A DNA stretch of 64,000 nt, taken from NCBI GenBank assembly GCA_021851405.1, contig JAJZDW010000013.1:18114-82113 (forward strand). The letters are read 5' to 3'. Numbering within the stretch: position 1 is the first letter of the stretch; each line of letters begins with the position of its first letter. The translations under genes were made by a program, and so were the position numbers. Below are positions 1-64,000 of this stretch, piece after piece. This DNA is from Pseudomonadota bacterium (GTDB lineage Bacteria > Pseudomonadota > Gammaproteobacteria > Steroidobacterales > Steroidobacteraceae). The notes beneath the pieces are model-generated. The model worked only from the letters and a program-made list of their open reading frames with translations. It made no database searches and had not been told where the DNA came from.

Positions 1-494
1 GGCCGGCGATCAGGCGTCGCGTCTGCCTGCAGCGGGTCGAAGTAGGCCGCACAGTACTCGCTGATCTGCTGCGTGATGCGCAGGCGCCAGGGGACTGCGC
101 CGCATCGGTGCGGGTCGGCGTCGAGCCGGTCGCTGAGCAGCGGGAGTCCGTCCGCGACCGGGGCCGGCTGCTCGAGCGCCCGCACGGCGGCCGCGATACT
201 CGAGACCACGGGCTGCTCGCGCAGGGCCTGCTCGAGGTGCGTCCGCTCGATCTGTCCGTGCTGCCAGGCGAGCAGGTACTGCGCGCGCGCCCCGGTCAGG
301 GGCGCGCCGCAGAGGCGCTGCAGCCGCTCGGCCGCCGCGCCGAAGGGCAGCGCCCGATAGCCCCAGTAGGGGCTGACCGCGACCTGCCGATCGAGCGGCC
401 AGGCGGGCGCGATAGTGCGGCAGGCCGCCTCGAGGGCTGCGCGGTGCAGACTTCGGCGGTGCTGTCGCACCGGTGGGGTCGCCGCGCCGCTCAT
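1..494 (-). CDS. dabA: DabA, inorganic carbon uptake subunit (5' part only)
   Basis: This gene is not in the ORF track as such; I translated it from the minus strand. It starts ATG at 494, overlapping the dabB stop (ATGA), and runs off the window after about 164 residues. The N-terminus contains WPLDRQVAVSPYWGYRALPF, which matches the LDxFVAVNPYWG-type opening of the DabA (DUF2309) family, then a G-I-x(n)-AL stretch. DabA is a zinc-dependent, carbonic-anhydrase-like protein that works with membrane subunit DabB to accumulate bicarbonate in autotrophs. The catalytic Cys/Asp/His residues lie beyond the window edge, so activity cannot be judged. The dabB-dabA order and translational coupling strongly support the call. 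Confidence 0.85.
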   Translation of the reverse strand, partial: MSGAATPPVRQHRRSLHRAALEAACRTIAPAWPLDRQVAVSPYWGYRALPFGAAAERLQRLCGAPLTGARAQYLLAWQHGQIERTHLEQALREQPVVSSIAAAVRALEQPAPVADGLPLLSDRLDADPHRCGAVPWRLRITQQISEYCAAYFDPLQADATPDRR

Positions 495-2044
495 GCGGCG
501 CCCCGTTCGCGCGGTGCCAGCCACGGACTGAGGTGTCTCCCCGCGCTGCGCACGCCGCACCAGGGCCATCGCGACGTGACGAGCCGCGTGACCGGCTCAT
601 CGAGGAAGTACCCGGCCGCGCTCCACACGTACAGGCGTGAGTGGCGCGTCGCGGAGCCGGCACGCCCGAGGTGTCCCTGCGCCCAGTACAGCGCGACCAG
701 ACAGAGTGCGCCGTACAGCGCCAGCAGCGGCGCCGGGCGTGCCTGGGGGACACCGAGGCCACGGTTCATCGTGAGGTGCCAGAGCAGATACAGCTGCACG
801 GCGAGGGCGGCCGCCAGGAAGTTGCGGGTCCGGGTGGCGAGATTCGGCACACCGTCCCACAGCAGCGTCGCGACACCGAGCGTGCACACCAGCAGAGCGA
901 TCCAGGGAACCGTCGGGGCGTGCCATACGGTGTGCCACAGGCGCGCCGAGACTGCGACTACGCCGGCGGCGACTGCCAGTCCGAGCAGCGGCGCGTAGGG
1001 TGCGCGCGACGGGGGTTCAGCTCGCATGCGCACCTCGGTGCTCTCGCGCACCGCCTCGCCGGAGCAGAGGAACGCGTGCGCCTTGTAGAGCGCATGGCCG
1101 AGCAGATGCAGCAGAGCGAGGCCGTACAGCCCCAGACCGCATTCGGCGGCCATCAGCCCCATCTGCGAGCAGGTCGACCAGGCGAGGCGCGTTTTGCGCG
1201 TCGGGCAGGTCATCAGGGTGAGCCCGGCGAGCGCCGCGGTCGTGCTGCCGACGATCACCAGCAGCCCCTGGGCCGGCAGCGATGCGCCGATCAGCGGGGC
1301 GAGGCGGATCAGCACGTAGCCGCCGAGGTTGACCACGCCCGCGTGCATCAGGGCGGAGACGCTGGTCGGCGCTTCCATGACCTGCACCAGCCAGCCGTGC
1401 AGGGGCAGCTGAGCGGATTTCAACAGCACGGCGGCGGCGAGCAGCAGCGCGGCCCACTGCGCGTCGGCGCCGGCCGCCCCGTGTGCCGCGATCAGCCGCG
1501 CCAGGGCGGTCAGTCCGAGGGTGTGCCAGCGGCGATAGAGCAGCAGCGCGGCGCCGAGCAGGCACCCATCGGCCAGGCGGCTGGCGAGGAACTTCTTGCG
1601 CGCGACGATGCGGGCCGCCGATCGCTCGCGGTAGTGCGTCAGGAGTGGGTGCAGCGCGGCGCTGCTGGCGGCCCAGGCGAGCACCAGCACGGCGAAATTA
1701 CGCGCCGCCACCACGGTACTCACACCGGCGAGCGTCAGCAGCAGCGCACACACGAAGCGCCGCTCGCCGGCCTCCCCGGCGAGATTGCCGCGCGAGTAGC
1801 GCGCGATGACCCAGCCCAGAAACGTGATCAGCGTCATCACCGCGGCAGCCGGACCGTTGTGCAGGCCGAATGCCAGGCCCGGCACCAGGCGGCTGATATC
1901 CCCGGCGAGCGCTCCTGCGAGCGCGCCGCCGGAGGCCCACGCGAGCGCTGGCCAGAGCGCGCGGCGGCGCAGCGCGGCGGCGGCGGCGCCGAGCAGGTAC
2001 AGCAGCGGAACGAGCCAGGCGGTCCAGTGCGGGGGATGCAGCAT
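491..2044 (-). CDS. dabB: DabB, NuoL-like proton-conducting membrane subunit
   Basis: This is a 517-residue polytopic protein of the NuoL/MrpA (proton-translocating oxidoreductase membrane subunit) superfamily. The core has LKSAQLPLHGWLVQVMEAP followed by TSVSALMHAGVVNLGGY, the conserved Lys/His channel region of that family. The tracked ORF extends upstream through the divergent LysR gene; I chose the ATG at 2044 (MLHPPHWTAW) because a CGGAG ribosome site sits just before it and the preceding residues are not membrane-like. With dabA immediately downstream, it is best read as the DabB subunit that couples cation flow to bicarbonate capture rather than as a complex I subunit, since no other nuo genes are nearby. 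Expressed divergently from the LysR gene. Confidence 0.87.
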   Translation of the reverse strand: MLHPPHWTAWLVPLLYLLGAAAAALRRRALWPALAWASGGALAGALAGDISRLVPGLAFGLHNGPAAAVMTLITFLGWVIARYSRGNLAGEAGERRFVCALLLTLAGVSTVVAARNFAVLVLAWAASSAALHPLLTHYRERSAARIVARKKFLASRLADGCLLGAALLLYRRWHTLGLTALARLIAAHGAAGADAQWAALLLAAAVLLKSAQLPLHGWLVQVMEAPTSVSALMHAGVVNLGGYVLIRLAPLIGASLPAQGLLVIVGSTTAALAGLTLMTCPTRKTRLAWSTCSQMGLMAAECGLGLYGLALLHLLGHALYKAHAFLCSGEAVRESTEVRMRAEPPSRAPYAPLLGLAVAAGVVAVSARLWHTVWHAPTVPWIALLVCTLGVATLLWDGVPNLATRTRNFLAAALAVQLYLLWHLTMNRGLGVPQARPAPLLALYGALCLVALYWAQGHLGRAGSATRHSRLYVWSAAGYFLDEPVTRLVTSRWPWCGVRSAGRHLSPWLAPRERGAA

Positions 2045-2143
2045 GCGTACTCCGGGGGGTTCGGACGACGCGGGGGAGTATTCGCAAAGGGAGTGGATCT
2101 GTAAAATAGAATAAAGAGAACGAAACGTTCGAGAAAACAGAAC
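2045..2143. promoter_or_regulatory. Divergent dabB/LysR control region
   Basis: The 99 bases between the two divergent starts are much more AT-rich than their surroundings. They contain the inverted repeat GAACG-AAA-CGTTC (2118-2130) and, reading towards dabB, TATTCT/TATTTT hexamers that could serve as a -10. A LysR-type regulator normally binds such a spacer, so autoregulation plus control of dabBA is the likely arrangement. This is inference from layout and composition. Confidence 0.5.
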
Positions 2144-3028
2144 ATGCGAAACCTTAACTTCCGTCACCTGCTGTATTTCTGGACCGTCGCGCAGCGCGGG
2201 CACCTGACCCAGGCCGCCGCGCAGCTGCGCGTGTCGCAATCGGCCCTGTCGGCGCAGATCCGTCAGCTCGAGTTGTATCTCGGTCAGCCGTTGTTCGAGC
2301 GCTCCGGACGCGCGTTGCATCTGACGGAGTTTGGCGCCGTGGTGCTCGATTACGCCGACAGCATCTTCGGGCTGGGGCAGGAACTGATGGCGACGGTGCG
2401 CGGCGGGCTCGGACAGCGCCAGCAGCACCTGCGCGTCGGGGCGGTTGCCACGCTGTCACGCAACTTCACGGAGAATCTGCTGCGGCCGCTGTTCAGCCGC
2501 GCGCAAGTGCGCCTGACGCTGCAGTCCGGCAGTCTTGCCGAGCTGCTCGAGCAGCTGCGCGTGCACACCCTCGATGTGCTGCTCTCCAATCGCCCGGTGG
2601 TGGCCGAGCGTGATCGGCCGTGGCGCTGCGTGTCGCTCTCGCGCCAGTCGGTGTGTCTGATCGGGCCGCCGCGCTCCGGGCGGCGGCGCTTGCGGCTGCC
2701 GGAGGACCTGGTCGGTATGCCCCTGGTGCTGCCCGGACCGAGCAGTGACGTGCGCACCCAGTTTGATTTGTGGTGCGAGCGCAGGCGCATCAAGGTCGAG
2801 GTCGCCGCGGAAGTCGACGACATGGCGATGCTGCGGCTGTTCGCGCGCGATTCCGGCGCCGTTGCGGTGGTGCCCGAGGTGGTGGTCCAGGACGAATTGC
2901 GCGAGGGGCGTCTGCAGCGCTACGGCGCGATCCCCGGCGTGTTCGAGCATTTTTACGCGATCACCGCGTTCCGGAACAGTCCCTCGCCGCTGGTGCAGCA
3001 GCTGCTCGTGCGCACGCGCGCGAAATAG
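2144..3028 (+). CDS. LysR-family transcriptional regulator (NhaR-like), probable dab regulator
   Basis: This 294-residue protein has the LysR layout: an N-terminal winged helix-turn-helix (about residues 5-63, HLTQAAAQLRVSQSALSAQI) and a C-terminal periplasmic-binding-fold effector domain (about 90-290). The LLYFWTVAQ opening and the YADSIFGLGQELMATVRGG linker resemble the NhaR branch of LysR proteins. It is transcribed away from dabB with only 99 bases between them, the classical position for a regulator of the divergent operon, so it probably senses a signal linked to inorganic carbon or pH and controls dabBA. CbbR is the alternative name one might consider, but the sequence looks closer to NhaR. 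The effector is unknown. Confidence 0.85.
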   Translation: MRNLNFRHLLYFWTVAQRGHLTQAAAQLRVSQSALSAQIRQLELYLGQPLFERSGRALHLTEFGAVVLDYADSIFGLGQELMATVRGGLGQRQQHLRVGAVATLSRNFTENLLRPLFSRAQVRLTLQSGSLAELLEQLRVHTLDVLLSNRPVVAERDRPWRCVSLSRQSVCLIGPPRSGRRRLRLPEDLVGMPLVLPGPSSDVRTQFDLWCERRRIKVEVAAEVDDMAMLRLFARDSGAVAVVPEVVVQDELREGRLQRYGAIPGVFEHFYAITAFRNSPSPLVQQLLVRTRAK

Positions 3029-3263
3029 AGGCTCGGGAGCTCAGCGCGCGGCACGCGTGCCCAGCGGGGCATCTGCTCGCCGGTTCTGCCTGGGCGTGTG
3101 CACGCTCCGATCCTGACCTCGAGATGCACGCCGTATCGGTCCGGCGTGCACCATTTGACCGCAGGATGGGGTGTGCCACGCCGATCATCGTGGGCCTCGC
3201 TGATCGTGCTCGCGATCCATGCGACGCGGCGCGTGCAGGAGTGAGGGATCGCGCGCGGTCCGG

Positions 3264-4199
3264 TCAGATGCTGCGGCCGTAATAGAGTGCCGAGACGTGG
3301 GTGGCCTGGGCGAAGAACAACCAGCGTTCGGTGAGCAGGCCGAGTGCGGCGCAGACGACGGCGAGCGCGCTGCTGACGAGCGGCGCGCCACCGCTCGCAC
3401 CCAGCAGGCTCAGCAGCAGCGGCAGAAGGAAGCCGAGCCCGAGCGCGATGCGCCGCAGCGTCATGCCGTGGCGCCGGGCGATCTGAAAGCCCATCTCGCG
3501 CAGCACGAAGTTCTCCGTGAAATGGGGTGCATCGAGCGGCCGCACGACGGTGCCGTGCGCCATTCCGATCGCACTCGCCAGGGTGGCGAGCGGTGCCTGG
3601 CGGTCGATGTGGCGCCAATAGGCGAGCTTGGCGAGCAATGCCGCGGCGGCCGCGGCGGCCGCGAGCGCCGCCGGCCACCCGCCGGCACCGATCACCACGG
3701 TGTGCAGCAGCACGAACAGCGTGCCGCCGGAGAACAGCGCAAAGACCAGATAATCGGGCGCCGTGTGCGGGTTGTGCCACTGGCGGATCGGCTTCAGGCT
3801 CCCGTAGATCATCGCGGTGCAGTAGACGGTACCGAGGCCCGCGAGCGCCGCCGCCGCCCCGAGGAGCCGCGTGAGCGGGGCGGCCGGTGAGTGGTAGGCG
3901 CTGGCGGCGAACGCGAGCGCCACCGGATAGGTGAGCAGCGCCGCGACGCCCTCGCGCGACAGCCAGGAGGAGCGCCACTGGCTGAAGGCGCGCCAGGCGC
4001 GCTCGCGGCGGCCGAGGTGCAGTGCCGAGGCCGCCAGACCCGCGGTGGCGAGCACGACGACGAGGCCGATGCCGGTGAGGAGCAGGGTGGGGGCGGCGGC
4101 CGCGGCGCCCGCGGCGGCATCCAGGCCGAGCCACGCGAGCAGCCCGTAGGCGAACCCCGTGAGCGTCGTCAGCAGGAGGATCGAGGCGGCCGGCCTCAT
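3264..4199 (-). CDS. soeC: SoeC, membrane anchor of sulfite:quinone oxidoreductase
   Basis: This 311-residue hydrophobic protein with about eight predicted membrane helices belongs to the DmsC/NrfD-like anchor group. QWRSSWLSREG and the YCTAMIYGSLKPIRQWHN segment are typical of DmsC-type anchors of molybdenum enzymes. It would hold the SoeAB catalytic subunits at the inner face of the membrane and pass sulfite-derived electrons to quinone. Its start ATG overlaps the soeB stop, so translation is coupled, and it is the last gene of the soeABC operon. The gap to the LysR gene (3029-3263) holds no gene. Alone it could be any DMSO-reductase-type anchor; the assignment to Soe rests on its partners. 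Confidence 0.85.
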   Translation of the reverse strand: MRPAASILLLTTLTGFAYGLLAWLGLDAAAGAAAAAPTLLLTGIGLVVVLATAGLAASALHLGRRERAWRAFSQWRSSWLSREGVAALLTYPVALAFAASAYHSPAAPLTRLLGAAAALAGLGTVYCTAMIYGSLKPIRQWHNPHTAPDYLVFALFSGGTLFVLLHTVVIGAGGWPAALAAAAAAAALLAKLAYWRHIDRQAPLATLASAIGMAHGTVVRPLDAPHFTENFVLREMGFQIARRHGMTLRRIALGLGFLLPLLLSLLGASGGAPLVSSALAVVCAALGLLTERWLFFAQATHVSALYYGRSI

Positions 4200-4936
4200 C
4201 GACTCAGGGCCTTGTCGAGCAGTCGCAGCAGTGCCGCGCCGACGCCCTGGCTCGGCCGCGCCGGACTCTCCTCAGGTCCGGTCGGGAGCTGCGCCTGGCG
4301 GGGGGGCAGGTACTTGTTGGTCGGGCGGTAGCCGAGCTCGGCGAGCAGGTCCACACCGCCGCGCTCCTCGACGAGCTTCGCGACCGGACTGTCCGGATCG
4401 GCCAGATCCCCGAAGTGGCGCGCCTTGGCCGGACAGGTCGACACACAGGCCGGTTCGCGCTCCGCTTCCGGGAGCGCCTCGTTGTAGATCCGATCGATGC
4501 ACAGGGTGCACTTGCGCATCACGCCGTTGTCCTCATCGAACTCACGCGCCCCGTAGGGGCAAGCCCAGGAGCACAGCTTGCAACCGATGCAGATGTCGGT
4601 GTTGATGAGCACGATGCCGTCCTCGGCGCGCTTGAACGAAGCGCCCGTGGGACACACCGTGACGCACAGTGGATTTTCGCAGTGCAGGCACGAGCGTGGG
4701 AAGTTCACCGTGCGTGAGCGTTCGGGGCTCTCGGTTTCGTACGAGTGGATGCGGTTGAACCACACCCCGTCCGGGTTCGCCCCGTACTTGTCGTAGTCGG
4801 GCAGGATCCCGGCCTCGCCTCCGGTGTTCCACTCCTTGCAGTTCACCGCGCAGGCATGGCAGCCGACACAGGTGTCGAGGTCGATCACGAGCCCCATCTT
4901 GCGCGCCCCCGGGGCGCGCTCGGGCAGCATCGTCAT
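4196..4936 (-). CDS. soeB: SoeB, four-cluster iron-sulfur subunit
   Basis: This 246-residue ferredoxin-like protein has four cysteine groups for [4Fe-4S] clusters: CVGCHACAVNC near residue 22, CLHCENPLCVTVCPTGA near 83, CIGCKLCSWACPYGA near 116, and CTLC paired with ACVSTCPAKA further on. It is the electron-transfer subunit between the molybdopterin subunit SoeA and membrane anchor SoeC. It lacks a Tat or Sec signal, consistent with a cytoplasmic complex. It overlaps soeA by four bases at its start and soeC by four at its end. Size and cluster pattern match DmsB/SoeB-type proteins; a dimethyl sulfoxide or tetrathionate reductase subunit is the alternative reading, made less likely by the SoeA sequence. 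Confidence 0.88.
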   Translation of the reverse strand: MTMLPERAPGARKMGLVIDLDTCVGCHACAVNCKEWNTGGEAGILPDYDKYGANPDGVWFNRIHSYETESPERSRTVNFPRSCLHCENPLCVTVCPTGASFKRAEDGIVLINTDICIGCKLCSWACPYGAREFDEDNGVMRKCTLCIDRIYNEALPEAEREPACVSTCPAKARHFGDLADPDSPVAKLVEERGGVDLLAELGYRPTNKYLPPRQAQLPTGPEESPARPSQGVGAALLRLLDKALSR

Positions 4937-7719
4937 GTGGGTTTCTCCGAGCGAGGCGTGATGTGCAGCGGATTGGCGTCGGGGCGCGGTGCAGTCTCAT
5001 CCGGGCTGTCCGGCGAACAGCGCTCGAGCCGAACCGTGAGGTCGAACCAGGCGGCCTGTCCGGTCACCGGGTCTGAGTTGGACTGCGGCGCATCGGCGCC
5101 GTTGCCCGGCAGGAACTCCGAGATCACGTGATTGAGGAGGAAGCCGCGGGTGAACTCCGGCGCATCGTGCTTCAAGCCCCAGGCGCCGGCGCGCTTGCCG
5201 ATCGCATTCCAGGTCCACACCGTGTGGCGGTTCACCCCGCTCATGGTGCGCGCCCGCGCCTTCACCCGTCCGGTGCGCGATTCGACCCAGACCCAGTCCT
5301 CGTCCTCGATGCCGAGCTCGGCGGCGAGCTCGCGGTGCAGATAGAGGCGATTCTCAGGGAGGATCTGGCGCAGCCAGGCGTTCTGCGAGCCCCAGGAGTG
5401 ATACATGGCCATCGGCCGCTGCGTGATGGCGTGCAGCGGGTAGCGCGAGCGCTCGCTCATCGCCTGCTCGAGCGGCAGGTACCAGATCGGCAGCGGATCG
5501 CAGTAGCGCGCGATGCGCGCCCGCAGCCGCTGCGGCGGCACGCGCGCCCCGTGCCCCTCGGCCGCGAGCCGCAGCCGCTGCAGCGGTTCCAAGTACAGCT
5601 GCAGGACGATCGGCTCGGCGGAGCCGATGAACCCCATCTGCTGCGCACCGGCGAGATAGTCCCGGTTGGCGAACTTGTAGTAAAGCTGTTGCGGCGGCAG
5701 GTGCTGTGACCAGAACCCGCCGTTCTCCACGTAGCGGCGCAGCTGCTCGGGGTTCGGCTCCCCGCGCCCGACGGCGGTGCCGTCGGCACCGCGAAAGCCG
5801 GCGAGCGGGCCGATGCCGGGGCGACGCTGATGCCGCACGATGTAATCGGCGTACGAGGCGTAGAGCGGACCGCCCCGTGCGGCGGTGAAATCCGCCAGTC
5901 CGAGCCGGCCGGCGAGTTCGATCAACACGTCCTGGAAGGGGCGTACGTCCCGTCCGGGGTCGAGCACCGGCACGCGGATGGCATCGGCCGGTCCGTGCGC
6001 CGAGCCGATCGGCCGATCGAGCAGCGAGATGCAGTCGTAGCGCTCGAGGTAGGTCGTATCGGGCAACACCAGATCGGCGTAGGCGACCGTCTCGGAGGCG
6101 AACGCATCGGCCACCACCACGAACGGGATGCGGTACTCGCCGTGCGCATCCGTGGCGCACAACATGCGGGTCGTCTCACCGGGGTTCATGGCGGAGTTCC
6201 ACGCCATGTTGGACATGAAGAGCAACAGCGTGTCGATTTTCTGCGCGCCGGCCTCGAAGGCCCGCGCGATCGCCATGTGCATCAGGCCGTGGATGGCGAG
6301 CGGTGCCTCCCAGGAGAAGGCCCGGTCGAGCCGCAGCGCCTCGCCCTCCTCATCGACCAGCAGATCCTGCGGGCCGAGCGGAAAGCCGAGCGGTGCGGCA
6401 TCGAGCGGCGTGCCCGGCGGCCCGACGGTGCGTCCCGGGGGGCCGCCGCCCGGGATGGGCTTCGGGTACGGGGACTTGTAGCGCCACGAGCCGGGCGTGT
6501 CGACCGCACCGATGAGCATCTGCAACACGTGGATCGCGCGGCAGGAATGGAATCCGTTCGAGTGCGCCGAGATCCCGCGCATGGCGTGCATGGCCACCGG
6601 GCGGCCGACCATGCGCTCGTGACGGCGGCCGGCGGTGTCGGTCCAGGGCTGCTCGAGCACCACGGGGTGACGGAAGGCCGCCTCTGCGATCTGCGCGGCC
6701 AGGCGGCGAATGATGGCGGCATCGACGCCGCAGCGCGCTGCGACGGCCTCCGGGGCATAACTCGCCTCGCTGTAGCGCTCGGCGAGCAGTGCGAACGCCG
6801 GACGGGCGGCACGGCCGTCGGGGAGCGTGAAGCGCCCCATGAGCGCCGGATCGATGTCGAGGGACTCGGCCGCAACGAGCGTACCCGCGGTGCGATCGAA
6901 AGCGAGCGCACGTCCCTCGGCGTCGCGCGCGATCAGGCCGTGCTCGGCACTGCCCGGCACATCGATGACGAGATGGTGCGCGTTGGTGTAGCGCACCAGG
7001 AACTCGGTGTCGATCTGTCCGGCCTCGAGCAGGCAGTGGATGAGGGCGAGCACCAGCAGCCCGTCGGTGCCCGGGGTGACGGCGATGAACTCATCGGCGA
7101 TCGCCGAGTAACCGGTGCGCACCGGGTTGAATGAGACGATTTTCGCCCCGCGGGCCTTCAGGCGCGCGAGGCCGAGTTTGATCGGGTTGGAATCATGGTC
7201 CTCGGCGACGCCGAACAACAGAAACAGCCGCGCGTGCTCCCAGTCCGGCTCACCGAACTCCCAGAACGCCCCGCCGAGCGAATACAGCCCCGCGGCCGCC
7301 ATGTTCACCGAGCAGAACCCGCCGTGGGCGGCGAAGTTGATGGTGCCGAACATGCGCGCGAAGTGCCCGGTGAGCGACTGGGACTGGTCGCGTCCGGTGT
7401 ACAGCGCCAGGCGATTCGGATCGCTCGCGCGGATCGCCGTCAGCCGCTCGGTCAGAAGCCGCAGGGCCTCCTCCCAGGAGATCGCCTCGAACGCGCCCGA
7501 ACCGCGCGGACCGGTGCGCTTCAGCGGGGTGCTGAGGCGCGCCGGGGACAGCGCCGTCATGATCCCGGCCGAGCCCTTGGCGCACAGCACGCCCCGATTG
7601 ATCGGGTGGTCGCGGTTGCCCTCGATGTAGCGCAGCCGGCCGTCCTCCAGGTGTACCTTGATGCCGCAGCGGCACGCGCACATGTAACAGGTGGTGTGCG
7701 CGACCGATTTGACGCTCAT
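4933..7719 (-). CDS. soeA: SoeA, molybdopterin sulfite dehydrogenase catalytic subunit
   Basis: This 928-residue member of the DMSO reductase (molybdopterin) family opens with TTCYMCACRCGIKVHLEDG and a fourth cysteine in GVLCAKGS, the N-terminal [4Fe-4S] site. The segments ISWEEAL, YTGRDQSQSLTGHFARMFGT, AAHGGFCSVNMAA and AEDHDSNPIKLGLARLK closely resemble SoeA of sulfur oxidisers as I know it. There is no twin-arginine signal, matching the known cytoplasmic location of SoeA and arguing against periplasmic tetrathionate or polysulfide reductases. It would oxidise sulfite to sulfate with electrons to quinone. A GAGGG ribosome site precedes the ATG. First gene of soeABC. Substrate is inferred from family resemblance and operon. 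Confidence 0.87.
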   Translation of the reverse strand: MSVKSVAHTTCYMCACRCGIKVHLEDGRLRYIEGNRDHPINRGVLCAKGSAGIMTALSPARLSTPLKRTGPRGSGAFEAISWEEALRLLTERLTAIRASDPNRLALYTGRDQSQSLTGHFARMFGTINFAAHGGFCSVNMAAAGLYSLGGAFWEFGEPDWEHARLFLLFGVAEDHDSNPIKLGLARLKARGAKIVSFNPVRTGYSAIADEFIAVTPGTDGLLVLALIHCLLEAGQIDTEFLVRYTNAHHLVIDVPGSAEHGLIARDAEGRALAFDRTAGTLVAAESLDIDPALMGRFTLPDGRAARPAFALLAERYSEASYAPEAVAARCGVDAAIIRRLAAQIAEAAFRHPVVLEQPWTDTAGRRHERMVGRPVAMHAMRGISAHSNGFHSCRAIHVLQMLIGAVDTPGSWRYKSPYPKPIPGGGPPGRTVGPPGTPLDAAPLGFPLGPQDLLVDEEGEALRLDRAFSWEAPLAIHGLMHMAIARAFEAGAQKIDTLLLFMSNMAWNSAMNPGETTRMLCATDAHGEYRIPFVVVADAFASETVAYADLVLPDTTYLERYDCISLLDRPIGSAHGPADAIRVPVLDPGRDVRPFQDVLIELAGRLGLADFTAARGGPLYASYADYIVRHQRRPGIGPLAGFRGADGTAVGRGEPNPEQLRRYVENGGFWSQHLPPQQLYYKFANRDYLAGAQQMGFIGSAEPIVLQLYLEPLQRLRLAAEGHGARVPPQRLRARIARYCDPLPIWYLPLEQAMSERSRYPLHAITQRPMAMYHSWGSQNAWLRQILPENRLYLHRELAAELGIEDEDWVWVESRTGRVKARARTMSGVNRHTVWTWNAIGKRAGAWGLKHDAPEFTRGFLLNHVISEFLPGNGADAPQSNSDPVTGQAAWFDLTVRLERCSPDSPDETAPRPDANPLHITPRSEKPT

Positions 7720-7844
7720 GGAGTCCCTCGGCGCCGCTCGGTCGCCGGGGAGGGCTCGCGGCGCTCAATGGCATTCGGTGCAGTCATGTCGAGTCCTCGC
7801 AGCGGGCGATCGGCGGACGCCATGATGCCGAGGGCGTCTCCATG

Positions 7845-7900
7845 CCGCAAATGCAGATATTGCAGTCTCTATATAAACTGAATGCATTGCATGTGCTCCC
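7845..7900 (-). promoter_or_regulatory. Possible soeABC promoter region
   Basis: Upstream of soeA the sequence turns AT-rich. Reading towards soeA it contains the small palindrome ATGCAATGCAT, then TTTATATAG and a TGCAATATCTGCA repeat. This is the only promoter-like stretch in the 257-base gap between the GH92 gene and soeA. No convincing -35/-10 pair with correct spacing was found, so the call is tentative. Confidence 0.3.
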
Positions 7901-7942
7901 CCGGCCGCACTCCTCCCCGCATGCTACGCGGGACGCGCGTCT

Positions 7943-7969
7943 CTCGGGCCCCCGCTCGGGGGGCCCGAG
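7943..7969 (-). terminator. Hairpin terminator after the GH92 gene
   Basis: CTCGGGCCCCC and GGGGGGCCCGAG form an 11-bp perfect GC stem with a very short loop, starting eight bases after the GH92-propeller stop codon. There is no U-tract, so it may act as a strong pause, a Rho-assisted end, or an mRNA 3' stabiliser. Confidence 0.6.
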
Positions 7970-7976
7970 GGCGTGA

Positions 7977-10900
7977 CTAGGGAGCCAACGGGCTCGACAG
8001 GGCCATCAGAAACGGTGCCACCGGCACCGAGGCGAGCACGTGGCCGGAGGCCGTCTGGATGAGCACACAGCGGCCGCTCTGGCTGTCGATCACGTACGCC
8101 TCGCGGCCGTCGCGGCGGAAGGCGACCCCGATCGGGCCGGGTCCGACGCGGAGCGGCGCGCTCTCGGCGCCGCTCGCGGTGTGGATGACGCTCAGGGTAT
8201 CGACGGCCGTGTTGGCCACATAGAGTCTCTTTCCATTCGGCGAGAGGGCGAGCGCGTGCGGTGAGAGGCCCGTGGCGAACGGCTTGCCGGCCTGTCCCGC
8301 GGCGGTCTGGATCGGCAGCACTTGGTGCGCGAGCGTGTCGATCACGTACAGGGTGCGGCCGTCGGGACTGACCGCGAGCGCGGTCGGACTGGCGCCGGCG
8401 GGGAAGGTGGCGCGCACCTTGCGCGTACCCGTATCGATCAGCGTCACGGTGTTCGAGCCCTGATCGCTCACATAGAGCGTGTGTCCGTGGGGCCCGAGCG
8501 CGAGTCCGGCCGGAGCGCTACCCACCGCGATCGGCGCACCCGCCTGGCGCGTCGTGGTGTCGATCGGCTCGACCGTGTTGCTGCCGCCGTTGGCCACCCA
8601 GAGCGTGTGGTTCCCGCGACCGATGGCGAGCGCAGTCGGGCCGGCCCCCACGGTGAGGGTGGCGAGAACGGTGTGCGTGTGTCCGTCGATCATCGAGACG
8701 GTGTTCGAGCTCTGGTTCGCCACGTAGATGCGGGTTCCCGCGGCGTTCGTGACCACCGCATCCGGGTTCTCACCGACGGCGATGCTCGGACCGCTCGCAC
8801 GGGTGGCCGGATCGAAGGGCACGACCGTGTTGTCCGCGAAGCTCGCCAGATACAGCAGCGGCAGCACCTGACCGGCCGGTGCGGTGCGCACGATGAGCGC
8901 GGTGGCCGGCAGACGCGCCCCGTGGGCGACACGGGCGCGCAGTGCAATGCGGTAGTAGCCGGGCCGAGTGCCGGTGTGGGCACTGACGGTGAGGGGCACG
9001 GCATGCGTCTCGCCGGGGCCGATCACGAGGTGGCCGCCAGCCGGGTGCACGCGCAGGCCGGCCGGTGCGATCGCATGCCAGCGCACCGTCGTGGCGGCGG
9101 CGTCGCGTGGGTCGGTGAGCACGAACGAGGCGACCGCCGAGTGCCCCGGCAGCACGAGCGTGCGGCGCTTCAGCGTGTGCCAGCTCGCGGCCGTCGCGGC
9201 CGGGAAATGCGGCGTGCCTGCGGTGTAGGACGGCGGCGCATCCTGCGCGGCCGTCCCCCAGAGCAGGTCGGGGGTTCGTGCGAGCGTGAAGTGCAGCCGC
9301 ACCGTGCCGTGCAGCGGCAGGGCGAGCCAGGTGTGCTCGGTGCCGTGCCCGTTGACGGTGAGCGCATGCACGTACGGGCGGTTCGCCGCGGCGCCCGGGG
9401 CGCTGATGCGCACCGTGAGACCGCCCGGAGAGGCGATGACGATGTGCGGGAACAGCGGGCTGCCGACCACCAGCCCGCGTACGGGCGGGTTCTGCGGGTA
9501 CAGGCCGATCGCCGACCAGACGTACCAGGCGCTCATCGTGCCGAGGTCATCGTTGCCGGGGATGCCCGCCGGGGTGTCGTTGTAGAGCGTGTCGATCGCG
9601 GTGCGCACGATCTCCTGGGTGCGCCAGGGTGCACCGGCGTTCAGGTACACCCACGGCGAGCCGAGGCTCGGTTCATTGCCGAGCCAGGCGTTCGGGGCGG
9701 CCTGGCCCGCATTGAGGTGGGTGAAGAACGCATCGAGCCGCCGGCGCGCCGCGGCACGACCGCCCATCGCATCGATCAGGTCGTGCAGATCCTGCGGCAC
9801 CATCCAGGTGTACTGGGCCGCGTTGCCTTCCTGGAAGCCGCGCTGGCCGTTGGAGTTGATCGGCGTCGCGACGAACGCGCCGGTTGCATCGCGCGCGCTG
9901 ATCAGCCCGGTCGCAGTGTCGAACACGTTCTGCCAGTTCATCGAGCGGCGCAGGAAGCGCCGGGCGAGGCGCATCGCGCCGTTCTCCCCGGCGAGCCGCG
10001 CGATGGCGAAGTCGTCATCGGCGTACTCGAGCGTCTCGGACGATCCGTTCGGCACCGGCGCCGAGGAGGTGGTGCGGTCATCGGACAGGTAGCCCTGGCG
10101 CAGGTATTGCTTCAGGCCGGGCCGCTCCACGTACCAGCCCTGGCCGGGCGGGGAGTGCGTGTCCGTCGCCCCTTTGACCATCTCGTGCAAGGCTTCGGGG
10201 ACGTTGAAGTCGCGCGCCCCGAACGCCCAGCCGCCCGCGAGGATGATGTCGGCCGCATCGCCGCCCATCACGCCCGTGTAACCGTTCTCGAGCGGCCACT
10301 TCGCCAGCCAGCCGCCCTGATGTCCTTCGTCGAGCAGCGACTGCATCATGTCGCTCGCGCGGTGCGGGGCGAGCACTGCGAGCAGCGGCACGTCGGTGCG
10401 GTAGATGTCCCAGCCCGAGTAGTTGGCGTACTCGTCATGATGGGCCGCCAGGCGATGGATCCGGTCATCGAAGCCGCGATACTCGCCGTTCACGTCGCTG
10501 TAGAGCGTCGGGGAGAGCAATGCGTGATACAGCGCGGTATAGAAGGTGGCTTGCTCCGCGCGCGTGCCGCCGCTGATCTGGATGCGCCGCAGCAGGCCGT
10601 TCCAGATCGTCGTGGCGCGCTTGCGGGTCGCTCGCACGTGCCAGCGGTCCGGTGCGGCGCGCAGATTCTCGAGCGCATCGGCGCGGCTGACGTAGGAGAT
10701 GGCCACTTCCACCTTGACGGTGCGGTGTTGGGCGGTAGCGAAGCTGACCCAGCCGCCGGTGCCGACGCCGCGCATGCTGCGCGCGCCGGGGTATACGCGG
10801 GCGCCCCGCCAGGCGCCCGAGGCGCTCATCGGGCGGCTGAAGCGCGCCACGAAATAGATCGTGTAGAGATCCGGAGCGCCGCAGAACGCCCCGCCGGTCG

Positions 10901-11522
10901 CCGAACCGCTCACCTGGCGGGGCGAGTCGACGCGAAAGTGCGCGGCAGTGACCCCGGCCTGGTTGGAGGAGACATTGAAGAGGAGATTGCCCGCACGGCC
11001 CGCCGGGAAGCTGAAACGGCCAAGTCCCGTGCGGCGCGTGACGGTGAGCTCGGCGCCGATTCCGGCGCGTGCGAAGCGCAGCGCGTACCAGCCGGGTGAG
11101 CCGTGCTCATCGGCATGCACCAGCGGCAGCGTGGCGCTCGCCGGCGCGGTGATCGCACCGCTCGTCGGCAGGATGCGGATATCCCCAGCCACCGAGCAGC
11201 CCGGGCCGCTCAAGTGGGTGAGGCTGAAGCCCGTGATCGCGGAGTCCGTATAGTTGTATCCGCCCCCGGCCGGTGCGCTCGGGGTGTCCGGACTCCACTG
11301 GATCATGCCCAAGGGCAGACTCGCCCCCGGGAAGGTGTCGATCGGTCCGCCGACGGCGGTGCCCGAGGTCCCGACGAACACATTCACCCGGGCGGCGGGG
11401 TCGCTCACCGTGGCGACCGCGGGGGCGGCGCTCGCCAGGCCCGCGGTGCCCGCGAGCAGCACCACCGCGGTGAGAAGCGCAGGAGAACTCGAACGCAGAG
11501 CAGTCGGCAGGACGGGTCTCAT
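7977..11522 (-). CDS. Secreted GH92 alpha-mannosidase-like protein fused to a YVTN beta-propeller
   Basis: This 1181-residue protein begins with a Sec signal peptide (about residues 1-32, ending in LASAA). Residues about 40-770 are a glycoside hydrolase family 92 module: VNVFVGTSGTAVGGPIDTFPGASLPLGM, GFSLTHLSGPGC, the YSGWDIYRTDVPLLAVLAP region, GMSAWYVWSAIGLYPQNP and PYVHALTVNG are hallmarks of calcium-dependent exo-alpha-mannosidases. An Ig-like linker follows, then from about residue 885 seven repeats of the VANQSSNTVSMID type, forming a YVTN/lactonase-like beta-propeller. GH92 enzymes trim alpha-1,2/1,3-mannosides; the propeller may bind surface or glycan partners. A hairpin follows the stop. 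The fusion is unusual, and the true substrate is unknown. Confidence 0.88.
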   Translation of the reverse strand: MRPVLPTALRSSSPALLTAVVLLAGTAGLASAAPAVATVSDPAARVNVFVGTSGTAVGGPIDTFPGASLPLGMIQWSPDTPSAPAGGGYNYTDSAITGFSLTHLSGPGCSVAGDIRILPTSGAITAPASATLPLVHADEHGSPGWYALRFARAGIGAELTVTRRTGLGRFSFPAGRAGNLLFNVSSNQAGVTAAHFRVDSPRQVSGSATGGAFCGAPDLYTIYFVARFSRPMSASGAWRGARVYPGARSMRGVGTGGWVSFATAQHRTVKVEVAISYVSRADALENLRAAPDRWHVRATRKRATTIWNGLLRRIQISGGTRAEQATFYTALYHALLSPTLYSDVNGEYRGFDDRIHRLAAHHDEYANYSGWDIYRTDVPLLAVLAPHRASDMMQSLLDEGHQGGWLAKWPLENGYTGVMGGDAADIILAGGWAFGARDFNVPEALHEMVKGATDTHSPPGQGWYVERPGLKQYLRQGYLSDDRTTSSAPVPNGSSETLEYADDDFAIARLAGENGAMRLARRFLRRSMNWQNVFDTATGLISARDATGAFVATPINSNGQRGFQEGNAAQYTWMVPQDLHDLIDAMGGRAAARRRLDAFFTHLNAGQAAPNAWLGNEPSLGSPWVYLNAGAPWRTQEIVRTAIDTLYNDTPAGIPGNDDLGTMSAWYVWSAIGLYPQNPPVRGLVVGSPLFPHIVIASPGGLTVRISAPGAAANRPYVHALTVNGHGTEHTWLALPLHGTVRLHFTLARTPDLLWGTAAQDAPPSYTAGTPHFPAATAASWHTLKRRTLVLPGHSAVASFVLTDPRDAAATTVRWHAIAPAGLRVHPAGGHLVIGPGETHAVPLTVSAHTGTRPGYYRIALRARVAHGARLPATALIVRTAPAGQVLPLLYLASFADNTVVPFDPATRASGPSIAVGENPDAVVTNAAGTRIYVANQSSNTVSMIDGHTHTVLATLTVGAGPTALAIGRGNHTLWVANGGSNTVEPIDTTTRQAGAPIAVGSAPAGLALGPHGHTLYVSDQGSNTVTLIDTGTRKVRATFPAGASPTALAVSPDGRTLYVIDTLAHQVLPIQTAAGQAGKPFATGLSPHALALSPNGKRLYVANTAVDTLSVIHTASGAESAPLRVGPGPIGVAFRRDGREAYVIDSQSGRCVLIQTASGHVLASVPVAPFLMALSSPLAP

Positions 11523-11680
11523 GGGGGGCTCCCTGGGGTGCTGCGGAGGCGCTAGGGTACCCTCATCAGACCGGGACGCAAGGCACGTCGCCGGTTGGCG
11601 CGGGGGCGGAGCGGGCCGGCGTGTATATTAGAAAAAACTGATATGATCGGCGCACCGACCATCGCCGAGGTCTGCCCATC

Positions 11681-12073
11681 ATGATGCACTCTGCGCAGGA
11701 TCATTCCGCTCGCCGCGACGGTACGCTGCACGAGCTGATTCCGGTGGAGGTCCACGCCTTGCTGCAGGCGCGCCAGGCCGTGCTGATCGATGTCCGCGAG
11801 CCCGGAGAATTCGATGCCGAGCGCATTCCCGGCGCGCTGTTGTTTCCGCTCTCCGGGTTCGATCCGCAGTGTCTGCCGCTCGAGAACGGCCGGCGGATCA
11901 TCTTTCAGTGCGGGACCGGGCGCCGCTCGGCGCTCGCGGCCCACCAGGTGCTCGCGCTCGGCCATGCCGAGGCGACGCATCTGGCCGGCGGCATCAGCGC
12001 GTGGAAGCGGGCCGGACTTGCGGTCACGCGCTTCGATCCGGCGAGCGGGGAGGTCAGAACCGTGCGCGGCTGA
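11681..12073 (+). CDS. Single-domain rhodanese (sulfurtransferase)
   Basis: This 130-residue protein has one rhodanese fold: LIDVREPGEFDAERIPGA near the N-terminus and the active-site loop FQCGTGRRS with the catalytic cysteine at about residue 78, then HLAGGISAWKRAGLAV. The CGTGRRS loop is of the CxxGxR type seen in GlpE/PspE-like and sulfide-linked rhodaneses. It would move sulfane sulfur to thiol acceptors in the cytoplasm, fitting a sulfur-oxidising lifestyle. A GAGG ribosome site lies upstream of ATGATG. The region before it, TATTAGAAAAAACTGATATGAT, is strikingly AT-rich and offers TATGAT as a -10. It stands alone, between two divergent or convergent neighbours. Confidence 0.85.
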   Translation: MMHSAQDHSARRDGTLHELIPVEVHALLQARQAVLIDVREPGEFDAERIPGALLFPLSGFDPQCLPLENGRRIIFQCGTGRRSALAAHQVLALGHAEATHLAGGISAWKRAGLAVTRFDPASGEVRTVRG

Positions 12074-12190
12074 GGCCTCTGGCGACTCGGGGATCTGCGT
12101 GCCCGTCGCACCCGAAGCCTGCGCCGCTCGGGCCGCTGACCTTGATGGAGAAGATGTGCCTCGGCCGGGGGACGCCGGGAGGGTGGCGGT

Positions 12191-12841
12191 TCACCGGCCG
12201 GGCAGGACGGCCGGCGGGTGGAACGCGGGGACGTTGCCGACCGCGGTGATTTCGTAGACCTCGCGTGCGTAGCGGCCGCCGAGCGCCACGCCGCTCGCCC
12301 CGACGACCAGTCGCAACAGAGCGCCGCTGCCGTCGGCGACGCATGCGGTGAAGGTTTCTCCGAAGTTCGAGCCGGCCGCGGCCCGCAGCGTCCAGGTGTC
12401 GCCGGCCAGACCCGCCTGGCGGCAGGGGCCGCCGCGCCGCAGGCGCACGCCGCTGGCGCGGGTCATGGCGTAGAACTGACGGGCAAAGGAGGGCAGGTTG
12501 GTCTGTGCATACCGGCCCGGTGGATCGGCATGTGCGAACCAGCGCGAGCCGAAATGCACGTAGCTTTGCGCACCGATGTGCAGGACGGTGAAACCGCTGG
12601 TGCTCGCCCAGTTCTCGGGACTGTGCACCTGCGTGCGGATCGTCATGGGGTGAGCGCCGGTGCCGCTGGTGAGGCGCGCGCGATAGTTGGTGAGCGACCC
12701 GAGCGCGCGCAGCGAGAGGGTCGCGGGCCCGCTCTGAGCCGCGGGGGCCGCGGTGCCGGATCGGGCGCAGCCGCCGAGGACGAGGGTGCTGGTGAGTGCA
12801 AAGGCGAGCGCAAGGGCGAGAGTACTACTGCGAAACGTCAT
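12191..12841 (-). CDS. Predicted lipoprotein of unknown function
   Basis: This 216-residue protein starts with a lipoprotein signal ending in the lipobox LGGC at about residue 25, so it should be lipid-anchored in the outer or inner membrane. The mature part (residues 45-205) includes SLTNYRARLTSGTG, SYVHFGSRWFAHADPPGRYA and a single later Cys pair. The overall look, a beta-rich domain asking about a small-molecule or polymer side chain, resembles LolA/LprG-like folds only vaguely; I do not recognise a family. It is transcribed opposite to the rhodanese and divergently from the SDR gene. No function is proposed. Confidence 0.6.
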   Translation of the reverse strand: MTFRSSTLALALAFALTSTLVLGGCARSGTAAPAAQSGPATLSLRALGSLTNYRARLTSGTGAHPMTIRTQVHSPENWASTSGFTVLHIGAQSYVHFGSRWFAHADPPGRYAQTNLPSFARQFYAMTRASGVRLRRGGPCRQAGLAGDTWTLRAAAGSNFGETFTACVADGSGALLRLVVGASGVALGGRYAREVYEITAVGNVPAFHPPAVLPGR

Positions 12842-12991
12842 GCGAGGTCTTTCGAGAGGGGGCGCGCGAAGGTTGGGCTGCGAGGGCTTCTACCATCGTG
12901 CGCCGTATCGCTCAAGGGTATACGCCGAGTCGCGTCGGCGGGAGGTACAATGCCGCGCGCTTGATCCGCAAGCACAGCAGGACGATTCGCA

Positions 12992-13738
12992 ATGAACGCG
13001 AAGGCCGGGGATCTTCAGGGGCGCGTGGCACTGGTGACGGGCAGCTCGCGCGGCATCGGCCGGGCGATCGCGCTGGCACTCGGAGACGCAGGCGCCGATG
13101 TGGCGGTCAACTGTCGCACCCAGGCCGGACACGCCGAGGAGGTGGTGACGGCGCTGCGGGCGATGGGGCGACGGGCCATCGCGGTGGTGGCCGACGTGTC
13201 GGTGCGCGAGGCGGTCGAGGACATGGTGGTGCGCATCGGCCGGGAACTAGGCCCGATCGACCTGCTGGTGAACAACGCGGGCATCGCCAACGTTCGCGGC
13301 CTCGACGATCTCGATGAGGCGGAGTTCGACCGCGCCCTCGCGGTGAACCTCAAATCGGCGTTTCTGTGCACGCAGGCGGTGCTGCCGTCGATGCGTGCGC
13401 TGCGCCGCGGGCGCATCATCAATATTTCCTCGGTGGCCGCGCGCGGCCCCGGTGTGGTCGGCGTCCATTACAACGCCGCCAAGGCGGGCCTGGAAGGGCT
13501 CACGCGCGGCTACGCCGCGCGGCTCGCGGCCGAGGGCATCACCGTCAACGCCGTTGCACCGGGTCCGATCGACACCGACATGGCCGGGCCGCTCCTGCAG
13601 ACCGATGTCTTTCGGCACATCCCGGTCGGGCGGCTCGGCGCAGCGGAGGAGGTCGCCCAGGTGGTGCTGATGGTCATCGGCAACCCCTTCATCACCGGGC
13701 AGACCATCGGCGTCAACGGCGGCATCCTCCTCGGCTGA
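12992..13738 (+). CDS. SDR-family oxidoreductase (FabG-like)
   Basis: This 248-residue classical short-chain dehydrogenase has the cofactor motif TGSSRGIG at about residues 16-23, NNAG near 91, catalytic Ser in INISSVAARG, and YNAAK with the catalytic Tyr and Lys near 157-161. The C-terminal FITGQTIGVNGGILLG is typical of 3-oxoacyl-ACP reductases. It would reduce a carbonyl with NADPH in the cytoplasm; a fatty-acid or related substrate is likely but cannot be fixed. No acyl carrier protein or synthase lies nearby, so it is probably an accessory FabG paralogue rather than the housekeeping enzyme. It is followed 45 bases later by the zinc transporter operon but is separated from it by the operator-like palindrome. 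Confidence 0.85.
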   Translation: MNAKAGDLQGRVALVTGSSRGIGRAIALALGDAGADVAVNCRTQAGHAEEVVTALRAMGRRAIAVVADVSVREAVEDMVVRIGRELGPIDLLVNNAGIANVRGLDDLDEAEFDRALAVNLKSAFLCTQAVLPSMRALRRGRIINISSVAARGPGVVGVHYNAAKAGLEGLTRGYAARLAAEGITVNAVAPGPIDTDMAGPLLQTDVFRHIPVGRLGAAEEVAQVVLMVIGNPFITGQTIGVNGGILLG

Positions 13739-13761
13739 GGCGGCGCGTGGACGGCTACGAG

Positions 13762-13776
13762 TGATACAATGTATCA
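13762..13776. promoter_or_regulatory. Fur/Zur-family operator-like palindrome
   Basis: TGATACAATGTATCA is a perfect 7-1-7 inverted repeat, the architecture bound by Fur, Zur and PerR proteins. It lies directly before the first gene of the zinc-type ABC operon whose last gene encodes a Fur-family regulator, and it contains TACAAT, a good -10 hexamer. Binding would block the promoter when metal is plentiful. It also overlaps the upstream candidate start codon (13769). Confidence 0.65.
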
Positions 13777-13783
13777 TTCAGGC

Positions 13784-14725
13784 ATGGGCACGCTCGGAGC
13801 ATCCGGTTCGAAGTTGCGCGGAGGGCTCGCGGCGGCGCTGGTGCTGCTGCTCGCCGGCTGCGGTGGCGCACCCCACCGCGGGCCGCCGCTGGCGATCGGC
13901 GTCGAGAGCCAGTATGCCGACGTGCTGCGTCAGATCGGCGGGCCGTACATCCGCGTGCGCGCCGTCCTCAGCAACCCCAACACCGATCCGCACGCGTTCG
14001 AGGCGAGTCCCGCGGTGGCGCGCGAGGTCTCCGGCGCCGCGCTGGTCGTGATGAACGGCCTGGGCTACGACGCGTGGATCAGACGCATCATGGCGGCCGC
14101 ACCGGTGGCGCACCGGCAGGTGATCGATGTGCGCCGTCTGTTGGATCTTCCAGCCGACACCGTCAATCCGCACCTCTGGTACGACCCGCGCACGATGCCC
14201 GCGGTGGCCGTCGCCGCCGCCCATGCCTTCAGCGCGCTCGACCCGGCCCATGCGGTGTATTTCGAGACGCAGGCGCAGCGCTTCGACGCCTCACTGCACG
14301 CCTGGCGCGCTGCGCTGCGGGCCTTCCGGGCGCATCACGGCGGCACCCCGGTCGCGGTGAGCGAGCCGGTGGCGAACGCGCTGCTCGAGGCGGCGGGCTG
14401 TCGCATCGTGACGCCGCTCGCGCTGCAGCTGGCGGTGATGAACGGCACCGATCCGTCGCCACAGGACGTGGCCGTGCAGCGAGCGCTGCTGCGCCAGCAT
14501 CAAGTGCAGGTGCTGGTGTACAACCAACAGGTGACCGACCCGCTCACCGCCTCGTTCCTGCAGCTGGCGCACGCGGCGCACATTCCGGTGGTTGGCGTGT
14601 ACGAGACGCTGCCGCAGGGCTATCACTATCAGGGCTGGATGCTCGCCGAGCTGCAGGCGTTGCGCGCCGCGGTGACGCAGGGAGTCTCGACCCGCAGGCT
14701 CGGTCCGCCAGCGGGGGCGCCGTGA
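13784..14725 (+). CDS. znuA: Zinc-type ABC transporter, metal-binding lipoprotein (ZnuA-like)
   Basis: This is a cluster A-I solute-binding protein with a lipoprotein signal (LLLAGC). Metal-site motifs are DPHAFEASP (first His), NPHLWYDP (second His), VSEPVANALLEAAGC where many relatives have a third His, and GVYETLPQGYHYQGWM with the acidic ligand. The Glu-for-His exchange in the third motif occurs in a known COG0803 subgroup. The track starts at 13769, but that ATG lies inside the operator palindrome; I prefer the ATG at 13784, giving 313 residues. The stop overlaps the ATPase GTG start. It would capture Zn2+ (or Mn2+) outside the inner membrane for import. Confidence 0.83.
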   Translation: MGTLGASGSKLRGGLAAALVLLLAGCGGAPHRGPPLAIGVESQYADVLRQIGGPYIRVRAVLSNPNTDPHAFEASPAVAREVSGAALVVMNGLGYDAWIRRIMAAAPVAHRQVIDVRRLLDLPADTVNPHLWYDPRTMPAVAVAAAHAFSALDPAHAVYFETQAQRFDASLHAWRAALRAFRAHHGGTPVAVSEPVANALLEAAGCRIVTPLALQLAVMNGTDPSPQDVAVQRALLRQHQVQVLVYNQQVTDPLTASFLQLAHAAHIPVVGVYETLPQGYHYQGWMLAELQALRAAVTQGVSTRRLGPPAGAP

Positions 14726-15543
14726 GCGGCACAGCGGCGCTCAGCGTGGAGGGCGCCTGCGTTGCGCTCGGCGGACGCTCGGTGCTGCGCGAGGTGACCT
14801 TTGGTCTCGAGCCGGGGGAGTTCTGTGCGCTGATCGGGTCGAACGGTTCGGGCAAGACGACGCTGCTGCGCGCCATTCTCGGCTTCCTGCCGCTTGCCGC
14901 GGGCCGCATCCGTCTTAACGGTGTCGTGGGTGCACCGGGCCCGATCGGCTACGTCCCGCAGAAGATCGCGCTCGATCCGGCCTTGCCGCTGCGCGCGCGC
15001 GACGTCGTGACGCTCGGGCTCGACGGGGCGCGGCTCGGCCTCTCGTGGCCCTCCAAGGCCCGGCGCATCGAGGTCGATCGGATGCTGCGGGCGGTCGGCG
15101 CCGACGGGTTCGCCGAGCAGCGCATCGGGCTGCTCTCCGGCGGCCAGCAGCAGCGGGTGCTGGTGGCGCATGCCCTTGTGCGCCGACCCAAACTGCTGCT
15201 GCTCGATGAGCCGCTGGCGAACCTCGATGTGCGCAGCAGCGCCGAGATCGTCGCGCTGCTGCGGCGCCTCTCGCGCGAGTACGGCGCGGCGGTGCTGCTC
15301 TCGGCGCACGACATGAACCCGCTGCTGAGCGCGATGGACCGGATCGTGTACCTCGCCAACGGCGCAGCGGTGGCGGGGCGTCCGGAAGAGGTCGTGCGCA
15401 CGGAGGTGTTGAGCAGTCTCTACGGCTATCACGTCGATGTGGTGCGGGTGCACGGCCGCGTGGTGGTGGTGGCGGCCGAAGCCGGCGAGCAGATCCACGA
15501 GGCCGTGGCTCGCGACCCGGTGCACACCGCGAGCGTGCCGTAG
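14722..15543 (+). CDS. znuC: Zinc-type ABC transporter ATPase (ZnuC-like)
   Basis: This 273-residue ABC ATPase has Walker A GSNGSGKT, Q-loop YVPQK, signature LSGGQQQR, Walker B LLLLDEP and the switch His in LSAHD. The start is a GTG at 14722 that overlaps the binding-protein stop (GTGA); the tracked ORF begins far upstream in another gene's frame. It would power metal import together with the two permeases that follow. The protein-to-permease order and motifs match ZnuABC/ABC-3 systems. Substrate choice of zinc over manganese rests on the linked Zur-like regulator. Confidence 0.87.
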   Translation: MSGTAALSVEGACVALGGRSVLREVTFGLEPGEFCALIGSNGSGKTTLLRAILGFLPLAAGRIRLNGVVGAPGPIGYVPQKIALDPALPLRARDVVTLGLDGARLGLSWPSKARRIEVDRMLRAVGADGFAEQRIGLLSGGQQQRVLVAHALVRRPKLLLLDEPLANLDVRSSAEIVALLRRLSREYGAAVLLSAHDMNPLLSAMDRIVYLANGAAVAGRPEEVVRTEVLSSLYGYHVDVVRVHGRVVVVAAEAGEQIHEAVARDPVHTASVP

Positions 15544-15558
15544 CGGGCGCGGCGCACC

Positions 15559-16449
15559 ATGTCCATCCTGTTGTCCGCGATCGAGTTCCTGCACAACGAA
15601 CCGGTGCGCGTCGCGCTCATCGTCGGCGGCGGGGCCGCGCTCGTGTGCGCCGTCGTGGGTGTTGCCACGGTGATGCAGCGCCAGTCCTTCGCCGGTCACG
15701 CGCTGGCGGATGTCAGCAGCGCGGGCGGTTCGGCGGCCTATCTGCTCGGTCTGAACCCGCTGCTCGGTTTCCTCGGACTTGCGGCCGCGGCCGCCGGGGT
15801 TCTGGAGTGGTCGGAGATCCGCGAGGCGCGCGAGCGTGACCTGCTCACCGGCGTGGTGCTCGGCGCCGGACTCGGGCTCGCCGCGCTGCTGCTGTATTTC
15901 GCCGCGACGGTGCGCAACGCGAGCGGCGCGGCGCTCACCGTGCTGTTCGGATCGATGTTCACCATTCCCGCGACGATCGTGCCGCTGGCACTGGCCGTCA
16001 CGGTCGTGGCGCTCACCGTGAGCGCGCTCGTGCATCGACCGCTGCTGGTGAGCGCGGTGTCGGTCGATCTGGCGCGGGCGCAAGGCATCCGCGTGCGCGC
16101 GGTGTCGCTCGCCCATGCGCTCGCGCTGGCGCTGGCCGTCGCGCTCGCGGCCATGACCGTCGGGGCCATCCTCTCCACGGCGCTGTTGATCGGACCGGCG
16201 GCCGCGGCGCTGCGCGTGGCGCGTCGTCCGGCGGCGGCCGTGGCGCTCGCCGCGGCGATCGGGCTCGGCGCAACCTGGGGCGGGATCATCCTCGCCTATG
16301 AGAGCTTCTATTGGACGCCGGGGCGCGGGTGGCCGGTCAGCTTCTTCATCGTCGCGCTGGTCTTCGCCGCGTATCTGACCGCCGGGGTGCTCGCGACGCA
16401 TGGGCCGCGGCGCGCCGCGGCCCATCCCTCCGGCTGCGAGGCGCACTGA
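15559..16449 (+). CDS. znuB: ABC-3 family metal permease, subunit 1 (ZnuB-like)
   Basis: This 296-residue polytopic protein has about eight to nine helices. It carries MQRQSFAGHALADVSSAGGSAAYLLG, the ABC-3 permease motif that contacts the ATPase, then VDLARAQGIRVRAVSLAHA and ILSTALLIGPAAAALRVAR. It is the longer of two consecutive permease genes, and follows the ATPase by 15 bases. It forms the transmembrane channel for Zn2+ import, probably paired with the next gene product. ZnuB transporters usually use one permease gene, so a heterodimer is suggested here. Confidence 0.85.
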   Translation: MSILLSAIEFLHNEPVRVALIVGGGAALVCAVVGVATVMQRQSFAGHALADVSSAGGSAAYLLGLNPLLGFLGLAAAAAGVLEWSEIREARERDLLTGVVLGAGLGLAALLLYFAATVRNASGAALTVLFGSMFTIPATIVPLALAVTVVALTVSALVHRPLLVSAVSVDLARAQGIRVRAVSLAHALALALAVALAAMTVGAILSTALLIGPAAAALRVARRPAAAVALAAAIGLGATWGGIILAYESFYWTPGRGWPVSFFIVALVFAAYLTAGVLATHGPRRAAAHPSGCEAH

Positions 16450-16450
16450 G

Positions 16451-17245
16451 GTGTTCGCCCCTTTCATGCTGCATGCCTGGCTGGTCGCCACGATGGTGGC
16501 GATCGTCGGCGGCGCGGTCGGGTTCTTCGTGGTGGCGCGGCGTGCGGCGTTCGCGGCTCACGCGCTGCCGCTCGGAGCCTTCCCCGGCGCGGCGGTGGCG
16601 AGCCTGCTCGGGGTGAACGAGCTGTTCGGACTGGCGCTGTTCAGCGGCGTCGGGGTCATCGCGATTACGCAACTGCAGCGCGGGGAGCGGCGCGAGGTGG
16701 CGAGCGCCCTGTGGCTCGCATTGGCACTCGCGGTGGGCGTGCTGCTGCTCAGCCTCTCCGGCGCCTACGCCCAGAGTCTCTACGGGTTGTTGTTCGGTGA
16801 GGTGCTCGGGATCAGCCGAGCGCAGGTGCTCGGAGTCGCGCTGCTGAGTGCGCTGGCGCTGGCGCTGCTCGCGCTGTTGGCCCGTCCGCTGCTGCTCGAG
16901 TCGCTGTCGGGCGATCTGGCCGCCGCGGCGTTCGGGCGGGCCCGCTCCCTGGAGGGCGCTTTCCTGCTCATCGTGGCGCTCTCGACGGCGATGGCGGTGC
17001 CGGTGGTCGGCGCGCTGCTCGTGTTCAGCCTGATGGTCGGCCCGGCGAGCGGTGCGCGCGCCTACACGGATCGACCGTGGCGCGCGCTGCTGCTCTCGGT
17101 GCTCCTGTCACTGGCGGTGGTGTGGTCGGCGCTGGCGCTGACCTACCTGACCGACGGGCCGGTGGGTTTTTTCGTCGGCGCGCTGAGTGCGGTGTGCTAC
17201 GTGGCCGGTCGGCGGCGCAGCCTGCGCGCCGGGGCCGGATCCTGA
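16451..17245 (+). CDS. ABC-3 family metal permease, subunit 2
   Basis: This is a second ABC-3 permease of about 264 residues starting at a GTG (16451) one base after the first permease stop; an ATG at 16466 is an alternative. Motifs are VARRAAFAAHALPLGAFPGAAVASLLG and LSTAMAVPVVGALLVFSLMVGPASGARAY, the family's C-terminal signature. It most likely dimerises with the preceding subunit. Two-permease ABC-3 operons are known in some proteobacteria and actinobacteria. The following regulator gene starts 11 bases after its stop. Confidence 0.82.
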   Translation: MFAPFMLHAWLVATMVAIVGGAVGFFVVARRAAFAAHALPLGAFPGAAVASLLGVNELFGLALFSGVGVIAITQLQRGERREVASALWLALALAVGVLLLSLSGAYAQSLYGLLFGEVLGISRAQVLGVALLSALALALLALLARPLLLESLSGDLAAAAFGRARSLEGAFLLIVALSTAMAVPVVGALLVFSLMVGPASGARAYTDRPWRALLLSVLLSLAVVWSALALTYLTDGPVGFFVGALSAVCYVAGRRRSLRAGAGS

Positions 17246-17256
17246 GGGGCGTGCGG

Positions 17257-17772
17257 ATGAGCCCCGCCGTCAAACGGCACGCGCACCCGCTGCTCGAGCG
17301 GCTCGAGGCGGTCTGCCGACGCCGAGGTTTGCGCCTGACGCGCCAGCGTCGCGCCGTCCTGCACCAACTCGCGCTCGAGGGGCGCGCGCTCAGCGCCTAT
17401 GAGCTGCTCGAGCGGCTGCGTCCCGAGGACGGCCGCTCGACGCCGGCGGGGATCTACCGCGCCCTCGAGTTCCTCATCGAGGCCGGCCTCGTGCATCGGC
17501 TCGAGTCGACCCGTTCGTTCATTCTCTGTGACCTCACCGAGCCCCCGACGGCCCCGCATGCCGGGCAGTTGCTGATCTGCCGCGCCTGTGGGACCGTCGT
17601 GGAGAGTGAAGACGCTCGTCTCACGGCAGCCGCCGAGCGACTCGGTGCGGCGCACGGGTTCGTGATCGATGCGCGCGCCGTGGAGCTCACGGGACGGTGT
17701 GCGCGCTGTCGTGCTGCGCCCCCCGGAGCGGAAGGGCGGCGCATCGCGGTGACCGATGAACCTTCGGAGTGA
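17257..17772 (+). CDS. zur: Fur-family regulator, probably Zur
   Basis: This 171-residue protein has the Fur winged-helix domain (LRLTRQRRAVLHQLALEGRALSAYELLERL, then STPAGIYRALEFLIEAGLVHRLES) and a C-terminal metal domain with CRAC near residue 109 and CARC near 148, the paired CxxC of the structural zinc site. It is the last gene of the znu-like operon, so it probably senses zinc and represses the operon through the 7-1-7 palindrome at its front. The tracked ORF is longer; I chose ATG 17257 (MSPAVKRHAHP). Fur or PerR would be alternatives; context favours Zur. Confidence 0.83.
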   Translation: MSPAVKRHAHPLLERLEAVCRRRGLRLTRQRRAVLHQLALEGRALSAYELLERLRPEDGRSTPAGIYRALEFLIEAGLVHRLESTRSFILCDLTEPPTAPHAGQLLICRACGTVVESEDARLTAAAERLGAAHGFVIDARAVELTGRCARCRAAPPGAEGRRIAVTDEPSE

Positions 17773-17790
17773 TTGACGGAGTGAAACCCC

Positions 17791-18690
17791 ATGACTGAGA
17801 CCCGAATGAAGCGCCGCGGCGCGTCCCTCGCACTGGTGGGCGCGGCCTGTGCAGCGGTCCTGATGATTCCTCTGCGCGCGCATGCGAGTGCGGCGTCGTA
17901 CACCGCGATGAGCGGCAATCCGTGCGCCGGGGCCCCGAGCGGCGCGCCGGGGCCGGCATTCATGCACATGATCCTGCATCCCGGGGCGCACTTTCAGCAA
18001 CCGCCGCCCTCGGCGCGGCAGAAGGCGAGTGCGCAACGGGCGGCGGACCGCCAGCGGGCGCGTGATTGGGCGGACCTGTGCCGCTACCGCGCCGCGGATC
18101 AGGCGCTGCATCACCGGGCGCGGGTGGTGTTCATGGGGGATTCGATCACGGACTTCTGGCAGGACGCCGATCCGGCCTTCTTTACGCATGGCATCGTGGA
18201 CCGCGGGATCAGCGGCCAGACGAGCGCACAGATGCTGGTGCGGTTCTGGCCGGACGTGATCGCGCTGCATCCGAAGGTGGTGCAGATCCTCGCGGGCACC
18301 AACGATATTGCCGGCAACACCGGTCCGACCACGGAGCACCAGTACGAGGATGACATCCGCGCCATGGTGACTCTGGCCGAGGCGAATCACATCCACGTCA
18401 TCCTCGGGTCGATGCCGCCGGCCGTGCGCTTCTGGTGGGCACCGAAGTATCACCCCGCCGCCGAGATCCGTCGGCTGAACGGCTGGCTGCGCGCCTACGC
18501 GAAGCGCCACCACCTGCGCTTCGTCGATTACTACGCGCATCTGGTCAGCCCGAGCGGCCGCTTCCGCCAGCGTCTCTCCAATGACGGCGTGCACCCGAAT
18601 CGCAACGGGTTCCGGGTGATGAGCGCTCTGGCGCGCCGGGCGATCGAGGCGCCCTGGCCGCACTCGCCGGTGCAGAGCGCTCAACGGTGA
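17791..18690 (+). CDS. Secreted SGNH/GDSL hydrolase
   Basis: This 299-residue protein has a Sec signal (cleavage near HASA, residue 32). The SGNH blocks are all present: block I FMGDSITDFW (nucleophile Ser), block II RGISGQTS (Gly), block III GTND (Asn), and block V DGVHPN (Asp/His). Such enzymes are periplasmic or secreted esterases, lipases or carbohydrate acetylesterases; the IVDRGISGQTSAQMLVRF stretch resembles the acetylxylan-esterase-like PF13472 group. Its substrate is unknown. It sits 18 bases after zur and is followed by a palindromic terminator. Confidence 0.82.
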   Translation: MTETRMKRRGASLALVGAACAAVLMIPLRAHASAASYTAMSGNPCAGAPSGAPGPAFMHMILHPGAHFQQPPPSARQKASAQRAADRQRARDWADLCRYRAADQALHHRARVVFMGDSITDFWQDADPAFFTHGIVDRGISGQTSAQMLVRFWPDVIALHPKVVQILAGTNDIAGNTGPTTEHQYEDDIRAMVTLAEANHIHVILGSMPPAVRFWWAPKYHPAAEIRRLNGWLRAYAKRHHLRFVDYYAHLVSPSGRFRQRLSNDGVHPNRNGFRVMSALARRAIEAPWPHSPVQSAQR

Positions 18691-19042
18691 GCGCGGCGGA
18701 CCGTGGGCACCGGTGCGAGCCGGTGACGGCCGCGGGACGCGGCCGATGGGCGGTCAGCGCTCCGCGAGCCTGAACACGAGTGCGTGAGCGCGCATGTTCC
18801 GTGCGGGCTCGCCGCGGTTTTGGCCCGGGGTCACGGGCCGCGCGGGTCGCAGTCGACGGGGCGTGTGAGCGGCGGGGTACTGCCACCGAAGTGGAACGTG
18901 AGCCCGCGGGCGACCGTTGAACCGGTCGAGGCGCGAGAACTCGCGGGGGACCCCGAGCAGAGGACGGGCGAAGGTGAGGAGGCCACTGCGCCGCTGCGCC
19001 GCTGCGGTCAGTGACCGCAGCGGCGCTCGGCGTCAGAGGAGC
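18691..19042. other. Intergenic region between the SGNH hydrolase and HiPIP genes
   Basis: No gene is supported here. ORFs in this stretch are short, and their protein composition looks random. The only structured element is the terminator-like palindrome at its right end. Confidence 0.6.
18998..19024. terminator. Perfect palindrome, likely bidirectional terminator
   Basis: GCCGCTGCGGTCA and TGACCGCAGCGGC form a 13-bp perfect inverted repeat around a single central G, between the convergent SGNH hydrolase and HiPIP genes. It lacks T-tracts. A one-base loop means an RNA hairpin would open a few central pairs. Confidence 0.55.
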
Positions 19043-19399
19043 TCAGCTGCGCGCGTTGAACGACGCGCACCAGCCATCGGCGTTCACCGAGTAGCCGGCG
19101 TAGATCTGGCAGCCTGCATAGCCGGTTTTCTCCCCCGGGGTGCCGAGGAAAAAGCGGCACATCGCGCAACGATCGCCCGGCTTGAAGGCCGGGAATTTCT
19201 TGCGATCGACGGCGCTGGCATGCGCGCGGTAGCCGAGGGACTTGGCGAGCGGATCGCTCTCGGACAAGTGCGGCAGTTTTTCACCGGCGGCAGACGCGGT
19301 ACGCGGTCGCAGACCGACCACGGCGACGGATGCCGCAACGGCAGCCGAGGCGAGAAAGGCGCGGCGAGAGGGATCAGTACGATTCTTCGAGTCGGACAC
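19043..19399 (-). CDS. hip: High-potential iron-sulfur protein (HiPIP), Tat-exported
   Basis: This 118-residue precursor carries a Tat signal (SRRAFLASAAVAASVAVVGL) and a mature HiPIP domain with the four cluster cysteines in the order CAMC, GCQIY and WCASF, together with YAGYSVNADGWC, the conserved C-terminal aromatic motif. I moved the start to GTG 19399 because GGAGG lies seven bases upstream; the tracked 170-residue ORF has an unlikely leader. HiPIPs are periplasmic one-electron carriers from the cytochrome bc1 complex to oxidases or reaction centres, typical of sulfur-oxidising and phototrophic proteobacteria. It fits well with the sulfite oxidation genes elsewhere in the window. Confidence 0.9.
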   Translation of the reverse strand: MSDSKNRTDPSRRAFLASAAVAASVAVVGLRPRTASAAGEKLPHLSESDPLAKSLGYRAHASAVDRKKFPAFKPGDRCAMCRFFLGTPGEKTGYAGCQIYAGYSVNADGWCASFNARS

Positions 19400-19551
19400 A
19401 GCAGACCTCCAAATCGGCGGGTGAGCTAAGTATCGGTCAAGCCTTGCGGTCGTGGCAACCATCGCGGCGCGCGAGAAGTACCTATGGCAGGTGCGGGGGG
19501 ATTGCCGGTACCCGGTCCGCAACGGACGGATGCGCCCGGGCCTCGTCAGAT

Positions 19552-20196
19552 TCATCGTGCGCGGCGCAGAGTGAGATTGATGCGCTGGCGTCCGAGGCGG
19601 GGATGTTGCCCATCGGCGACAGGCGCCACCCCGTGGAAGGCGAGGCGCGCCGGGCCGCCCCAGACCACGACGTCGCCGTGGGTCAGCGGCAGTCGCAGCG
19701 GCCGGTTTCGGCGTGTGTCGCCGCCAAAGAGGAAGACCGCCGGCAACCCCAGCGAGACCGACACGATGGGCGCATTGAAATCACGCTCGTCCCGATCCTG
19801 GTGCAGGGACATGCGAGCGCCGGGGGTGTAAGCATTGATGAGGCAGGCATCGGGCTCAAAGGACTCGAAGCCGGCGGCCCGTGCCGCCGCGACCGCTACT
19901 TCGCGCAGCGGCGCGGGCAGCGCGGGCCAGGGCTCCCCGCGCTGCGGATCCAGCGCGCTGTAGCGGTAACCGCACCGATCCGAGATCCAGCCGAGCGGGC
20001 CGCAATTGGTCATGGCGACGGACATCCGCTGGCCTCCCGGGGTCATCAGGTGTCGCAGTGGTGCTGCGGCGGTGACTCGGGTGATCGCCTCGAGCAGCGC
20101 ATCCTCCCAGGTGAGGGCAAAGCCTTCGAGCCAGGCGAGCCCCACAGGCAGGGGCCGCGGGGCGTCACTCGAGGTGAAGAGATCAGACTCCTGCAT
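19552..20196 (-). CDS. alkB: AlkB, Fe(II)/2-oxoglutarate DNA/RNA repair dioxygenase
   Basis: This 214-residue protein matches AlkB across its length: MTPGGQRMSVAMTNCGPLGW, NAYTPGARMSLHQDRDE with the iron ligands His and Asp, the third ligand His in RLAFHGVAPV, and the 2-oxoglutarate Arg in GRQRINLTLRR. It directly reverses 1-methyladenine and 3-methylcytosine damage. The ATG lies at or within the end of an IS3 element, so the original promoter is probably displaced. The N-terminal MQESDLF resembles the normal AlkB N-terminus, so the coding region looks complete. Confidence 0.92.
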   Translation of the reverse strand: MQESDLFTSSDAPRPLPVGLAWLEGFALTWEDALLEAITRVTAAAPLRHLMTPGGQRMSVAMTNCGPLGWISDRCGYRYSALDPQRGEPWPALPAPLREVAVAAARAAGFESFEPDACLINAYTPGARMSLHQDRDERDFNAPIVSVSLGLPAVFLFGGDTRRNRPLRLPLTHGDVVVWGGPARLAFHGVAPVADGQHPRLGRQRINLTLRRAR

Positions 20197-21136
20197 CCTG
20201 GTGTGATCCGAGCTTCGGGTCTCGCCTCAAGCACAAAAATCCAGACACTCCCCGTGCGCGCATCGCCGCAGCGGTGCCGCCGTGCACGGCGGCCGGGGTC
20301 ATCAAGCCGATGCCGCTGTGGCGGTGTTCGTGGTTGTACCAGTGAAAGAACTGCTGGCAGTGCGCGCGGGCGTCCTCGATCGAGCCGAACCGCTCAGGGA
20401 AATCGGGACGGTATTTCAGGGTCTTGAACTGCGCCTCAGAGTACGGATTGTCATCTGAGACGTGTGGACGGCTGTGGGTCTTGGCGACCTCCAGATCGAT
20501 CAGCAGCGCCGCCACGGGCTTTGAACGCATGCTCGTGCCGCGATCGGCGTGCAGTGTGAGCGTCCCCGGTGCGATGTTCTGCTTCTGCAGAGTCTCGGCG
20601 ATGAACTGCTCGGCGAGTTCTGCCGATTCGCGCAGCGCGAGCATCCATCCGACGACGTAGCGGCTGAAGATGTCGAGGATGACGTACAAGTGGAAGTGGA
20701 CCCATCTGGCCGGACCCTTCAACTTTGTACTGTCCCAACTCCAGACTTCCCTGGGCCGCACCGCAAGCAGCTCGGGCTTGGCGTAGACGGGGTGCACGCG
20801 TTGATTGCGTCGCTCCCCGCCTTGGTTGCGGGCCGCCAGCAGCCGGTACATCGTGCGAATCGAGCCGTGATAACGGCCTTCGTCGAGCAATGTGGCATAG
20901 ACCGTGGGCGGGGCCACATCGGCGAAGCGCTCGCTATCGAGTACCCCGAGCAGCAGCTCCTGCTCGGAGTTCGAGAGGGCCAACGGGGGTCGCGACCTTG
21001 CACGCGATGCGCGCCGTGGGCCAATGGCCCGATGCCGGACTCGATCGCGATACACGAACCCACGGTTCAGCCCGAACGCCCGGCAGGCGGCTTTGAGCCC
21101 GACATGCGGGGCGAGATCGGCGACAGCGAGCATCAT
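20183..21136 (-). CDS. IS3-family transposase OrfB (DDE integrase core)
   Basis: This is a retroviral-integrase-like transposase, 317 residues from the ATG at 21136 (MMLAVADLAPHVG). It has an N-terminal HTH_21-like part, then SWDSTKLKGP (first Asp), LHADRGTSM (second Asp) and DNPYSEAQFKTLKYRP with the catalytic Glu. The tail FHWYNHEHRHSGIGLMTP is typical of IS3 transposases. Its start overlaps the orfA stop. The last few residues read across the putative IS end. The catalytic triad is intact, so OrfB itself looks functional although orfA is disrupted. Confidence 0.85.
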   Translation of the reverse strand: MMLAVADLAPHVGLKAACRAFGLNRGFVYRDRVRHRAIGPRRASRARSRPPLALSNSEQELLLGVLDSERFADVAPPTVYATLLDEGRYHGSIRTMYRLLAARNQGGERRNQRVHPVYAKPELLAVRPREVWSWDSTKLKGPARWVHFHLYVILDIFSRYVVGWMLALRESAELAEQFIAETLQKQNIAPGTLTLHADRGTSMRSKPVAALLIDLEVAKTHSRPHVSDDNPYSEAQFKTLKYRPDFPERFGSIEDARAHCQQFFHWYNHEHRHSGIGLMTPAAVHGGTAAAMRARGVSGFLCLRRDPKLGSHQDAGV

Positions 21137-21653
21137 TCCTCTTCGCTCCTGTCGTCCGATGTCGGCAGACCCAGGGCCACACAGAGTTTTTTTTGGGCCT
21201 CGATGATCAGCTCCGCGCGCTCGAGCTTGCGCCGCAGGCGGGCGTTGTCGCGATTGAGCTGCTCGATCTGCCGGGCTGACGGGTCGGGCTTCGGTCCACG
21301 CTTTTTTGGGGGCTCGCGCCACCCGATCGGCCGCCTCGAGCTGCTTGCGCCAGCTCGAGAGCATCGAGGAATAAATGCGCTTGCTACGCAGGAACGCGCC
21401 CAGCGTGCCGGCCGCCTTGCATCGGTCGGCCTCGACCAGGAGCACGCGCTTCTCGCCGGCGGAAAACCTGCGCCGCCGAGCGACCGCCACGACCTCTGGG
21501 TCCGGCCGCGCCGCGGCCCCGGGCATCCCTTCACTCGCCCTTCGGGTTCCTTCCGGGATGCCCGGACTGAGAGTGGACCGATCGTGGCTCATCGAAAAAT
21601 CCAGTACTGCTGCCATGAGTGATACTACCTTGGACTGTAAATTCCAGAAGGCA
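20192..21653 (-). mobile_element. IS3-family insertion sequence
   Basis: The element holds an orfA-like HTH/leucine-zipper gene and a DDE orfB on the minus strand. Its ends are inferred: TGCATCCTGG at 20192 and, on the other strand, TGCCTTCTGG at 21653 are similar and both begin with TG, as IS3-family ends do. No convincing target duplication is visible, so the ends are provisional. It lies at the left edge of the lower-GC island. Confidence 0.6.
21133..21616 (-). pseudogene. IS3 OrfA with an internal frame break
   Basis: The N-terminal half (ARRRRFSAGEKRVLLVEADRC, SMLSSWRKQLEAADRVARAP) is in one frame and the C-terminal leucine-zipper half (KKRGPKPDPSARQ, LNRDNARLRRKLERAELIIEAQKKL) is in another. 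The switch needs a +1 jump at the CCCCCAAAAAA run near 21300-21311, best explained as a one-base insertion. A second run of eight A residues near 21187-21194, in EAQKKL, is positioned as the usual -1 slippery site that makes OrfAB. OrfA is therefore probably broken, unless ribosomes also slip at the first run. Confidence 0.65.
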
Positions 21654-21928
21654 GGTATTCCAGCTCACATTGGCACAGGGGGGAGACGCAGACCGCCAGT
21701 TCCCGTCCACCACCCCCGATGCTCCAATTCGATAGGCCGATTTTCGACTTGCCTCCCGACCTAAACGATTGCCAACCCTCTGCCGATCCAGCACCCGGAT
21801 CCCCCCGAGCTACAGCCCCAATTGGGCACCTAGACTCTTTGAGCGTATGGATGCATCATATTTATGCGCTGGCCAGTGGCCGGTGTCGCGTTGCGGACGG
21901 TTCCGCTGTTAGTAAGAGGTATGCTTTC

Positions 21929-22324
21929 ATGCCCACTCCCGCTAAAGGGGCGTCCGCTCCTTCCAAATCCGTCCCGGTTGAGTATCAGGAGATCCTCGTA
22001 AGGCGAGATGGGAACCGCCCCATCTCGTTCGCGGGCCAAACGCTTGCAAAGGTCTCGATGAGCGGAGGTGTCACGGGTTGGTCCATTACTGCGGCCCTAT
22101 ATAACACCCGTGGCGGCAAATTTGTCGCCGCCATCTCCAAGGCCAATTCCGTCATTGAGTTCAGCCAGGGAATCCAGGACCCCGAAACGGCACATGGCGG
22201 GGCATTCCACAAAGCCCAGGTCTTCGATACTTTCGATGAAGCAATCTCCTGGTTTCGCCCAGGCCGTCTGACTGACGCTCTTCGCAAACAGCTCGGGCTA
22301 GACGAGCCAGAACGCATCGAGTAA
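21929..22324 (+). CDS. Unknown small protein upstream of the alarmone-synthetase gene
   Basis: This 131-residue protein starts at ATG 21929 with an AGAGG site upstream; the track places the start further back. It has no signal peptide or membrane segment. Visible segments are VEYQEILVRRDGNRPISFAGQTLAKVSM, GGKFVAAISKANSVIEF and AQVFDTFDEAISWFRPGRLTDALRKQLGLDEPERIE, a mixed beta then helical pattern with an acidic C-terminal tail. I do not recognise the family with confidence. It precedes the RelA/SpoT-domain gene by 84 bases in the same orientation, so it could be its antitoxin, regulator or partner. Base composition is lower in GC than the flanking core genes. Confidence 0.55.
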   Translation: MPTPAKGASAPSKSVPVEYQEILVRRDGNRPISFAGQTLAKVSMSGGVTGWSITAALYNTRGGKFVAAISKANSVIEFSQGIQDPETAHGGAFHKAQVFDTFDEAISWFRPGRLTDALRKQLGLDEPERIE

Positions 22325-22408
22325 TACTGGTGAGTAACCGAGATCCGGAGCGGAGGAGCCCGGGATGTCGGTCGGTTCTGGTCTCGAGTTATCCAACCCA
22401 GGAAAGCC

Positions 22409-23524
22409 ATGACATTTCCGAAGCCAGAATATTCGCGGGGTCAAGTAAACAGGGCCGGCGAGATTCTGCGCGCGTATGCCCAGTCGACCGAACCGGTCTC
22501 AATTGAACAGTTGGATGAATGGGACTGGGCCTATAAGGTCCTCGCCAACTGGCGCGCCTGCCACAACTACCCCATCAACACGTTCCAAGCGACTCTGAGA
22601 AGCAGGCTCAAGTCCATAGACAGCAATGCAACTGTTGCTCAGCGATTAAAGCGATTGCCGTCAATCGCACTTAAGCTAAAGAGATTTGATGGGATGCAGC
22701 TTGCCAGGATGCAGGATATCGGTGGACTTCGCGCAATCTTGGGCAGCATAAAACAGGTCCGGCGACTTGAACATGTGTACCGAGATCGAACATTTCAGCA
22801 TGAGCTGGTCTCTTGGAAAGACTACATTGCTGAGCCAAAAGATGATGGCTACAGAAGCATTCATCTCATATATCGGTATAGGAATTCGAAAGTGCAATCT
22901 TACGACGGACTGCTGCTGGAACTACAGCTTAGAACCAAGCTGCAGCATGCCTGGGCCACGGCTGTCGAGACCATGGGGACATTCCTGGGTCAAGCCCTGA
23001 AGTCTGGCCAAGGTGAGGGTCAGTGGCGGTCGTTCTTCGCAGTCACCGGGTCTGCACTTGCTCATCTTGAAGGCTCCCCACCGGTGCCTGGGCATGAGTC
23101 TTTGTCGCGGAGCGAGACATTTCTGCGAGTTGCAGAGACAGAAGCTCAATTAAACGTTCTTGAAAAGCTCCGAGGATTCTCAGTTGCCGCAGAAAAGATA
23201 ACAACCGAAAAGGGTCACGGCGTTTTTCACCTGGTTGTTTTAAATTCGGCCGACAAATCTGTATCCATTCGCCCGTATGCAATGACCCGACTCGAACAGG
23301 CGAATGCAGACTACGCTGATGTCGAGAAGCAAGCCCAAGCCGGGGAGCCTGTGGAGGCTGTATTGGTGTCGGCCGGCCCCGTGGAAGCCCTGAAGAGAGC
23401 GTATCCCAACTATTTTCTGGATACCAATGAGTTTGTTGCTCAGATTGATAGGGTAATCCAAGAAGCCAAACGCCCGCCGCTTAACAGGACCCTAAGTCGG
23501 CGAAAGGTAGTTGCCCCTAAGTAA
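22409..23524 (+). CDS. RelA/SpoT-domain small alarmone synthetase (possible toxSAS or defence effector)
   Basis: This 371-residue protein has an intact nucleotidyltransferase (synthetase) domain at about residues 60-190: RLKRLPSIALKLKRF (substrate-binding Lys/Arg), MQDIGGLRAIL (catalytic Asp), EPKDDGYRSIHLIYRY (G-loop) and ELQLRTKLQHAWA (Glu/Gln). There is no HD hydrolase domain and no TGS/ACT regulatory region. The C-terminal 150 residues are of unknown fold. It would transfer pyrophosphate from ATP to a guanine nucleotide, adenine nucleotide or tRNA end. Standing in an island with toxin-antitoxin and integrase genes, it may be a toxic SAS rather than a housekeeping stringent-response enzyme. 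Target is not determinable here. Confidence 0.8.
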   Translation: MTFPKPEYSRGQVNRAGEILRAYAQSTEPVSIEQLDEWDWAYKVLANWRACHNYPINTFQATLRSRLKSIDSNATVAQRLKRLPSIALKLKRFDGMQLARMQDIGGLRAILGSIKQVRRLEHVYRDRTFQHELVSWKDYIAEPKDDGYRSIHLIYRYRNSKVQSYDGLLLELQLRTKLQHAWATAVETMGTFLGQALKSGQGEGQWRSFFAVTGSALAHLEGSPPVPGHESLSRSETFLRVAETEAQLNVLEKLRGFSVAAEKITTEKGHGVFHLVVLNSADKSVSIRPYAMTRLEQANADYADVEKQAQAGEPVEAVLVSAGPVEALKRAYPNYFLDTNEFVAQIDRVIQEAKRPPLNRTLSRRKVVAPK

Positions 23525-23526
23525 CT

Positions 23527-23549
23527 ACCGTGACTGGAAACGTCACGGT
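23527..23549. terminator. 8-bp hairpin right after the alarmone-synthetase stop
   Basis: ACCGTGAC and GTCACGGT pair perfectly around TGGAAAC, two bases after the stop codon. No U-tract follows, so termination strength is uncertain. Confidence 0.45.
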
Positions 23550-23728
23550 CTAAGGCGAACGGCTCGACAGAGATTACCCTGCTGCGCCACCAGGACTTCG
23601 TTGAAGCGATTCTGAAGTATCACAGTGGAAGTGTGAATGCGGAGCAGCTGGCTCGGTGGTACCTGATTCCCGGGTACTCACGCATCGAGCACCTAGATGC
23701 GCTCGCGATGGCGTCACCCGGGCAATAA
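23534..23728 (+). pseudogene. Orphan coding remnant
   Basis: An open frame without a start codon reads STEITLLRHQDFVEAILKYH, then AEQLARWYLIPGYSRIEHLDALAMASPGQ and a stop. The amino-acid composition and helical periodicity look like a real protein end rather than noise, but an upstream stop and the absence of a start suggest a truncated gene. I do not recognise its family. It may be the tail of a gene lost when the island was rearranged. Confidence 0.35.
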
Positions 23729-23866
23729 GGTGCCATCCTCCAGCAGCCGCATGCTTGGGCACAAATGGGACATCAACTACCCATCATCATCGCCAGCCGA
23801 TCGGCATAAGACCTGATTCGCGGAGTTTGAGCGCCGTGACTGATACGTTTCCAATGGGAGTTCAAT

Positions 23867-24157
23867 TTGACACCAAAAGAGGAATGGGGCGCATCTCTTC
23901 TCGAGTTTGAGCAGGCTCATGAGCGAACTGTCTTCGAGGTTGCGGCATGGCGCGGCCTGCAGAGTTCCAGGAAGACGCTGAGTCAGAGCATGATTAGCCA
24001 CGGGATGGCGAGAAATGAGGCGCAGGGAGCATTCGATGGAATGATGGCCGATCACACAGAGAGATTCACTACGGCCCTGAAGGAGGAGAGCACGCGCTGG
24101 CAATCCTGTCTCAATCTGCTCCGCGCTTACCCTGATGTGCTGACATCGAACGATTGA
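23867..24157 (+). CDS. Hypothetical 96-residue helical protein
   Basis: It starts with TTG 23867, preceded by GGGAG at proper spacing. The product, TPKEEWGASLLEFEQAHER followed by SQSMISHGMARNEAQGAFDGMMAD and TRWQSCLNLLRAYPDVL, is soluble and almost wholly alpha-helical. It ends two bases before the stop of the convergent ParE-type toxin gene. No family is recognised. Its low-GC composition and island setting suggest a horizontally acquired accessory gene. Confidence that it is expressed is moderate because the start is not ATG. Confidence 0.45.
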   Translation: MTPKEEWGASLLEFEQAHERTVFEVAAWRGLQSSRKTLSQSMISHGMARNEAQGAFDGMMADHTERFTTALKEESTRWQSCLNLLRAYPDVLTSND

Positions 24158-24159
24158 CG

Positions 24160-24504
24160 TCATCTCCTCAAGAGGGGCGTACTTGTAAACGTTGATTCCG
24201 ATCCTGTCTGCCGGCGCTCCTTCCATGCGCGTGGATGGCGGCTACCGTGCAATACCGCTACGACGATAATGGCATCCTCATCAATTTGGTAAAAGACGCC
24301 GAACGGGAAGCGCCTAATGAGAGCACGTCGGACCGATTTGTGAACCGCTGTTAACGCGCTGGGCTGTTCCGCAATCGTATTGATGGTGGCTTGCACCTGG
24401 TCAACGAATTGCACTCCGAGGCCAGGTTCGTTTGCCTCGTACCACAGAGCAGCCTCGGCCACGTCCTGTTCTGCTTCAGGCCGGAGACGGACCTCTACCG
24501 TCAC
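24160..24504 (-). CDS. ParE/RelE-superfamily toxin
   Basis: This 114-residue protein matches the ParE branch of the RelE/ParE family: VRLRPEAEQDVAEAALWYE, then GVQFVDQVQATINTIAEQP, RRALIRRFPFGVFYQIDEDAIIVVAVLHGSRHPRAWKER. ParE toxins act on DNA gyrase, whereas RelE ones cleave mRNA; the LWYE and FPFGVFY motifs favour ParE. GTG start overlaps the antitoxin stop by four bases. The C-terminal tail after ERR (QTGSESTFTSTPLLRR) is longer than usual and may be an extension caused by a rearranged 3' end. Toxicity would be neutralised by the upstream antitoxin. Confidence 0.85.
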   Translation of the reverse strand: MTVEVRLRPEAEQDVAEAALWYEANEPGLGVQFVDQVQATINTIAEQPSALTAVHKSVRRALIRRFPFGVFYQIDEDAIIVVAVLHGSRHPRAWKERRQTGSESTFTSTPLLRR

Positions 24505-24710
24505 AGACGCCGGCGTACGTCGGCCAGGACATCGGCTGCCGGCCGGCCGCGATTCTTGTCTAGCTCGTAAGCCGCCAGGCGACGGTCAAGTTCAGTCTTT
24601 TGCTCCGGTGTCACCGGAAGCGCCTTGCGATCCTCAGCGATGCTATCCCATAGGTCTTCAACGAGCTTTATGCGCTCTTCGACCGGAAGCTGTCGCAGAT
24701 TGGCGTTCAT
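24501..24710 (-). CDS. Antitoxin of the ParE-type pair (addiction module component)
   Basis: This 69-residue protein, with LPVEERIKLVEDLWDSIAED followed by VTPEQKTELDRRLAAYE, matches the small addiction-module antitoxin family found next to ParE toxins (TIGR02574 type). It would bind and block the toxin and repress their shared promoter. Start ATG is at 24710; stop overlaps the toxin GTG. The pair probably stabilises the genomic island in the chromosome. Confidence 0.8.
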   Translation of the reverse strand: MNANLRQLPVEERIKLVEDLWDSIAEDRKALPVTPEQKTELDRRLAAYELDKNRGRPAADVLADVRRRL

Positions 24711-24906
24711 GAGAATGTCTCGGGCTCGATCCTATTGAGTCAGCATACCGCCAGAACTGAGCTTGTGCCAAGCCTGCATTTCTTGGCTATTCGCTCAGAA
24801 ATGGCGGTCCAGACACGTTGGTGAACGACGCACAATCGGACGCCATGTGACGGCCGAATTGGACACTGCCCAGCCGCATCTGCACCGACTCCATTATTGC
24901 AGGAGG

Positions 24907-25750
24907 TCAGCAAGATATTTCAAAGCGGCCCGGATGTCGGATGTGCCGCTCCCGCATCTTCATCCGCGCCGCCGGGACGCGCCATTCCGCTGCTTGCAGG
25001 TCGATCTCGCTCCATTCCGCAGCCCGAAGCTCGCTGGGACGTAGAAAGACGAGAGGGGACAACTTCAGGGCGATCAGCGTCGTCGGATGCCCTATGTAGT
25101 CATCGATGGCGCGGAGTAGGGCGCCGATCTTCGCCGGCTCCGTGATCGCCGCCCGGTTCTCCACCACGACCGGCGCCAAGGCGCCCCGCAGGTCGGACGT
25201 GATGTCCCGCGTCGCTCGACCCGTCGCGATGGCGTACCGGAATATCTGCCCGCAGCGCTGCAGGGCCCGATGCGCCGTCTCGTTCATCCCACGGCTCTCG
25301 ATTGGGCGCAGCACGCCCAGCACCTCAGGTGCCGTGATCTCGGCGATCGGCCGCGACCCCAGGCGAGGGTAAACGAACGAGCCCAAAATCCACCGCGCCT
25401 GGGTCATCGTGATGGGTGCCAGCCGTTCCGCCTGCATCTCCAGCCATTCCTCGGCAATCACCTTGAAGGTGTCCGCCCTGGCGACCTTGACCGTCCGCCG
25501 CTGCGCGCTCGGGTCGATCCCCCGAGCCAGCAGCTGCCGGGCCTCCTGCAGCTTCTCCCGCGCGTACTGCAGGGTCACATCCGGGTACACGCCGAGAGAA
25601 ATCCCGCGGCTCCCTGCCGTCATATTTGTACTTGAACCGCCACCACCGCGACCCGTTCGCGTTCACCACCATATACCGCCCGCGCTCGTCATAGACCTTG
25701 TATGCCTTCTACTTAGATCTCAGGCTCCGAATCTTCGCATCCGACAACAT
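24907..25750 (-). pseudogene. Decayed P4-type tyrosine integrase
   Basis: The N-terminus is MLSDAKIRSLRSK, then an in-frame TAG, then KAYKVYDERGRYMVVNANGSRWWRFKYKYDG, the DUF4102 Arm-binding start of P4-like integrases. A frame break follows, and the reading resumes as ISLGVYPDVTLQYAREKLQEAR with the core-binding domain and the first half of the catalytic domain (FLRPSELRAAEWSEIDL). The protein then ends at KMRERH, so the HxxR and Tyr catalytic residues are missing. It lies just downstream of tRNA-Leu in the same direction, the standard place for an integrase that used the tRNA 3' end as attachment site. With a nonsense codon, frameshift and truncation, it is inactive. Confidence 0.85.
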
Positions 25751-25876
25751 GGGCGCCGCTCCGCAGCCCTCTGGGGTAACCGGGACTCACGCCGACCTGA
25801 CTGACCCCACTTTTCGCACCTCGGGCGTGTGGTCATGCCCCTGGATGGCGGCAGACGGGTGTCGGCGGGTGTCGAT

Positions 25877-25907
25877 GCGGAAACACTGCGATTCCCAGTG
25901 TTTCCGC
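25877..25907. repeat. 12-bp perfect inverted repeat downstream of tRNA-Leu
   Basis: GCGGAAACACTG and CAGTGTTTCCGC pair around CGATTCC. It lies about 50 bases after the tRNA 3' end and before the integrase start. It may be a tRNA terminator without U-tract or an integrase/excisionase site. Confidence 0.55.
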
Positions 25908-25959
25908 GCAATGTTGGGATGTTGGAGGACGGGCAGGGAAGGCGGGGTTTGAATCCACC

Positions 25960-26311
25960 TGGTGCCCGGGGCCGGACTCGAACCGGCATGGAGTTGCCCC
26001 CGAGGGATTTTCATACCCACTACGGTTTACACCGCTGCGTTCGCCCGGCGAGTTCGCCGGCCACGACGCATTTGGGGTCTGGACTTTACCTTCACCGTGC
26101 CGCGACACGATCACGCCTCGCGGTTTAGGCAGGGGCCGTCAAGTCTCTACACTTTCCGGGCAGCCCCGCGGCCGCTCGGCTTAGCTCGGTATTGCAGCCA
26201 CCGTGACGTGCTGCTGGTCCACCGACTTTGACCCCATTCACACCGGGCGTTTCCGCCCCGGGTGCTCAACTTCGTTAAGTCCCTTGCGTCTACCAATTTC
26301 GCCACCCGGGC
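25960..26311 (-). tRNA. tRNA-Leu(UAA) interrupted by a group I intron
   Basis: The 5' exon (26277-26311) is GCCCGGGTGGCGAAATTGG... ending in GGGACTT; the 3' exon (25960-26011) begins AAAATCCCTCGG and ends CCCGGGCACCA. Joined they give an 87-nt class II tRNA with acceptor stem GCCCGGG/CCCGGGC, anticodon stem GGGA/TCCC, loop CTTAAAA (anticodon TAA), a long variable arm, T loop GGTTCGAGTCC and encoded CCA. The intron falls between anticodon positions 34 and 35. It reads UUA codons, so splicing is needed for decoding unless another leucine tRNA covers them. Confidence 0.93.
26012..26276 (-). ncRNA. Group I self-splicing intron (subgroup IC3-like) in the tRNA-Leu anticodon
   Basis: This 265-nt insert begins AACGAAG and ends with G (omega G) before the 3' exon. 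Conserved group I blocks are visible: GGTCAAAGTCGG near P3/P4, CCGAGCTAAGC for P5/P6, GTGTAGAGACTTGACGGC for P7/P3, and GGTAAAGTCCAGA for P7. The 5' exon GGGACTT can pair with the guide sequence GAGCACCC with a U-G pair at the splice site and a bulge, as in other tRNA-Leu(UAA) introns. It closely parallels the block pattern of the Azoarcus tRNA-Ile intron. It has no open reading frame. Subgroup is inferred from block similarity. Confidence 0.92.
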
Positions 26312-26479
26312 AAGGGAGGCCGGCGCATTCTACCCGAGGCCCGAGCGTCCCTGGCACCGTTGCGTGCTCGAGGCAATAAGGAGCCCTACCTATGCTCGGT
26401 TGCGCAGTGCCTATGGAGATAAATGTCCGAATTGGCGAGACTTGCCGCCCATCGAGGCTGTGATGGGCCGATGAGAGGC

Positions 26480-27109
26480 ATGTCCGAGACGACGCTCAAA
26501 GGGGAAAATGTGCATCTGTGGCGCGGCGAGCGGCACGTGCTGCGCGGCGTCGCCTTCACGGTCTCCGGTGGGGAGTGCCTGCAGCTGACCGGGCCGAACG
26601 GGGCCGGCAAGACGAGCCTGCTGCGCACCGTGTGCGGCATGGCCTACCCGGAGGCCGGACGGATCTGCTGGCGGGGCACGGACGTGCGCGAGGACCTGCC
26701 GAGCTTTCACGCCGAAATGGCCTATCTCGGCCATGAGCCGCCCCTGAAGATGGAGCTCACGGGCCGCGAGAACCTGCACTACTGGGTCGCCGTGCGCCGG
26801 CGGTTCGCCGCCGCGGAACTCGAGGCCGTGCTCGGGCGGGTCGGCGCAGGACGCTGGGCCGACCGACCGGTGCGCACGCTCTCGGCCGGTCAGAAGCGGC
26901 GGGTGGCCCTCGCGGGGCTCCTGCTGATGGCGGTGCCGCTCTGGCTCCTCGATGAACCCACCACGAATCTCGATGTCGAAGGGCAGCACCTCGTGGGCGC
27001 CCTGATCGACGAGCATCTCGCCGCCGGCGGGCTGGTCATGGCGGCCGTACATCATCCGCTCGCGGTCTCGGAGCGGGGACTGCGGCGATTGGAGCTGGGC
27101 GGTGTCTGA
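26480..27109 (+). CDS. ccmA: CcmA, ATPase of the heme-handling ABC complex
   Basis: This 209-residue ABC ATPase has Walker A GPNGAGKT, the CcmA-type signature LSAGQKRRVALAGLLL, Walker B LWLLDEPTTNLD and switch VHHP. The track begins at 26423, but ATG 26480 (MSETTLKG) has a GAGAGG site and gives the family's usual length. CcmA drives release of holo-CcmE from CcmCD in cytochrome c biogenesis System I. It heads an operon of nine genes on the plus strand, divergent from the tRNA-Leu gene. Confidence 0.93.
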   Translation: MSETTLKGENVHLWRGERHVLRGVAFTVSGGECLQLTGPNGAGKTSLLRTVCGMAYPEAGRICWRGTDVREDLPSFHAEMAYLGHEPPLKMELTGRENLHYWVAVRRRFAAAELEAVLGRVGAGRWADRPVRTLSAGQKRRVALAGLLLMAVPLWLLDEPTTNLDVEGQHLVGALIDEHLAAGGLVMAAVHHPLAVSERGLRRLELGGV

Positions 27110-27836
27110 GCTGAGTGTCGTTCCGTCCCTGACGCGCCCCGAGCGGGCCCCGCGCAACGCGCCGGGCGCCGCCGCGGTGGCCTGGATGATGCTCGAGCGT
27201 GACCTGAAGCTTGCCTTTCGCAAGGCGAGCCAGCTGGTCCAGCCGCTCGCGTTTTTCGCCATGGTGACCACGCTGTTCCCGCTCGCCATCACCCCCGAGC
27301 TGACCCGCCTGCGGCACATCGCCTCCGGCGTGCTGTGGGCGGCGGCACTGCTGTCCTCGCTCCTGGCGCTCGAGTTCCTGTTCCGCGACGACGCCCAGGA
27401 CGGCACGCTCGAGCAGTACGCGCTCTCCGGGCGCGCCCTGACGGGGCTCCTGGCCGCCAAGACCGCCGCGCACTGGCTGCTCACGGGGCTGCCGCTCGCC
27501 CTCATCGCACCGCTCGCGGCCGTCTCCCTCGGCGTGCCGGCCCATGCACTGCCCGGGATCCTGGCCTCGGTGACGCTCGGCACCGTGACGATGAGCCTGC
27601 TCGGGGCCATCGGCGCGGCGCTCACCCTCGGGGTGCGGCGCGCCGGGGCGCTGCTCTCGCTGCTGACACTGCCGCTCGCCATCCCGGTGCTGATTTTCGG
27701 CGCGCACGCGACCCAGCTGGCGATCCGCGGCCAGCCGTACGGCGCGGCGCTGACGCTGCTCGGCGCACTGGCGGTGTTCGGCATGACCCTGGCACCGCTC
27801 GCGGCGGCCGCCGCCGTTCGCATCAACTTGGAGTGA
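27102..27836 (+). CDS. ccmB: CcmB, heme ABC complex membrane subunit
   Basis: This 244-residue protein has six membrane helices. MLERDLKLAFRKASQLVQPLAFFAMVTTLFPLAI is the classical CcmB opening, followed by LFRDDAQDGTLEQYALSG. A GTG start at 27102 overlaps the ccmA end. It forms the membrane part of the CcmAB exporter-like complex that frees heme-loaded CcmE. The N-terminal extension before residue 28 is somewhat longer than usual. Confidence 0.92.
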   Translation: MSELSVVPSLTRPERAPRNAPGAAAVAWMMLERDLKLAFRKASQLVQPLAFFAMVTTLFPLAITPELTRLRHIASGVLWAAALLSSLLALEFLFRDDAQDGTLEQYALSGRALTGLLAAKTAAHWLLTGLPLALIAPLAAVSLGVPAHALPGILASVTLGTVTMSLLGAIGAALTLGVRRAGALLSLLTLPLAIPVLIFGAHATQLAIRGQPYGAALTLLGALAVFGMTLAPLAAAAAVRINLE

Positions 27837-27849
27837 GGGCTCACCGCAG

Positions 27850-28587
27850 ATGACCTGGACGTGGTTTCATCGGCTCGCTTCCCCGCCGCACCTGTACCGG
27901 ACCGCGGGGCGGCTGACGCCCTGGTTTGCGTGGCCCGCGGCGCTCTTGATCATCGCCGGACTGATCGGCGGGCTGTGGCTCGCGCCGCCCGATTACCAGC
28001 AGGGCGATGCCTACCGCATCATGTACGTACATGCCCCGAGCGCGTGGCTGTCACTCATGGTGTATACGATCATGGCCGTGGCCGGCGCGATCGGTCTGAT
28101 CTGGCGCATGAAGGCCGCGCACGCGCTCGCCGCCGCGGCGGCACCGATCGGCGCCTCCTTCACGCTCGCGACGCTCGTCACCGGCTCGCTGTGGGGCAAG
28201 CCGATGTGGGGCACGTACTGGCAATGGGATCCGCGCCTGACCTCGGAGCTGCTGCTGTTCTTTCTGTACCTGGGTTACATGGGGCTGCGCGCGGCGTTCG
28301 AGGATCTGCAGCGCGCCGATCGGGTGAGCGCGGTGCTCGCCGTGGTCGGGGTGATCAACGTGCCGATCATCCACTACTCGGTGGTGTGGTGGAACTCGCT
28401 GCACCAGGGGCCCTCAGTGATGTATCTCGGCAAGCCCACGATGCCGCCCTCGATGCTCGTGCCGCTGCTGCTGATGTTTCTCGGCTTTACGTTGTTCTTC
28501 GGGGCGGTGGTGCTGGTGCGCCTGCAGGGCGAGGTGCTCAATCGCGAGCGCGCCGCACACTGGGTGGAAGAGGAGCTCGGCGCATGA
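27850..28587 (+). CDS. ccmC: CcmC, heme delivery protein with WWD domain
   Basis: This 245-residue six-helix protein contains the tryptophan-rich WWD motif WGTYWQWDPRLTSELLLFFLYLGY and flanking His residues that hold heme. YRIMYVHAPSAWLSLMVY is a further hallmark. CcmC, with CcmD, loads heme onto CcmE at the periplasmic face. Its stop overlaps the ccmD start. Confidence 0.94.
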   Translation: MTWTWFHRLASPPHLYRTAGRLTPWFAWPAALLIIAGLIGGLWLAPPDYQQGDAYRIMYVHAPSAWLSLMVYTIMAVAGAIGLIWRMKAAHALAAAAAPIGASFTLATLVTGSLWGKPMWGTYWQWDPRLTSELLLFFLYLGYMGLRAAFEDLQRADRVSAVLAVVGVINVPIIHYSVVWWNSLHQGPSVMYLGKPTMPPSMLVPLLLMFLGFTLFFGAVVLVRLQGEVLNRERAAHWVEEELGA

Positions 28588-28745
28588 TGCGATTTCTCGA
28601 CATGGGCGGGTATTATCCCTGGGTGTGGCCGGCGTACGCCGTGACACTCGGGGTGATGGGCCTGAACATCTACTGGGCCATGCGCCTGCGCGAGCGGGCG
28701 CGGCGAGCGGCGCTGCGCAGACTGCAGACGCAGGAGGAGCCATGA
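28584..28745 (+). CDS. ccmD: CcmD, small membrane protein of cytochrome c maturation
   Basis: This 53-residue protein is not separate in the ORF track. ATG 28584 overlaps the ccmC stop and its own stop overlaps the ccmE start. MGGYYPWVWPAYAVTLGVMG is a single membrane helix with the aromatic front typical of CcmD, followed by a basic tail (RLRERARRAALRRL). CcmD is needed to release holo-CcmE. Position and composition make the assignment firm despite small size. Confidence 0.88.
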   Translation: MMRFLDMGGYYPWVWPAYAVTLGVMGLNIYWAMRLRERARRAALRRLQTQEEP

Positions 28746-29263
28746 CACCGACCCGACGCCGCCGGCTGTTGCTGGTGATCGGCATTCTCACCGGCGTTTC
28801 GATTGCCGGCGGGCTCGCGCTCTCGGCGTTTCGCCAGAACGTGACGTTCTACTTCGTGCCCACCCAGGTCGCCGCGGGCAAGGCGCCCATCGGGGAGTCG
28901 TTCCGGCTCGGCGGCATGGTGGCCAAGGGCAGCGTGCACCGCACACCCGGCAGCATGCAGGTGCGCTTCATGGTCACCGACTACCAGCACGAGATTCCGG
29001 TGGAGTACACCGGGGTGCTGCCGGATCTGTTCCGCGAGAACTCCGGGGTGATCGTGCACGGCAAGCTGCTGCCCGACGGGGTGTTCCTCGCCAATCAGGT
29101 GCTCGCCAAGCACGACCAGAACTACCGTCCGCCGGGCATCCACCAGCCCTGGGGGATCCGGCACGGCGATCCGCGCGACCCGGCGCTCGCGGTGAGCGCG
29201 ACGGCGAGCGCCGCCGGCGCGCACAGCAGCACCATCGAGGCGGCCACGGAGTACGCCAAGTGA
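28742..29263 (+). CDS. ccmE: CcmE, periplasmic heme chaperone
   Basis: This 173-residue protein has an N-terminal membrane anchor and an OB-fold domain. Key motif VLAKHDQNYRPP carries the His that binds heme covalently and the downstream Tyr. RLGGMVAKGSV and FMVTDYQHEIPVEYTGVLPDLF are typical. The last 40 residues are an Ala-rich tail, longer than usual. It carries heme from CcmC to the CcmFH ligase. Start overlaps the ccmD stop; stop overlaps the ccmF GTG start. Confidence 0.94.
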   Translation: MTPTRRRRLLLVIGILTGVSIAGGLALSAFRQNVTFYFVPTQVAAGKAPIGESFRLGGMVAKGSVHRTPGSMQVRFMVTDYQHEIPVEYTGVLPDLFRENSGVIVHGKLLPDGVFLANQVLAKHDQNYRPPGIHQPWGIRHGDPRDPALAVSATASAAGAHSSTIEAATEYAK

Positions 29264-31221
29264 TTCCGGAGCTCGGCCAGTTCGCCCTCATCCTCGCGCT
29301 GCTGCTGGCGGTGCTGCAGGCGTTCTTCGGCATCGCCGGTCCCGCGCTCGGGCGCGAGCGCTGGACCGCCGCGGTGGTCCCGGCGGTCGCCGGGCAGTTC
29401 GTCATGGTCAGCACCGCGATGGGCTGCCTGATGGCCGCCTTCATCGGCAATGATTTCTCGGTGCGCTACGTGGCGGAGAACTCCAACTCCGCGCTGCCGC
29501 TGTTCTACCGCATCGCCGGGGTCTGGGGCGCGCACTCCGGCTCGCTGCTGCTGTGGATCTTCCTGCTCGCCTGCTGGACGGTCGCGGCCGCCATCGGCAC
29601 CGCGCGCCTGCCGCGCAACTTCGCCGCGCGGGTGCTCGGCGTGCTCGGCACCATCAGCATCGGCTTTCTCCTCTACACCCTCATCACCTCCAACCCCTTC
29701 GTGCGGCTCGATCCGCCCTGGGCCGACGGACTGGGCTTGAACCCCATCCTGCAGGACCCCGGACTCGCCGTGCACCCGCCGGTGCTCTACACCGGTTACG
29801 TCGGGCTCGCCGTCGCGTTTGCGTTCGCCGGGGCGGCGCTGCTCGAGGGGCGGCTCGATCGCGAGTGGGCCCGCTGGACGCGCCCGTGGGCGACGAGCGC
29901 CTGGGCGTTTCTCACCTGCGGCATCACGCTCGGCAGCTGGTGGGCGTACTACACGCTCGGCTGGGGCGGGTTCTGGTTCTGGGATCCGGTCGAGAACGCC
30001 TCGTTCATGCCCTGGCTGATGGGCACCGCGCTCATCCACTCCCTCGCGGTGACCGAGAAGCGCGGCCTGTTCAAGAGCTGGACGCTGCTGCTGGCGGTGC
30101 TCGGGTTCTCCTTGAGCCTGATCGGCACGTTCCTCGTGCGCTCCGGGGTGCTGATCTCGGTGCACTCGTTCGTGGCGAGCCCCGGCCGCGGGGAGTTCAT
30201 CCTCACCTTCCTCGTGATCATGATCGGCGCGGCGCTCGCGCTCTATGCCTGGCGCGCCCCGCAGATGCAGTCCGAGGCGGGCTTCGAGCTGAGCGCGCGC
30301 GAGTCGTTCCTGCTCTTCAACAACATCCTGCTGGTGACCGCCTGCGGCACCGTCTTCGCCGGCGAGATGGCCCCGATCATCTCCCTCGCGCTGCATCTGG
30401 GCAAACTCTCGGTCGGCCCACCGTACTTCAACCCCACCTTCCTGGTCTCGATGTTGCCGCTGCTCGCGCTGTTGCCGCTCGGGATCCACGCGCGCTGGAA
30501 GCGCGGCGGACTCGGTGAGCGCGGCCGCACGCTGCTGATCACGCTCGCGGCCGCGGCGCTGATCGGCTGCGCGGTGGCCTTCGGGGTGTTCACCGGCGCC
30601 GGCATCCTCTCCCCGGTGAGCATGACGCTCGGGGCGTGGATCATTCTCGCCTCGCTGATCGATCCGATCGACCGGCTGCGCCGGCGAATCGCCGTGCCGC
30701 GCGCGGTGCTAGGGATGACCGTTGCGCACATCGGGCTCGGCGTGTTCGTGATTGCCATGACCGCAGTGCAGGGGTTCACGGCCGAACAGGATGTCGCGCT
30801 CACGCGCGGCATGAGTGCCCGCGATGGCGGTTACACCTTCCAGTTCGAGCGCATCAAGCCGGTGCACGGTCCGAACTACGGCGGGGCCGAGGCGAAGATC
30901 CTCGTCACCCGCAACGGTCACCCGGTGACCGTGATGTATCCGCAGAAGCGCACCTACTGGGTGCAGCACATGGTCACGACGCACTCGGCGATTGACCTCA
31001 ACGGCGGCAGCAACATCCTGGTCGCCTTAGGCCAGGATCTCGGCGATGGGCGTTGGAGCTTCCGGCTGCAGGTCCGTCCGCTGGTGCTGTACATCTGGAT
31101 CGGGGCGCTGATCATGGCCGCCGGCGGACTGCTCGCCATCACCGACCGACGCTACCGGCTCGCCGAGGCGCGCGAGGCGGCGCCGGACGGTCCGCTGCCG
31201 GCGGGGGGCTCGAGCCCATGA
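29260..31221 (+). CDS. ccmF: CcmF, cytochrome c heme ligase core
   Basis: This 653-residue protein has about 13 membrane helices. The WWD motif reads WGGFWFWDPVENASFMPWL, with flanking GLNPILQDPGLAVHPPVLYTGYVG. GTG start 29260 overlaps the ccmE stop. CcmF accepts heme from CcmE and, with CcmH, attaches it to CXXCH motifs of apocytochromes c in the periplasm. Length is the family norm. An Asn/Ser-rich soluble segment follows the last helices as in other CcmF proteins. Confidence 0.95.
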   Translation: MIPELGQFALILALLLAVLQAFFGIAGPALGRERWTAAVVPAVAGQFVMVSTAMGCLMAAFIGNDFSVRYVAENSNSALPLFYRIAGVWGAHSGSLLLWIFLLACWTVAAAIGTARLPRNFAARVLGVLGTISIGFLLYTLITSNPFVRLDPPWADGLGLNPILQDPGLAVHPPVLYTGYVGLAVAFAFAGAALLEGRLDREWARWTRPWATSAWAFLTCGITLGSWWAYYTLGWGGFWFWDPVENASFMPWLMGTALIHSLAVTEKRGLFKSWTLLLAVLGFSLSLIGTFLVRSGVLISVHSFVASPGRGEFILTFLVIMIGAALALYAWRAPQMQSEAGFELSARESFLLFNNILLVTACGTVFAGEMAPIISLALHLGKLSVGPPYFNPTFLVSMLPLLALLPLGIHARWKRGGLGERGRTLLITLAAAALIGCAVAFGVFTGAGILSPVSMTLGAWIILASLIDPIDRLRRRIAVPRAVLGMTVAHIGLGVFVIAMTAVQGFTAEQDVALTRGMSARDGGYTFQFERIKPVHGPNYGGAEAKILVTRNGHPVTVMYPQKRTYWVQHMVTTHSAIDLNGGSNILVALGQDLGDGRWSFRLQVRPLVLYIWIGALIMAAGGLLAITDRRYRLAEAREAAPDGPLPAGGSSP

Positions 31222-31760
31222 TGCGCTACTTCGCACCCCTGGCGGTGTTCGCCGTCATCGTGGTGATCTTCGCATTCGGGCTGCACCAGGCGCCGCGCAA
31301 GGATCTCGTGCCCTCGCCGCTGATCGGCAAACCGGCGCCGAGCTTCACGCTGCCGAGTCTCGCCGATCCGCAGACCCCGGTGAGCAACGCCGCGCTGCGC
31401 GGGCACTGGTATCTGCTGAACGTGTGGGGCACCTGGTGCGTCTCCTGTCGCATCGAGTCGCCGGAACTGCTCGCCATCGCGCACACCGGCGTGGTGCCGG
31501 TGATCGGGCTCGACTGGAAGGACCGCCGCAGTGCGGCCATCCGCTACCTGCAGCAGCGCGGCAACCCGTATCAGCAAATCGCGTTCGATCCGGGCGGACT
31601 CGAAGCCATCCACTGGGGCGTGTACGGCGCGCCGGAGACCTTCATCGTCAATCCGCAGGGCATCATCGTGTACAAGTACATCGGCCCGATCACCCCCGGC
31701 GCGTGGGCGCGGGATTTCCTGCCGCGGCTGCGGGCCGGGCAGGCGGTGTCCGGCTCATGA
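31218..31760 (+). CDS. ccmG: CcmG/DsbE, thiol-disulfide reductant of apocytochrome c
   Basis: This 180-residue membrane-anchored thioredoxin-fold protein has an N-terminal helix (AVFAVIVVIFAFGL), PSFTLPSL, and active site GTWCVSC, plus YGAPETFIVNPQGII with the cis-Pro-region. It keeps the heme-binding cysteines reduced. Chosen start ATG 31218 overlaps the ccmF stop; the tracked ORF is extended in a frame of ccmF. Confidence 0.93.
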   Translation: MMRYFAPLAVFAVIVVIFAFGLHQAPRKDLVPSPLIGKPAPSFTLPSLADPQTPVSNAALRGHWYLLNVWGTWCVSCRIESPELLAIAHTGVVPVIGLDWKDRRSAAIRYLQQRGNPYQQIAFDPGGLEAIHWGVYGAPETFIVNPQGIIVYKYIGPITPGAWARDFLPRLRAGQAVSGS

Positions 31761-32230
31761 GCCGCCGCGCGCCGCTCGGCGCTCTGCTGCTGACGGTGCT
31801 GACGCTGCTGGCCGCACCGTTTGCGCACGCCATCGCCCCGACCCGCATGCCCACTCCTGCGCTCGAGGCGCGTTACGAGCGGCTGATCCACAACTTCCGC
31901 TGCATGCAGTGTCAGGACGAGTCGCTGGCGAACTCCCCGGTGAGCCTCGCGGCCGACATGCGCCGGCAGATCCGCCAGATGCTGCTCGCCGGGGACACCG
32001 ATGCACAGATCCGCCATTTCTTCGTCGCCCGCTACGGCTACTTCATCCTGTTCAAGCCACCGTTCGTGTTGAAAACCGCCTGGCTGTGGCTCACTCCGCT
32101 CGTGCTGCTGGTGATCGGCGCGGTGAGTGCGCTGTGGTTCATTCGCGGGCGCGCCGCGGCCGTCGATGGCGATGATGATGAGGATGAGAGGTTTGATGAC
32201 GGCCTCACCGGGCCGCGGAAGCACACCTGA
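31757..32230 (+). CDS. ccmH: CcmH, apocytochrome-binding thioredoxin-like subunit
   Basis: This 157-residue protein has a signal peptide, the RCMQCQDESLANS motif (LRCxxC of CcmH), a three-helix domain and a C-terminal membrane helix (LWLTPLVLLVIGAV). It binds apocytochrome and, with CcmF and CcmI, presents it for heme attachment. Start ATG 31757 overlaps the ccmG stop. The acidic tail after the helix (DGDDDEDE) is unusual but not disruptive. Confidence 0.92.
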   Translation: MSRRAPLGALLLTVLTLLAAPFAHAIAPTRMPTPALEARYERLIHNFRCMQCQDESLANSPVSLAADMRRQIRQMLLAGDTDAQIRHFFVARYGYFILFKPPFVLKTAWLWLTPLVLLVIGAVSALWFIRGRAAAVDGDDDEDERFDDGLTGPRKHT

Positions 32231-32913
32231 TGATCGCATTCATTTTGCTCGCGACGCTGCTCACGGCGATGGCCGTCGGAGTGGTGTTGATCCCGCTGAT
32301 CCGCCCGCTGCGCACCCAACAGGCACCGGCGCTCTGGGCGGCGCTCGGTTCGTGCCTGCTGCTCGCCGGCGGCGCGACGGCGCTGTATGTGCACTTCAGC
32401 ACCTGGTCGTGGCGCCTTAATCCCGGCATCGACTCGCCCGAGAGCCCGATCGAGCAGCTGATCGGCCACCTCCATGCGCATCCGCGCGATCTCGATGCGT
32501 GGCTGAAGCTCGGTAAGTCCTACGTCGTGCTGCAGGAGTACCCGCTCGCGGTGCGCGCCTTCCGGCATGCCGATCGGGTCGCCGGCGGGCGCAGCGCGCC
32601 GGCGCTGATCGGGGAGGCCGAGGCGATGATCCTCATCCACGATGCGACGCTCGACGGGCCGGCGGGGCAGCTGATCGAGAGAGCACTGGTGCTCGAGCCG
32701 AATTCTCCCAAGGCGCTGTTCTTCGGGGCGGCCGAGGCGATGCGCCGCGGGGACCTGACGCTGGCGCGTTCGCGCTTCACTCAGCTGCTCGCCATGCAGC
32801 CGCCGCCGGACGTGCAGGTCGTGTTGAAACGGGAAATTGCTGCGATCGACGCCAAAATGGCGCCGAAAAAGCCGCAACCTGCACCGAAATTGGCGAAATC
32901 TTCCCGGGGCTGA
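32230..32913 (+). CDS. ccmI: CcmI-like TPR protein of cytochrome c maturation
   Basis: This 227-residue protein has two N-terminal membrane helices and a TPR region (DLDAWLKLGKSYVVLQEYPLAVRAF, then NSPKALFFGAAEAMRRGD). Its ATG overlaps the ccmH stop as TGATG. CcmI chaperones apocytochrome c to CcmFH. It is shorter than the roughly 400-residue E. coli-type CcmI, but TPR number and position fit the divided or reduced CcmI forms. Ends the ccm operon. Confidence 0.85.
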   Translation: MIAFILLATLLTAMAVGVVLIPLIRPLRTQQAPALWAALGSCLLLAGGATALYVHFSTWSWRLNPGIDSPESPIEQLIGHLHAHPRDLDAWLKLGKSYVVLQEYPLAVRAFRHADRVAGGRSAPALIGEAEAMILIHDATLDGPAGQLIERALVLEPNSPKALFFGAAEAMRRGDLTLARSRFTQLLAMQPPPDVQVVLKREIAAIDAKMAPKKPQPAPKLAKSSRG

Positions 32914-32945
32914 ACGGGTCTGCCTCCGCGGGCGTTACCGTTGCA

Positions 32946-32974
32946 GGAACTGAATCGACTTTGGGGTAGTCTTA
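32946..32974 (+). promoter_or_regulatory. Candidate ECF-sigma-type promoter for the KGG stress gene
   Basis: GGAACT and GTCTTA are separated by 17 bases, resembling the GGAACTT/GTCTAA pattern recognised by RpoE-like ECF sigma factors. It lies about 75 bases before the KGG protein start. A hairpin sits between them, which would be in the leader. Inference from pattern only. Confidence 0.4.
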
Positions 32975-32980
32975 TGTTGA

Positions 32981-32999
32981 GCGGCGGCGGTGCCGCCGC
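32981..32999 (+). terminator. GC hairpin between ccmI and the KGG gene
   Basis: GCGGCGGC and GCCGCCGC pair around GGT. It may end ccm transcription or shape the leader of the KGG mRNA. There is no U-tract. Confidence 0.4.
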
Positions 33000-33046
33000 G
33001 GGTTCTTCGGAACCGGTTTCTGAGTCCCCAGTGAAGGAGAGCGCTC

Positions 33047-33409
33047 ATGATTCAGCCAGCTCATGAGGGATCGCAGGTCCAGAAGGGCACCAGTGGGCGT
33101 GGATTCGCGTCCATGAGTCAGGAACGGCAGCGGCAGATCGCCAGCATGGGCGGTAAAGCCGTGCCGGACGGGAAACGCAGCTTCTCCCAGAATCGCCGTC
33201 TTGCCGCCGAAGCCGGTCGCAAGGGCGGGCAGAGCGTTCCGGATGAGAAGCGCAGCTTCTCCCAGAACCGGCGCCTTGCCGCCGAGGCCGGCCGCAAGGG
33301 CGGGCAGAGCGTTCCGGATGAGAAGCGCAGCTTCTCGCAGAACCGCCAGCTCGCCGCCGAGGCCGGCCGCAAGGGCGGGCAGGCGAGCCACGCGGTGCAT
33401 CGCGACTGA
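33047..33409 (+). CDS. KGG-motif stress-induced protein with tandem repeats
   Basis: This 120-residue hydrophilic protein has one divergent and three near-identical KGG (PF10685, GsiB/YciG-like) repeats: SMGGKAVPDGKRSFSQ, then AAEAGRKGGQSVPDEKRSFSQ repeated. GRGFASMSQERQRQIASMGG is the usual opening. Such proteins are intrinsically disordered, desiccation- or stationary-phase-induced. A GGAGAG site precedes the ATG, and an ECF-like promoter lies upstream. The gene stands alone after the ccm operon. Exact duplication of the DNA repeats shows recent expansion. Confidence 0.88.
   Translation: MIQPAHEGSQVQKGTSGRGFASMSQERQRQIASMGGKAVPDGKRSFSQNRRLAAEAGRKGGQSVPDEKRSFSQNRRLAAEAGRKGGQSVPDEKRSFSQNRQLAAEAGRKGGQASHAVHRD
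33173..33397 (+). repeat. 75-bp tandem repeat, three units, inside the KGG gene
   Basis: Three consecutive 75-bp units encode 25 residues each (KRSFSQNRRLAAEAGRKGGQ plus SVPDE), starting at 33173, 33248 and 33323. Units one and two are almost identical in DNA; the third diverges at its end. Frame is kept, so unit number may vary between strains. Confidence 0.85.
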
Positions 33410-33701
33410 CGGGCGGCGGCCCGACGCGGCCGCCGCAGGCGGTCCTCGAACAGCGTCCTCGGCCTGAGCTCGCCGAGGACGCGTGAGGCGTGCACCCGTG
33501 ATCGCACGGAACACGCCGCGCACACGGTCCCGCTCGGTCCTGGAGGCCGGCCGAGCGATGAGAGGCGGGAGCGCGCCCGGGCCGCAGCGCCGGGCCGCGC
33601 TCCGATGCCCGACGGCGAGGCGCGACGGCTGTCACGCCACTGTCACATCGGCTCATTACCCTGCGGCGCGCTGTCGCAATACTGCAAAGATCGAGTGACT
33701 G

Positions 33702-35315
33702 ATGCGTGCCCATCGCCCGTTCGCGCGGCTTGCCGCGCTCCTTGCCGTCCTGCCCCTGCTCGCGCCTCTGGCGCATGCGCAGACGTCCGTGGTGCCGATC
33801 CGGCACGTGCTGCTGATCAGCGTCGATGGGCTCCACCAGGAGGATCTCGCCCGCTGCATCGCCGCCGGGACCTGTCCGCACCTCGCGGCCCTGGCCCGTC
33901 ACGGGGTCACCTACACCGACGCGATGACCACCCGACCGTCGGATTCCTTTCCGGGCATGATCGCCCAGGTGAGCGGCGGAACGCCGCGGGTCACGGGCGT
34001 CTACTACGACCATACCTTCGATCGGGCACTGTACCCGGCCGGCTCGCAGTGCCACGGTCCGCGCGGCGCGGTCGTGCGCCTCACCGGCAAGCTCGATCTC
34101 GAGGAGGCCCGCCTCGATGGGGGGAGCCCGCACGGGCTCGCCGGCAACAGCGCCGCGGCCATCGATCCGCAGCGCCTGCCCGAGCGGCTGCGGCACGGAC
34201 ACTGCGAGCCGCTCTGGCCGCACAATTACCTGCGCGTCAACACCGTGTTCGGTGTCCTGCATGCGCACGGCCTGCGCACCGCCTGGATCGACAAGCATCC
34301 GGCCTACGACATCTTGAACGGTCCGGGCCGCCCCGAGGAGGGTCCCGGGCGCAACATCGATGACTTCTACGCCCCCGAGGTGCATGCCATTCTCTCGCGC
34401 GCCAACCTCGCGCTCACCGGCCCGGGCGGCGCAGGACTGATCGATCCGCGGCACGCCTTTCAGGACTCGACCGCCGCGATCCAGCGCTACGACCGTCTGA
34501 AGGTGCGCGCACTGATCCATGAAATCGACGGCTTCGATCACACCGGCACCCGGCGCGTCGGCACCCCGGCGCTGTTCGGCATGGACTTCCAGGCCGTCAA
34601 CGTGGCGCAGAAGCGCCCCTCGGGGGGCTATCTCGCCCCGGGTGCCGTGCCGAGCGCGAAGCTCACCGCCGCCCTCGCATTCGTCGATCGCTCGATCGGT
34701 CGGATGGTCGCGGCGCTGCGCCGTCGCGGGCTCGCCGCCTCGACCGTGCTCATCGTCAGTGCCAAGAGCGGCAACACGCCGCTCGAGCGCTCGGAGGTGA
34801 AGATCATCTCCGACCGCACGGTGCTCACGCCCGCGCTCGACACGCTCGGCGCGGCGAACCGCTTCCACGTCGCCGATGACGTGCTGCTCGAGTGGCTGAC
34901 CCCGGCCTACCGCGGGCGCGTGCGGCAGGTGATCGCGAGCCTGATCGCCCAGCAGGCCGCCGGCACCGACCTCGGCATCGGCACGTTCTACAGCGGTCCT
35001 CAGCTCGATGCGCTCTTTGGCAATCCGCGCACCGACTCGCGCGCGCCAGACTTCATTCTCGAGCCGCGCGCGGGGGTCATCTACGCCAACCACGTCGGCA
35101 AGATCGCCGAGCACGGTGGGTTCCATCAGGACGACCGGCACGTCGCGCTGCTCGTGGCGAACCCGCAGCTGAAGCCCGGAACCTTCTTCGGCGCGGTGCG
35201 CACCGTGCAGATCGCGCCCACGATCCTGCGCCTGCTCGGGCTGCGCCCGCAGCTCCTGCAGGCCGTGCGGCGCGAGGGCACCCGAGCGCTGCCGGCGCTC
35301 ACATTGCGCCGTTGA
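33702..35315 (+). CDS. Secreted alkaline-phosphatase-superfamily phosphodiesterase
   Basis: This 537-residue protein has a Sec signal (cleavage near AHAQ) and an alkaline phosphatase / nucleotide pyrophosphatase-like core: VLLISVDGLHQEDLARC with the metal-binding Asp, then TRPSDSFPGMIAQVSGGTP with the Ser/Thr nucleophile region, and later NHVGKIAEHGGFHQDDRHVALLVAN with His/Asp metal ligands. It would hydrolyse phosphodiester or phosphoryl ester bonds in the periplasm or outside; substrate unknown. The ending IAPTILRLLGL is a family trademark. The thi promoter overlaps its stop codon, so the two transcription units abut. Confidence 0.85.
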   Translation: MRAHRPFARLAALLAVLPLLAPLAHAQTSVVPIRHVLLISVDGLHQEDLARCIAAGTCPHLAALARHGVTYTDAMTTRPSDSFPGMIAQVSGGTPRVTGVYYDHTFDRALYPAGSQCHGPRGAVVRLTGKLDLEEARLDGGSPHGLAGNSAAAIDPQRLPERLRHGHCEPLWPHNYLRVNTVFGVLHAHGLRTAWIDKHPAYDILNGPGRPEEGPGRNIDDFYAPEVHAILSRANLALTGPGGAGLIDPRHAFQDSTAAIQRYDRLKVRALIHEIDGFDHTGTRRVGTPALFGMDFQAVNVAQKRPSGGYLAPGAVPSAKLTAALAFVDRSIGRMVAALRRRGLAASTVLIVSAKSGNTPLERSEVKIISDRTVLTPALDTLGAANRFHVADDVLLEWLTPAYRGRVRQVIASLIAQQAAGTDLGIGTFYSGPQLDALFGNPRTDSRAPDFILEPRAGVIYANHVGKIAEHGGFHQDDRHVALLVANPQLKPGTFFGAVRTVQIAPTILRLLGLRPQLLQAVRREGTRALPALTLRR

Positions 35316-35340
35316 CCGGTAGGCGGCACCGTACTATCGT
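35312..35340 (+). promoter_or_regulatory. Candidate thiC operon promoter
   Basis: TTGACC and TATCGT are 17 bases apart, upstream of the TPP riboswitch; the -35 overlaps the end of the preceding phosphodiesterase gene. Spacing is ideal, hexamer match is moderate. Confidence 0.45.
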
Positions 35341-35349
35341 CGCTCGCGT

Positions 35350-37317
<1,968 letters not shown>

Positions 37318-37320
37318 ACC

Positions 37321-38307
37321 ATGCACGCCACGATCATCGGTGCGGGGGTGGCGGGCCTCGCCTGCGCGGTGGAGCTCGCCGAGCGGGGCGCGAGCGTCGA
37401 GGTCCTCGAGCGCGCCGCGAGCCTCGAGCGGGCCGGCTGTTCCTGGTTCGCCGGCGGGATGCTCGCGCCCTGGTGCGAGCGCGTCAGTTCCCCGGCGCAC
37501 ATCGTAGCGCTCGGCGATGAGGGCTTTGCCTGGTGGGCCGAGCGCTACCCGGCCATGGTGCGTCGCGGCACGCTGGTGCTGGCGCATGCGCGCGACACGG
37601 CGGAGCTGAAGCAGTTCGCGCGGCGCACCGAGCATTACCAGTGGCTCGATGCGGCGGGCATCGCGGCCCTCGAGCCGGATCTGGAGGATCGGTTCGAGCA
37701 CGGCCTGTTCTTCCCGGAAGAGGCGTACATCGATCCGCGTGCGGCGCTGGCGGCGCTCGCCGAGCGGCTCACCGGACTCGGCGGCACGGTCCGCTTCGGC
37801 GCCGAGACGCCGCCGGCAGAGGCTGAGGAAGGCCACTGCGTCATCGACTGCACCGGACTCGGGGCACGCGCGGTGCTCACCGACCTGCGTGGGGTCAAAG
37901 GCGAGATGCTGCACGTGCAGGCGCCGGACGTGACGTTGACACGCACCATCCGCGTGTTGCATCCGCGCACGCCGGTGTACATCGTGCCGCGCGGGGAGGG
38001 TCGTTACATGATCGGGGCGACCATGATCGAGAGCGATCAGGCGAGTCGCATCTCGGCGCGCGCCATGCTCGAGCTGCTGGGCGCCGCCTACGCGCTGCAC
38101 CCGGCGTTCGGCGAGGCGGAGATCGTGGAGATCGGCACCGGCGTCCGCCCGGCCTTCCCCGACAACTTGCCGCGGCTGACGCGCCGCAACGGGACGCTGT
38201 ACGTCAACGGTCTGTTCCGGCACGGGTTCCTGGCCGCCCCGGCGCTGGCGCGCCGGGCCGCGGAGTTCGTGCTCGAGGGACGCGAGGCCCCGGAGGTGAT
38301 GCAGTGA
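37321..38307 (+). CDS. thiO: ThiO, FAD-dependent glycine oxidase
   Basis: This 328-residue DAO-family flavoprotein has the dinucleotide motif IIGAGVAGLACAVELAERG, GCSWFAGGMLAPW, ARAVLTDLRGVKGEMLHV and NGLFRHGFLAAPALARR. ThiO makes iminoglycine, the glycine-derived atoms of the thiazole, using oxygen. This implies an aerobic thiazole route instead of ThiH. It starts three bases after thiC and overlaps the thiS start. Confidence 0.9.
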   Translation: MHATIIGAGVAGLACAVELAERGASVEVLERAASLERAGCSWFAGGMLAPWCERVSSPAHIVALGDEGFAWWAERYPAMVRRGTLVLAHARDTAELKQFARRTEHYQWLDAAGIAALEPDLEDRFEHGLFFPEEAYIDPRAALAALAERLTGLGGTVRFGAETPPAEAEEGHCVIDCTGLGARAVLTDLRGVKGEMLHVQAPDVTLTRTIRVLHPRTPVYIVPRGEGRYMIGATMIESDQASRISARAMLELLGAAYALHPAFGEAEIVEIGTGVRPAFPDNLPRLTRRNGTLYVNGLFRHGFLAAPALARRAAEFVLEGREAPEVMQ

Positions 38308-38501
38308 ACCTGCAGGTGAACGGCGAGTGGCGCGAGGTACGCGCCGGGGATCTCGCCGCGGCGCTCGCCGAGCTCGGGTTCGCCGACGCGGTGCTCGCCA
38401 CGGCGGTGAACGGCCAGTTCGTGCCGGCACCCGAGCGCGGCGCGGCGGCGCTCGCCGAGGGCGATCGGCTCGAGATCCTCGCGCCCATGCAAGGAGGGTG
38501 A
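38304..38501 (+). CDS. thiS: ThiS, sulfur-carrier protein
   Basis: This 65-residue ubiquitin-like protein starts at GTG 38304 overlapping the thiO stop and ends in the GG tail (LEILAPMQGG) that is adenylated by ThiF and thiocarboxylated. LQVNGEWREV and VLATAVNGQFVP are typical. It donates sulfur to ThiG. Confidence 0.93.
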   Translation: MNLQVNGEWREVRAGDLAAALAELGFADAVLATAVNGQFVPAPERGAAALAEGDRLEILAPMQGG

Positions 38502-39275
38502 ATGTTCACGCTCTATGACGTGCCGGTGCGCTCCCGGCTGTTGCTCGGGACCGCCCGCTACCCCTCGCCGGCGATTCTCACCGAGGCGGTGCAGGCGAGC
38601 GGCACCGAGGTGGTGACGGTCTCTTTGCGGCGCGAGGCCGCCGGGGAGCGGGCCGGGCAGGCGTTCTGGTCGTTGGTGCGTGAGCTCGGCGTGCGCGTGC
38701 TGCCCAACACCGCCGGCTGCCACACCGTGAAGGAAGCCGTCACCACCGCGCACATGGCGCGCGAGGTGTTCGGCACTCGCTGGGTGAAGCTCGAGGTGAT
38801 CGGCGAGGAGGACACGCTGCAGCCGGATGTGTTCGGGCTCGTCGAGGCCGCGCGCATTCTGTGCGCGGAGGACTTCGAGGTGTTTCCGTACACCACCGAG
38901 GATCTCACCGTGGCCGAGCGGCTGCTCGCGGCCGGCTGCCGGGTGCTGATGCCCTGGGGCTCACCGATCGGCTCCGGTCACGGTTTGAACAACCTGTTCG
39001 GCTTGAAGGCGCTGCGCGCGCGCTTTGCCCAGGTGCCGCTCATCATCGATGCGGGCATCGGGGTGCCCTCGCATGCCGCGCAGGCGCTCGAGCTCGGCTT
39101 CGATGCGGTGTTGATCAATACCGCGGTCTCGCAGGCCGCCGATCCGGCCCGTATGGCCGGCGCGTTCGCGCAGGCGGTGATCGCCGGGCGCGAGGGGTTT
39201 CTCGCCGGCCCGATCGAGCCGCGCGACATGGCCGTGCCCTCGAGCCCGGTGGTGGGCACCGCGCTGCTGCGCTGA
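38502..39275 (+). CDS. thiG: ThiG, thiazole synthase
   Basis: This 257-residue TIM-barrel enzyme joins deoxyxylulose phosphate, iminoglycine and ThiS sulfur into the thiazole. Motifs include [40 protein letters not shown] (with the Schiff-base Lys), [13 protein letters not shown] and [28 protein letters not shown] precedes the ATG. Stop overlaps the thiE start. Confidence 0.95.
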
Positions 39276-39874
39276 TGCTCGCACGCGTCTATCCGGTCGT
39301 GGAGAGTGCGCAGTGGGTGGCGCGGCTCCTGCCCTGCGGGGTGCGGCTGATTCAGCTGCGCATCAAGGATCCGCACGCGCCGCTGCGCGAGCAGATCCGC
39401 TCGGCGCGCGCGCTCTGCGCGCGCGTCGGTGCGCAGCTCGTGGTCAACGACTACTGGCAGCTCGCCCTCGAGGAGGGCTGCGATTACGTGCATCTCGGTC
39501 AGGGCGATCTCGACGGTGCGGATGTCCCGGCGCTGCGCCGCGCCGGCGTGCGTCTTGGCATCAGCACGCACGATGAGCACGAGCTCGAGCGCGCACTCGC
39601 GCTCGAGCCGCAGTATGTGGCGCTGGGGCCGATCTATCCGACGCTGCTGAAGGTGATGCCATTCGCGCCGCAGGGCGTGAGCCGCATCGGGGAGTGGAAG
39701 CGGCGCATCGGATCGTGCCCGCTGGTGGCGATCGGCGGACTGACGCTCGAGCGGCTGGCCGGCGTGTTTGCCGCCGGGGCCGACTCGGCCGCGGTGGTGA
39801 ACGACATCGTGCGCCACCCCGATCCCGAGGCACGCATGCGCGCGTGGGTGGCGGCGGGCGAGGGGGCCGCGTGA
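39275..39874 (+). CDS. thiE: ThiE, thiamine-phosphate synthase
   Basis: This 199-residue TIM-barrel protein couples HMP-PP to thiazole phosphate. LIQLRIKD, VVNDYWQLALEEGCDYVHLGQGDL, LGISTHDEHELERAL, YVALGPIYPT and VAIGGLTLERL are recognisable ThiE blocks. It starts at ATG 39275 (TGATG overlap with thiG) in a different frame from the tracked longer ORF. It overlaps the next gene's GTG start. Slightly shorter than average, all active-site blocks present. Confidence 0.9.
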   Translation: MLARVYPVVESAQWVARLLPCGVRLIQLRIKDPHAPLREQIRSARALCARVGAQLVVNDYWQLALEEGCDYVHLGQGDLDGADVPALRRAGVRLGISTHDEHELERALALEPQYVALGPIYPTLLKVMPFAPQGVSRIGEWKRRIGSCPLVAIGGLTLERLAGVFAAGADSAAVVNDIVRHPDPEARMRAWVAAGEGAA

Positions 39875-40839
39875 GCGAGCGCTATGCGCGCCAGAGCGTG
39901 CTGCCGCAGGTGGGGGCGGCCGGGCAGGCGCGCCTGGCGGCCGCCCGGGTGCTCGTCGCCGGTGCCGGCGGACTCGGCTGCGTCGTGTTGGAATACCTCT
40001 GCGCCGCGGGGGTCGGGCAGATCGAGGTCCTCGATCCGGATCAGGTGGAGCTGTCGAATCTGCACCGCCAGCCCCTCTACCGGATGAGCGATCTCGGCGC
40101 GCCGAAGGCGAGCGTCGCGGCCGCGAGCCTCACAGCGCTGAACCCCGAGGTGTCGATCCGCGGGGTCATCGAGCGGCTCACGCCCCGCAATGCGGCCGAA
40201 TGGTGTGCCCGCGCCGACGTGGTGGTCGATGCAGCCGACAGCCTCGCGCTCACCTACATCCTCAGCGATGAGTGTCATCGCCGTGGCACGGCCCTGATCA
40301 GCGCCTCGGTGCTCGGTCTGGCCGGCTATGCGGGGGTGTTCTGCGGCGGCGCGCCGAGTTATCGCGCGGTGTTTCCGCACATGCCGCAGACCGCCGGCTC
40401 CTGCGCGGCGAACGGAGTGCTCGGCAGCGCGGTCGGGGTGCTCGGGGCCCTGCAAGCGCACCTGACGCTCGCGTATCTGCTGCAGCTCGCCCCCTCGGTA
40501 CTCGGGCGGTTGGTCAGTGTCGATCTGGCCACGCTGCGCTTTGGCGGGTTCAGCTTTGCCCGTGCGAGTGAGCCGGCCGAGCCGCAGTTGCGCTTCATCG
40601 CCCCTGAAGAGGTGCGCCCGAGCGACCTGGTGATCGATCTGCGCAGTCTGGAGGAGACGCCGGTGTCGCCCCTTGCGCAGGCGCGACGCCTGTCGGTCGA
40701 GGCGCTCGGCGAGCAGCCGCTGCCCGACGCGGACCGGGTCGTGTTGTGTTGTCGCTCCGGGATCCGCGCCTGGCAGGCCGGCCGCAGGCTGCTGGCGCGC
40801 CGGAGCGGTGAGGTCGTCCTGGTCGCGTTCGGAGCGTAA
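39871..40839 (+). CDS. thiF: ThiF-like E1 adenylyltransferase with C-terminal rhodanese-like domain
   Basis: This 322-residue protein starts at GTG 39871 over the thiE stop. The E1 domain has VLVAGAGGLGC, DPDQVELSNLHRQ and DAADSLALTYILSDECHRRG, with SCAANGVLGSAVG as the conserved cysteine segment. The paired CxxC zinc motifs common in ThiF/MoeB are absent (GGAPSYRAVFP stands where CYRC-like residues usually are). The last 75 residues form a small rhodanese-like domain with VVLCCRSGIRA. It would adenylate ThiS and may itself deliver persulfide sulfur. Similar MoeZ-type fusions exist. Confidence 0.88.
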   Translation: MSERYARQSVLPQVGAAGQARLAAARVLVAGAGGLGCVVLEYLCAAGVGQIEVLDPDQVELSNLHRQPLYRMSDLGAPKASVAAASLTALNPEVSIRGVIERLTPRNAAEWCARADVVVDAADSLALTYILSDECHRRGTALISASVLGLAGYAGVFCGGAPSYRAVFPHMPQTAGSCAANGVLGSAVGVLGALQAHLTLAYLLQLAPSVLGRLVSVDLATLRFGGFSFARASEPAEPQLRFIAPEEVRPSDLVIDLRSLEETPVSPLAQARRLSVEALGEQPLPDADRVVLCCRSGIRAWQAGRRLLARRSGEVVLVAFGA

Positions 40840-40843
40840 CGGC

Positions 40844-41650
40844 ATGGGTCGACGTCCCGCGGTGCTGGTGATTGCCGGGTCGGACAGCAGCGGCGGGGCG
40901 GGTCTTGCCCGCGACGTGCGCACGCTCGAGCTCGTGGGCGCCGATGCACTCTGCGCGCTCACGGCGGTGACGGCCCAGACTGATGCGCGGGTGCTCGGGG
41001 TGTACCCGGTGCCGCCGGCGCAGGTGCGCGCCCAGATCGAGGCGGCGTTCGCGACGCGACCCATCGGGGCGGTGAAGATCGGCATGCTGGTGGATCGCGC
41101 CACGCTCGAGGCGGTCGCCGATGCGCTGCAGCAGGCCCCGGCCGTCCCCCTCGTGCTCGATCCGGTGCTGCACGCCTCCTCGGGCGCCGCGCTGCTCGAG
41201 GATCCGGGTTTCGAGCGGCTGCGCGCACGACTGTTGCCACGGACCACCGTGCTGACGCCCAACATCCCAGAGGCGGCCGCGTTGTGCGCCGACGGGATCC
41301 TCGACGCAGCGCCTGACGCGGCGCGGTTGATCGACTGGGGCCGCAGACTGCTGGCGCAGGGGCCGCAGGCGGTGCTCATCAAGGGCGGACATGCCGAGGG
41401 GGCCGAGGCGGCGGATCTGCTCGTGCGCCCCGGGGCCGAGCCGGTGTGGCTGTCCGGGGCACGGTTCGCCGTCGGACGGCGCGGCACGGGCTGCGCGCTC
41501 GCCTCGGCACTGGCCGCAGCGCTCGCCGCGGGGGCGGATCTCGAGACGGCCTGTCGACGCGCACGCGCGCACGTGCGCTCGCTCCTGGAGGCGCGGCAGG
41601 GCGAGGTTCCGCCGGCCGCGGTCACCCACCCGGCTGCGGCGCACCCGTGA
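40844..41650 (+). CDS. thiD: ThiD, HMP/HMP-phosphate kinase
   Basis: This 268-residue ribokinase-like enzyme phosphorylates HMP and HMP-P. AGSDSSGGAGLARDVRTLE, AVTAQTDARVLGV, VLDPVLHASSG, LTPNIPEAAALC, LIKGGHAEG and GTGCALASALAAALAAG cover substrate and ATP sites. Start ATG 40844; the tracked longer ORF begins upstream in thiF. Ends the thi operon. Confidence 0.93.
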   Translation: MGRRPAVLVIAGSDSSGGAGLARDVRTLELVGADALCALTAVTAQTDARVLGVYPVPPAQVRAQIEAAFATRPIGAVKIGMLVDRATLEAVADALQQAPAVPLVLDPVLHASSGAALLEDPGFERLRARLLPRTTVLTPNIPEAAALCADGILDAAPDAARLIDWGRRLLAQGPQAVLIKGGHAEGAEAADLLVRPGAEPVWLSGARFAVGRRGTGCALASALAAALAAGADLETACRRARAHVRSLLEARQGEVPPAAVTHPAAAHP

Positions 41651-41982
41651 GCCACGCGGCGCGCCACCGCGCCTGGGGGCCTGAGCGGAGCGCGGCCGGC
41701 GGGGGGTGCCGCGATGAGCTGGGGCGTCATCCGGGGAGCGCAGAGCCCCGCCGTCTCGGCTCGGGCTCGGCCTGGCGATTCACGCCCCCCGCTCAATGCC
41801 CTCAGGGGGTGCGGTGCGCACGCCGGGCCCGAGCGGATTCGGCGGCGCTGCGGCCCGCGGAGGGCGGACCTTGTGCGCGCCCCGGGACGACCCCATATCC
41901 TCGCCGTGGCCTGCGGGCACCACAGGGTGTCGGTGGGTTGCGCTCCCCGGACCCTGTCGGTCCGCCATTGAGACGACGCAAC
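41651..41982. other. Intergenic region after thiD
   Basis: A 332-base gap without a supportable gene. Short ORFs here are GC-skew artefacts. No clear terminator stem or promoter pair is visible; promoter elements for the following gene probably lie in its last 60 bases. Confidence 0.5.
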
Positions 41983-42837
41983 ATGATGTCAACGCGATTT
42001 CGACTGCCGCTCGGGGTATGCCTGGCGCTGATCTCGGGCGTGGCGCTCGCCGCCGAGCCCAGTGCGCACCAGATCTACCTCGCGGTCCGCTCCGGCAACA
42101 TCGCCCAGGCCCAGCAGATGGTCGCCCAGGTGGTCAAGGATCATCCTACGAGCGCCAAGGCGCATTTCGTGGCGGCCGAGGTCCAGGCCCGGGCAGGGAA
42201 TTTCGGCCTGGCCCGCAGCCAGCTCGCGCAGGCCCAGGCGCTCGCGCCGGGACTGCCGTTCGCCAATGCGCGGGCGGTCGCTGAGCTCCAGGGTGAGCTC
42301 GGCATCAGTCGTGGGCGGGCGCGCGCCACGCGCAGCGGACACTCGGCGCACCTCGGCTGGGCGCTGCTGCTGATCGGCGGGGTGCTGGTGGTCTGGATGA
42401 TCGTGCGTCGACGCATGGCGGCGGCGGCCTATGGGAGTCCCTATGGCGGCGGGATGATGCCTGGCGGCATGGCCGCCCCACCGGGTGGGTATCCCCCCGG
42501 CGGGTATCCGCCGGGGAGCGTGCCTCCCGGGTACGGGCCCGGCTATGCGCCGGGGGGTTCCGGGCTGATGGGCAACGTGGCGTCGGGCCTCGCGATCGGC
42601 GCGGGGGTCGCGGCCGGTGAGGCGGTGGTCGGACATCTGCTCCAGGGCAACTCCGGTGGTGGCGGTGGGATCCTTCCGGACGCGGGTGCGGCACCGGCGT
42701 TCGACCCGCAGGCCAATGCGGATGCCGGCGGCAACAACTTCGGGCTGAACGATCCGGGTTCCTGGGATGACGGCAGCGGAGGCGGCGGTGGTGGCGGCTG
42801 GGACAGTGGTGGCGGCGGCGATGGCGGTTGGACCTGA
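41983..42837 (+). CDS. Membrane protein with signal peptide, repeat region and Gly/Pro-rich tail
   Basis: This 284-residue protein has a signal peptide (cleavage near ALAAEP), a TPR-like helical part (SAHQIYLAVRSGNIAQAQQMV, KAHFVAAEVQARAGNFGLARSQL), one membrane helix (LGWALLLIGGVLVVWMIV), a Pro/Gly linker (GGYPPGGYPPG), a glycine-zipper-like stretch GLMGNVASGLAIGAGVAAGEAVV, and a Gly/Ser/Asp/Trp tail ending GWT. Function is not known; the layout suggests an inner-membrane protein that projects a flexible tail. The glycine segment resembles that of the protein encoded at 44256-44657. Confidence 0.6.
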   Translation: MMSTRFRLPLGVCLALISGVALAAEPSAHQIYLAVRSGNIAQAQQMVAQVVKDHPTSAKAHFVAAEVQARAGNFGLARSQLAQAQALAPGLPFANARAVAELQGELGISRGRARATRSGHSAHLGWALLLIGGVLVVWMIVRRRMAAAAYGSPYGGGMMPGGMAAPPGGYPPGGYPPGSVPPGYGPGYAPGGSGLMGNVASGLAIGAGVAAGEAVVGHLLQGNSGGGGGILPDAGAAPAFDPQANADAGGNNFGLNDPGSWDDGSGGGGGGGWDSGGGGDGGWT

Positions 42838-42844
42838 CCGAGCG

Positions 42845-42869
42845 GTGAGGGCGCCTCAGGCGCCCTCAC
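42845..42869. terminator. Bidirectional terminator hairpin
   Basis: GTGAGGGCGCC and GGCGCCCTCAC pair perfectly (11 bp) around TCA. It lies between the convergent membrane-protein gene and antiporter gene, overlapping the antiporter stop codon. Confidence 0.65.
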
Positions 42870-44097
42870 GGTTCCAGCGCCGGACCAGTGGGCCGAGGGT
42901 GGTCGCCTGCACGAGGATGCTGAAGATCGCGATCCGGTAGGTTGCGGTCACGATCAGATTGCGGGCCGGCCCGACGGGCAGCGACAGCGCGAGTGCCACC
43001 GGCAGCGCACCGCGCAGTCCGGCCCAGGTCATGAGTTTCACGAAGTGTGGCTCGAACTTCAGGAACGGCCGTAGCAGTAGCGTCGGCAGGCCGACGCTCA
43101 CGAAGCGCGCCGCGAGGACGAGCGGTAGGGCCAGCGCCGCCGGGAGCAGATAGGTCTGCACCGTGCCGGCGAGCGCGGTGAGCTCCAACCCGACCAGACC
43201 GAACAGCAGCAGATTGAGCAGGTCATCGGTGAGCTGCCAGAACTGCAGCAGCCGCTCACGCGTCGCCGCGGCAATGGCGAAGGCGCGCCCGTCGCCGCCG
43301 ACGGCGAGCCCCATCACCACCGCGGCGATGGGCCCCGAGACCCCCAGAGCGAGCGCGGCGTCGTAGCCGGCTGTGGCGAGCGCCAGGGTGATGAGGATCT
43401 CCACCGCCGGGCTGTCCACGGTGCGCAGCAAGGCAACGCCCGCCCATCCCACCAGCGCCCCGAAGGCGAGACCGCCGATGACCTGGCGTGCAAAGAGCAT
43501 CGCGACGTGCCCGACGCTCGGAGCCTGCATGCCGCTCAGCCCGAGCAGCACGATGAACAGCACCACGCCGGTGCCGTCGTTGAAGAGCGCCTCCCCGGTG
43601 ATCTGGGTGAGCAGCGAGTGTGGGACCTGCGCCTTGCTGAGCAGCCCGAGCGCGGCGATCGGATCGGTCGGGGAGATCAGGGCGCCGAACAGCAGGCTCT
43701 CGCGCAGCGTCAGCGGCAGTGCGAGCAGGCGGGCGAGGCCGTAGAAGGCGCCGCCGACGAGCGCGGTGGAGATCAGCACGCCCACGGTGGCCAGCAGCAG
43801 CACCATCCCGCGCGCTCGGCGCAGGGCGAGCACATCGACGTGCAGACTGCCGGCAAAGAGCAGCAGCCCGAGCAGCCCGTGGAACACCAGGGCGGGGAAG
43901 TTCACCCCGCGGGCGACCTCACCGCCCCAGGCCGCCACCTGCGGCACGAACGGGCTGACGCCCACGGCACCCACCGACAGCAGCAGCGCCACCGCGGTGA
44001 TGCCGATCGAATCGGGCAGGTGCACCAGCTTGTGATTGGCGTAGGCACTGAGGGCGACCACCGCGATCACCGCCGAGATCAGCGTGAAAATCGGCAT
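42856..44097 (-). CDS. CPA1-family Na+/H+ (cation/proton) antiporter
   Basis: This 413-residue protein has about 12 membrane helices and the NhaP/CPA1 motifs SPTDPIAALGLLSKA and GEALFNDGTGVVLFIVLLG, which carry the ion-binding Asp residues, then LVGLELTALAGTVQ. It exchanges cytoplasmic Na+ or K+ for protons and helps pH or salt balance. It lacks a long C-terminal cytoplasmic regulatory domain. The stop codon is within the shared hairpin terminator. Confidence 0.88.
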   Translation of the reverse strand: MPIFTLISAVIAVVALSAYANHKLVHLPDSIGITAVALLLSVGAVGVSPFVPQVAAWGGEVARGVNFPALVFHGLLGLLLFAGSLHVDVLALRRARGMVLLLATVGVLISTALVGGAFYGLARLLALPLTLRESLLFGALISPTDPIAALGLLSKAQVPHSLLTQITGEALFNDGTGVVLFIVLLGLSGMQAPSVGHVAMLFARQVIGGLAFGALVGWAGVALLRTVDSPAVEILITLALATAGYDAALALGVSGPIAAVVMGLAVGGDGRAFAIAAATRERLLQFWQLTDDLLNLLLFGLVGLELTALAGTVQTYLLPAALALPLVLAARFVSVGLPTLLLRPFLKFEPHFVKLMTWAGLRGALPVALALSLPVGPARNLIVTATYRIAIFSILVQATTLGPLVRRWNREGA

Positions 44098-44255
44098 CAG
44101 AGCCGCTCGCGGCCGAAGGGCGCGAGCCTCGAAGTCGAGACGGGGAGGGACGGGGGCTCAGGCACTCAGCCTCCTCGACGACGGCGAGAACGGAGGCTTC
44201 AAGTATGGCATGCCCGGACCGGCGGGCCGGTCCGGGCAGCCGCACGCCGCGGGGC

Positions 44256-44657
44256 TCAGAGGGCGCTGAACAGGCTGCCCACCAGGTCGCTCGCCAGCCC
44301 GAACCCGGCGCCCATGCCGAGCCCGGACATCACGTTGCCCATGAAGCCGCCGCCGGTGCCGGCGTAGGGCTGGGCGGCCCAGCCGCGGGTCTGGTAGGTC
44401 GGCTGCGGCTGCGTGTTCAGATGCGTCTCGAGGGCGTGGATGTACTCGGCCATCTGCTGGATGAGCATCAGCGCCGACTGGTTCTGCTTCTGCACGGCAA
44501 GCGCCATCTCGCGCAGATCGAGCATCAGGTCGCGACCCATCGCCGGGTCGGTGACTTTGCTCTGCAGCTTCTCCGCCAGGGCCTTGATGCCCTGGCCGAC
44601 CTGATCGGCCTGGGTCTGCAGCTGCTGGGCCTGAGTTTCGGCGGTCTGATAATCCAT
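44256..44657 (-). CDS. Unknown protein with coiled-coil and glycine-zipper tail (DUF2076-like shape)
   Basis: This 133-residue protein starts at ATG 44657 (MDYQTAETQAQQLQ) after GGAGCGCACC; the track starts further up. The first 100 residues are helical with coiled-coil character (QQLQTQADQVGQGIKALAEKLQ, ILMLIQQMAEYIHALE-like). The end is a glycine-rich GGFMGNVMSGLGMGAGFGL...LVGSLF. It has no signal peptide. Similar small proteins with a periplasmic-type glycine tail are seen near envelope genes, but I do not know a function. Confidence 0.55.
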   Translation of the reverse strand: MDYQTAETQAQQLQTQADQVGQGIKALAEKLQSKVTDPAMGRDLMLDLREMALAVQKQNQSALMLIQQMAEYIHALETHLNTQPQPTYQTRGWAAQPYAGTGGGFMGNVMSGLGMGAGFGLASDLVGSLFSAL

Positions 44658-44857
44658 GGTGCGCTCCGGTAATGAACGGTTCCGGGACGGCAAGTCCCGG
44701 CGATTCGACCCCCTGCGGGGCGGTCGGTTCCGCCTACGGTGGGGACGTCCACCCGGTCCGTCAAGCTGCGGACGCTCCGAAAGGCGTCAGGACTTGGTCA
44801 GCACTGGAGGGCTATCGTCGCAGGGCTCATTACCATCCGAACAGAGGGTCAGGTCTC

Positions 44858-45961
44858 ATGCCGATGAAACGTGCTCTTGGGCCGCTCGTGGCGCTCGCCG
44901 CCGCGGTGGCCCTCCAGTGTCCGGCCGCGCGCGCCGCCGCCCCCCTGCCGCCGCTGAAGCACATCGCCACGCTGCGCGTCCCCGGGGCGCCGCTCGATGT
45001 GTTCGACATCAGCGAGGTCAATGCCGATGGCGTGTATGCGCTCTCGGATCGCTCCAATCACGGACTCGACTTCTTCAACGCCGCCACGGATGCGTTCATC
45101 GGCCGCGCCACGGGGTTCGCGGGGTTCAATCCGGCCCAGGGTTTCGATGCCGCCGGGCCGAACGGCGTGGTCGCGGTCGGGCGCCACGAGTTCTGGGCCG
45201 GTGACGGCGACAGCACCGTCAAGGTGGTCGACCTGCGCACCCGCAAGGTCATCGCGAGCATCTCCACCGGCGGACACCGACGCACCGACGAGATGACCTA
45301 CGATCCGCGCGATCATCTCGTGGTCGCCGTGAACAACGCCGACGATCCGCCGTTCGTGACCTTCATCTCCACTCGCACGCGCAAGGTCGTCGGGCGGGTG
45401 GTGCTGCGCCAGGCGACGGATGGGGCGGAGCAACCGGTGTGGGATCCGGCCACGGGACTGATCTATCTGTCGATCCCCTCGCTCGATCACGACACCGCGC
45501 GCGGTGCGGTGGCGGTGATCAATCCGCGCACGCGCACGCTCCTGCGCTTCATGCCGGTTGCCCGCTGCATGCCGGCGGGTCTGGCGCTCGGTCCGCACCA
45601 TCATCTGTTGCTCGGCTGCAGTGACGATGGGGTGGCGGCGGGATTTCCGGCCCGCTCGTTCGTCATGAGCACCCGCGGGCGGATCGTGGCGCGTCTGCCG
45701 CAGGTGGGCGGATCGGATGAGGTCTGGTCGGACCGGCGCGCGCACCGCTACTACCTCGCGGCCGTCGCGAACACCGGCGGACCGGTGCTCGGGGTGGTCG
45801 ACTCGCAGACCGACCGCTGGCTGGGGAACATTCCGACCGGTCCGCATGCCCATTCGGTCGCGGCCGATGCGCGCAGCGGTCGCGTGTTCGTGCCGATCGC
45901 CGGGGGGCCGGGCAGCCCCTGCCCGCAGGGGTGCATCCAGGTCTTCGCGCCGCGCCGCTGA
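44858..45961 (+). CDS. Secreted YVTN-type beta-propeller protein
   Basis: This 367-residue protein begins at ATG 44858 with a Sec signal (cleavage near ARAAAP), then repeated blades such as VVDLRTRKVIASISTGGHRR, VAVNNADDPPFVTFISTRTRKVVGRV and GVVDSQTDRWLGNIPTGPHAHSVAADARSGRVFVPIAG. These are YVTN/lactonase-like propeller repeats. The role could be adhesion, binding of a cofactor, or lactone hydrolysis; catalytic residues cannot be assigned. The tracked ORF is longer in front. Confidence 0.75.
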   Translation: MPMKRALGPLVALAAAVALQCPAARAAAPLPPLKHIATLRVPGAPLDVFDISEVNADGVYALSDRSNHGLDFFNAATDAFIGRATGFAGFNPAQGFDAAGPNGVVAVGRHEFWAGDGDSTVKVVDLRTRKVIASISTGGHRRTDEMTYDPRDHLVVAVNNADDPPFVTFISTRTRKVVGRVVLRQATDGAEQPVWDPATGLIYLSIPSLDHDTARGAVAVINPRTRTLLRFMPVARCMPAGLALGPHHHLLLGCSDDGVAAGFPARSFVMSTRGRIVARLPQVGGSDEVWSDRRAHRYYLAAVANTGGPVLGVVDSQTDRWLGNIPTGPHAHSVAADARSGRVFVPIAGGPGSPCPQGCIQVFAPRR

Positions 45962-45971
45962 GCGGCACAGC

Positions 45972-46008
45972 GCGGGGTCGGCGCCGGAAGACCCGGCGCC
46001 GACCCCGC
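45972..46008. terminator. Bidirectional terminator between propeller gene and pilE
   Basis: GCGGGGTCGGCGCCGG and CCGGCGCCGACCCCGC pair perfectly (16 bp) around AAGAC, between two convergent stop codons. A strong RNA stem in both directions, without a U-tract. Confidence 0.75.
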
Positions 46009-46013
46009 AGTCA

Positions 46014-46493
46014 CTACCAGCAGGTCCCGGTCGGATTGGTGATGCCGCCGACGGCGGTCGAGGACTCGACGCCCGCGGAGTTGACCGAAAACGTCGCGCA
46101 GGTCGTATCTTCCTGCTGCTGCACTGTGCCCGGGACCGGCACGGCGGTGAGGACGTAGCCGGGCGGATTGGTGCTGAGCGTCGGTTGCTCCATCTCATAG
46201 AAACCGTCACTGCCGATCGTAATCGGCCAGCTGCCGGTATAGCCGAGCTGCCCCGCATTGGTGGTGTAGGCATTCATGGTGGCGTAGTAGCGCTCTTCCC
46301 GGGCGGCGAGCTCGAGCAGCGCCGATCGGGCCTCGGTGCGGCGCGACTGGACCACCTGGTGCTCGTAGATCGGATACGCGATCGCCGAGAGGATCGCGAT
46401 CACGAGCAGCGTGATCATCAACTCGATCAGCGTGAAGCCGGCGGTCGGGCCGGAGGGCTGCAGGCGCGGTGTGGTCCGGTCACGGTACATCAT
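46014..46493 (-). CDS. pilE: PilE-like type IV pilin
   Basis: This 159-residue prepilin has the cleavage/N-methylation site GFTLIELMITLLVIAILSAIAYPIY at about residue 19 and a C-terminal pair of cysteines (DTTCATF, GTCW) forming the D-loop. ARSALLELAAREERYYATMNAY is typical of PilE minor pilins. It is the last gene of the minor pilin operon and would be processed by the prepilin peptidase and incorporated in or prime the pilus. Confidence 0.9.
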   Translation of the reverse strand: MMYRDRTTPRLQPSGPTAGFTLIELMITLLVIAILSAIAYPIYEHQVVQSRRTEARSALLELAAREERYYATMNAYTTNAGQLGYTGSWPITIGSDGFYEMEQPTLSTNPPGYVLTAVPVPGTVQQQEDTTCATFSVNSAGVESSTAVGGITNPTGTCW

Positions 46494-46502
46494 GGCAGGT
46501 TC

Positions 46503-49500
46503 CTAGCGCAGCTCGATCCAGGTCTCGGGCAGCCCGATCGGGGTACCCTGAACGGTGATCTGCTGGATGTTGTGCTGACCGGTATTGGTCTGGTAGACCA
46601 GATAATACTGCACCGGGCTCGAGCCGGTGCCGCCGGTGGTCACCACCGAATCCGTACCACTCGCGTTCGACTGGTAGCCAATGGTGTGGGTATTGCCGTT
46701 GTTGATGAAGAAATTCGAGACCGGCCCGCCCGAGCGCGCGTCGATGGCGTACGTCCAGCCCGTGTCCGCGCCGGTGTTGCAGGCGAGCGGTGAGTCGATG
46801 CCCGGCAGCGTCGAGTTGAATACCACTGCGGTACCGACGATCTCCGGGTTATAGACGACCTGCTCGTAGGTGGTTTGATTGTATGCGGAATTGCTGCCCG
46901 GCAGGTTGATGTACCAACCGAACTGGCTGTTACCGGTGGTGCCGCAGGCGAGGGTGCCGGCCCAGCAGATCGGCGTCGTACTGGTGACGTTGCGATTCCC
47001 GGAGGAATCCACCGAGACGATCTGCTGCTGGAGATTGGCGATCCCGAGTGTGTCGGTGCTCGTCCCGGCGGTCGTCATCATGGCGCTCGAGCTGAGGCTC
47101 GTGAACTGGGTGAGGTTGTGCGAATTCCAGACAGACAGGTTCCAGTCCCACACGCCGTAGAAAGACTGCGTTCCGGTCTGGTAGCTGGTCGCGCTGCTGT
47201 TGGTCAGCGCGGTCTTCTCGCCGGTGCCGAAATAGAGCATCAGCTGGGTCTGGTTCGTCGTCGGATTGGTCACGAACGCCGGCGTCACCGATGAGGTGAT
47301 CGGCTGCCCGTTCGGCGTGGTGAAGATCGGCGCGGCGCTGGCGTGCCAATTCGTCGGGTCGTTGCTGGTCAGATTGAACCGCCAGACGTTTCCGTTCGAA
47401 TCCCCGGCATAGACGTAATCGACGATGTGGTCCCCGTCCATGTCGACCGGCGCGGCGTAGGCGATGCCATCGCTCTTGCCCGCCTGACCCGTGGACAGGT
47501 AGTACGTCGAGATCGCCTCCGAGGTCGGGTTGACGGTCATCACGTAGATGCCAGCATCACCGCTCGTGCTGCCGAGGCCGTTACCGAAGATGATGCCCCA
47601 GTCGCCGTTGTGCAGCAGGCGGATCACCGGGGTGCCATAGGTATTGCCGAGATTCGAGCCGCAGCTCGATACGTTCGTGCAGGTCAGCGTCGCAGGCGTC
47701 CAGTCGCCGACCACGAGACTCGAGGCGTTGCTCTCGCTGAATTGCGAGGGGTGCGTGACATCGAGCGCGAAGATCTCCGCGCCGCCGGCACCGAGGCCGC
47801 TCACCAGCCAGGTGTGCCACGCGCCGTTGTAGTACAGATCGCCGACGCCCGGGGAAGCGTCGACGTAAAAGTTGTGACCATACTGCGGGTTGGAATAATC
47901 GAGATTGGCGTTGGTGCTGTTGTGAATGTCCGCCACTACCGACTGCGGCATGTAGGCGAGCACTTCCTCGCCGGTATTGTTCGCGTTATTGAACGTGCTG
48001 CCATTCGAATTGAAGTTGCCGGCCGCGAAGGCATGCAGGAGGCCATCGTTGGCGCCGACGTACACCACGTTGAGGCGGCTCGCCTCGGCCGAGGTGTACT
48101 GCTGATAGCTTTGCCCGGAATTCTCCGGCATGACCGCCGTGGGGTAGAGCTTGTCCTGCCAGGTGACGGGCGTCTCGTAGGCGCTGTAGACCGTCTTCGC
48201 CGGCGGCCCGACCCAGGCCGGGCTGGAATCGACGATGTCCCCGAGCACGGAGTCACGATCGCGGAACAGACCGGTCGCCTGCGGGGTGATTTCGTTGGAG
48301 CGATCACCGCGCAGGTATTGGAGAAGATCCTGGCCCCAGGATGTGGTTTGACCGGCATCCAGAGCGTTTTGCTCCGACGTCGTCAGATCCGACCACTCGA
48401 AGGGGATGCCGGAAGTGCCGCTCCAGGTGAGGATGGCGCGGGTGGACGGGGACTCGGGACTGATCGAACCGGTCTGCCCGGTACTGCCGCAGGTGCTGCC
48501 GCTCGGCACCCCGGACAGGACGCACGATGCATCCCAATTGGCGGCCGTCGCGATCGAGAGGCCACCGGTGCTGGTGGCAACAAGGCTGTATGCCGTGAGG
48601 TCGCCGGTCCAGTTCGAGGGATCGTAGTAACTGAAGTACTCCTGCGTGCCGTTCTGCACACGCGAGGACTCCTGCTGGTTGACCGTCGAGGAGCTCTGGG
48701 CCTGGGTGGCAGGAGTGGCTTTGAAACACAGAAGTTCATGAATATTTGTGTCACCGCCACTCGAGCCAGCGAATCCGAAGCGAAGATTGCTGGGCAATGG
48801 ACCGTTAGCTTCTTCTATATTTTGATTTTCGAGAACGCCAACCCATGATCCACCATTATAACTGTACCAAAGGCTGAGCAGACCGTTTTGTGTAATCTTG
48901 AGCCGGTATGTGATGGGGGTCGCGTCTTTCCGGGAATATCCGCCTTGGGAATATTCGACTGCAATTTTATTCGGGATTACCTCGTACGCATTTGGAATTG
49001 CGGGGTAGTCCATAACGCTTTGGCCAGTATTCTGCCCCAAGTACAGATATTCTGAATTGCTTTGGCCATTCGGATTCGGGACGGTGTGATTCTCCCATGA
49101 CGCCCCTTGGGAGTAATTCCACAACATCCCGGTAGCACAAGTTGCCTGTACCGCGTCCTGTTGATAGTTTGGGTCGCTGGATCCGGGAGGTAGCGTTGAT
49201 GGGTAATAATCTGGATACGTGTTGTGCAACCACCACCACGCGATGTTCCCGGCGCCACGGAGGCCAATGCGATTCGGCATGTAGAATCCGCCGCTCGCGG
49301 TGTTGTCGGGGCCATTGTGACTCGTGCCGCTTTCGTTCAGGGTGTTATTGACGCCATTCAGGAAATTTCCGTATTCATCGATGCCCAGCCCAAGGTACGC
49401 GCCAACCATTCCATGGTATCTATTGTTATTGTTTTGGTTTGTCATCGAGCATGAGTAACCCAAGCTTCCGCCATATGAGCCAATAGCATCTTGCGTTGAG

Positions 49501-50078
49501 CCATCGTGTTCCGGCGCCCATTCGTTGGCATCTATCAGAAAAAAACTCATTCCGTCGGCGCCATCGTCGTCTGCGCCCCCGGAGTCGCCTCGGTAACTTA
49601 CGGTCTTGAACGTGATGTCAAGGCCTTGATTCGTCGAAAAGCTATCTGCGGATACGATTGCGCCAGCTTCGTTGTGACCGCCCGCGCTGCCGTTTTGGCA
49701 GCCCATCGACGCATAGACGCATCCGTTTGTGAGACGCAACGCGCCATTGCCAGGGGGATCGGGTAGGGTTTGAGCCGAGCCTGAAACCCCGTTGTAGCCG
49801 CCCACTAAAGGCTCTGGACCGCCGTTCAGGATCGATTGGTAGTAAGGGTCGGCGGTGCACCCCGGCGGTGAGCCCGGCCCGTATCCGGATCCGGATCCGG
49901 ATACGGATGAATTGCCTGTGCTGCTCGCCGTGAGGCAGGCGCCGCCGAAGTAATACCAGTCATTCTCAGTGCTCGTGCCGGTGAAGTTCTCCGACACATT
50001 CACGGTGGCCTGTGCCGCGATGGTGTGCAGCGCGAGAACCGCGAACAATGCTGTGAACCAGGATTTGTGGCGCAACAT
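46503..50078 (-). CDS. pilY1: PilY1-type pilus tip adhesin with N-terminal lectin-like domain
   Basis: This 1191-residue protein has a Sec signal (residues 1-25). The C-terminal half (about 620-1190) is the PilY1 beta-propeller: ILTWSG, YVGANDGLLHAFAAGN, LVSGLGAGGAEIFALDVT and DMDGDHIVDYVYAGDSNGNVWRFNL, with the DxDxDxxxD calcium site. The N-terminal half (about 30-450) does not look like classical PilY1 vWA: GMSFFLIDANEW, GSYGGSLGYSCSM, GAYLGLGIDEYGNF and LRFGFAGSSGGDTNIHEL are L-type (legume-type) lectin motifs. The corresponding DNA is noticeably AT-richer. It sits between pilX and pilE and would cap the pilus and bind glycans. Confidence 0.85.
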   Translation of the reverse strand: MLRHKSWFTALFAVLALHTIAAQATVNVSENFTGTSTENDWYYFGGACLTASSTGNSSVSGSGSGYGPGSPPGCTADPYYQSILNGGPEPLVGGYNGVSGSAQTLPDPPGNGALRLTNGCVYASMGCQNGSAGGHNEAGAIVSADSFSTNQGLDITFKTVSYRGDSGGADDDGADGMSFFLIDANEWAPEHDGSTQDAIGSYGGSLGYSCSMTNQNNNNRYHGMVGAYLGLGIDEYGNFLNGVNNTLNESGTSHNGPDNTASGGFYMPNRIGLRGAGNIAWWWLHNTYPDYYPSTLPPGSSDPNYQQDAVQATCATGMLWNYSQGASWENHTVPNPNGQSNSEYLYLGQNTGQSVMDYPAIPNAYEVIPNKIAVEYSQGGYSRKDATPITYRLKITQNGLLSLWYSYNGGSWVGVLENQNIEEANGPLPSNLRFGFAGSSGGDTNIHELLCFKATPATQAQSSSTVNQQESSRVQNGTQEYFSYYDPSNWTGDLTAYSLVATSTGGLSIATAANWDASCVLSGVPSGSTCGSTGQTGSISPESPSTRAILTWSGTSGIPFEWSDLTTSEQNALDAGQTTSWGQDLLQYLRGDRSNEITPQATGLFRDRDSVLGDIVDSSPAWVGPPAKTVYSAYETPVTWQDKLYPTAVMPENSGQSYQQYTSAEASRLNVVYVGANDGLLHAFAAGNFNSNGSTFNNANNTGEEVLAYMPQSVVADIHNSTNANLDYSNPQYGHNFYVDASPGVGDLYYNGAWHTWLVSGLGAGGAEIFALDVTHPSQFSESNASSLVVGDWTPATLTCTNVSSCGSNLGNTYGTPVIRLLHNGDWGIIFGNGLGSTSGDAGIYVMTVNPTSEAISTYYLSTGQAGKSDGIAYAAPVDMDGDHIVDYVYAGDSNGNVWRFNLTSNDPTNWHASAAPIFTTPNGQPITSSVTPAFVTNPTTNQTQLMLYFGTGEKTALTNSSATSYQTGTQSFYGVWDWNLSVWNSHNLTQFTSLSSSAMMTTAGTSTDTLGIANLQQQIVSVDSSGNRNVTSTTPICWAGTLACGTTGNSQFGWYINLPGSNSAYNQTTYEQVVYNPEIVGTAVVFNSTLPGIDSPLACNTGADTGWTYAIDARSGGPVSNFFINNGNTHTIGYQSNASGTDSVVTTGGTGSSPVQYYLVYQTNTGQHNIQQITVQGTPIGLPETWIELR

Positions 50079-50096
50079 GGAAATACCTCCGCGCGC

Positions 50097-50681
50097 TTAC
50101 GGGCTCGTGGCGGATGCAACGGGACGGATGATCTGGTAGACGCTCTCGACGACCGCGACGGTCGACTGCGAGCCTCCGTAGGACCAGGCATCCACGATGT
50201 AATCGGTGGCATTGGCGATGGTGGCGTCCTCGCCGAGTTCGCCGATGTAGGCGACCGGTGCGCCATAGAAACTGTTCGCGCCGCCGGTGGCGCTGATGGT
50301 GAGCTGATTGTTCGGATTGTAGGTGAAGCCTACCGCCGTGCCGCTGACGTACCAGGGCGCGTTGGCCACCTGGCCGCCGCTGACCTGTTGGACCAGTGGC
50401 TCATTGCAGATCACCGGTGCGGCCGTCGCCGCCGGATCGGTCGAGCAGTCGATCGGCGCGACGCTCTCGATGTTGCTGATCAGCCACTGCTCGGCGTACT
50501 GCTGGGCACTATTGGCGCCCTGCAGTGCGCGCTGCTTGTCGAGGGTATTGCCGGCGATGCGGTTTTCCAGACCGACGCCGCGGAACATCGCGAGCGCCAG
50601 GATGGTGACCACGAGCAGCAGCAACAGCGTGGTGATCAGGACCATGCCGCGGGACCGGTGGAGTGGGTGCGCACGACGCAT
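50097..50681 (-). CDS. pilX: PilX, minor pilin-like assembly protein
   Basis: This 194-residue protein has an N-terminal RGMVLITTLLLLLVVTILALAMFRG, the non-cleaved or unusual class of PilX hydrophobic start, followed by GLENRIAGNTLDKQRALQGANSAQQYAEQW. ATG 50681 is preferred over the tracked TTG because GGAGG is correctly spaced. It belongs to the PilVWX-Y1 complex that initiates pili and stabilises the tip. Overlapping or abutting with pilW confirms the operon. Confidence 0.85.
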   Translation of the reverse strand: MRRAHPLHRSRGMVLITTLLLLLVVTILALAMFRGVGLENRIAGNTLDKQRALQGANSAQQYAEQWLISNIESVAPIDCSTDPAATAAPVICNEPLVQQVSGGQVANAPWYVSGTAVGFTYNPNNQLTISATGGANSFYGAPVAYIGELGEDATIANATDYIVDAWSYGGSQSTVAVVESVYQIIRPVASATSP

Positions 50682-50683
50682 GC

Positions 50684-51532
50684 TCAATTGCCTCCCGCGC
50701 GGCCCATGACGTCTATGACCTTGGTGAAGGTCACGGTCTGCGGCTGTCCCGCCTCATTCTGCAAGGGGTTCACGAAGGTCACCGTGATGCGGACGGCGGT
50801 CACCTCGCTCCAGTCCGTAGGCTGCATGTCGCCGGCCGGGACGTAGACGTTCACCGCGTAATCACCCGGTGTGCTGATCGGCCCGGCGCTCACGTGCAGG
50901 CCGTAATCGATCTGCATGTACTCCACGTTCTTCACCAGTGGCACTCCGCTGTTGGCGGTCCAGGTAGTGCCGGCCTCGAGCGCGCAGTAGAGGAAGCTGT
51001 CCGGCGGTTTGCTCGGGTCCGGATCGGGCGCGGTCTGGATGTAGAAGTAGTTCGTGTAGTCGACGTTGCCGCCACTGGTATTCGACGTTCCATCGCAGAG
51101 CGGGATACCGTCGCCGCTGGCGGTCATGTAGCGCACGGCGAGCGTGTCGAGGCCGTAGGTTTGGCCGTTCGCGCTCTGCGTCGAGTGCAGCCCGTAGAGA
51201 GTCTGCCCGGTGGTGAAGGTGAGAGCATCGCTGGCGTTGTTCGGTGCCGTGGCGTTCTGCGCGGGGAAGGCGGTGACGACCGAGTTCGTGGCCGGATTCG
51301 GGTAGTAGCCGGCCGATTGCACGACTTCGGTGAGCAGCGTCATGGCGAATCGTTCTTCGTCATCGAGCTTCTGCAGCCCCGAACGGTCGGCATACGAGGT
51401 GTGCACGCTCTGCTCGATGATGATCACCCCGCCGATGAGGAACAGGGCGATGACGATGGCGACCAGCAGCTCGACGAGCGTGTAGCCGCGCTGGCGCGCC
51501 GGTGCGTTACGGGCGTGCATCCGCCGGCTCAT
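50684..51532 (-). CDS. pilW: PilW, minor pilin-like protein
   Basis: This 282-residue protein starts at ATG 51532, overlapping the pilV stop (ATGA); the tracked ORF is longer. It has the prepilin signal RGYTLVELLVAIVIALFLIGGVII and a GLQKLDDEERFAMTLLTEVVQSAGYYPNP segment typical of PilW. It joins PilV and PilX in the tip-associated priming complex of type IV pili. Confidence 0.87.
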   Translation of the reverse strand: MSRRMHARNAPARQRGYTLVELLVAIVIALFLIGGVIIIEQSVHTSYADRSGLQKLDDEERFAMTLLTEVVQSAGYYPNPATNSVVTAFPAQNATAPNNASDALTFTTGQTLYGLHSTQSANGQTYGLDTLAVRYMTASGDGIPLCDGTSNTSGGNVDYTNYFYIQTAPDPDPSKPPDSFLYCALEAGTTWTANSGVPLVKNVEYMQIDYGLHVSAGPISTPGDYAVNVYVPAGDMQPTDWSEVTAVRITVTFVNPLQNEAGQPQTVTFTKVIDVMGRAGGN

Positions 51533-52107
51533 GGCGAGACCACCAGCTGATAGGATTGGTTCTGCAGCGCCGCACTGCCTTGCTCCTGGACCGTTGCGTT
51601 CGCGAGGGTTTCGGTCCAGGTGATGGTGATCGTGCAGTAGACCTGCAGGTTTGCGTCCTGGCATAGGATCTGACTCGTGGCGCTCGGCAGCAACGTCTGC
51701 ATGGCGAGGGACCACTGCGCCAGGTCATAGCCAGCCATGTTCGCCGGCGTGCAGTAGGTGACGGTGGTTGATTCGCAGGCCTGCGGATTGGCGATCGCAG
51801 CGCTGATGCCGCTGCTGAGGGTGGCGTCGCCGGAGGCGCTCACCGCCGGGGCATTCGCCGGGTTGATCGATACGCTCAGGCCGGCCGGGGCGCTCGCCCA
51901 GTAGTCTCGATTAGCGTGAATTGACGCGGCGAGACTCGAGGCCTCCAGTGCCACCAGTGCGCGCACCCGCGAAACGCCGCTGTCGGCGATGAGCAGCGCT
52001 TGCATCTTGGCGATGCCGAGCAGGCCCACCGAGACGACGATCAAGGCGACCAGAACCTCGACCAGACTGAAGCCGCGTGCGGCGGATGGTGTGCCGGTGC
52101 GTCTCAT
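51529..52107 (-). CDS. pilV: PilV, minor pilin
   Basis: This 192-residue prepilin has the peptidase site RGFSLVEVLVALIVVSVGLLGIAKMQALLI and the downstream ALVALEASSLAASIHANRDYW pattern of PilV. I chose ATG 52107 because its ATGA overlaps the fimT stop; the tracked start is a TTG two codons earlier. It lies between fimT and pilW in a tightly packed operon. Confidence 0.88.
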   Translation of the reverse strand: MRRTGTPSAARGFSLVEVLVALIVVSVGLLGIAKMQALLIADSGVSRVRALVALEASSLAASIHANRDYWASAPAGLSVSINPANAPAVSASGDATLSSGISAAIANPQACESTTVTYCTPANMAGYDLAQWSLAMQTLLPSATSQILCQDANLQVYCTITITWTETLANATVQEQGSAALQNQSYQLVVSP

Positions 52108-52724
52108 TGGCAATAGGAGTCGGTGGAGTGCATGGCGGTAGTCATCATGCCGGACTGGCTGATGTACAGGCAGCGCGTGTACTGCGCGTCGTTGGACTTG
52201 TCGTTCAGCGTGACGGTCATCTGGGCGACGCCGAGATTGGCGAAGCCATCACGATTGAAGCTGATGGCATTCACGCCAAGGGTGTCAGCGAAGGTGTCGC
52301 CGCTGGAGAAGGCGGTCTGCACGCGCAGCATCTGATCGCCGACGCTGCTGTCGTAATTCTTGGTGCCCCCGACATCGCTGAACACGAGCCAGCCCTGGTC
52401 CCAATTTTCCGCGCCGGTGGCGGCACAGGAGTAGGGACTGGTGGTCTGCGCCGCGATGCACACCGTGACTGCCTGTCCCTGACGCACCGCTTCGGAGCGG
52501 GCGTACTGCAGGTCCCCGAGCAGCGCATTGAGTTCGGCACTCATGCGGCTCGAGGTGGTCACGTATCGATAGGTTGGCACACCGATGCCGGTGAGGATGG
52601 CGATGATGAGCATCACGATCACGAGCTCGAACAGCGTGACGCCACGCTGGCGGTACGCACCTGCGCCGGGCGCAGAGCGGGGCTCGAAAATTGGAGGCTG
52701 CGGATACACGGTTGTTCTGATCAT
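52104..52724 (-). CDS. fimT: FimT/FimU-type minor pilin (GspH family)
   Basis: This 206-residue protein has the prepilin motif RGVTLFELVIVMLIIAILTGIGVPTYRYV after an unusually long leader of about 28 residues, and the GspH/FimT domain (NALLGDLQYARSEAVRQGQAVTVC, NWDQGWLVFSD). Start ATG 52724 has a GGGGAG site. FimU/FimT caps minor pilin assembly. It is the first gene of the operon fimT-pilVWXY1E. Confidence 0.87.
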   Translation of the reverse strand: MIRTTVYPQPPIFEPRSAPGAGAYRQRGVTLFELVIVMLIIAILTGIGVPTYRYVTTSSRMSAELNALLGDLQYARSEAVRQGQAVTVCIAAQTTSPYSCAATGAENWDQGWLVFSDVGGTKNYDSSVGDQMLRVQTAFSSGDTFADTLGVNAISFNRDGFANLGVAQMTVTLNDKSNDAQYTRCLYISQSGMMTTAMHSTDSYCQ

Positions 52725-52823
52725 CGCTCCCCTAATGATGAGCACTGTACCGGCGCGCCGGGCGCGGCACGAGCGGTGCCGACCAGCGGCGCAAGAGCGC
52801 CGATGGACGGTGAGGGATGTGAC

Positions 52824-52839
52824 TGTGATGTCGTTCACA
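52824..52839 (-). promoter_or_regulatory. CRP/Vfr-type binding site upstream of the minor pilin operon
   Basis: TGTGATGTCGTTCACA is a perfect TGTGA-N6-TCACA palindrome, 100 bases upstream of the fimT start. CRP-family proteins such as Vfr control type IV pili in pseudomonads, so a cAMP link is plausible. The 329-base gap 52725-53053 holds no gene. Confidence 0.6.
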
Positions 52840-53053
52840 TTTCGCGGGCAGGGGGCCGGCGCTCGCCCGTCCTCCTCCGGGCGGCGGACCCGCGTGCTCG
52901 GGCGATGTTGTTCCAGGACGATTCACGCCCCCGCGGTGCGGAATGACCTGTCAGGTCCCCCCGGCGAGCGCCGTCCGTCGCGGCCTGCCGGTGGCCTCAT
53001 CGCGCCTGTCGGTGCCTCAGGGGCAGGCGCCCGCGCGCAGACTGCCGCGCGGT

Positions 53054-53611
53054 TCAGTGCGCCGGAGGATGCCGTGGGTGCGCGGCGTCCCAGCGGCGCA
53101 CCGCCTGCAACGTATTGGCAACATGCCGCCGCGGATCGAGGTTGGTGTAGGAATAGAACACCCGATCGCCCGGGGTGATGACATAAGACACCCGGTTGGC
53201 CAGCAGCGGGTTCGACGGCAGCACCGCGTCGTAGGCCTTCATGATCCGGCCGGTGGTATCGGCCGCGACCGGGAATTTCTTGCGGCAGGCACTCACCGAG
53301 AAGCGCTTCAATTTCGCGATCGAATCGTGCGAGACGCCGATGACGGTCGCGCCAAGGGCCTTGAACTTCGGCATCGCCTCGGCGAACAGGTGCGCCTCGA
53401 GCGTGCAGCCGGGGGTGAAGGCCGCCAGGTAGAAATACAGCACCACCGGACCTTTCTTCAGCGCCCGGGCGAGTGAGAACGGGTAGGTCTTACCGCCGAG
53501 CGTGGCGGTGGCCGTGAACAGCGGGGCACGGGCTCCGTCGGGCAGCGCCGCCCAGGCACTTTGGGATCCGACCAGCGCCAGCAGCAGCGCGATGGCAAGG
53601 GAACGTCGCAT
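53054..53611 (-). CDS. Secreted peroxiredoxin (BCP/AhpC-like)
   Basis: This 185-residue protein starts at ATG 53611 with a Sec signal (cleavage near AWAA). The thioredoxin-like fold has GPVVLYFYLAAFTPGCTLEAHLF, the peroxidatic cysteine in the TPGCT loop, and VIGVSHDSIAKLKRF, with CRKKFPVAADTTGRIMKAY carrying a possible resolving cysteine. It would reduce peroxides in the periplasm. The substitution AAF for the usual DxT before the Cys is a small departure. Confidence 0.82.
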   Translation of the reverse strand: MRRSLAIALLLALVGSQSAWAALPDGARAPLFTATATLGGKTYPFSLARALKKGPVVLYFYLAAFTPGCTLEAHLFAEAMPKFKALGATVIGVSHDSIAKLKRFSVSACRKKFPVAADTTGRIMKAYDAVLPSNPLLANRVSYVITPGDRVFYSYTNLDPRRHVANTLQAVRRWDAAHPRHPPAH

Positions 53612-53713
53612 GACTCGCCTCCGGGGTTGAACGGCCCGGCGCATCATCGCGCAAAGGCCTTGCACCGTCACGCGCGGCGCGTACCCGGCCCCACGCGCGG
53701 GGCGTGCGCCGGG

Positions 53714-55327
53714 TCAGTCCTGGTAATCCTCGTTGCCGGGCGTCGGGATCGGCTTCAGGCGGGCAATGGCCGCCTGATTCTCGAACTTCAGGGTGTAGAA
53801 GCCGCCGTGACTCGAGGTCACCCACAGATAGAGCTGCCCATGCCGCCAGACAAAGCGGCTGTGCGCCTTCGACCAGGCGAAATTGATCGGCGGACTGACG
53901 CCCTGAAACACGTTCAGGAGCGAGCCGGGATCGATCTCATCGGGGTTCGCCGGCGCCGGTCCCTTGAAGTAGGCGATCTCGCGCGGCCGGTAGGGGTCGT
54001 GGATGTCGAAGACGCGCACGCCCGCTTGGTGGCTTGAGCAGGCGAGCAGCTTCGCATCGAGCGGGTTGTCGAACGTGCAGTCGTGCACGCTGTACCCATA
54101 ACCGCCCATCGTGGCGGTGACGTCGTGTTCGGTGAGCGCACAGTTGTGCGGATCGTCGACGCCGAGCATCAATTGCGCGACGAGCTTCGGGTGAGCCAGG
54201 TTGCTGATGTCGATGAGTCGCTCCATGCCGTTCGGCGCCAGGCCGGCGCGGCAGGCGGCGATCGCGCCCTGCGGGTCGCTGCAGCCGCCGGATCCGCACT
54301 CATCCCCGACGCCGACAAATGGCGTCCCGTGGATGAAGGCCAGATCCGGCTCGATGGCGATGTCTCCGTCCGTCCAGTACAACGAGCCGAGCACGCGGAT
54401 CTGCGGATGGGGCCGACGCTCCTGCACCTGACTCACGTCATAGATCACCAGACCGTTGCCGGAGGTGAAGTCCCCCGCATGCACCAGGTGCCCCACCACG
54501 CCGCAGAACAACAGCGTATCCGGCGGATGGCCGTCGACGGCGAACTGATTCAAGGAGATCCGGTGGCAGATCTGATGGGCACCGGCGCCGCCCGGCTGAT
54601 GGTCCGGGAAGCTCCAGTCGATCAGTTCCCTCGGGTGGCGGGGGTTGGAGACGTCGATGGCGTACAGCCGGCGCTGGTTGAACGAGCCAATCCAATAGGT
54701 TCTGCCGTCGGCAGCGAAATTGCCCGCGTGCGCCTGCAGCTTCGCATCCGGGATCTGCACGCTCGCGAGCAGCCGCGGATGCGTGCATTGCTTGAGGCTG
54801 TAGAACGAGACGGCCGGCTGCGGACCGGCGCCCATCCAGCTCTCCGCGGAGCCGAGCAGAGCGCGGCGCGGATTGACCGAGCCGTCCTCCCAATCGTAGA
54901 GCGAGGCTGGGTCATCGAGATGGGTGACGTACCGCGGGTCGCGCTGATGAGCGACATCCAGGACTTGGATCCCGGGGTCCAGCAGCGGTGGGACGCCTTT
55001 CTGACCGGCTTCATAGCCTTCGGTGGTGACGTAGGCGCAGTGCCCGTACCACATCAGCTGATGCCCGGCGCCCTGGCCGGCGTACTCGCCGATGATCTTG
55101 AGGTTGCAGGCGTAGGGTTTCTTCGAGGCGCCACTGGCGCGTTCGGCCGCCGTGAGCTGACCGTCCACCCCGGTTTCGGTCCGATCCCCGGGCTGGCAGG
55201 TCGGGCGGGGAACGGGCCCCAGAAACGCCGCCTGGGCGGTGGCCTGCGGTGTCCGCGCGCCGAGCAGCAGGACGCCGGCGATGATCGACAGGCCGAAGGT
55301 CAGAGTGGTTCGAAACGCAGCATTCAT
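53714..55327 (-). CDS. Secreted LVIVD-repeat protein
   Basis: This 537-residue protein has a Sec signal and many LVIVD-type blades: GIQVLDVAHQRDPRYVTHL, RLYAIDVSNPRHPRELIDW, RLIDISNLAHPKLVAQL and VRVFDIHDPYRPREIAYFKGP. These form a beta-propeller found on surface or periplasmic proteins of unknown role. There are several cysteines (GDECGSGGCSDP) likely in disulfides. Start ATG 55327 is the only one preceding a proper signal; the tracked ORF begins earlier. Confidence 0.75.
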   Translation of the reverse strand: MNAAFRTTLTFGLSIIAGVLLLGARTPQATAQAAFLGPVPRPTCQPGDRTETGVDGQLTAAERASGASKKPYACNLKIIGEYAGQGAGHQLMWYGHCAYVTTEGYEAGQKGVPPLLDPGIQVLDVAHQRDPRYVTHLDDPASLYDWEDGSVNPRRALLGSAESWMGAGPQPAVSFYSLKQCTHPRLLASVQIPDAKLQAHAGNFAADGRTYWIGSFNQRRLYAIDVSNPRHPRELIDWSFPDHQPGGAGAHQICHRISLNQFAVDGHPPDTLLFCGVVGHLVHAGDFTSGNGLVIYDVSQVQERRPHPQIRVLGSLYWTDGDIAIEPDLAFIHGTPFVGVGDECGSGGCSDPQGAIAACRAGLAPNGMERLIDISNLAHPKLVAQLMLGVDDPHNCALTEHDVTATMGGYGYSVHDCTFDNPLDAKLLACSSHQAGVRVFDIHDPYRPREIAYFKGPAPANPDEIDPGSLLNVFQGVSPPINFAWSKAHSRFVWRHGQLYLWVTSSHGGFYTLKFENQAAIARLKPIPTPGNEDYQD

Positions 55328-55619
55328 GGCGAGCCTCGTCGGATCTTCAGATCTCTTGACGGCACACTCACAGGTCCCCCGCGCGGCCATTATCGCGCCT
55401 CGGCGCGCGGCGGTACAATCATTTGAGCGGGACACCCTCGCCGTTCGGCGCCACATCGGGCGCGTGAGAGGGCCCGCGGGAGGCGCGCGCTATACTGCCT
55501 CCGGCACCGAATGGCGGCCCGCGCCGCAGCCCTCGGTCGCGCTCGCCGGCCCCGGCCGTGCTGCGGCGCCGGGACGAAGTGCTGCGGGCGAGGCGATCCA
55601 GGCTGGCGGAGGGTACAGC

Positions 55620-56294
55620 ATGCTTTTGAACGAGAATCTCTCGCGCCGCGCGGTCGTGCACACGGCCGGGGCGCCCTGGGTGGCCAGCCCGAGCGCGGGA
55701 ATCGAGCGGCGGATGTTGTTTCGGATCGGCGCCGAGCAGGCCCGTGCGACCTCCATCGTCCGCTATGCACCGGGCAGCCGCTTCCCGCGGCACCTGCATC
55801 CGGGCGGCGAGGAGTTCCTGGTGCTGGACGGGGTGTTCCAGGACGAGCGCGGGGACTATCCGGCCGGCGCCTACGTGCGCAACCCGCCGGCGAGCGGACA
55901 CGCACCCGGCAGCGACGCCGGCTGCATCATCTTCGTCAAACTGTGGCAGTTCCGCCGCGACGACGCGGCATCCGTGACCGTGCGTCCCGGCGAGGGACGC
56001 ACGCGCTCCCCGGCGGAGGGTCAGAAAACCTCCCGCGTGCTCTTCGAGGACGATTACGAACAGGTTCGGCTCGACGAGTGGCCGGCAGACGCGCCGGTGC
56101 ATCTGCCCAATCCGCGGGGTCTGGAAGGGTTGGTCGTGCAGGGCAGCTTCGCGCAGGACGAGGAACGGTTCGCACGCGGGTCGTGGTTGCGGCTGCCGGC
56201 GGGTGAGGATCTGCGCGCACACTGCGGCCCCGAAGGGGCGACGCTGTGGGTGAAATCCGCACCGCTGCTGCACGCGACGGTGTGTGCGTTCTGA
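55620..56294 (+). CDS. ChrR-like cupin protein
   Basis: This 224-residue protein, from ATG 55620, has a cupin barrel with FPRHLHPGGEEFLVLDGVFQDERGDYPAGAYVRNPP, the metal-binding HxH/E/H pattern of the ChrR C-terminal cupin family, and a second degenerate barrel towards the C-terminus (LEGLVVQGSFAQDEERF). No zinc-binding anti-sigma N-terminus is present. It may be an oxygenase-like or sensor protein; function is undetermined. Confidence 0.75.
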   Translation: MLLNENLSRRAVVHTAGAPWVASPSAGIERRMLFRIGAEQARATSIVRYAPGSRFPRHLHPGGEEFLVLDGVFQDERGDYPAGAYVRNPPASGHAPGSDAGCIIFVKLWQFRRDDAASVTVRPGEGRTRSPAEGQKTSRVLFEDDYEQVRLDEWPADAPVHLPNPRGLEGLVVQGSFAQDEERFARGSWLRLPAGEDLRAHCGPEGATLWVKSAPLLHATVCAF

Positions 56295-56453
56295 GCATAC
56301 CGCGCGCCGCACCGATCCGCCGATCGCCTCTGCGCCTTCGCTCATTCTCGCATTTCCAACACTTCGGCCACGCGTCGACCCGCCGAGGTCCGCGTGCTAC
56401 CCTCGAATCATCAGATCCTCGCAACGGTTGAGTACTTCAGCGCGGAGGTGAGT

Positions 56454-58565
56454 ATGGGATATCGCCGGAGAATGGTGTGGGCGGCCACGATGGTGCTGGT
56501 GGTGTGCGCTGCGGCACTGACGCCGGTGCGCGCTCTGGCCGACGCCGCGACACCGGCGAGGACGCAGGTGCGGATCGCGACGATCATGCGCCGGTTGCGC
56601 GATGTGCAGCGCTTCACCGCTGTCGCGCTCGCGCCGAACGATCGGACGATTGCCTGGGTGGTGACCGAACGAGACGGCACGGACCCGCGGCAGATTCTGC
56701 AGCTCGCCGCGCCGGACGGTTCTGAAGTGCGTACCGTGCGCATCCCCGATGGGGATCGTGTCTGCCACTACGGCAGTCTGCAGTGGTCGCCCGACAGCCG
56801 TACGCTCGCCTTTCTCTCCGACTGCAACGAGCCGGCGAAGCGGGCCAATCAGTTGGATATTTATGAAGTCCGCGCGCACGGCCGCAGAGCGTGGCAGATC
56901 TCGCACCTCGACGGGTTCGTGCACGAGCTCGCCTGGACGCCGGACGGCCGGGCCGTGAGTTTCCTCTACGTGCAGGGCGATCTGCACCCGATCGCGGCCG
57001 TCTCGCCCACCAAGCCGCAGATCGGCGTCATCGGTCGCGACGGGGTGGAGCATCAGCGTCTGGCGATGCTGCCGGCCGACGGTGGCACCGTCCGGCTGAT
57101 CACTCCGGCATCCATTTTCGTGTACGAGTACGACTGGGCGCCCGCCGGTGCGCGCGTCGCCTACATCGGGGCGCCGCCGCCGGGGCGCGACAACTGGTGG
57201 ACCGCGAAGCTCTACACGCAGCAGGTGGGCTCGCTGCCCGAGACGACGCTCGATCCGGCGACGGTGAGCGGATCGCTGCACGGCCTGCAGATCGCACTGC
57301 CGCGCTGGTCCCCGAACGGTGCGAAAATCGCCTTTATCGGCGGCTTGATGAGCGACCAGGGCGCCACCGGAGGGGACGTCTACCTCGTGGCCGCCCACGG
57401 CGGAGCGCCAGTGGATGTCACGCCGGGGATCGACATCAGCCCCTCCTGGCTCCAGTGGACGGGTCATGAGTCGTTGCTGGTGTCGTCCTTTGCCGGCGGT
57501 TCGACGCGGCTGTCGAGCTTTACGCTGCACGGACGGTCTGCGGCGACCCAAGAGACGCTGTTCACGGTGCCGGCGAACGTGGGCGACGGAACATTCGCCT
57601 CGGCGGTGTCCGTTTCCGCCTCGCATCAGCGTCTGTCGTTCATCGACAGTACCTTCGATTCACCGCCGCAGATCGACGCGGTACGGCTTCGCACCAACGC
57701 GGCTCACGCGCCGACCGCGGTGATCGGTGCGCCACACGCGATCACGCACGCGAATGCCGGCGTGCAGCCGATGTGGGGCCGGGCGGTCTCGGTGCACTGG
57801 CACAACGAGGGGTTTGCGGTGCAGGGCTGGCTGCTGTTCCCGCCGCACTACGATCCGCACCGTCACTACCCCATGATCGTCTACGTGCATGGCGGACCGA
57901 GCTGGGCGACGCGTCCGAGCTGGCCCTGGGACGGCTACGGACCCGTGCCGCTCGCGGCGATGGGCTACTTCGTGTTCATGCCCAATCCGCGCGGCAGCTT
58001 CGGGGAAGGCGAGCGCTTCGAGCAGGCGGTGCGGCGCGACATGGGGTATGGGGATCTGCGCGACATCCTCGCCGGTATCGATACGGTCGAGGCGCGTTAC
58101 CCAATCGACGATCACCGGCTCGGGCTCACCGGCTGGAGTTACGGGGGCTTCATGTCGATGTTTGCCCCGACCCAGACCGATCGGTTCAAGGCCGCGGTGG
58201 TGGGCGCGGGCCTCTCGGACTGGAAGAGCTACTACGGGGAGAACTCGATCGATGAGTGGATGATCCCGTTCTTCGGGGCCTCGGTCTACCGGGACCCGAA
58301 GGTCTATGCGAAGAGCTCGGCGATCAATTTCATCGAACACGACAGGACTCCCTCGTTGATCGTCGTCGGACAATACGACGGGGAATGCCCGGCACCGCAG
58401 TCGTTCGAGTACTGGCATGCGCTGCGCGCGATGGGTGTGCCGGCGAAACTGGTGGTGTACGCCGGCGAGGGCCACGCCTTTTACAAGCCGGCCGACCGCA
58501 GAGACGTGCTGCTGCGCGCGCTGCGCTGGTTTGCGAAGTACCTCAGCCCCCCATCGGCGACCTGA
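56454..58565 (+). CDS. Secreted S9-family (prolyl oligopeptidase-like) peptidase
   Basis: This 703-residue protein starts at ATG 56454 with GGAGG upstream and a signal peptide (cleavage near ALADA). Residues 40-420 form a WD40-like beta-propeller that gates access; residues 430-700 are the alpha/beta-hydrolase domain with the nucleophile in GWSYGGFMSMF, Asp in VGQYDGECP and His in GEGHAFYKP. It cleaves short peptides in the periplasm or medium, possibly with dipeptidyl or acyl-peptide specificity. Such enzymes are common in peptide-using Gammaproteobacteria. Confidence 0.9.
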   Translation: MGYRRRMVWAATMVLVVCAAALTPVRALADAATPARTQVRIATIMRRLRDVQRFTAVALAPNDRTIAWVVTERDGTDPRQILQLAAPDGSEVRTVRIPDGDRVCHYGSLQWSPDSRTLAFLSDCNEPAKRANQLDIYEVRAHGRRAWQISHLDGFVHELAWTPDGRAVSFLYVQGDLHPIAAVSPTKPQIGVIGRDGVEHQRLAMLPADGGTVRLITPASIFVYEYDWAPAGARVAYIGAPPPGRDNWWTAKLYTQQVGSLPETTLDPATVSGSLHGLQIALPRWSPNGAKIAFIGGLMSDQGATGGDVYLVAAHGGAPVDVTPGIDISPSWLQWTGHESLLVSSFAGGSTRLSSFTLHGRSAATQETLFTVPANVGDGTFASAVSVSASHQRLSFIDSTFDSPPQIDAVRLRTNAAHAPTAVIGAPHAITHANAGVQPMWGRAVSVHWHNEGFAVQGWLLFPPHYDPHRHYPMIVYVHGGPSWATRPSWPWDGYGPVPLAAMGYFVFMPNPRGSFGEGERFEQAVRRDMGYGDLRDILAGIDTVEARYPIDDHRLGLTGWSYGGFMSMFAPTQTDRFKAAVVGAGLSDWKSYYGENSIDEWMIPFFGASVYRDPKVYAKSSAINFIEHDRTPSLIVVGQYDGECPAPQSFEYWHALRAMGVPAKLVVYAGEGHAFYKPADRRDVLLRALRWFAKYLSPPSAT

Positions 58566-58608
58566 TGCGTCCGTCCCGGTGCGCTCCCGAGGTCAGTGGA
58601 GACTTCAG

Positions 58609-59121
58609 ATGAATGCCGAGGAACTCAAAGCACTGCAGGGCGCGATCAAACAGGCCTACCGCAGCGCACCGGAGGCGGCACGGGTGACCTCGCGGGTCGA
58701 ACTGAATCTCGATCCGCAGCGTCTCGGGGTCCGGCTGCGCACGGATCTACCGCCGATCGCCGGCTTGCATCCCGCGACCGGCGGCACGGGCACGATGGCC
58801 TGTTCGGCAGATCTGCTGCTTCAGTCGCTGGCCGCCTGCGCAGGCGTGACGCTGCTCGCGGTGGCCACGGCGACCGGCGTGCCGATCACCGGCGGGCGGA
58901 TCATCGCCGAGGGCCTCTGGGATGCGCGCGGTACGCTCGGTGTCGACAAGACAGTGCCGGTGGGGATCCAGAACATTCGGCTGTCCTTCGAGCTCGAGGG
59001 GAGTGCGGATCTTGCCGCCTACGAGCGACTGGTGGGCACCGCGGAGCGCTACTGCGTCATTCTGGCGACGCTGCGCAGTTCCGTTCCCATCGAGATCCAC
59101 GTCCGTCTCAGTGCAGCTTGA
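58609..59121 (+). CDS. OsmC-family peroxide/thiol protein
   Basis: This 170-residue protein from ATG 58609 (GGAG upstream) matches the OsmC/Ohr family: GGTGTMACSADLLLQSLAACAGVTLLAVA with the first reactive Cys and YERLVGTAERYCVILATLRSSVPI with the second. Such proteins reduce organic hydroperoxides with two cysteines. Its 3' end overlaps that of the convergent ndh gene by 14 bases. Confidence 0.85.
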   Translation: MNAEELKALQGAIKQAYRSAPEAARVTSRVELNLDPQRLGVRLRTDLPPIAGLHPATGGTGTMACSADLLLQSLAACAGVTLLAVATATGVPITGGRIIAEGLWDARGTLGVDKTVPVGIQNIRLSFELEGSADLAAYERLVGTAERYCVILATLRSSVPIEIHVRLSAA

Positions 59122-60460
59122 CGTGCGGCTCGGTGCGGCGCGTGATCAGCCGCGCGATCGTATCGAGCGTCAATTTCGCCGGGCCGTGCAGGGCGAGTTC
59201 GTGCAGTTTGCGCAACCACGTGTACATCAGGCGCGCGAAGTAGCCCTCGAGCATCAGATGGCCACCGACCAGTGCACCCATGAGGTTGCCGACGGTGCTG
59301 TGGCGACCGAGTGACACCAGCGAGCCGAAGTCCCGATAGCGATACTCGCGCAGCGGCTTGCCCGCCAACCGCCGCTCGATCTGGCGCACCATGTGGGTGG
59401 CCTGCTGGTGTGCCGCCTGCGCGCGCGGTGGCACGATGGCGTCTCGGCCGAGCCACGGACAGGCCGCGCAGTCCCCGAGCGCAAAGACGTTCTCGTCGCG
59501 GGTGCATTGCAGGGTCGGCCGGACCACGAGCTGGTTCGAGTGGTTGGTTTCGAGCCCGTCCAGATCGCGCAGGAACTCCGGGGCCTTGACGCCGGCGGCC
59601 CACACGACGAGCTCGGCCGGGATGATCTGCCCGGAGGCGAGGCGAACGCCGTCCGGCAGGACCGCCGCGACCCGCGACCCGGTGCGGATCTGCACGCCGA
59701 GGGAGCCGAGCAGGTTCGCCGCCGCGCTCGAGAGACGCTCCGGCAGGGCGGGCAGAATCCGCTCGGAGGCCTCGATCAGGTGGATGCGGATGTCCGCATC
59801 GGGATCGATCCGATCCAGTCCATACGAGACCAGCGCACGCGTCGTGTTGTGCAGTTCCGCGGCGAGCTCCACGCCCGTGGCGCCCGCACCGATGATCGCG
59901 ACCTGCAGCTGCTCGGGGCGCAGTGGCTCGCGCTGCCCATGGGCGCGGATCATCGAGTTGACCAGCCGGCGGTGGAAGCGCGCGGCGGCCGCCGGGGTCT
60001 CGAGCGCAATGGCGTATTCCTGTACGCCCGGGGTGCCGAAGTCATTGGTGAGGCTGCCGACGGCGATCACCAGCGTGTCATAGGTATAGAGACGCTCGGC
60101 GGTGATCTGAACACCGGCCTCATCGAGCACCGGTGCGACGCGCACTTCACGCCGGGTCCGGTCGAGGCCGGTCATCTCCCCGAGTCGGAATCGGAAATGA
60201 TGCCAGTGCGACTGGGCCAGGTAGCTCAGTTCATGCACGCTGAGGTCCATGCTGCCGGCCGCCACCTCGTGCAAGAGAGGCTTCCACAGGTGGGTGCGAG
60301 TGCAGTCGATCAGTTCGATGCGTGCCCGGCGTGGCCGGTCCAGCCGGTCGCCGAGACGTGTGGCGAGCTCCAGTCCACCCGCACCACCCCCGACGATGAG
60401 GATCTTGTGGCGACGGGGGCGGTCCCGTTGACGCGGCCCCTGCAGGTCCGTGGCAGGCAT
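59108..60460 (-). CDS. ndh: Type II NADH dehydrogenase (NDH-2)
   Basis: This 450-residue flavoprotein has two Rossmann motifs, ILIVGGGAGGLELATRLGD (FAD) and VAIIGAGATGVELAAELHN (NADH), LWKPLLHEVAAGSMD, PAELVVWAAGVKAPEFL and VFALGDCAACPW. A C-terminal amphipathic segment would dock to the membrane. NDH-2 moves electrons from NADH to quinone without proton pumping. GAGGAG lies about ten bases upstream of the ATG. Confidence 0.92.
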   Translation of the reverse strand: MPATDLQGPRQRDRPRRHKILIVGGGAGGLELATRLGDRLDRPRRARIELIDCTRTHLWKPLLHEVAAGSMDLSVHELSYLAQSHWHHFRFRLGEMTGLDRTRREVRVAPVLDEAGVQITAERLYTYDTLVIAVGSLTNDFGTPGVQEYAIALETPAAAARFHRRLVNSMIRAHGQREPLRPEQLQVAIIGAGATGVELAAELHNTTRALVSYGLDRIDPDADIRIHLIEASERILPALPERLSSAAANLLGSLGVQIRTGSRVAAVLPDGVRLASGQIIPAELVVWAAGVKAPEFLRDLDGLETNHSNQLVVRPTLQCTRDENVFALGDCAACPWLGRDAIVPPRAQAAHQQATHMVRQIERRLAGKPLREYRYRDFGSLVSLGRHSTVGNLMGALVGGHLMLEGYFARLMYTWLRKLHELALHGPAKLTLDTIARLITRRTEPHVKLH

Positions 60461-61038
60461 CGGAATCGTGCTCCTCGATGAGGCACCGGACGCTCATTAG
60501 GGCATGGCCGGACGAGCGGCGCCATCCGTAGCGGTGCGGATCTTCGGGCCCACGGCGGCTGTGCCGTCCGCGGAACAGCGCCCCGGATCGGGCGCCCACG
60601 GGCACCGGCCGGCACCGAGTCAATGATCGTGCACCGAACCGCTCACCACCGAACGTGACGTCCCGCCGGGCGATGCCGGCGGTGAAGAGCGCCGTGCAGG
60701 GCGGTGACTGCGCCCGCCGGGCACGGTGATGTTCCTGAAGACTTCGGCGAGGGCCTACGCTTTGAAATGAGCGAGGATGGACGCCCCGGCGTCGCAGGGT
60801 GCGTCGAGGGGCGGGGTCCTCGGCAGCCTCGAAGGGATGGCGTACCGCGAGCGCGGGTCAATCGACAGGCACGAACCGATTCAAACACTCGACCTGACGA
60901 GCGTGGCACCACGGCTTGGCGCCGTCCTGTGTGCCGTATGGTTTTCATCCGGAATTCGCTCGCTTCGCTCGAGCGTACGAGCGCGCGACCGTGCCTCTCC
61001 TGCGGGGATACGGAATGCTGAGCGCGCCTTGCTGGATT

Positions 61039-61084
61039 GGAGTTGACCCACCTATGCAGAGATCCGCATAGGCGGGTCAACTCC
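61039..61084. repeat. 19-bp near-perfect inverted repeat
   Basis: GGAGTTGACCCACCTATGC and GCATAGGCGGGTCAACTCC, with one mismatch, around eight bases. It may be a transcription terminator, an IS end fold, or a hairpin from an integron or REP-like unit. Confidence 0.6.
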
Positions 61085-61170
61085 ACTCCGCTGGGCTGGC
61101 ATCGGCTCCCCCGAGGTAAAAATCGGGCAGCTTAGCCAGCGGTGAGAGGTCCAGCGCAGACCCGGCGCGG

Positions 61171-61310
61171 ATCATTCCGGGGGAACGTGACCGCCGATTC
61201 CGGGCACACGCCCAAAATCGGTCACCTTCCAGCGGAATGAACGGTCACGTTCGGCCGGAACGGCCGGTCACGTTCGTCCGGAATCAGCGGTCACATTGGT
61301 CCGAAAAACG
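61171..61310. repeat. Multiple 23-bp repeats resembling IS21-type terminal repeats
   Basis: Four consecutive 23-bp units begin at 61219, 61242, 61265 and 61288, each opening CGGTCAC and most having a CCGGAA core. An inverted copy of the same pattern is at 61171-61193. IS21-family elements carry such multiple direct copies at their ends for transposase binding. No IstA/IstB gene is nearby, so this is probably a relic end. Confidence 0.65.
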
Positions 61311-61404
61311 CAGGCGGGGATCGCGAATCAGATCATTTTCCCAAACGGGATCACCCGAGGTGTCACCAATGTAGGGTTCGCAAAGATCCCTGGACCATGT
61401 TTTT

Positions 61405-61773
61405 TTACGGGGTAGGCCACCAAAAGCACCCGGCCGCTGCCCTCAACGCAGCGACTATACCTCCGGGCAAAGAGTTTCTGTACACAAGGGGGGTCGCGCG
61501 CGGCTTGGCGGAGTTTTTTATGAAATCGCGCTCCATGCGCAGCTGAGTATTCTCGGCTCGCAGCCGCGAAACTTCAGCTTCCAGATCGCTCACCGAACGG
61601 CGTTTGCCGTCCTTGACGACCCCTCCGTCACGCGCAAGACGGCTCCATTTGTCCAGCGTCTTGACCGAAATCCCCAGCTTACGAGCGGCCTTCGTCGCCC
61701 CGAGACTCTCAGCCAGTGACACGGCCTCCGCCTTGTATTCGGCCGTATATTGAGCACGAACCTGACGTTCCAT
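61405..61773 (-). pseudogene. IS3-family OrfA remnant
   Basis: From ATG 61773 the reading is MERQVRAQYTAEYKAEAVSL, then ATKAARKLGISVKTLDKWSRLA and VSDLEAEVSRLRAENTQLRMERDFIKNSAK. This is the HTH plus leucine zipper of IS3 OrfA. The ATAAAAAAC run at FIKN is the usual -1 slip site into OrfB, but the following sequence carries no DDE core on this strand, so the element is truncated. Confidence 0.75.
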
Positions 61774-61933
61774 AGTGACCTCCAAAGGGTAGGTTTAATC
61801 CATCCATTAGATGTCCGTCAACGGGGGACCACTTCACCCCCACCGTTGCATAGCTTGGCCGAACGGCAGAGAGAAATCCACGGGCCTCCGCCGCACGCTT
61901 AGTACGCCGGGATAAACCGGCAAGAAGGAGAGA

Positions 61934-62206
61934 ATGAAAGAGTCTCACATCGAAGGAGTAGCGATCCACGATGACCCCGAGTCATGCGCGAGCAGTCGCG
62001 AGGCTGCACGTGAAGTGTTGACAGGGGCACACACAGGTTCGGTATTGAGCCGCGAAATCAGGTTCTCCAGGGTGCCGACGCTGTTAAGCGAAGCGGAAGG
62101 CAAAATGTCTCAGGGGCGCTATCGCAAGTCTCTGGGTGGCCCTGCGCGGTCGCAGACCCGATACATGTGTGGAACCTTCTTGCGCGAGAACCGGGAGATC
62201 CCATAG
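61934..62206 (+). CDS. Small ORF in the group II intron 5' region
   Basis: This 90-residue frame (MKESHIEGVAIHDDPESC, then REVLTGAHTGSVLSREI) looks like the short ORFs commonly annotated just before the reverse transcriptase in this class of group II intron. Its conservation is most likely due to the structured intron RNA, not to a working protein. AAGGAG lies upstream. It ends directly before the reverse transcriptase start. Confidence 0.4.
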   Translation: MKESHIEGVAIHDDPESCASSREAAREVLTGAHTGSVLSREIRFSRVPTLLSEAEGKMSQGRYRKSLGGPARSQTRYMCGTFLRENREIP

Positions 62207-63760
62207 ATGTCTGTTGCAGGTGGTGCAGCAGACCGCTCCGGAAAGGCTAATCGCCGCACCCCGGGGATGCACGTCGATGGGAAGTCGGACGGGTCCGTAA
62301 TACCTGCGAAGCAGCCGAACAATATCGACGGACTGGTGGCGGAGGCTGTCGAGGGAAGGGACCCGATCAAGGGGAACACGGGCAAGCAAAACGCGTCCCG
62401 GACTCAGAGCCGGATCGATGCGCACAGTGCGCTTGAACGTGTACGCAAAGCTGCAAAGGCGGATAAGAAAAGACGGTTCACGGCGCTCCTGCACCACGTG
62501 AGCGTCGATCGGTTGCGTGAGGCGTACTTGGCTTCGAAGAAGCACGCCGCAGCGGGAGTCGATGGCGTCTCGTGGCAGTACTATGGCGAGCAGCTCGAAG
62601 AAAATCTTCGGGATCTACACGCCAGGGTGCATCGCGGAGCGTATCGGGCGAAGCCCTCGCGTAGAGTGTACATCCCGAAACCGGATGGCCGGCAACGGCC
62701 CCTGGGCATTGTGGCACTGGAGGACAAAATCCTGCAGCGAGCTGTGGTGTCGGTGATGAATGCAATCTATGAAAGCGATTTTCTCGGCTTCTCATACGGC
62801 TTTCGACCAGGACGTGGGGCACATGATGCGCTCGACGCGTTGGCGGTCGGAATCACCGGCAAGAAGGTGAACTGGGTGCTCGATGCCGATATCCGTGGTT
62901 TCTTCGATACCATCGACCACGGGTGGCTGATCAAGTTCATCGAGCATCGAATTGCGGATCGTAGGGTCCTGCGACTCATCCAGAAGTGGTTGAGAGCGGG
63001 AGTCATGGAACAGGGAAAACGTACGCCGACGGAGGTTGGCTCCCCGCAAGGGGCAACGGCGTCGCCGTTGCTGGCCAACATTTGTCTGCATTATGCGCTT
63101 GACCTGTGGGTGCAGCAATGGAGGCAGCGGTACGGGCGCGGTGATATCATCATCGTCCGCTACTGCGATGACTTCGTGCTCGGCTTCCAGCATGACTTCG
63201 ATGCACAGCGGTTCCTTCGAGCCCTCCGCGAACGACTCGCGCGGTTCAATCTGGAGCTGCATCCCGAGAAGACCCGGCTCATTGCCTTCGGGAGGTTTGC
63301 TGCCTCCCGCCGCCAAGAGCAGGGACAATCAGGTGCACCGCAGCCCTTCAACTTCCTTGGGTTGACGCACTGTTGTGGTCGCTCGAGGACTGGGAAGTTC
63401 AGGTTACAGCGTCACACGATGACTGCGCGTTTGAGGGCGAAAGTACAAGAGATTGCTCTGGAGCTTCGCCGTCGTCGGCATGACTCGATCGCGTCGCAAG
63501 GTGAGTGGCTGGGAGCTGTCCTGCGCGGACACTACGCGTATTACGGCGTGCCGACCAACATCGCGGCGCTCGCTGTCTTCCGCCGGGAGATCACGCAGCG
63601 CTGGCGGCGGTCGCTCCTACGCCGCAGCCAGCGCCGGCGGCTCGACTGGGCGCGCATGAATCGCCTCGTTGATCGATGGCTTCCCACGGCCCGCATTATC
63701 CAACCCTGGCCGCAAGCGCGCTTTGCTGTTCGAACCCGAGATAAGAGCCCAGTGCGGTAG
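62207..63760 (+). CDS. ltrA: Group II intron reverse transcriptase/maturase
   Basis: This 517-residue protein has RT blocks RVYIPKPDGRQRPLGI, QRAVVSVMNAIYESDFLGFSYGFRPG, VLDADIRGFFDTIDH, GSPQGATASPLLANICLHY, and the catalytic motif RYCDDFVLGF, where YADD is usual. A maturase X domain (RRRHDSIASQGEWLGAVLRGHYAYYGVP) follows; there is no HNH endonuclease domain. It would splice the intron and copy it into new sites. The stop lies inside domain V. All catalytic Asp residues are present. Confidence 0.92.
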   Translation: MSVAGGAADRSGKANRRTPGMHVDGKSDGSVIPAKQPNNIDGLVAEAVEGRDPIKGNTGKQNASRTQSRIDAHSALERVRKAAKADKKRRFTALLHHVSVDRLREAYLASKKHAAAGVDGVSWQYYGEQLEENLRDLHARVHRGAYRAKPSRRVYIPKPDGRQRPLGIVALEDKILQRAVVSVMNAIYESDFLGFSYGFRPGRGAHDALDALAVGITGKKVNWVLDADIRGFFDTIDHGWLIKFIEHRIADRRVLRLIQKWLRAGVMEQGKRTPTEVGSPQGATASPLLANICLHYALDLWVQQWRQRYGRGDIIIVRYCDDFVLGFQHDFDAQRFLRALRERLARFNLELHPEKTRLIAFGRFAASRRQEQGQSGAPQPFNFLGLTHCCGRSRTGKFRLQRHTMTARLRAKVQEIALELRRRRHDSIASQGEWLGAVLRGHYAYYGVPTNIAALAVFRREITQRWRRSLLRRSQRRRLDWARMNRLVDRWLPTARIIQPWPQARFAVRTRDKSPVR

Positions 63761-63778
63761 CTCCGCACGCTGGGATCT
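63745..63778 (+). ncRNA. Group II intron domain V
   Basis: GAGCCCAGTGCGG-TAGCT-CCGCACGCTGGGATC is a 34-nt hairpin with the GAGCC...GATC pattern of domain V, the catalytic centre of group II introns. It overlaps the last codons of the reverse transcriptase gene. Confidence 0.8.
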
Positions 63779-63874
63779 GTGCGGGGGGGGGCGGTTCGCG
63801 TCCGTATCGACGCGAATCGTCCCTACCGCGACCGCATCAGCATGGATGGCAAGGGCCGCTGGGTCGATAATGTC

Positions 63875-64000
63875 GGCTCTGTTGAAAAACGAGTGGGTTA
63901 CGCCGCGACGTAAGGGTTGATGCGGGAGAAGTCGAGCTTGCCTGCGATCATGAAGATGACCATGCGGATGGTACGGAACCGGCCGTATCCGCGGGCCTTG
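63875..64000 (-). mobile_element. End of an IS element with transposase C-terminus
   Basis: On the minus strand the reading KARGYGRFRTIRMVIFMIAGK, then LDFSRINPYVAA and a stop at 63898, is a transposase-like C-terminus; the terminal motif GGCTCTGTTGAAAAAC begins at 63875. Both fit an ISL3-like or related family, but too little is present to name it. It cuts off the IS3 OrfB fragment lying before it. Confidence 0.6.

Follow-up and report, generated by a model that had tools for sequence, protein, structure and literature searches.

A divergent member of the one-gene CapRel immune system in a tRNA-linked island of a Steroidobacteraceae genome

Introduction

Small alarmone synthetases of the RelQ and RelP type make (p)ppGpp. 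CapRel, a fused subtype of the toxic small alarmone synthetases (toxSAS), was described in 2022 (PMC9712102). Full-length CapRel-SJ46 is non-toxic without its phage trigger, its YXXY motif (Y352, Y355) is modelled between R79 and R116, where it blocks the ATP site, and the protein becomes toxic upon change at A77, R116, V338, L339, A341, A351, Y352 or Y355 (PMC9712102). Conservation in the sensor part of CapRel is low, as published (PMC9712102), and the known triggers are varied: CapRel-SJ46 recognises the capsid protein and the unrelated Gp54 (PMC9712102, PMC11578894), and CapRel-Ebc recognises Gp0.4 with FtsZ (PMC13423816). Blockade of the donor site by YXXY has been reported for the tRNA-modifying toxSAS, and blockade of the acceptor site for the ppApp makers (PMC11782079).

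Here we analyse a 64,000-nucleotide stretch of a Steroidobacteraceae genome, referred to throughout as the window. An earlier note had proposed that it carries a toxic small alarmone synthetase or phage-defence effector in a genomic island, arranged as a two-gene unit and possibly of an undescribed subtype. We find that the kind of system was correctly recognised and that its architecture and novelty were not: the window protein is a new, divergent member of the known one-gene immune system CapRel, there is no undescribed two-gene unit, and the role of antitoxin falls to the C-terminal domain of the protein itself.

Results

The gene occupies 371 open codons on the plus strand, with AGGAAAG, which resembles a ribosome-binding site, a few bases 5' of its ATG. 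As the earlier note had it, the synthetase motifs are intact and the surrounding DNA is of lower GC (52% in the CapRel gene, 68% in the window). Pfam places RelA_SpoT at residues 78-184 (E 4.5e-17) and assigns no second domain to the 371-residue protein, so that the HD hydrolase, TGS and ACT features of long RelA/SpoT proteins are all absent from its Pfam annotation. A promoter and terminator scan returned nothing above chance. The features of the protein are as follows.

22409-23524, plus strand: fused CapRel-type toxin-antitoxin protein, 371 aa (Pfam, PADLOC, PHROG, CapRel-SJ46 match, model)
22517-22978, plus strand: toxSYNTH domain, about residues 37-190 (R79, R108, G-loop Y148, E171/Q173/R175, H180)
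23174-23464, plus strand: C-terminal antitoxin/sensor region, about residues 256-352 (CapRel-SJ46 alignment, model)
23402-23413, plus strand: YXXY self-inhibition motif, Y332-P-N-Y335 (aligned with SJ46 Y352/Y355)

Among solved structures, the top sequence match is CapRel-SJ46 (7ztb, 9erv), which aligns over residues 37-349 with 34% identity (E 5e-40); RelQ follows far behind, at 2e-11 and over the catalytic domain only. Two family models, PADLOC PDC-S33 (5e-124) and phrog_4773 of PHROG (5e-106), match the window protein over its full length, and CapRel-SJ46 itself matches both. In the C-terminal part, the stretch LKRAYPNYFLDTNEF of the window protein aligns with LKKAYPNYFGSTNQF of CapRel, and we therefore identify the 150 residues that had been called unassignable as the antitoxin/sensor region, with residues 256-352 or so being the counterpart of the CapRel-SJ46 pseudo-zinc-finger domain and C-terminal anchor. 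The earlier statement that a hydrolase domain is missing stands, and the accompanying statement that regulatory domains are missing does not.

Residue-level conservation was read from an alignment of 115 sequences that are less than 85% identical to one another, the window protein included. Eight positions (R79, R108, Y148, H152, E171, Q173, R175 and H180) are invariant in 115 of 115 sequences, and among them the ATP-site arginines R79 and R108 align with SJ46 R79 and R116, and the G-loop Y148 with SJ46 Y155. The SJ46 residues A77, R79, R116 and Y155 are identical in the window protein (A77, R79, R108, Y148), as are V338, L339, A351, Y352 and Y355 (V318, L319, A331, Y332, Y335), so that the YXXY motif Y332-P-N-Y335 is present together with its hydrophobic scaffold V318, L319 and A331. 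The sole mapped self-inhibition position to have changed is SJ46 A341, which is S321 here, serine being the commonest residue at that position in the family. Of the two tyrosines of YXXY, the first is kept in 112 of the 115 aligned sequences and the last in 105, the remaining 10 having F at the latter position.

A stretch between the synthetase domain and the self-inhibition motif is more variable. Mean column entropy reaches 2.63 bits at residues 263-310 versus 1.58 at 76-190 and 1.68 at 311-340, and comparable variability is found only at the two ends of the protein; high entropy of this kind is expected of a sensor. Identity between the window protein and SJ46 falls to 22% in the sensor stretch, where the capsid-trigger residues of SJ46 are not kept: L280 has no equivalent and L307 is replaced by S284. 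At 34% identity overall and 22% in the sensor, both the substrate and the class of trigger could differ from those of SJ46.

An AlphaFold2 model of the window protein, built from 73 sequences, reached a pLDDT of 92 and a pTM of 0.87. In it, a short helix is formed by residues 333-336, within the YXXY stretch, and the C-terminus ends in a tail of about 19 residues, modelled at low confidence and lacking in most relatives. The best matches of this model among solved structures are three CapRel chains. By VIA-align, 273 of its residues superimpose on CapRel 7ztb with a Z of 26.5 and an rmsd of 2.8, the match running from residue 5 to residue 352, whereas the runner-up family, SAS1, reaches a Z of 15.3 and spans 42-223 only. 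Foldseek gave a global TM-score to 7ztb of 0.64 and an rmsd of 9.7, as would be seen if the domains were placed differently in a closed model and an open crystal form.

The gene lies in an island of variable cargo that is bordered by AlkB/HiPIP and tRNA-Leu(UAA); its other members are listed below.

20183-21616, minus strand: IS3-family transposase-like ORF on the other cargo side (NF033516, 169 bits, cut-off 160)
21929-22324, plus strand: 131-aa ORF, a neighbour outside the CapRel system, from a small family in few genomes of the same genus
24160-24710, minus strand: ParE-like toxin and Unstab_antitox-type antitoxin (Pfam), a toxin-antitoxin pair distinct from CapRel within this island
24907-25623, minus strand: tyrosine integrase fragment adjacent to the tRNA (sister genome G006 has a 90% identical integrase at this tRNA)
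25960-26311, minus strand: tRNA-Leu(UAA) with a 265-nt intron, the tRNA side of the island (intron-aware scan)

The adjoining toxin-antitoxin pair that the earlier note had seen is thus confirmed. The tRNA-linked integrase of that note is borne out with regard to the tRNA, which a plain tRNA scan did not return and an intron-aware scan identified as tRNA-Leu(UAA); the integrase itself is a fragment that matches only positions 23-68 of a 172-position catalytic profile. In G006, CcmA, tRNA-Leu(UAA), an integrase (90% identical) and the ParE/antitoxin pair (84-86%) lie on one side and AlkB and HiPIP on the opposite side, and the roughly 12 kb of cargo between them lacks both CapRel and the 131-aa gene. 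Other members of the genus have this tRNA too and, in part, the integrase. As these borders are conserved while the cargo differs, we conclude that this is a hotspot linked to the tRNA, where the cargo varies. A search of the window for a duplicated attachment site, allowing up to 3 mismatches, returned no further copy of the tRNA 3' end.

Several other observations concern the tRNA and the wider window. The 265-nt intron sits in the anticodon loop, and at the tRNA-Leu(UAA) beside ccmA six genomes of the genus carry an intron of 238-334 nt (the window and L211, L214, L219, L220 and L221) and four do not (L212, L213, L217 and L218). The Rfam group I intron model RF00028 gave no match on this intron, in which the blocks tgcaatNccgagctaagcc, gtagagacttgacggcccc and aaagtccagac resemble a group I intron core. 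A 96-aa ORF 3' of CapRel (23867-24157, plus strand) matches no family, and the CapRel loci contain no homologue of it. Further along lie a TPP riboswitch (35344-35465, plus strand, 68 bits), a dip in GC to 0.58-0.63 at 46000-51000 that is possibly a second island, and a group II intron D1-D4-6 match (61939-62159, plus strand, 179 bits) in a second low-GC zone near the window end.

The distribution of CapRel is patchy. Among 58 genomes of the genus, the window's is the only one with a full-length PDC-S33 match; genome G005 holds two adjacent fragments (G005:C29:14024-14606, plus strand) that match PDC-S33 positions 137-248 and 262-336 and are probably a decayed CapRel. Relatives occur in prophages, plasmids and scattered phyla, and the closest of them (58-65%) come from Burkholderiaceae, Lysobacteraceae, Verrucomicrobiota and Desulfovibrionaceae, a cross-phylum pattern that fits horizontal spread. 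When the order was searched with the window protein, most matches were to the synthetase domain of long Rel/SpoT proteins. The clade of the window protein comprises 20 rows of the tree with a support of 99, and we know of no member of it that has been experimentally tested.

Three other readings of the locus were weighed. In the first, that of the earlier note, the locus is a two-gene toxSAS with the 131-residue protein as the synthetase's antitoxin. The adjacency is real, both genes being low in GC and on the same strand with 84 bases between them; the start of the 131-aa ORF is uncertain, as the same frame is already open from an ATG at 21719. The pairing, by contrast, is not conserved, which is one half of what the earlier note had named as refuting its proposal. 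Homologues of the 131-aa protein occur in 5 of 59 other relatives, all of the same genus and 35-46% identical, and none of the five has a CapRel within flanks of about 1.5 kb. Conversely, a 131-aa homologue is absent from all of the roughly 165 other CapRel loci, whose flanks were covered to as much as 4-5 kb and to less where a contig ended, these loci being drawn from genomes, prophages and plasmids and including some near-duplicates; nor did inspection of the ORFs flanking ten of the nearest CapRel homologues reveal a common partner. Searches with the 131-aa protein in Pfam, PADLOC, PHROG, plasmids and viral contigs returned nothing, and a candidate assignment of its family to EXLDI, at 13 bits in two members versus a cut-off of 32 bits, was set aside. 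Because the pairing is not conserved, we regard the 131-aa gene as a bystander or island passenger, and CapRel moreover carries YXXY and an antitoxin fold in cis. The two-gene system was accordingly rejected on gene-neighbourhood evidence, and we consider it highly improbable.

That the gene encodes a housekeeping-type (p)ppGpp maker of the RelQ/RelP kind with a C-terminal regulatory domain would agree with the match of RelQ/SAS folds to its N-terminal half (Z about 15) and with a 55-bit match to a YjbM model, yet the cut-off of that model (NF053588) is 320 bits, the best and whole-length match is CapRel, and a YXXY motif and a patchy, mobile distribution also speak against it. The genome, moreover, already has two long Rel/SpoT proteins; we give this reading next to no credence. 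The third reading, that the protein derives from a CapRel but has changed its effector chemistry, perhaps to ppApp synthesis, on a branch remote from tested members, draws on the 34% identity to SJ46 and on a strongly supported clade in which no member is, to our knowledge, a tested one. Against this, all donor-site residues and nearly all self-inhibition residues are kept, and donor-site neutralisation has been reported for tRNA-targeting toxSAS, and acceptor-site neutralisation for ppApp makers (PMC11782079), so that we deem it very unlikely. Full-length homology, the catalytic and self-inhibition residues, the predicted fold, the lack of a conserved partner and the variable island together lead us to place at about 90% the probability that the window gene encodes a fused CapRel, in which a single polypeptide combines a toxic tRNA-pyrophosphokinase (toxSYNTH) with an antitoxin and phage sensor of its own.

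Discussion

By analogy with CapRel-SJ46, the window protein would at rest be a self-inhibited, non-toxic tRNA pyrophosphokinase. Upon infection, a phage protein or a complex of phage and host proteins may bind the variable C-terminal region and pull the C-terminal domain off, which would open the active site; the opened synthetase would then pyrophosphorylate tRNA 3'-CCA ends, translation would stop and few phages would be expected from the infected cell, as in abortive infection. Non-toxicity at rest, the tRNA substrate, the phage trigger and the abortive outcome are carried over from published work (PMC9712102, PMC11782079, PMC11578894). One consequence is that harmless expression of the full-length protein would be compatible with a CapRel, since full-length CapRel-SJ46 likewise shows no toxicity in the absence of its trigger.

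We expect nothing new in the basic mechanism. What the locus offers is a well-supported CapRel immune gene in a genus where such genes are rare, the removal of a false lead in the form of the 131-residue 'antitoxin', and a deep, horizontally spread family whose diverse sensors may serve in finding phage triggers. A tentative proposal, to which we give somewhat less than even odds, is that the window clade, which extends across many phyla, senses phage proteins, or complexes of host and phage proteins, of a class so far not seen to trigger a CapRel, or selects a different set of tRNAs.

In comparison with known systems, RelQ and RelP (5dec, 6ewz) share the nucleotide pyrophosphokinase fold with the N-terminal half of the window protein but are without the C-terminal antitoxin. 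The synthetase domain of the bicistronic toxSAS FaRel2-ATfaRel2 is related, and that system relies on YXXY for neutralisation at the donor site (PMC11782079), whereas its antitoxin is a separate protein, fused in the window protein, and the FaRel2 sequence matches only at E 0.26. From the PADLOC candidate PDC-S33 and phrog_4773, models that carry no function name, no difference was seen. CapRel-Ebc of Enterobacter chengduensis is, by its published description, likewise a fused one-gene toxSAS with a C-terminal sensor; its known trigger is T7 Gp0.4 with host FtsZ (PMC13423816). CapRel-SJ46 of Salmonella phage SJ46 is alike in architecture, catalytic residues, YXXY and scaffold, predicted fold and mobile-element setting; the window protein differs from it in sequence, at 34% identity overall and 22% in the sensor, and in its C-terminal tail.
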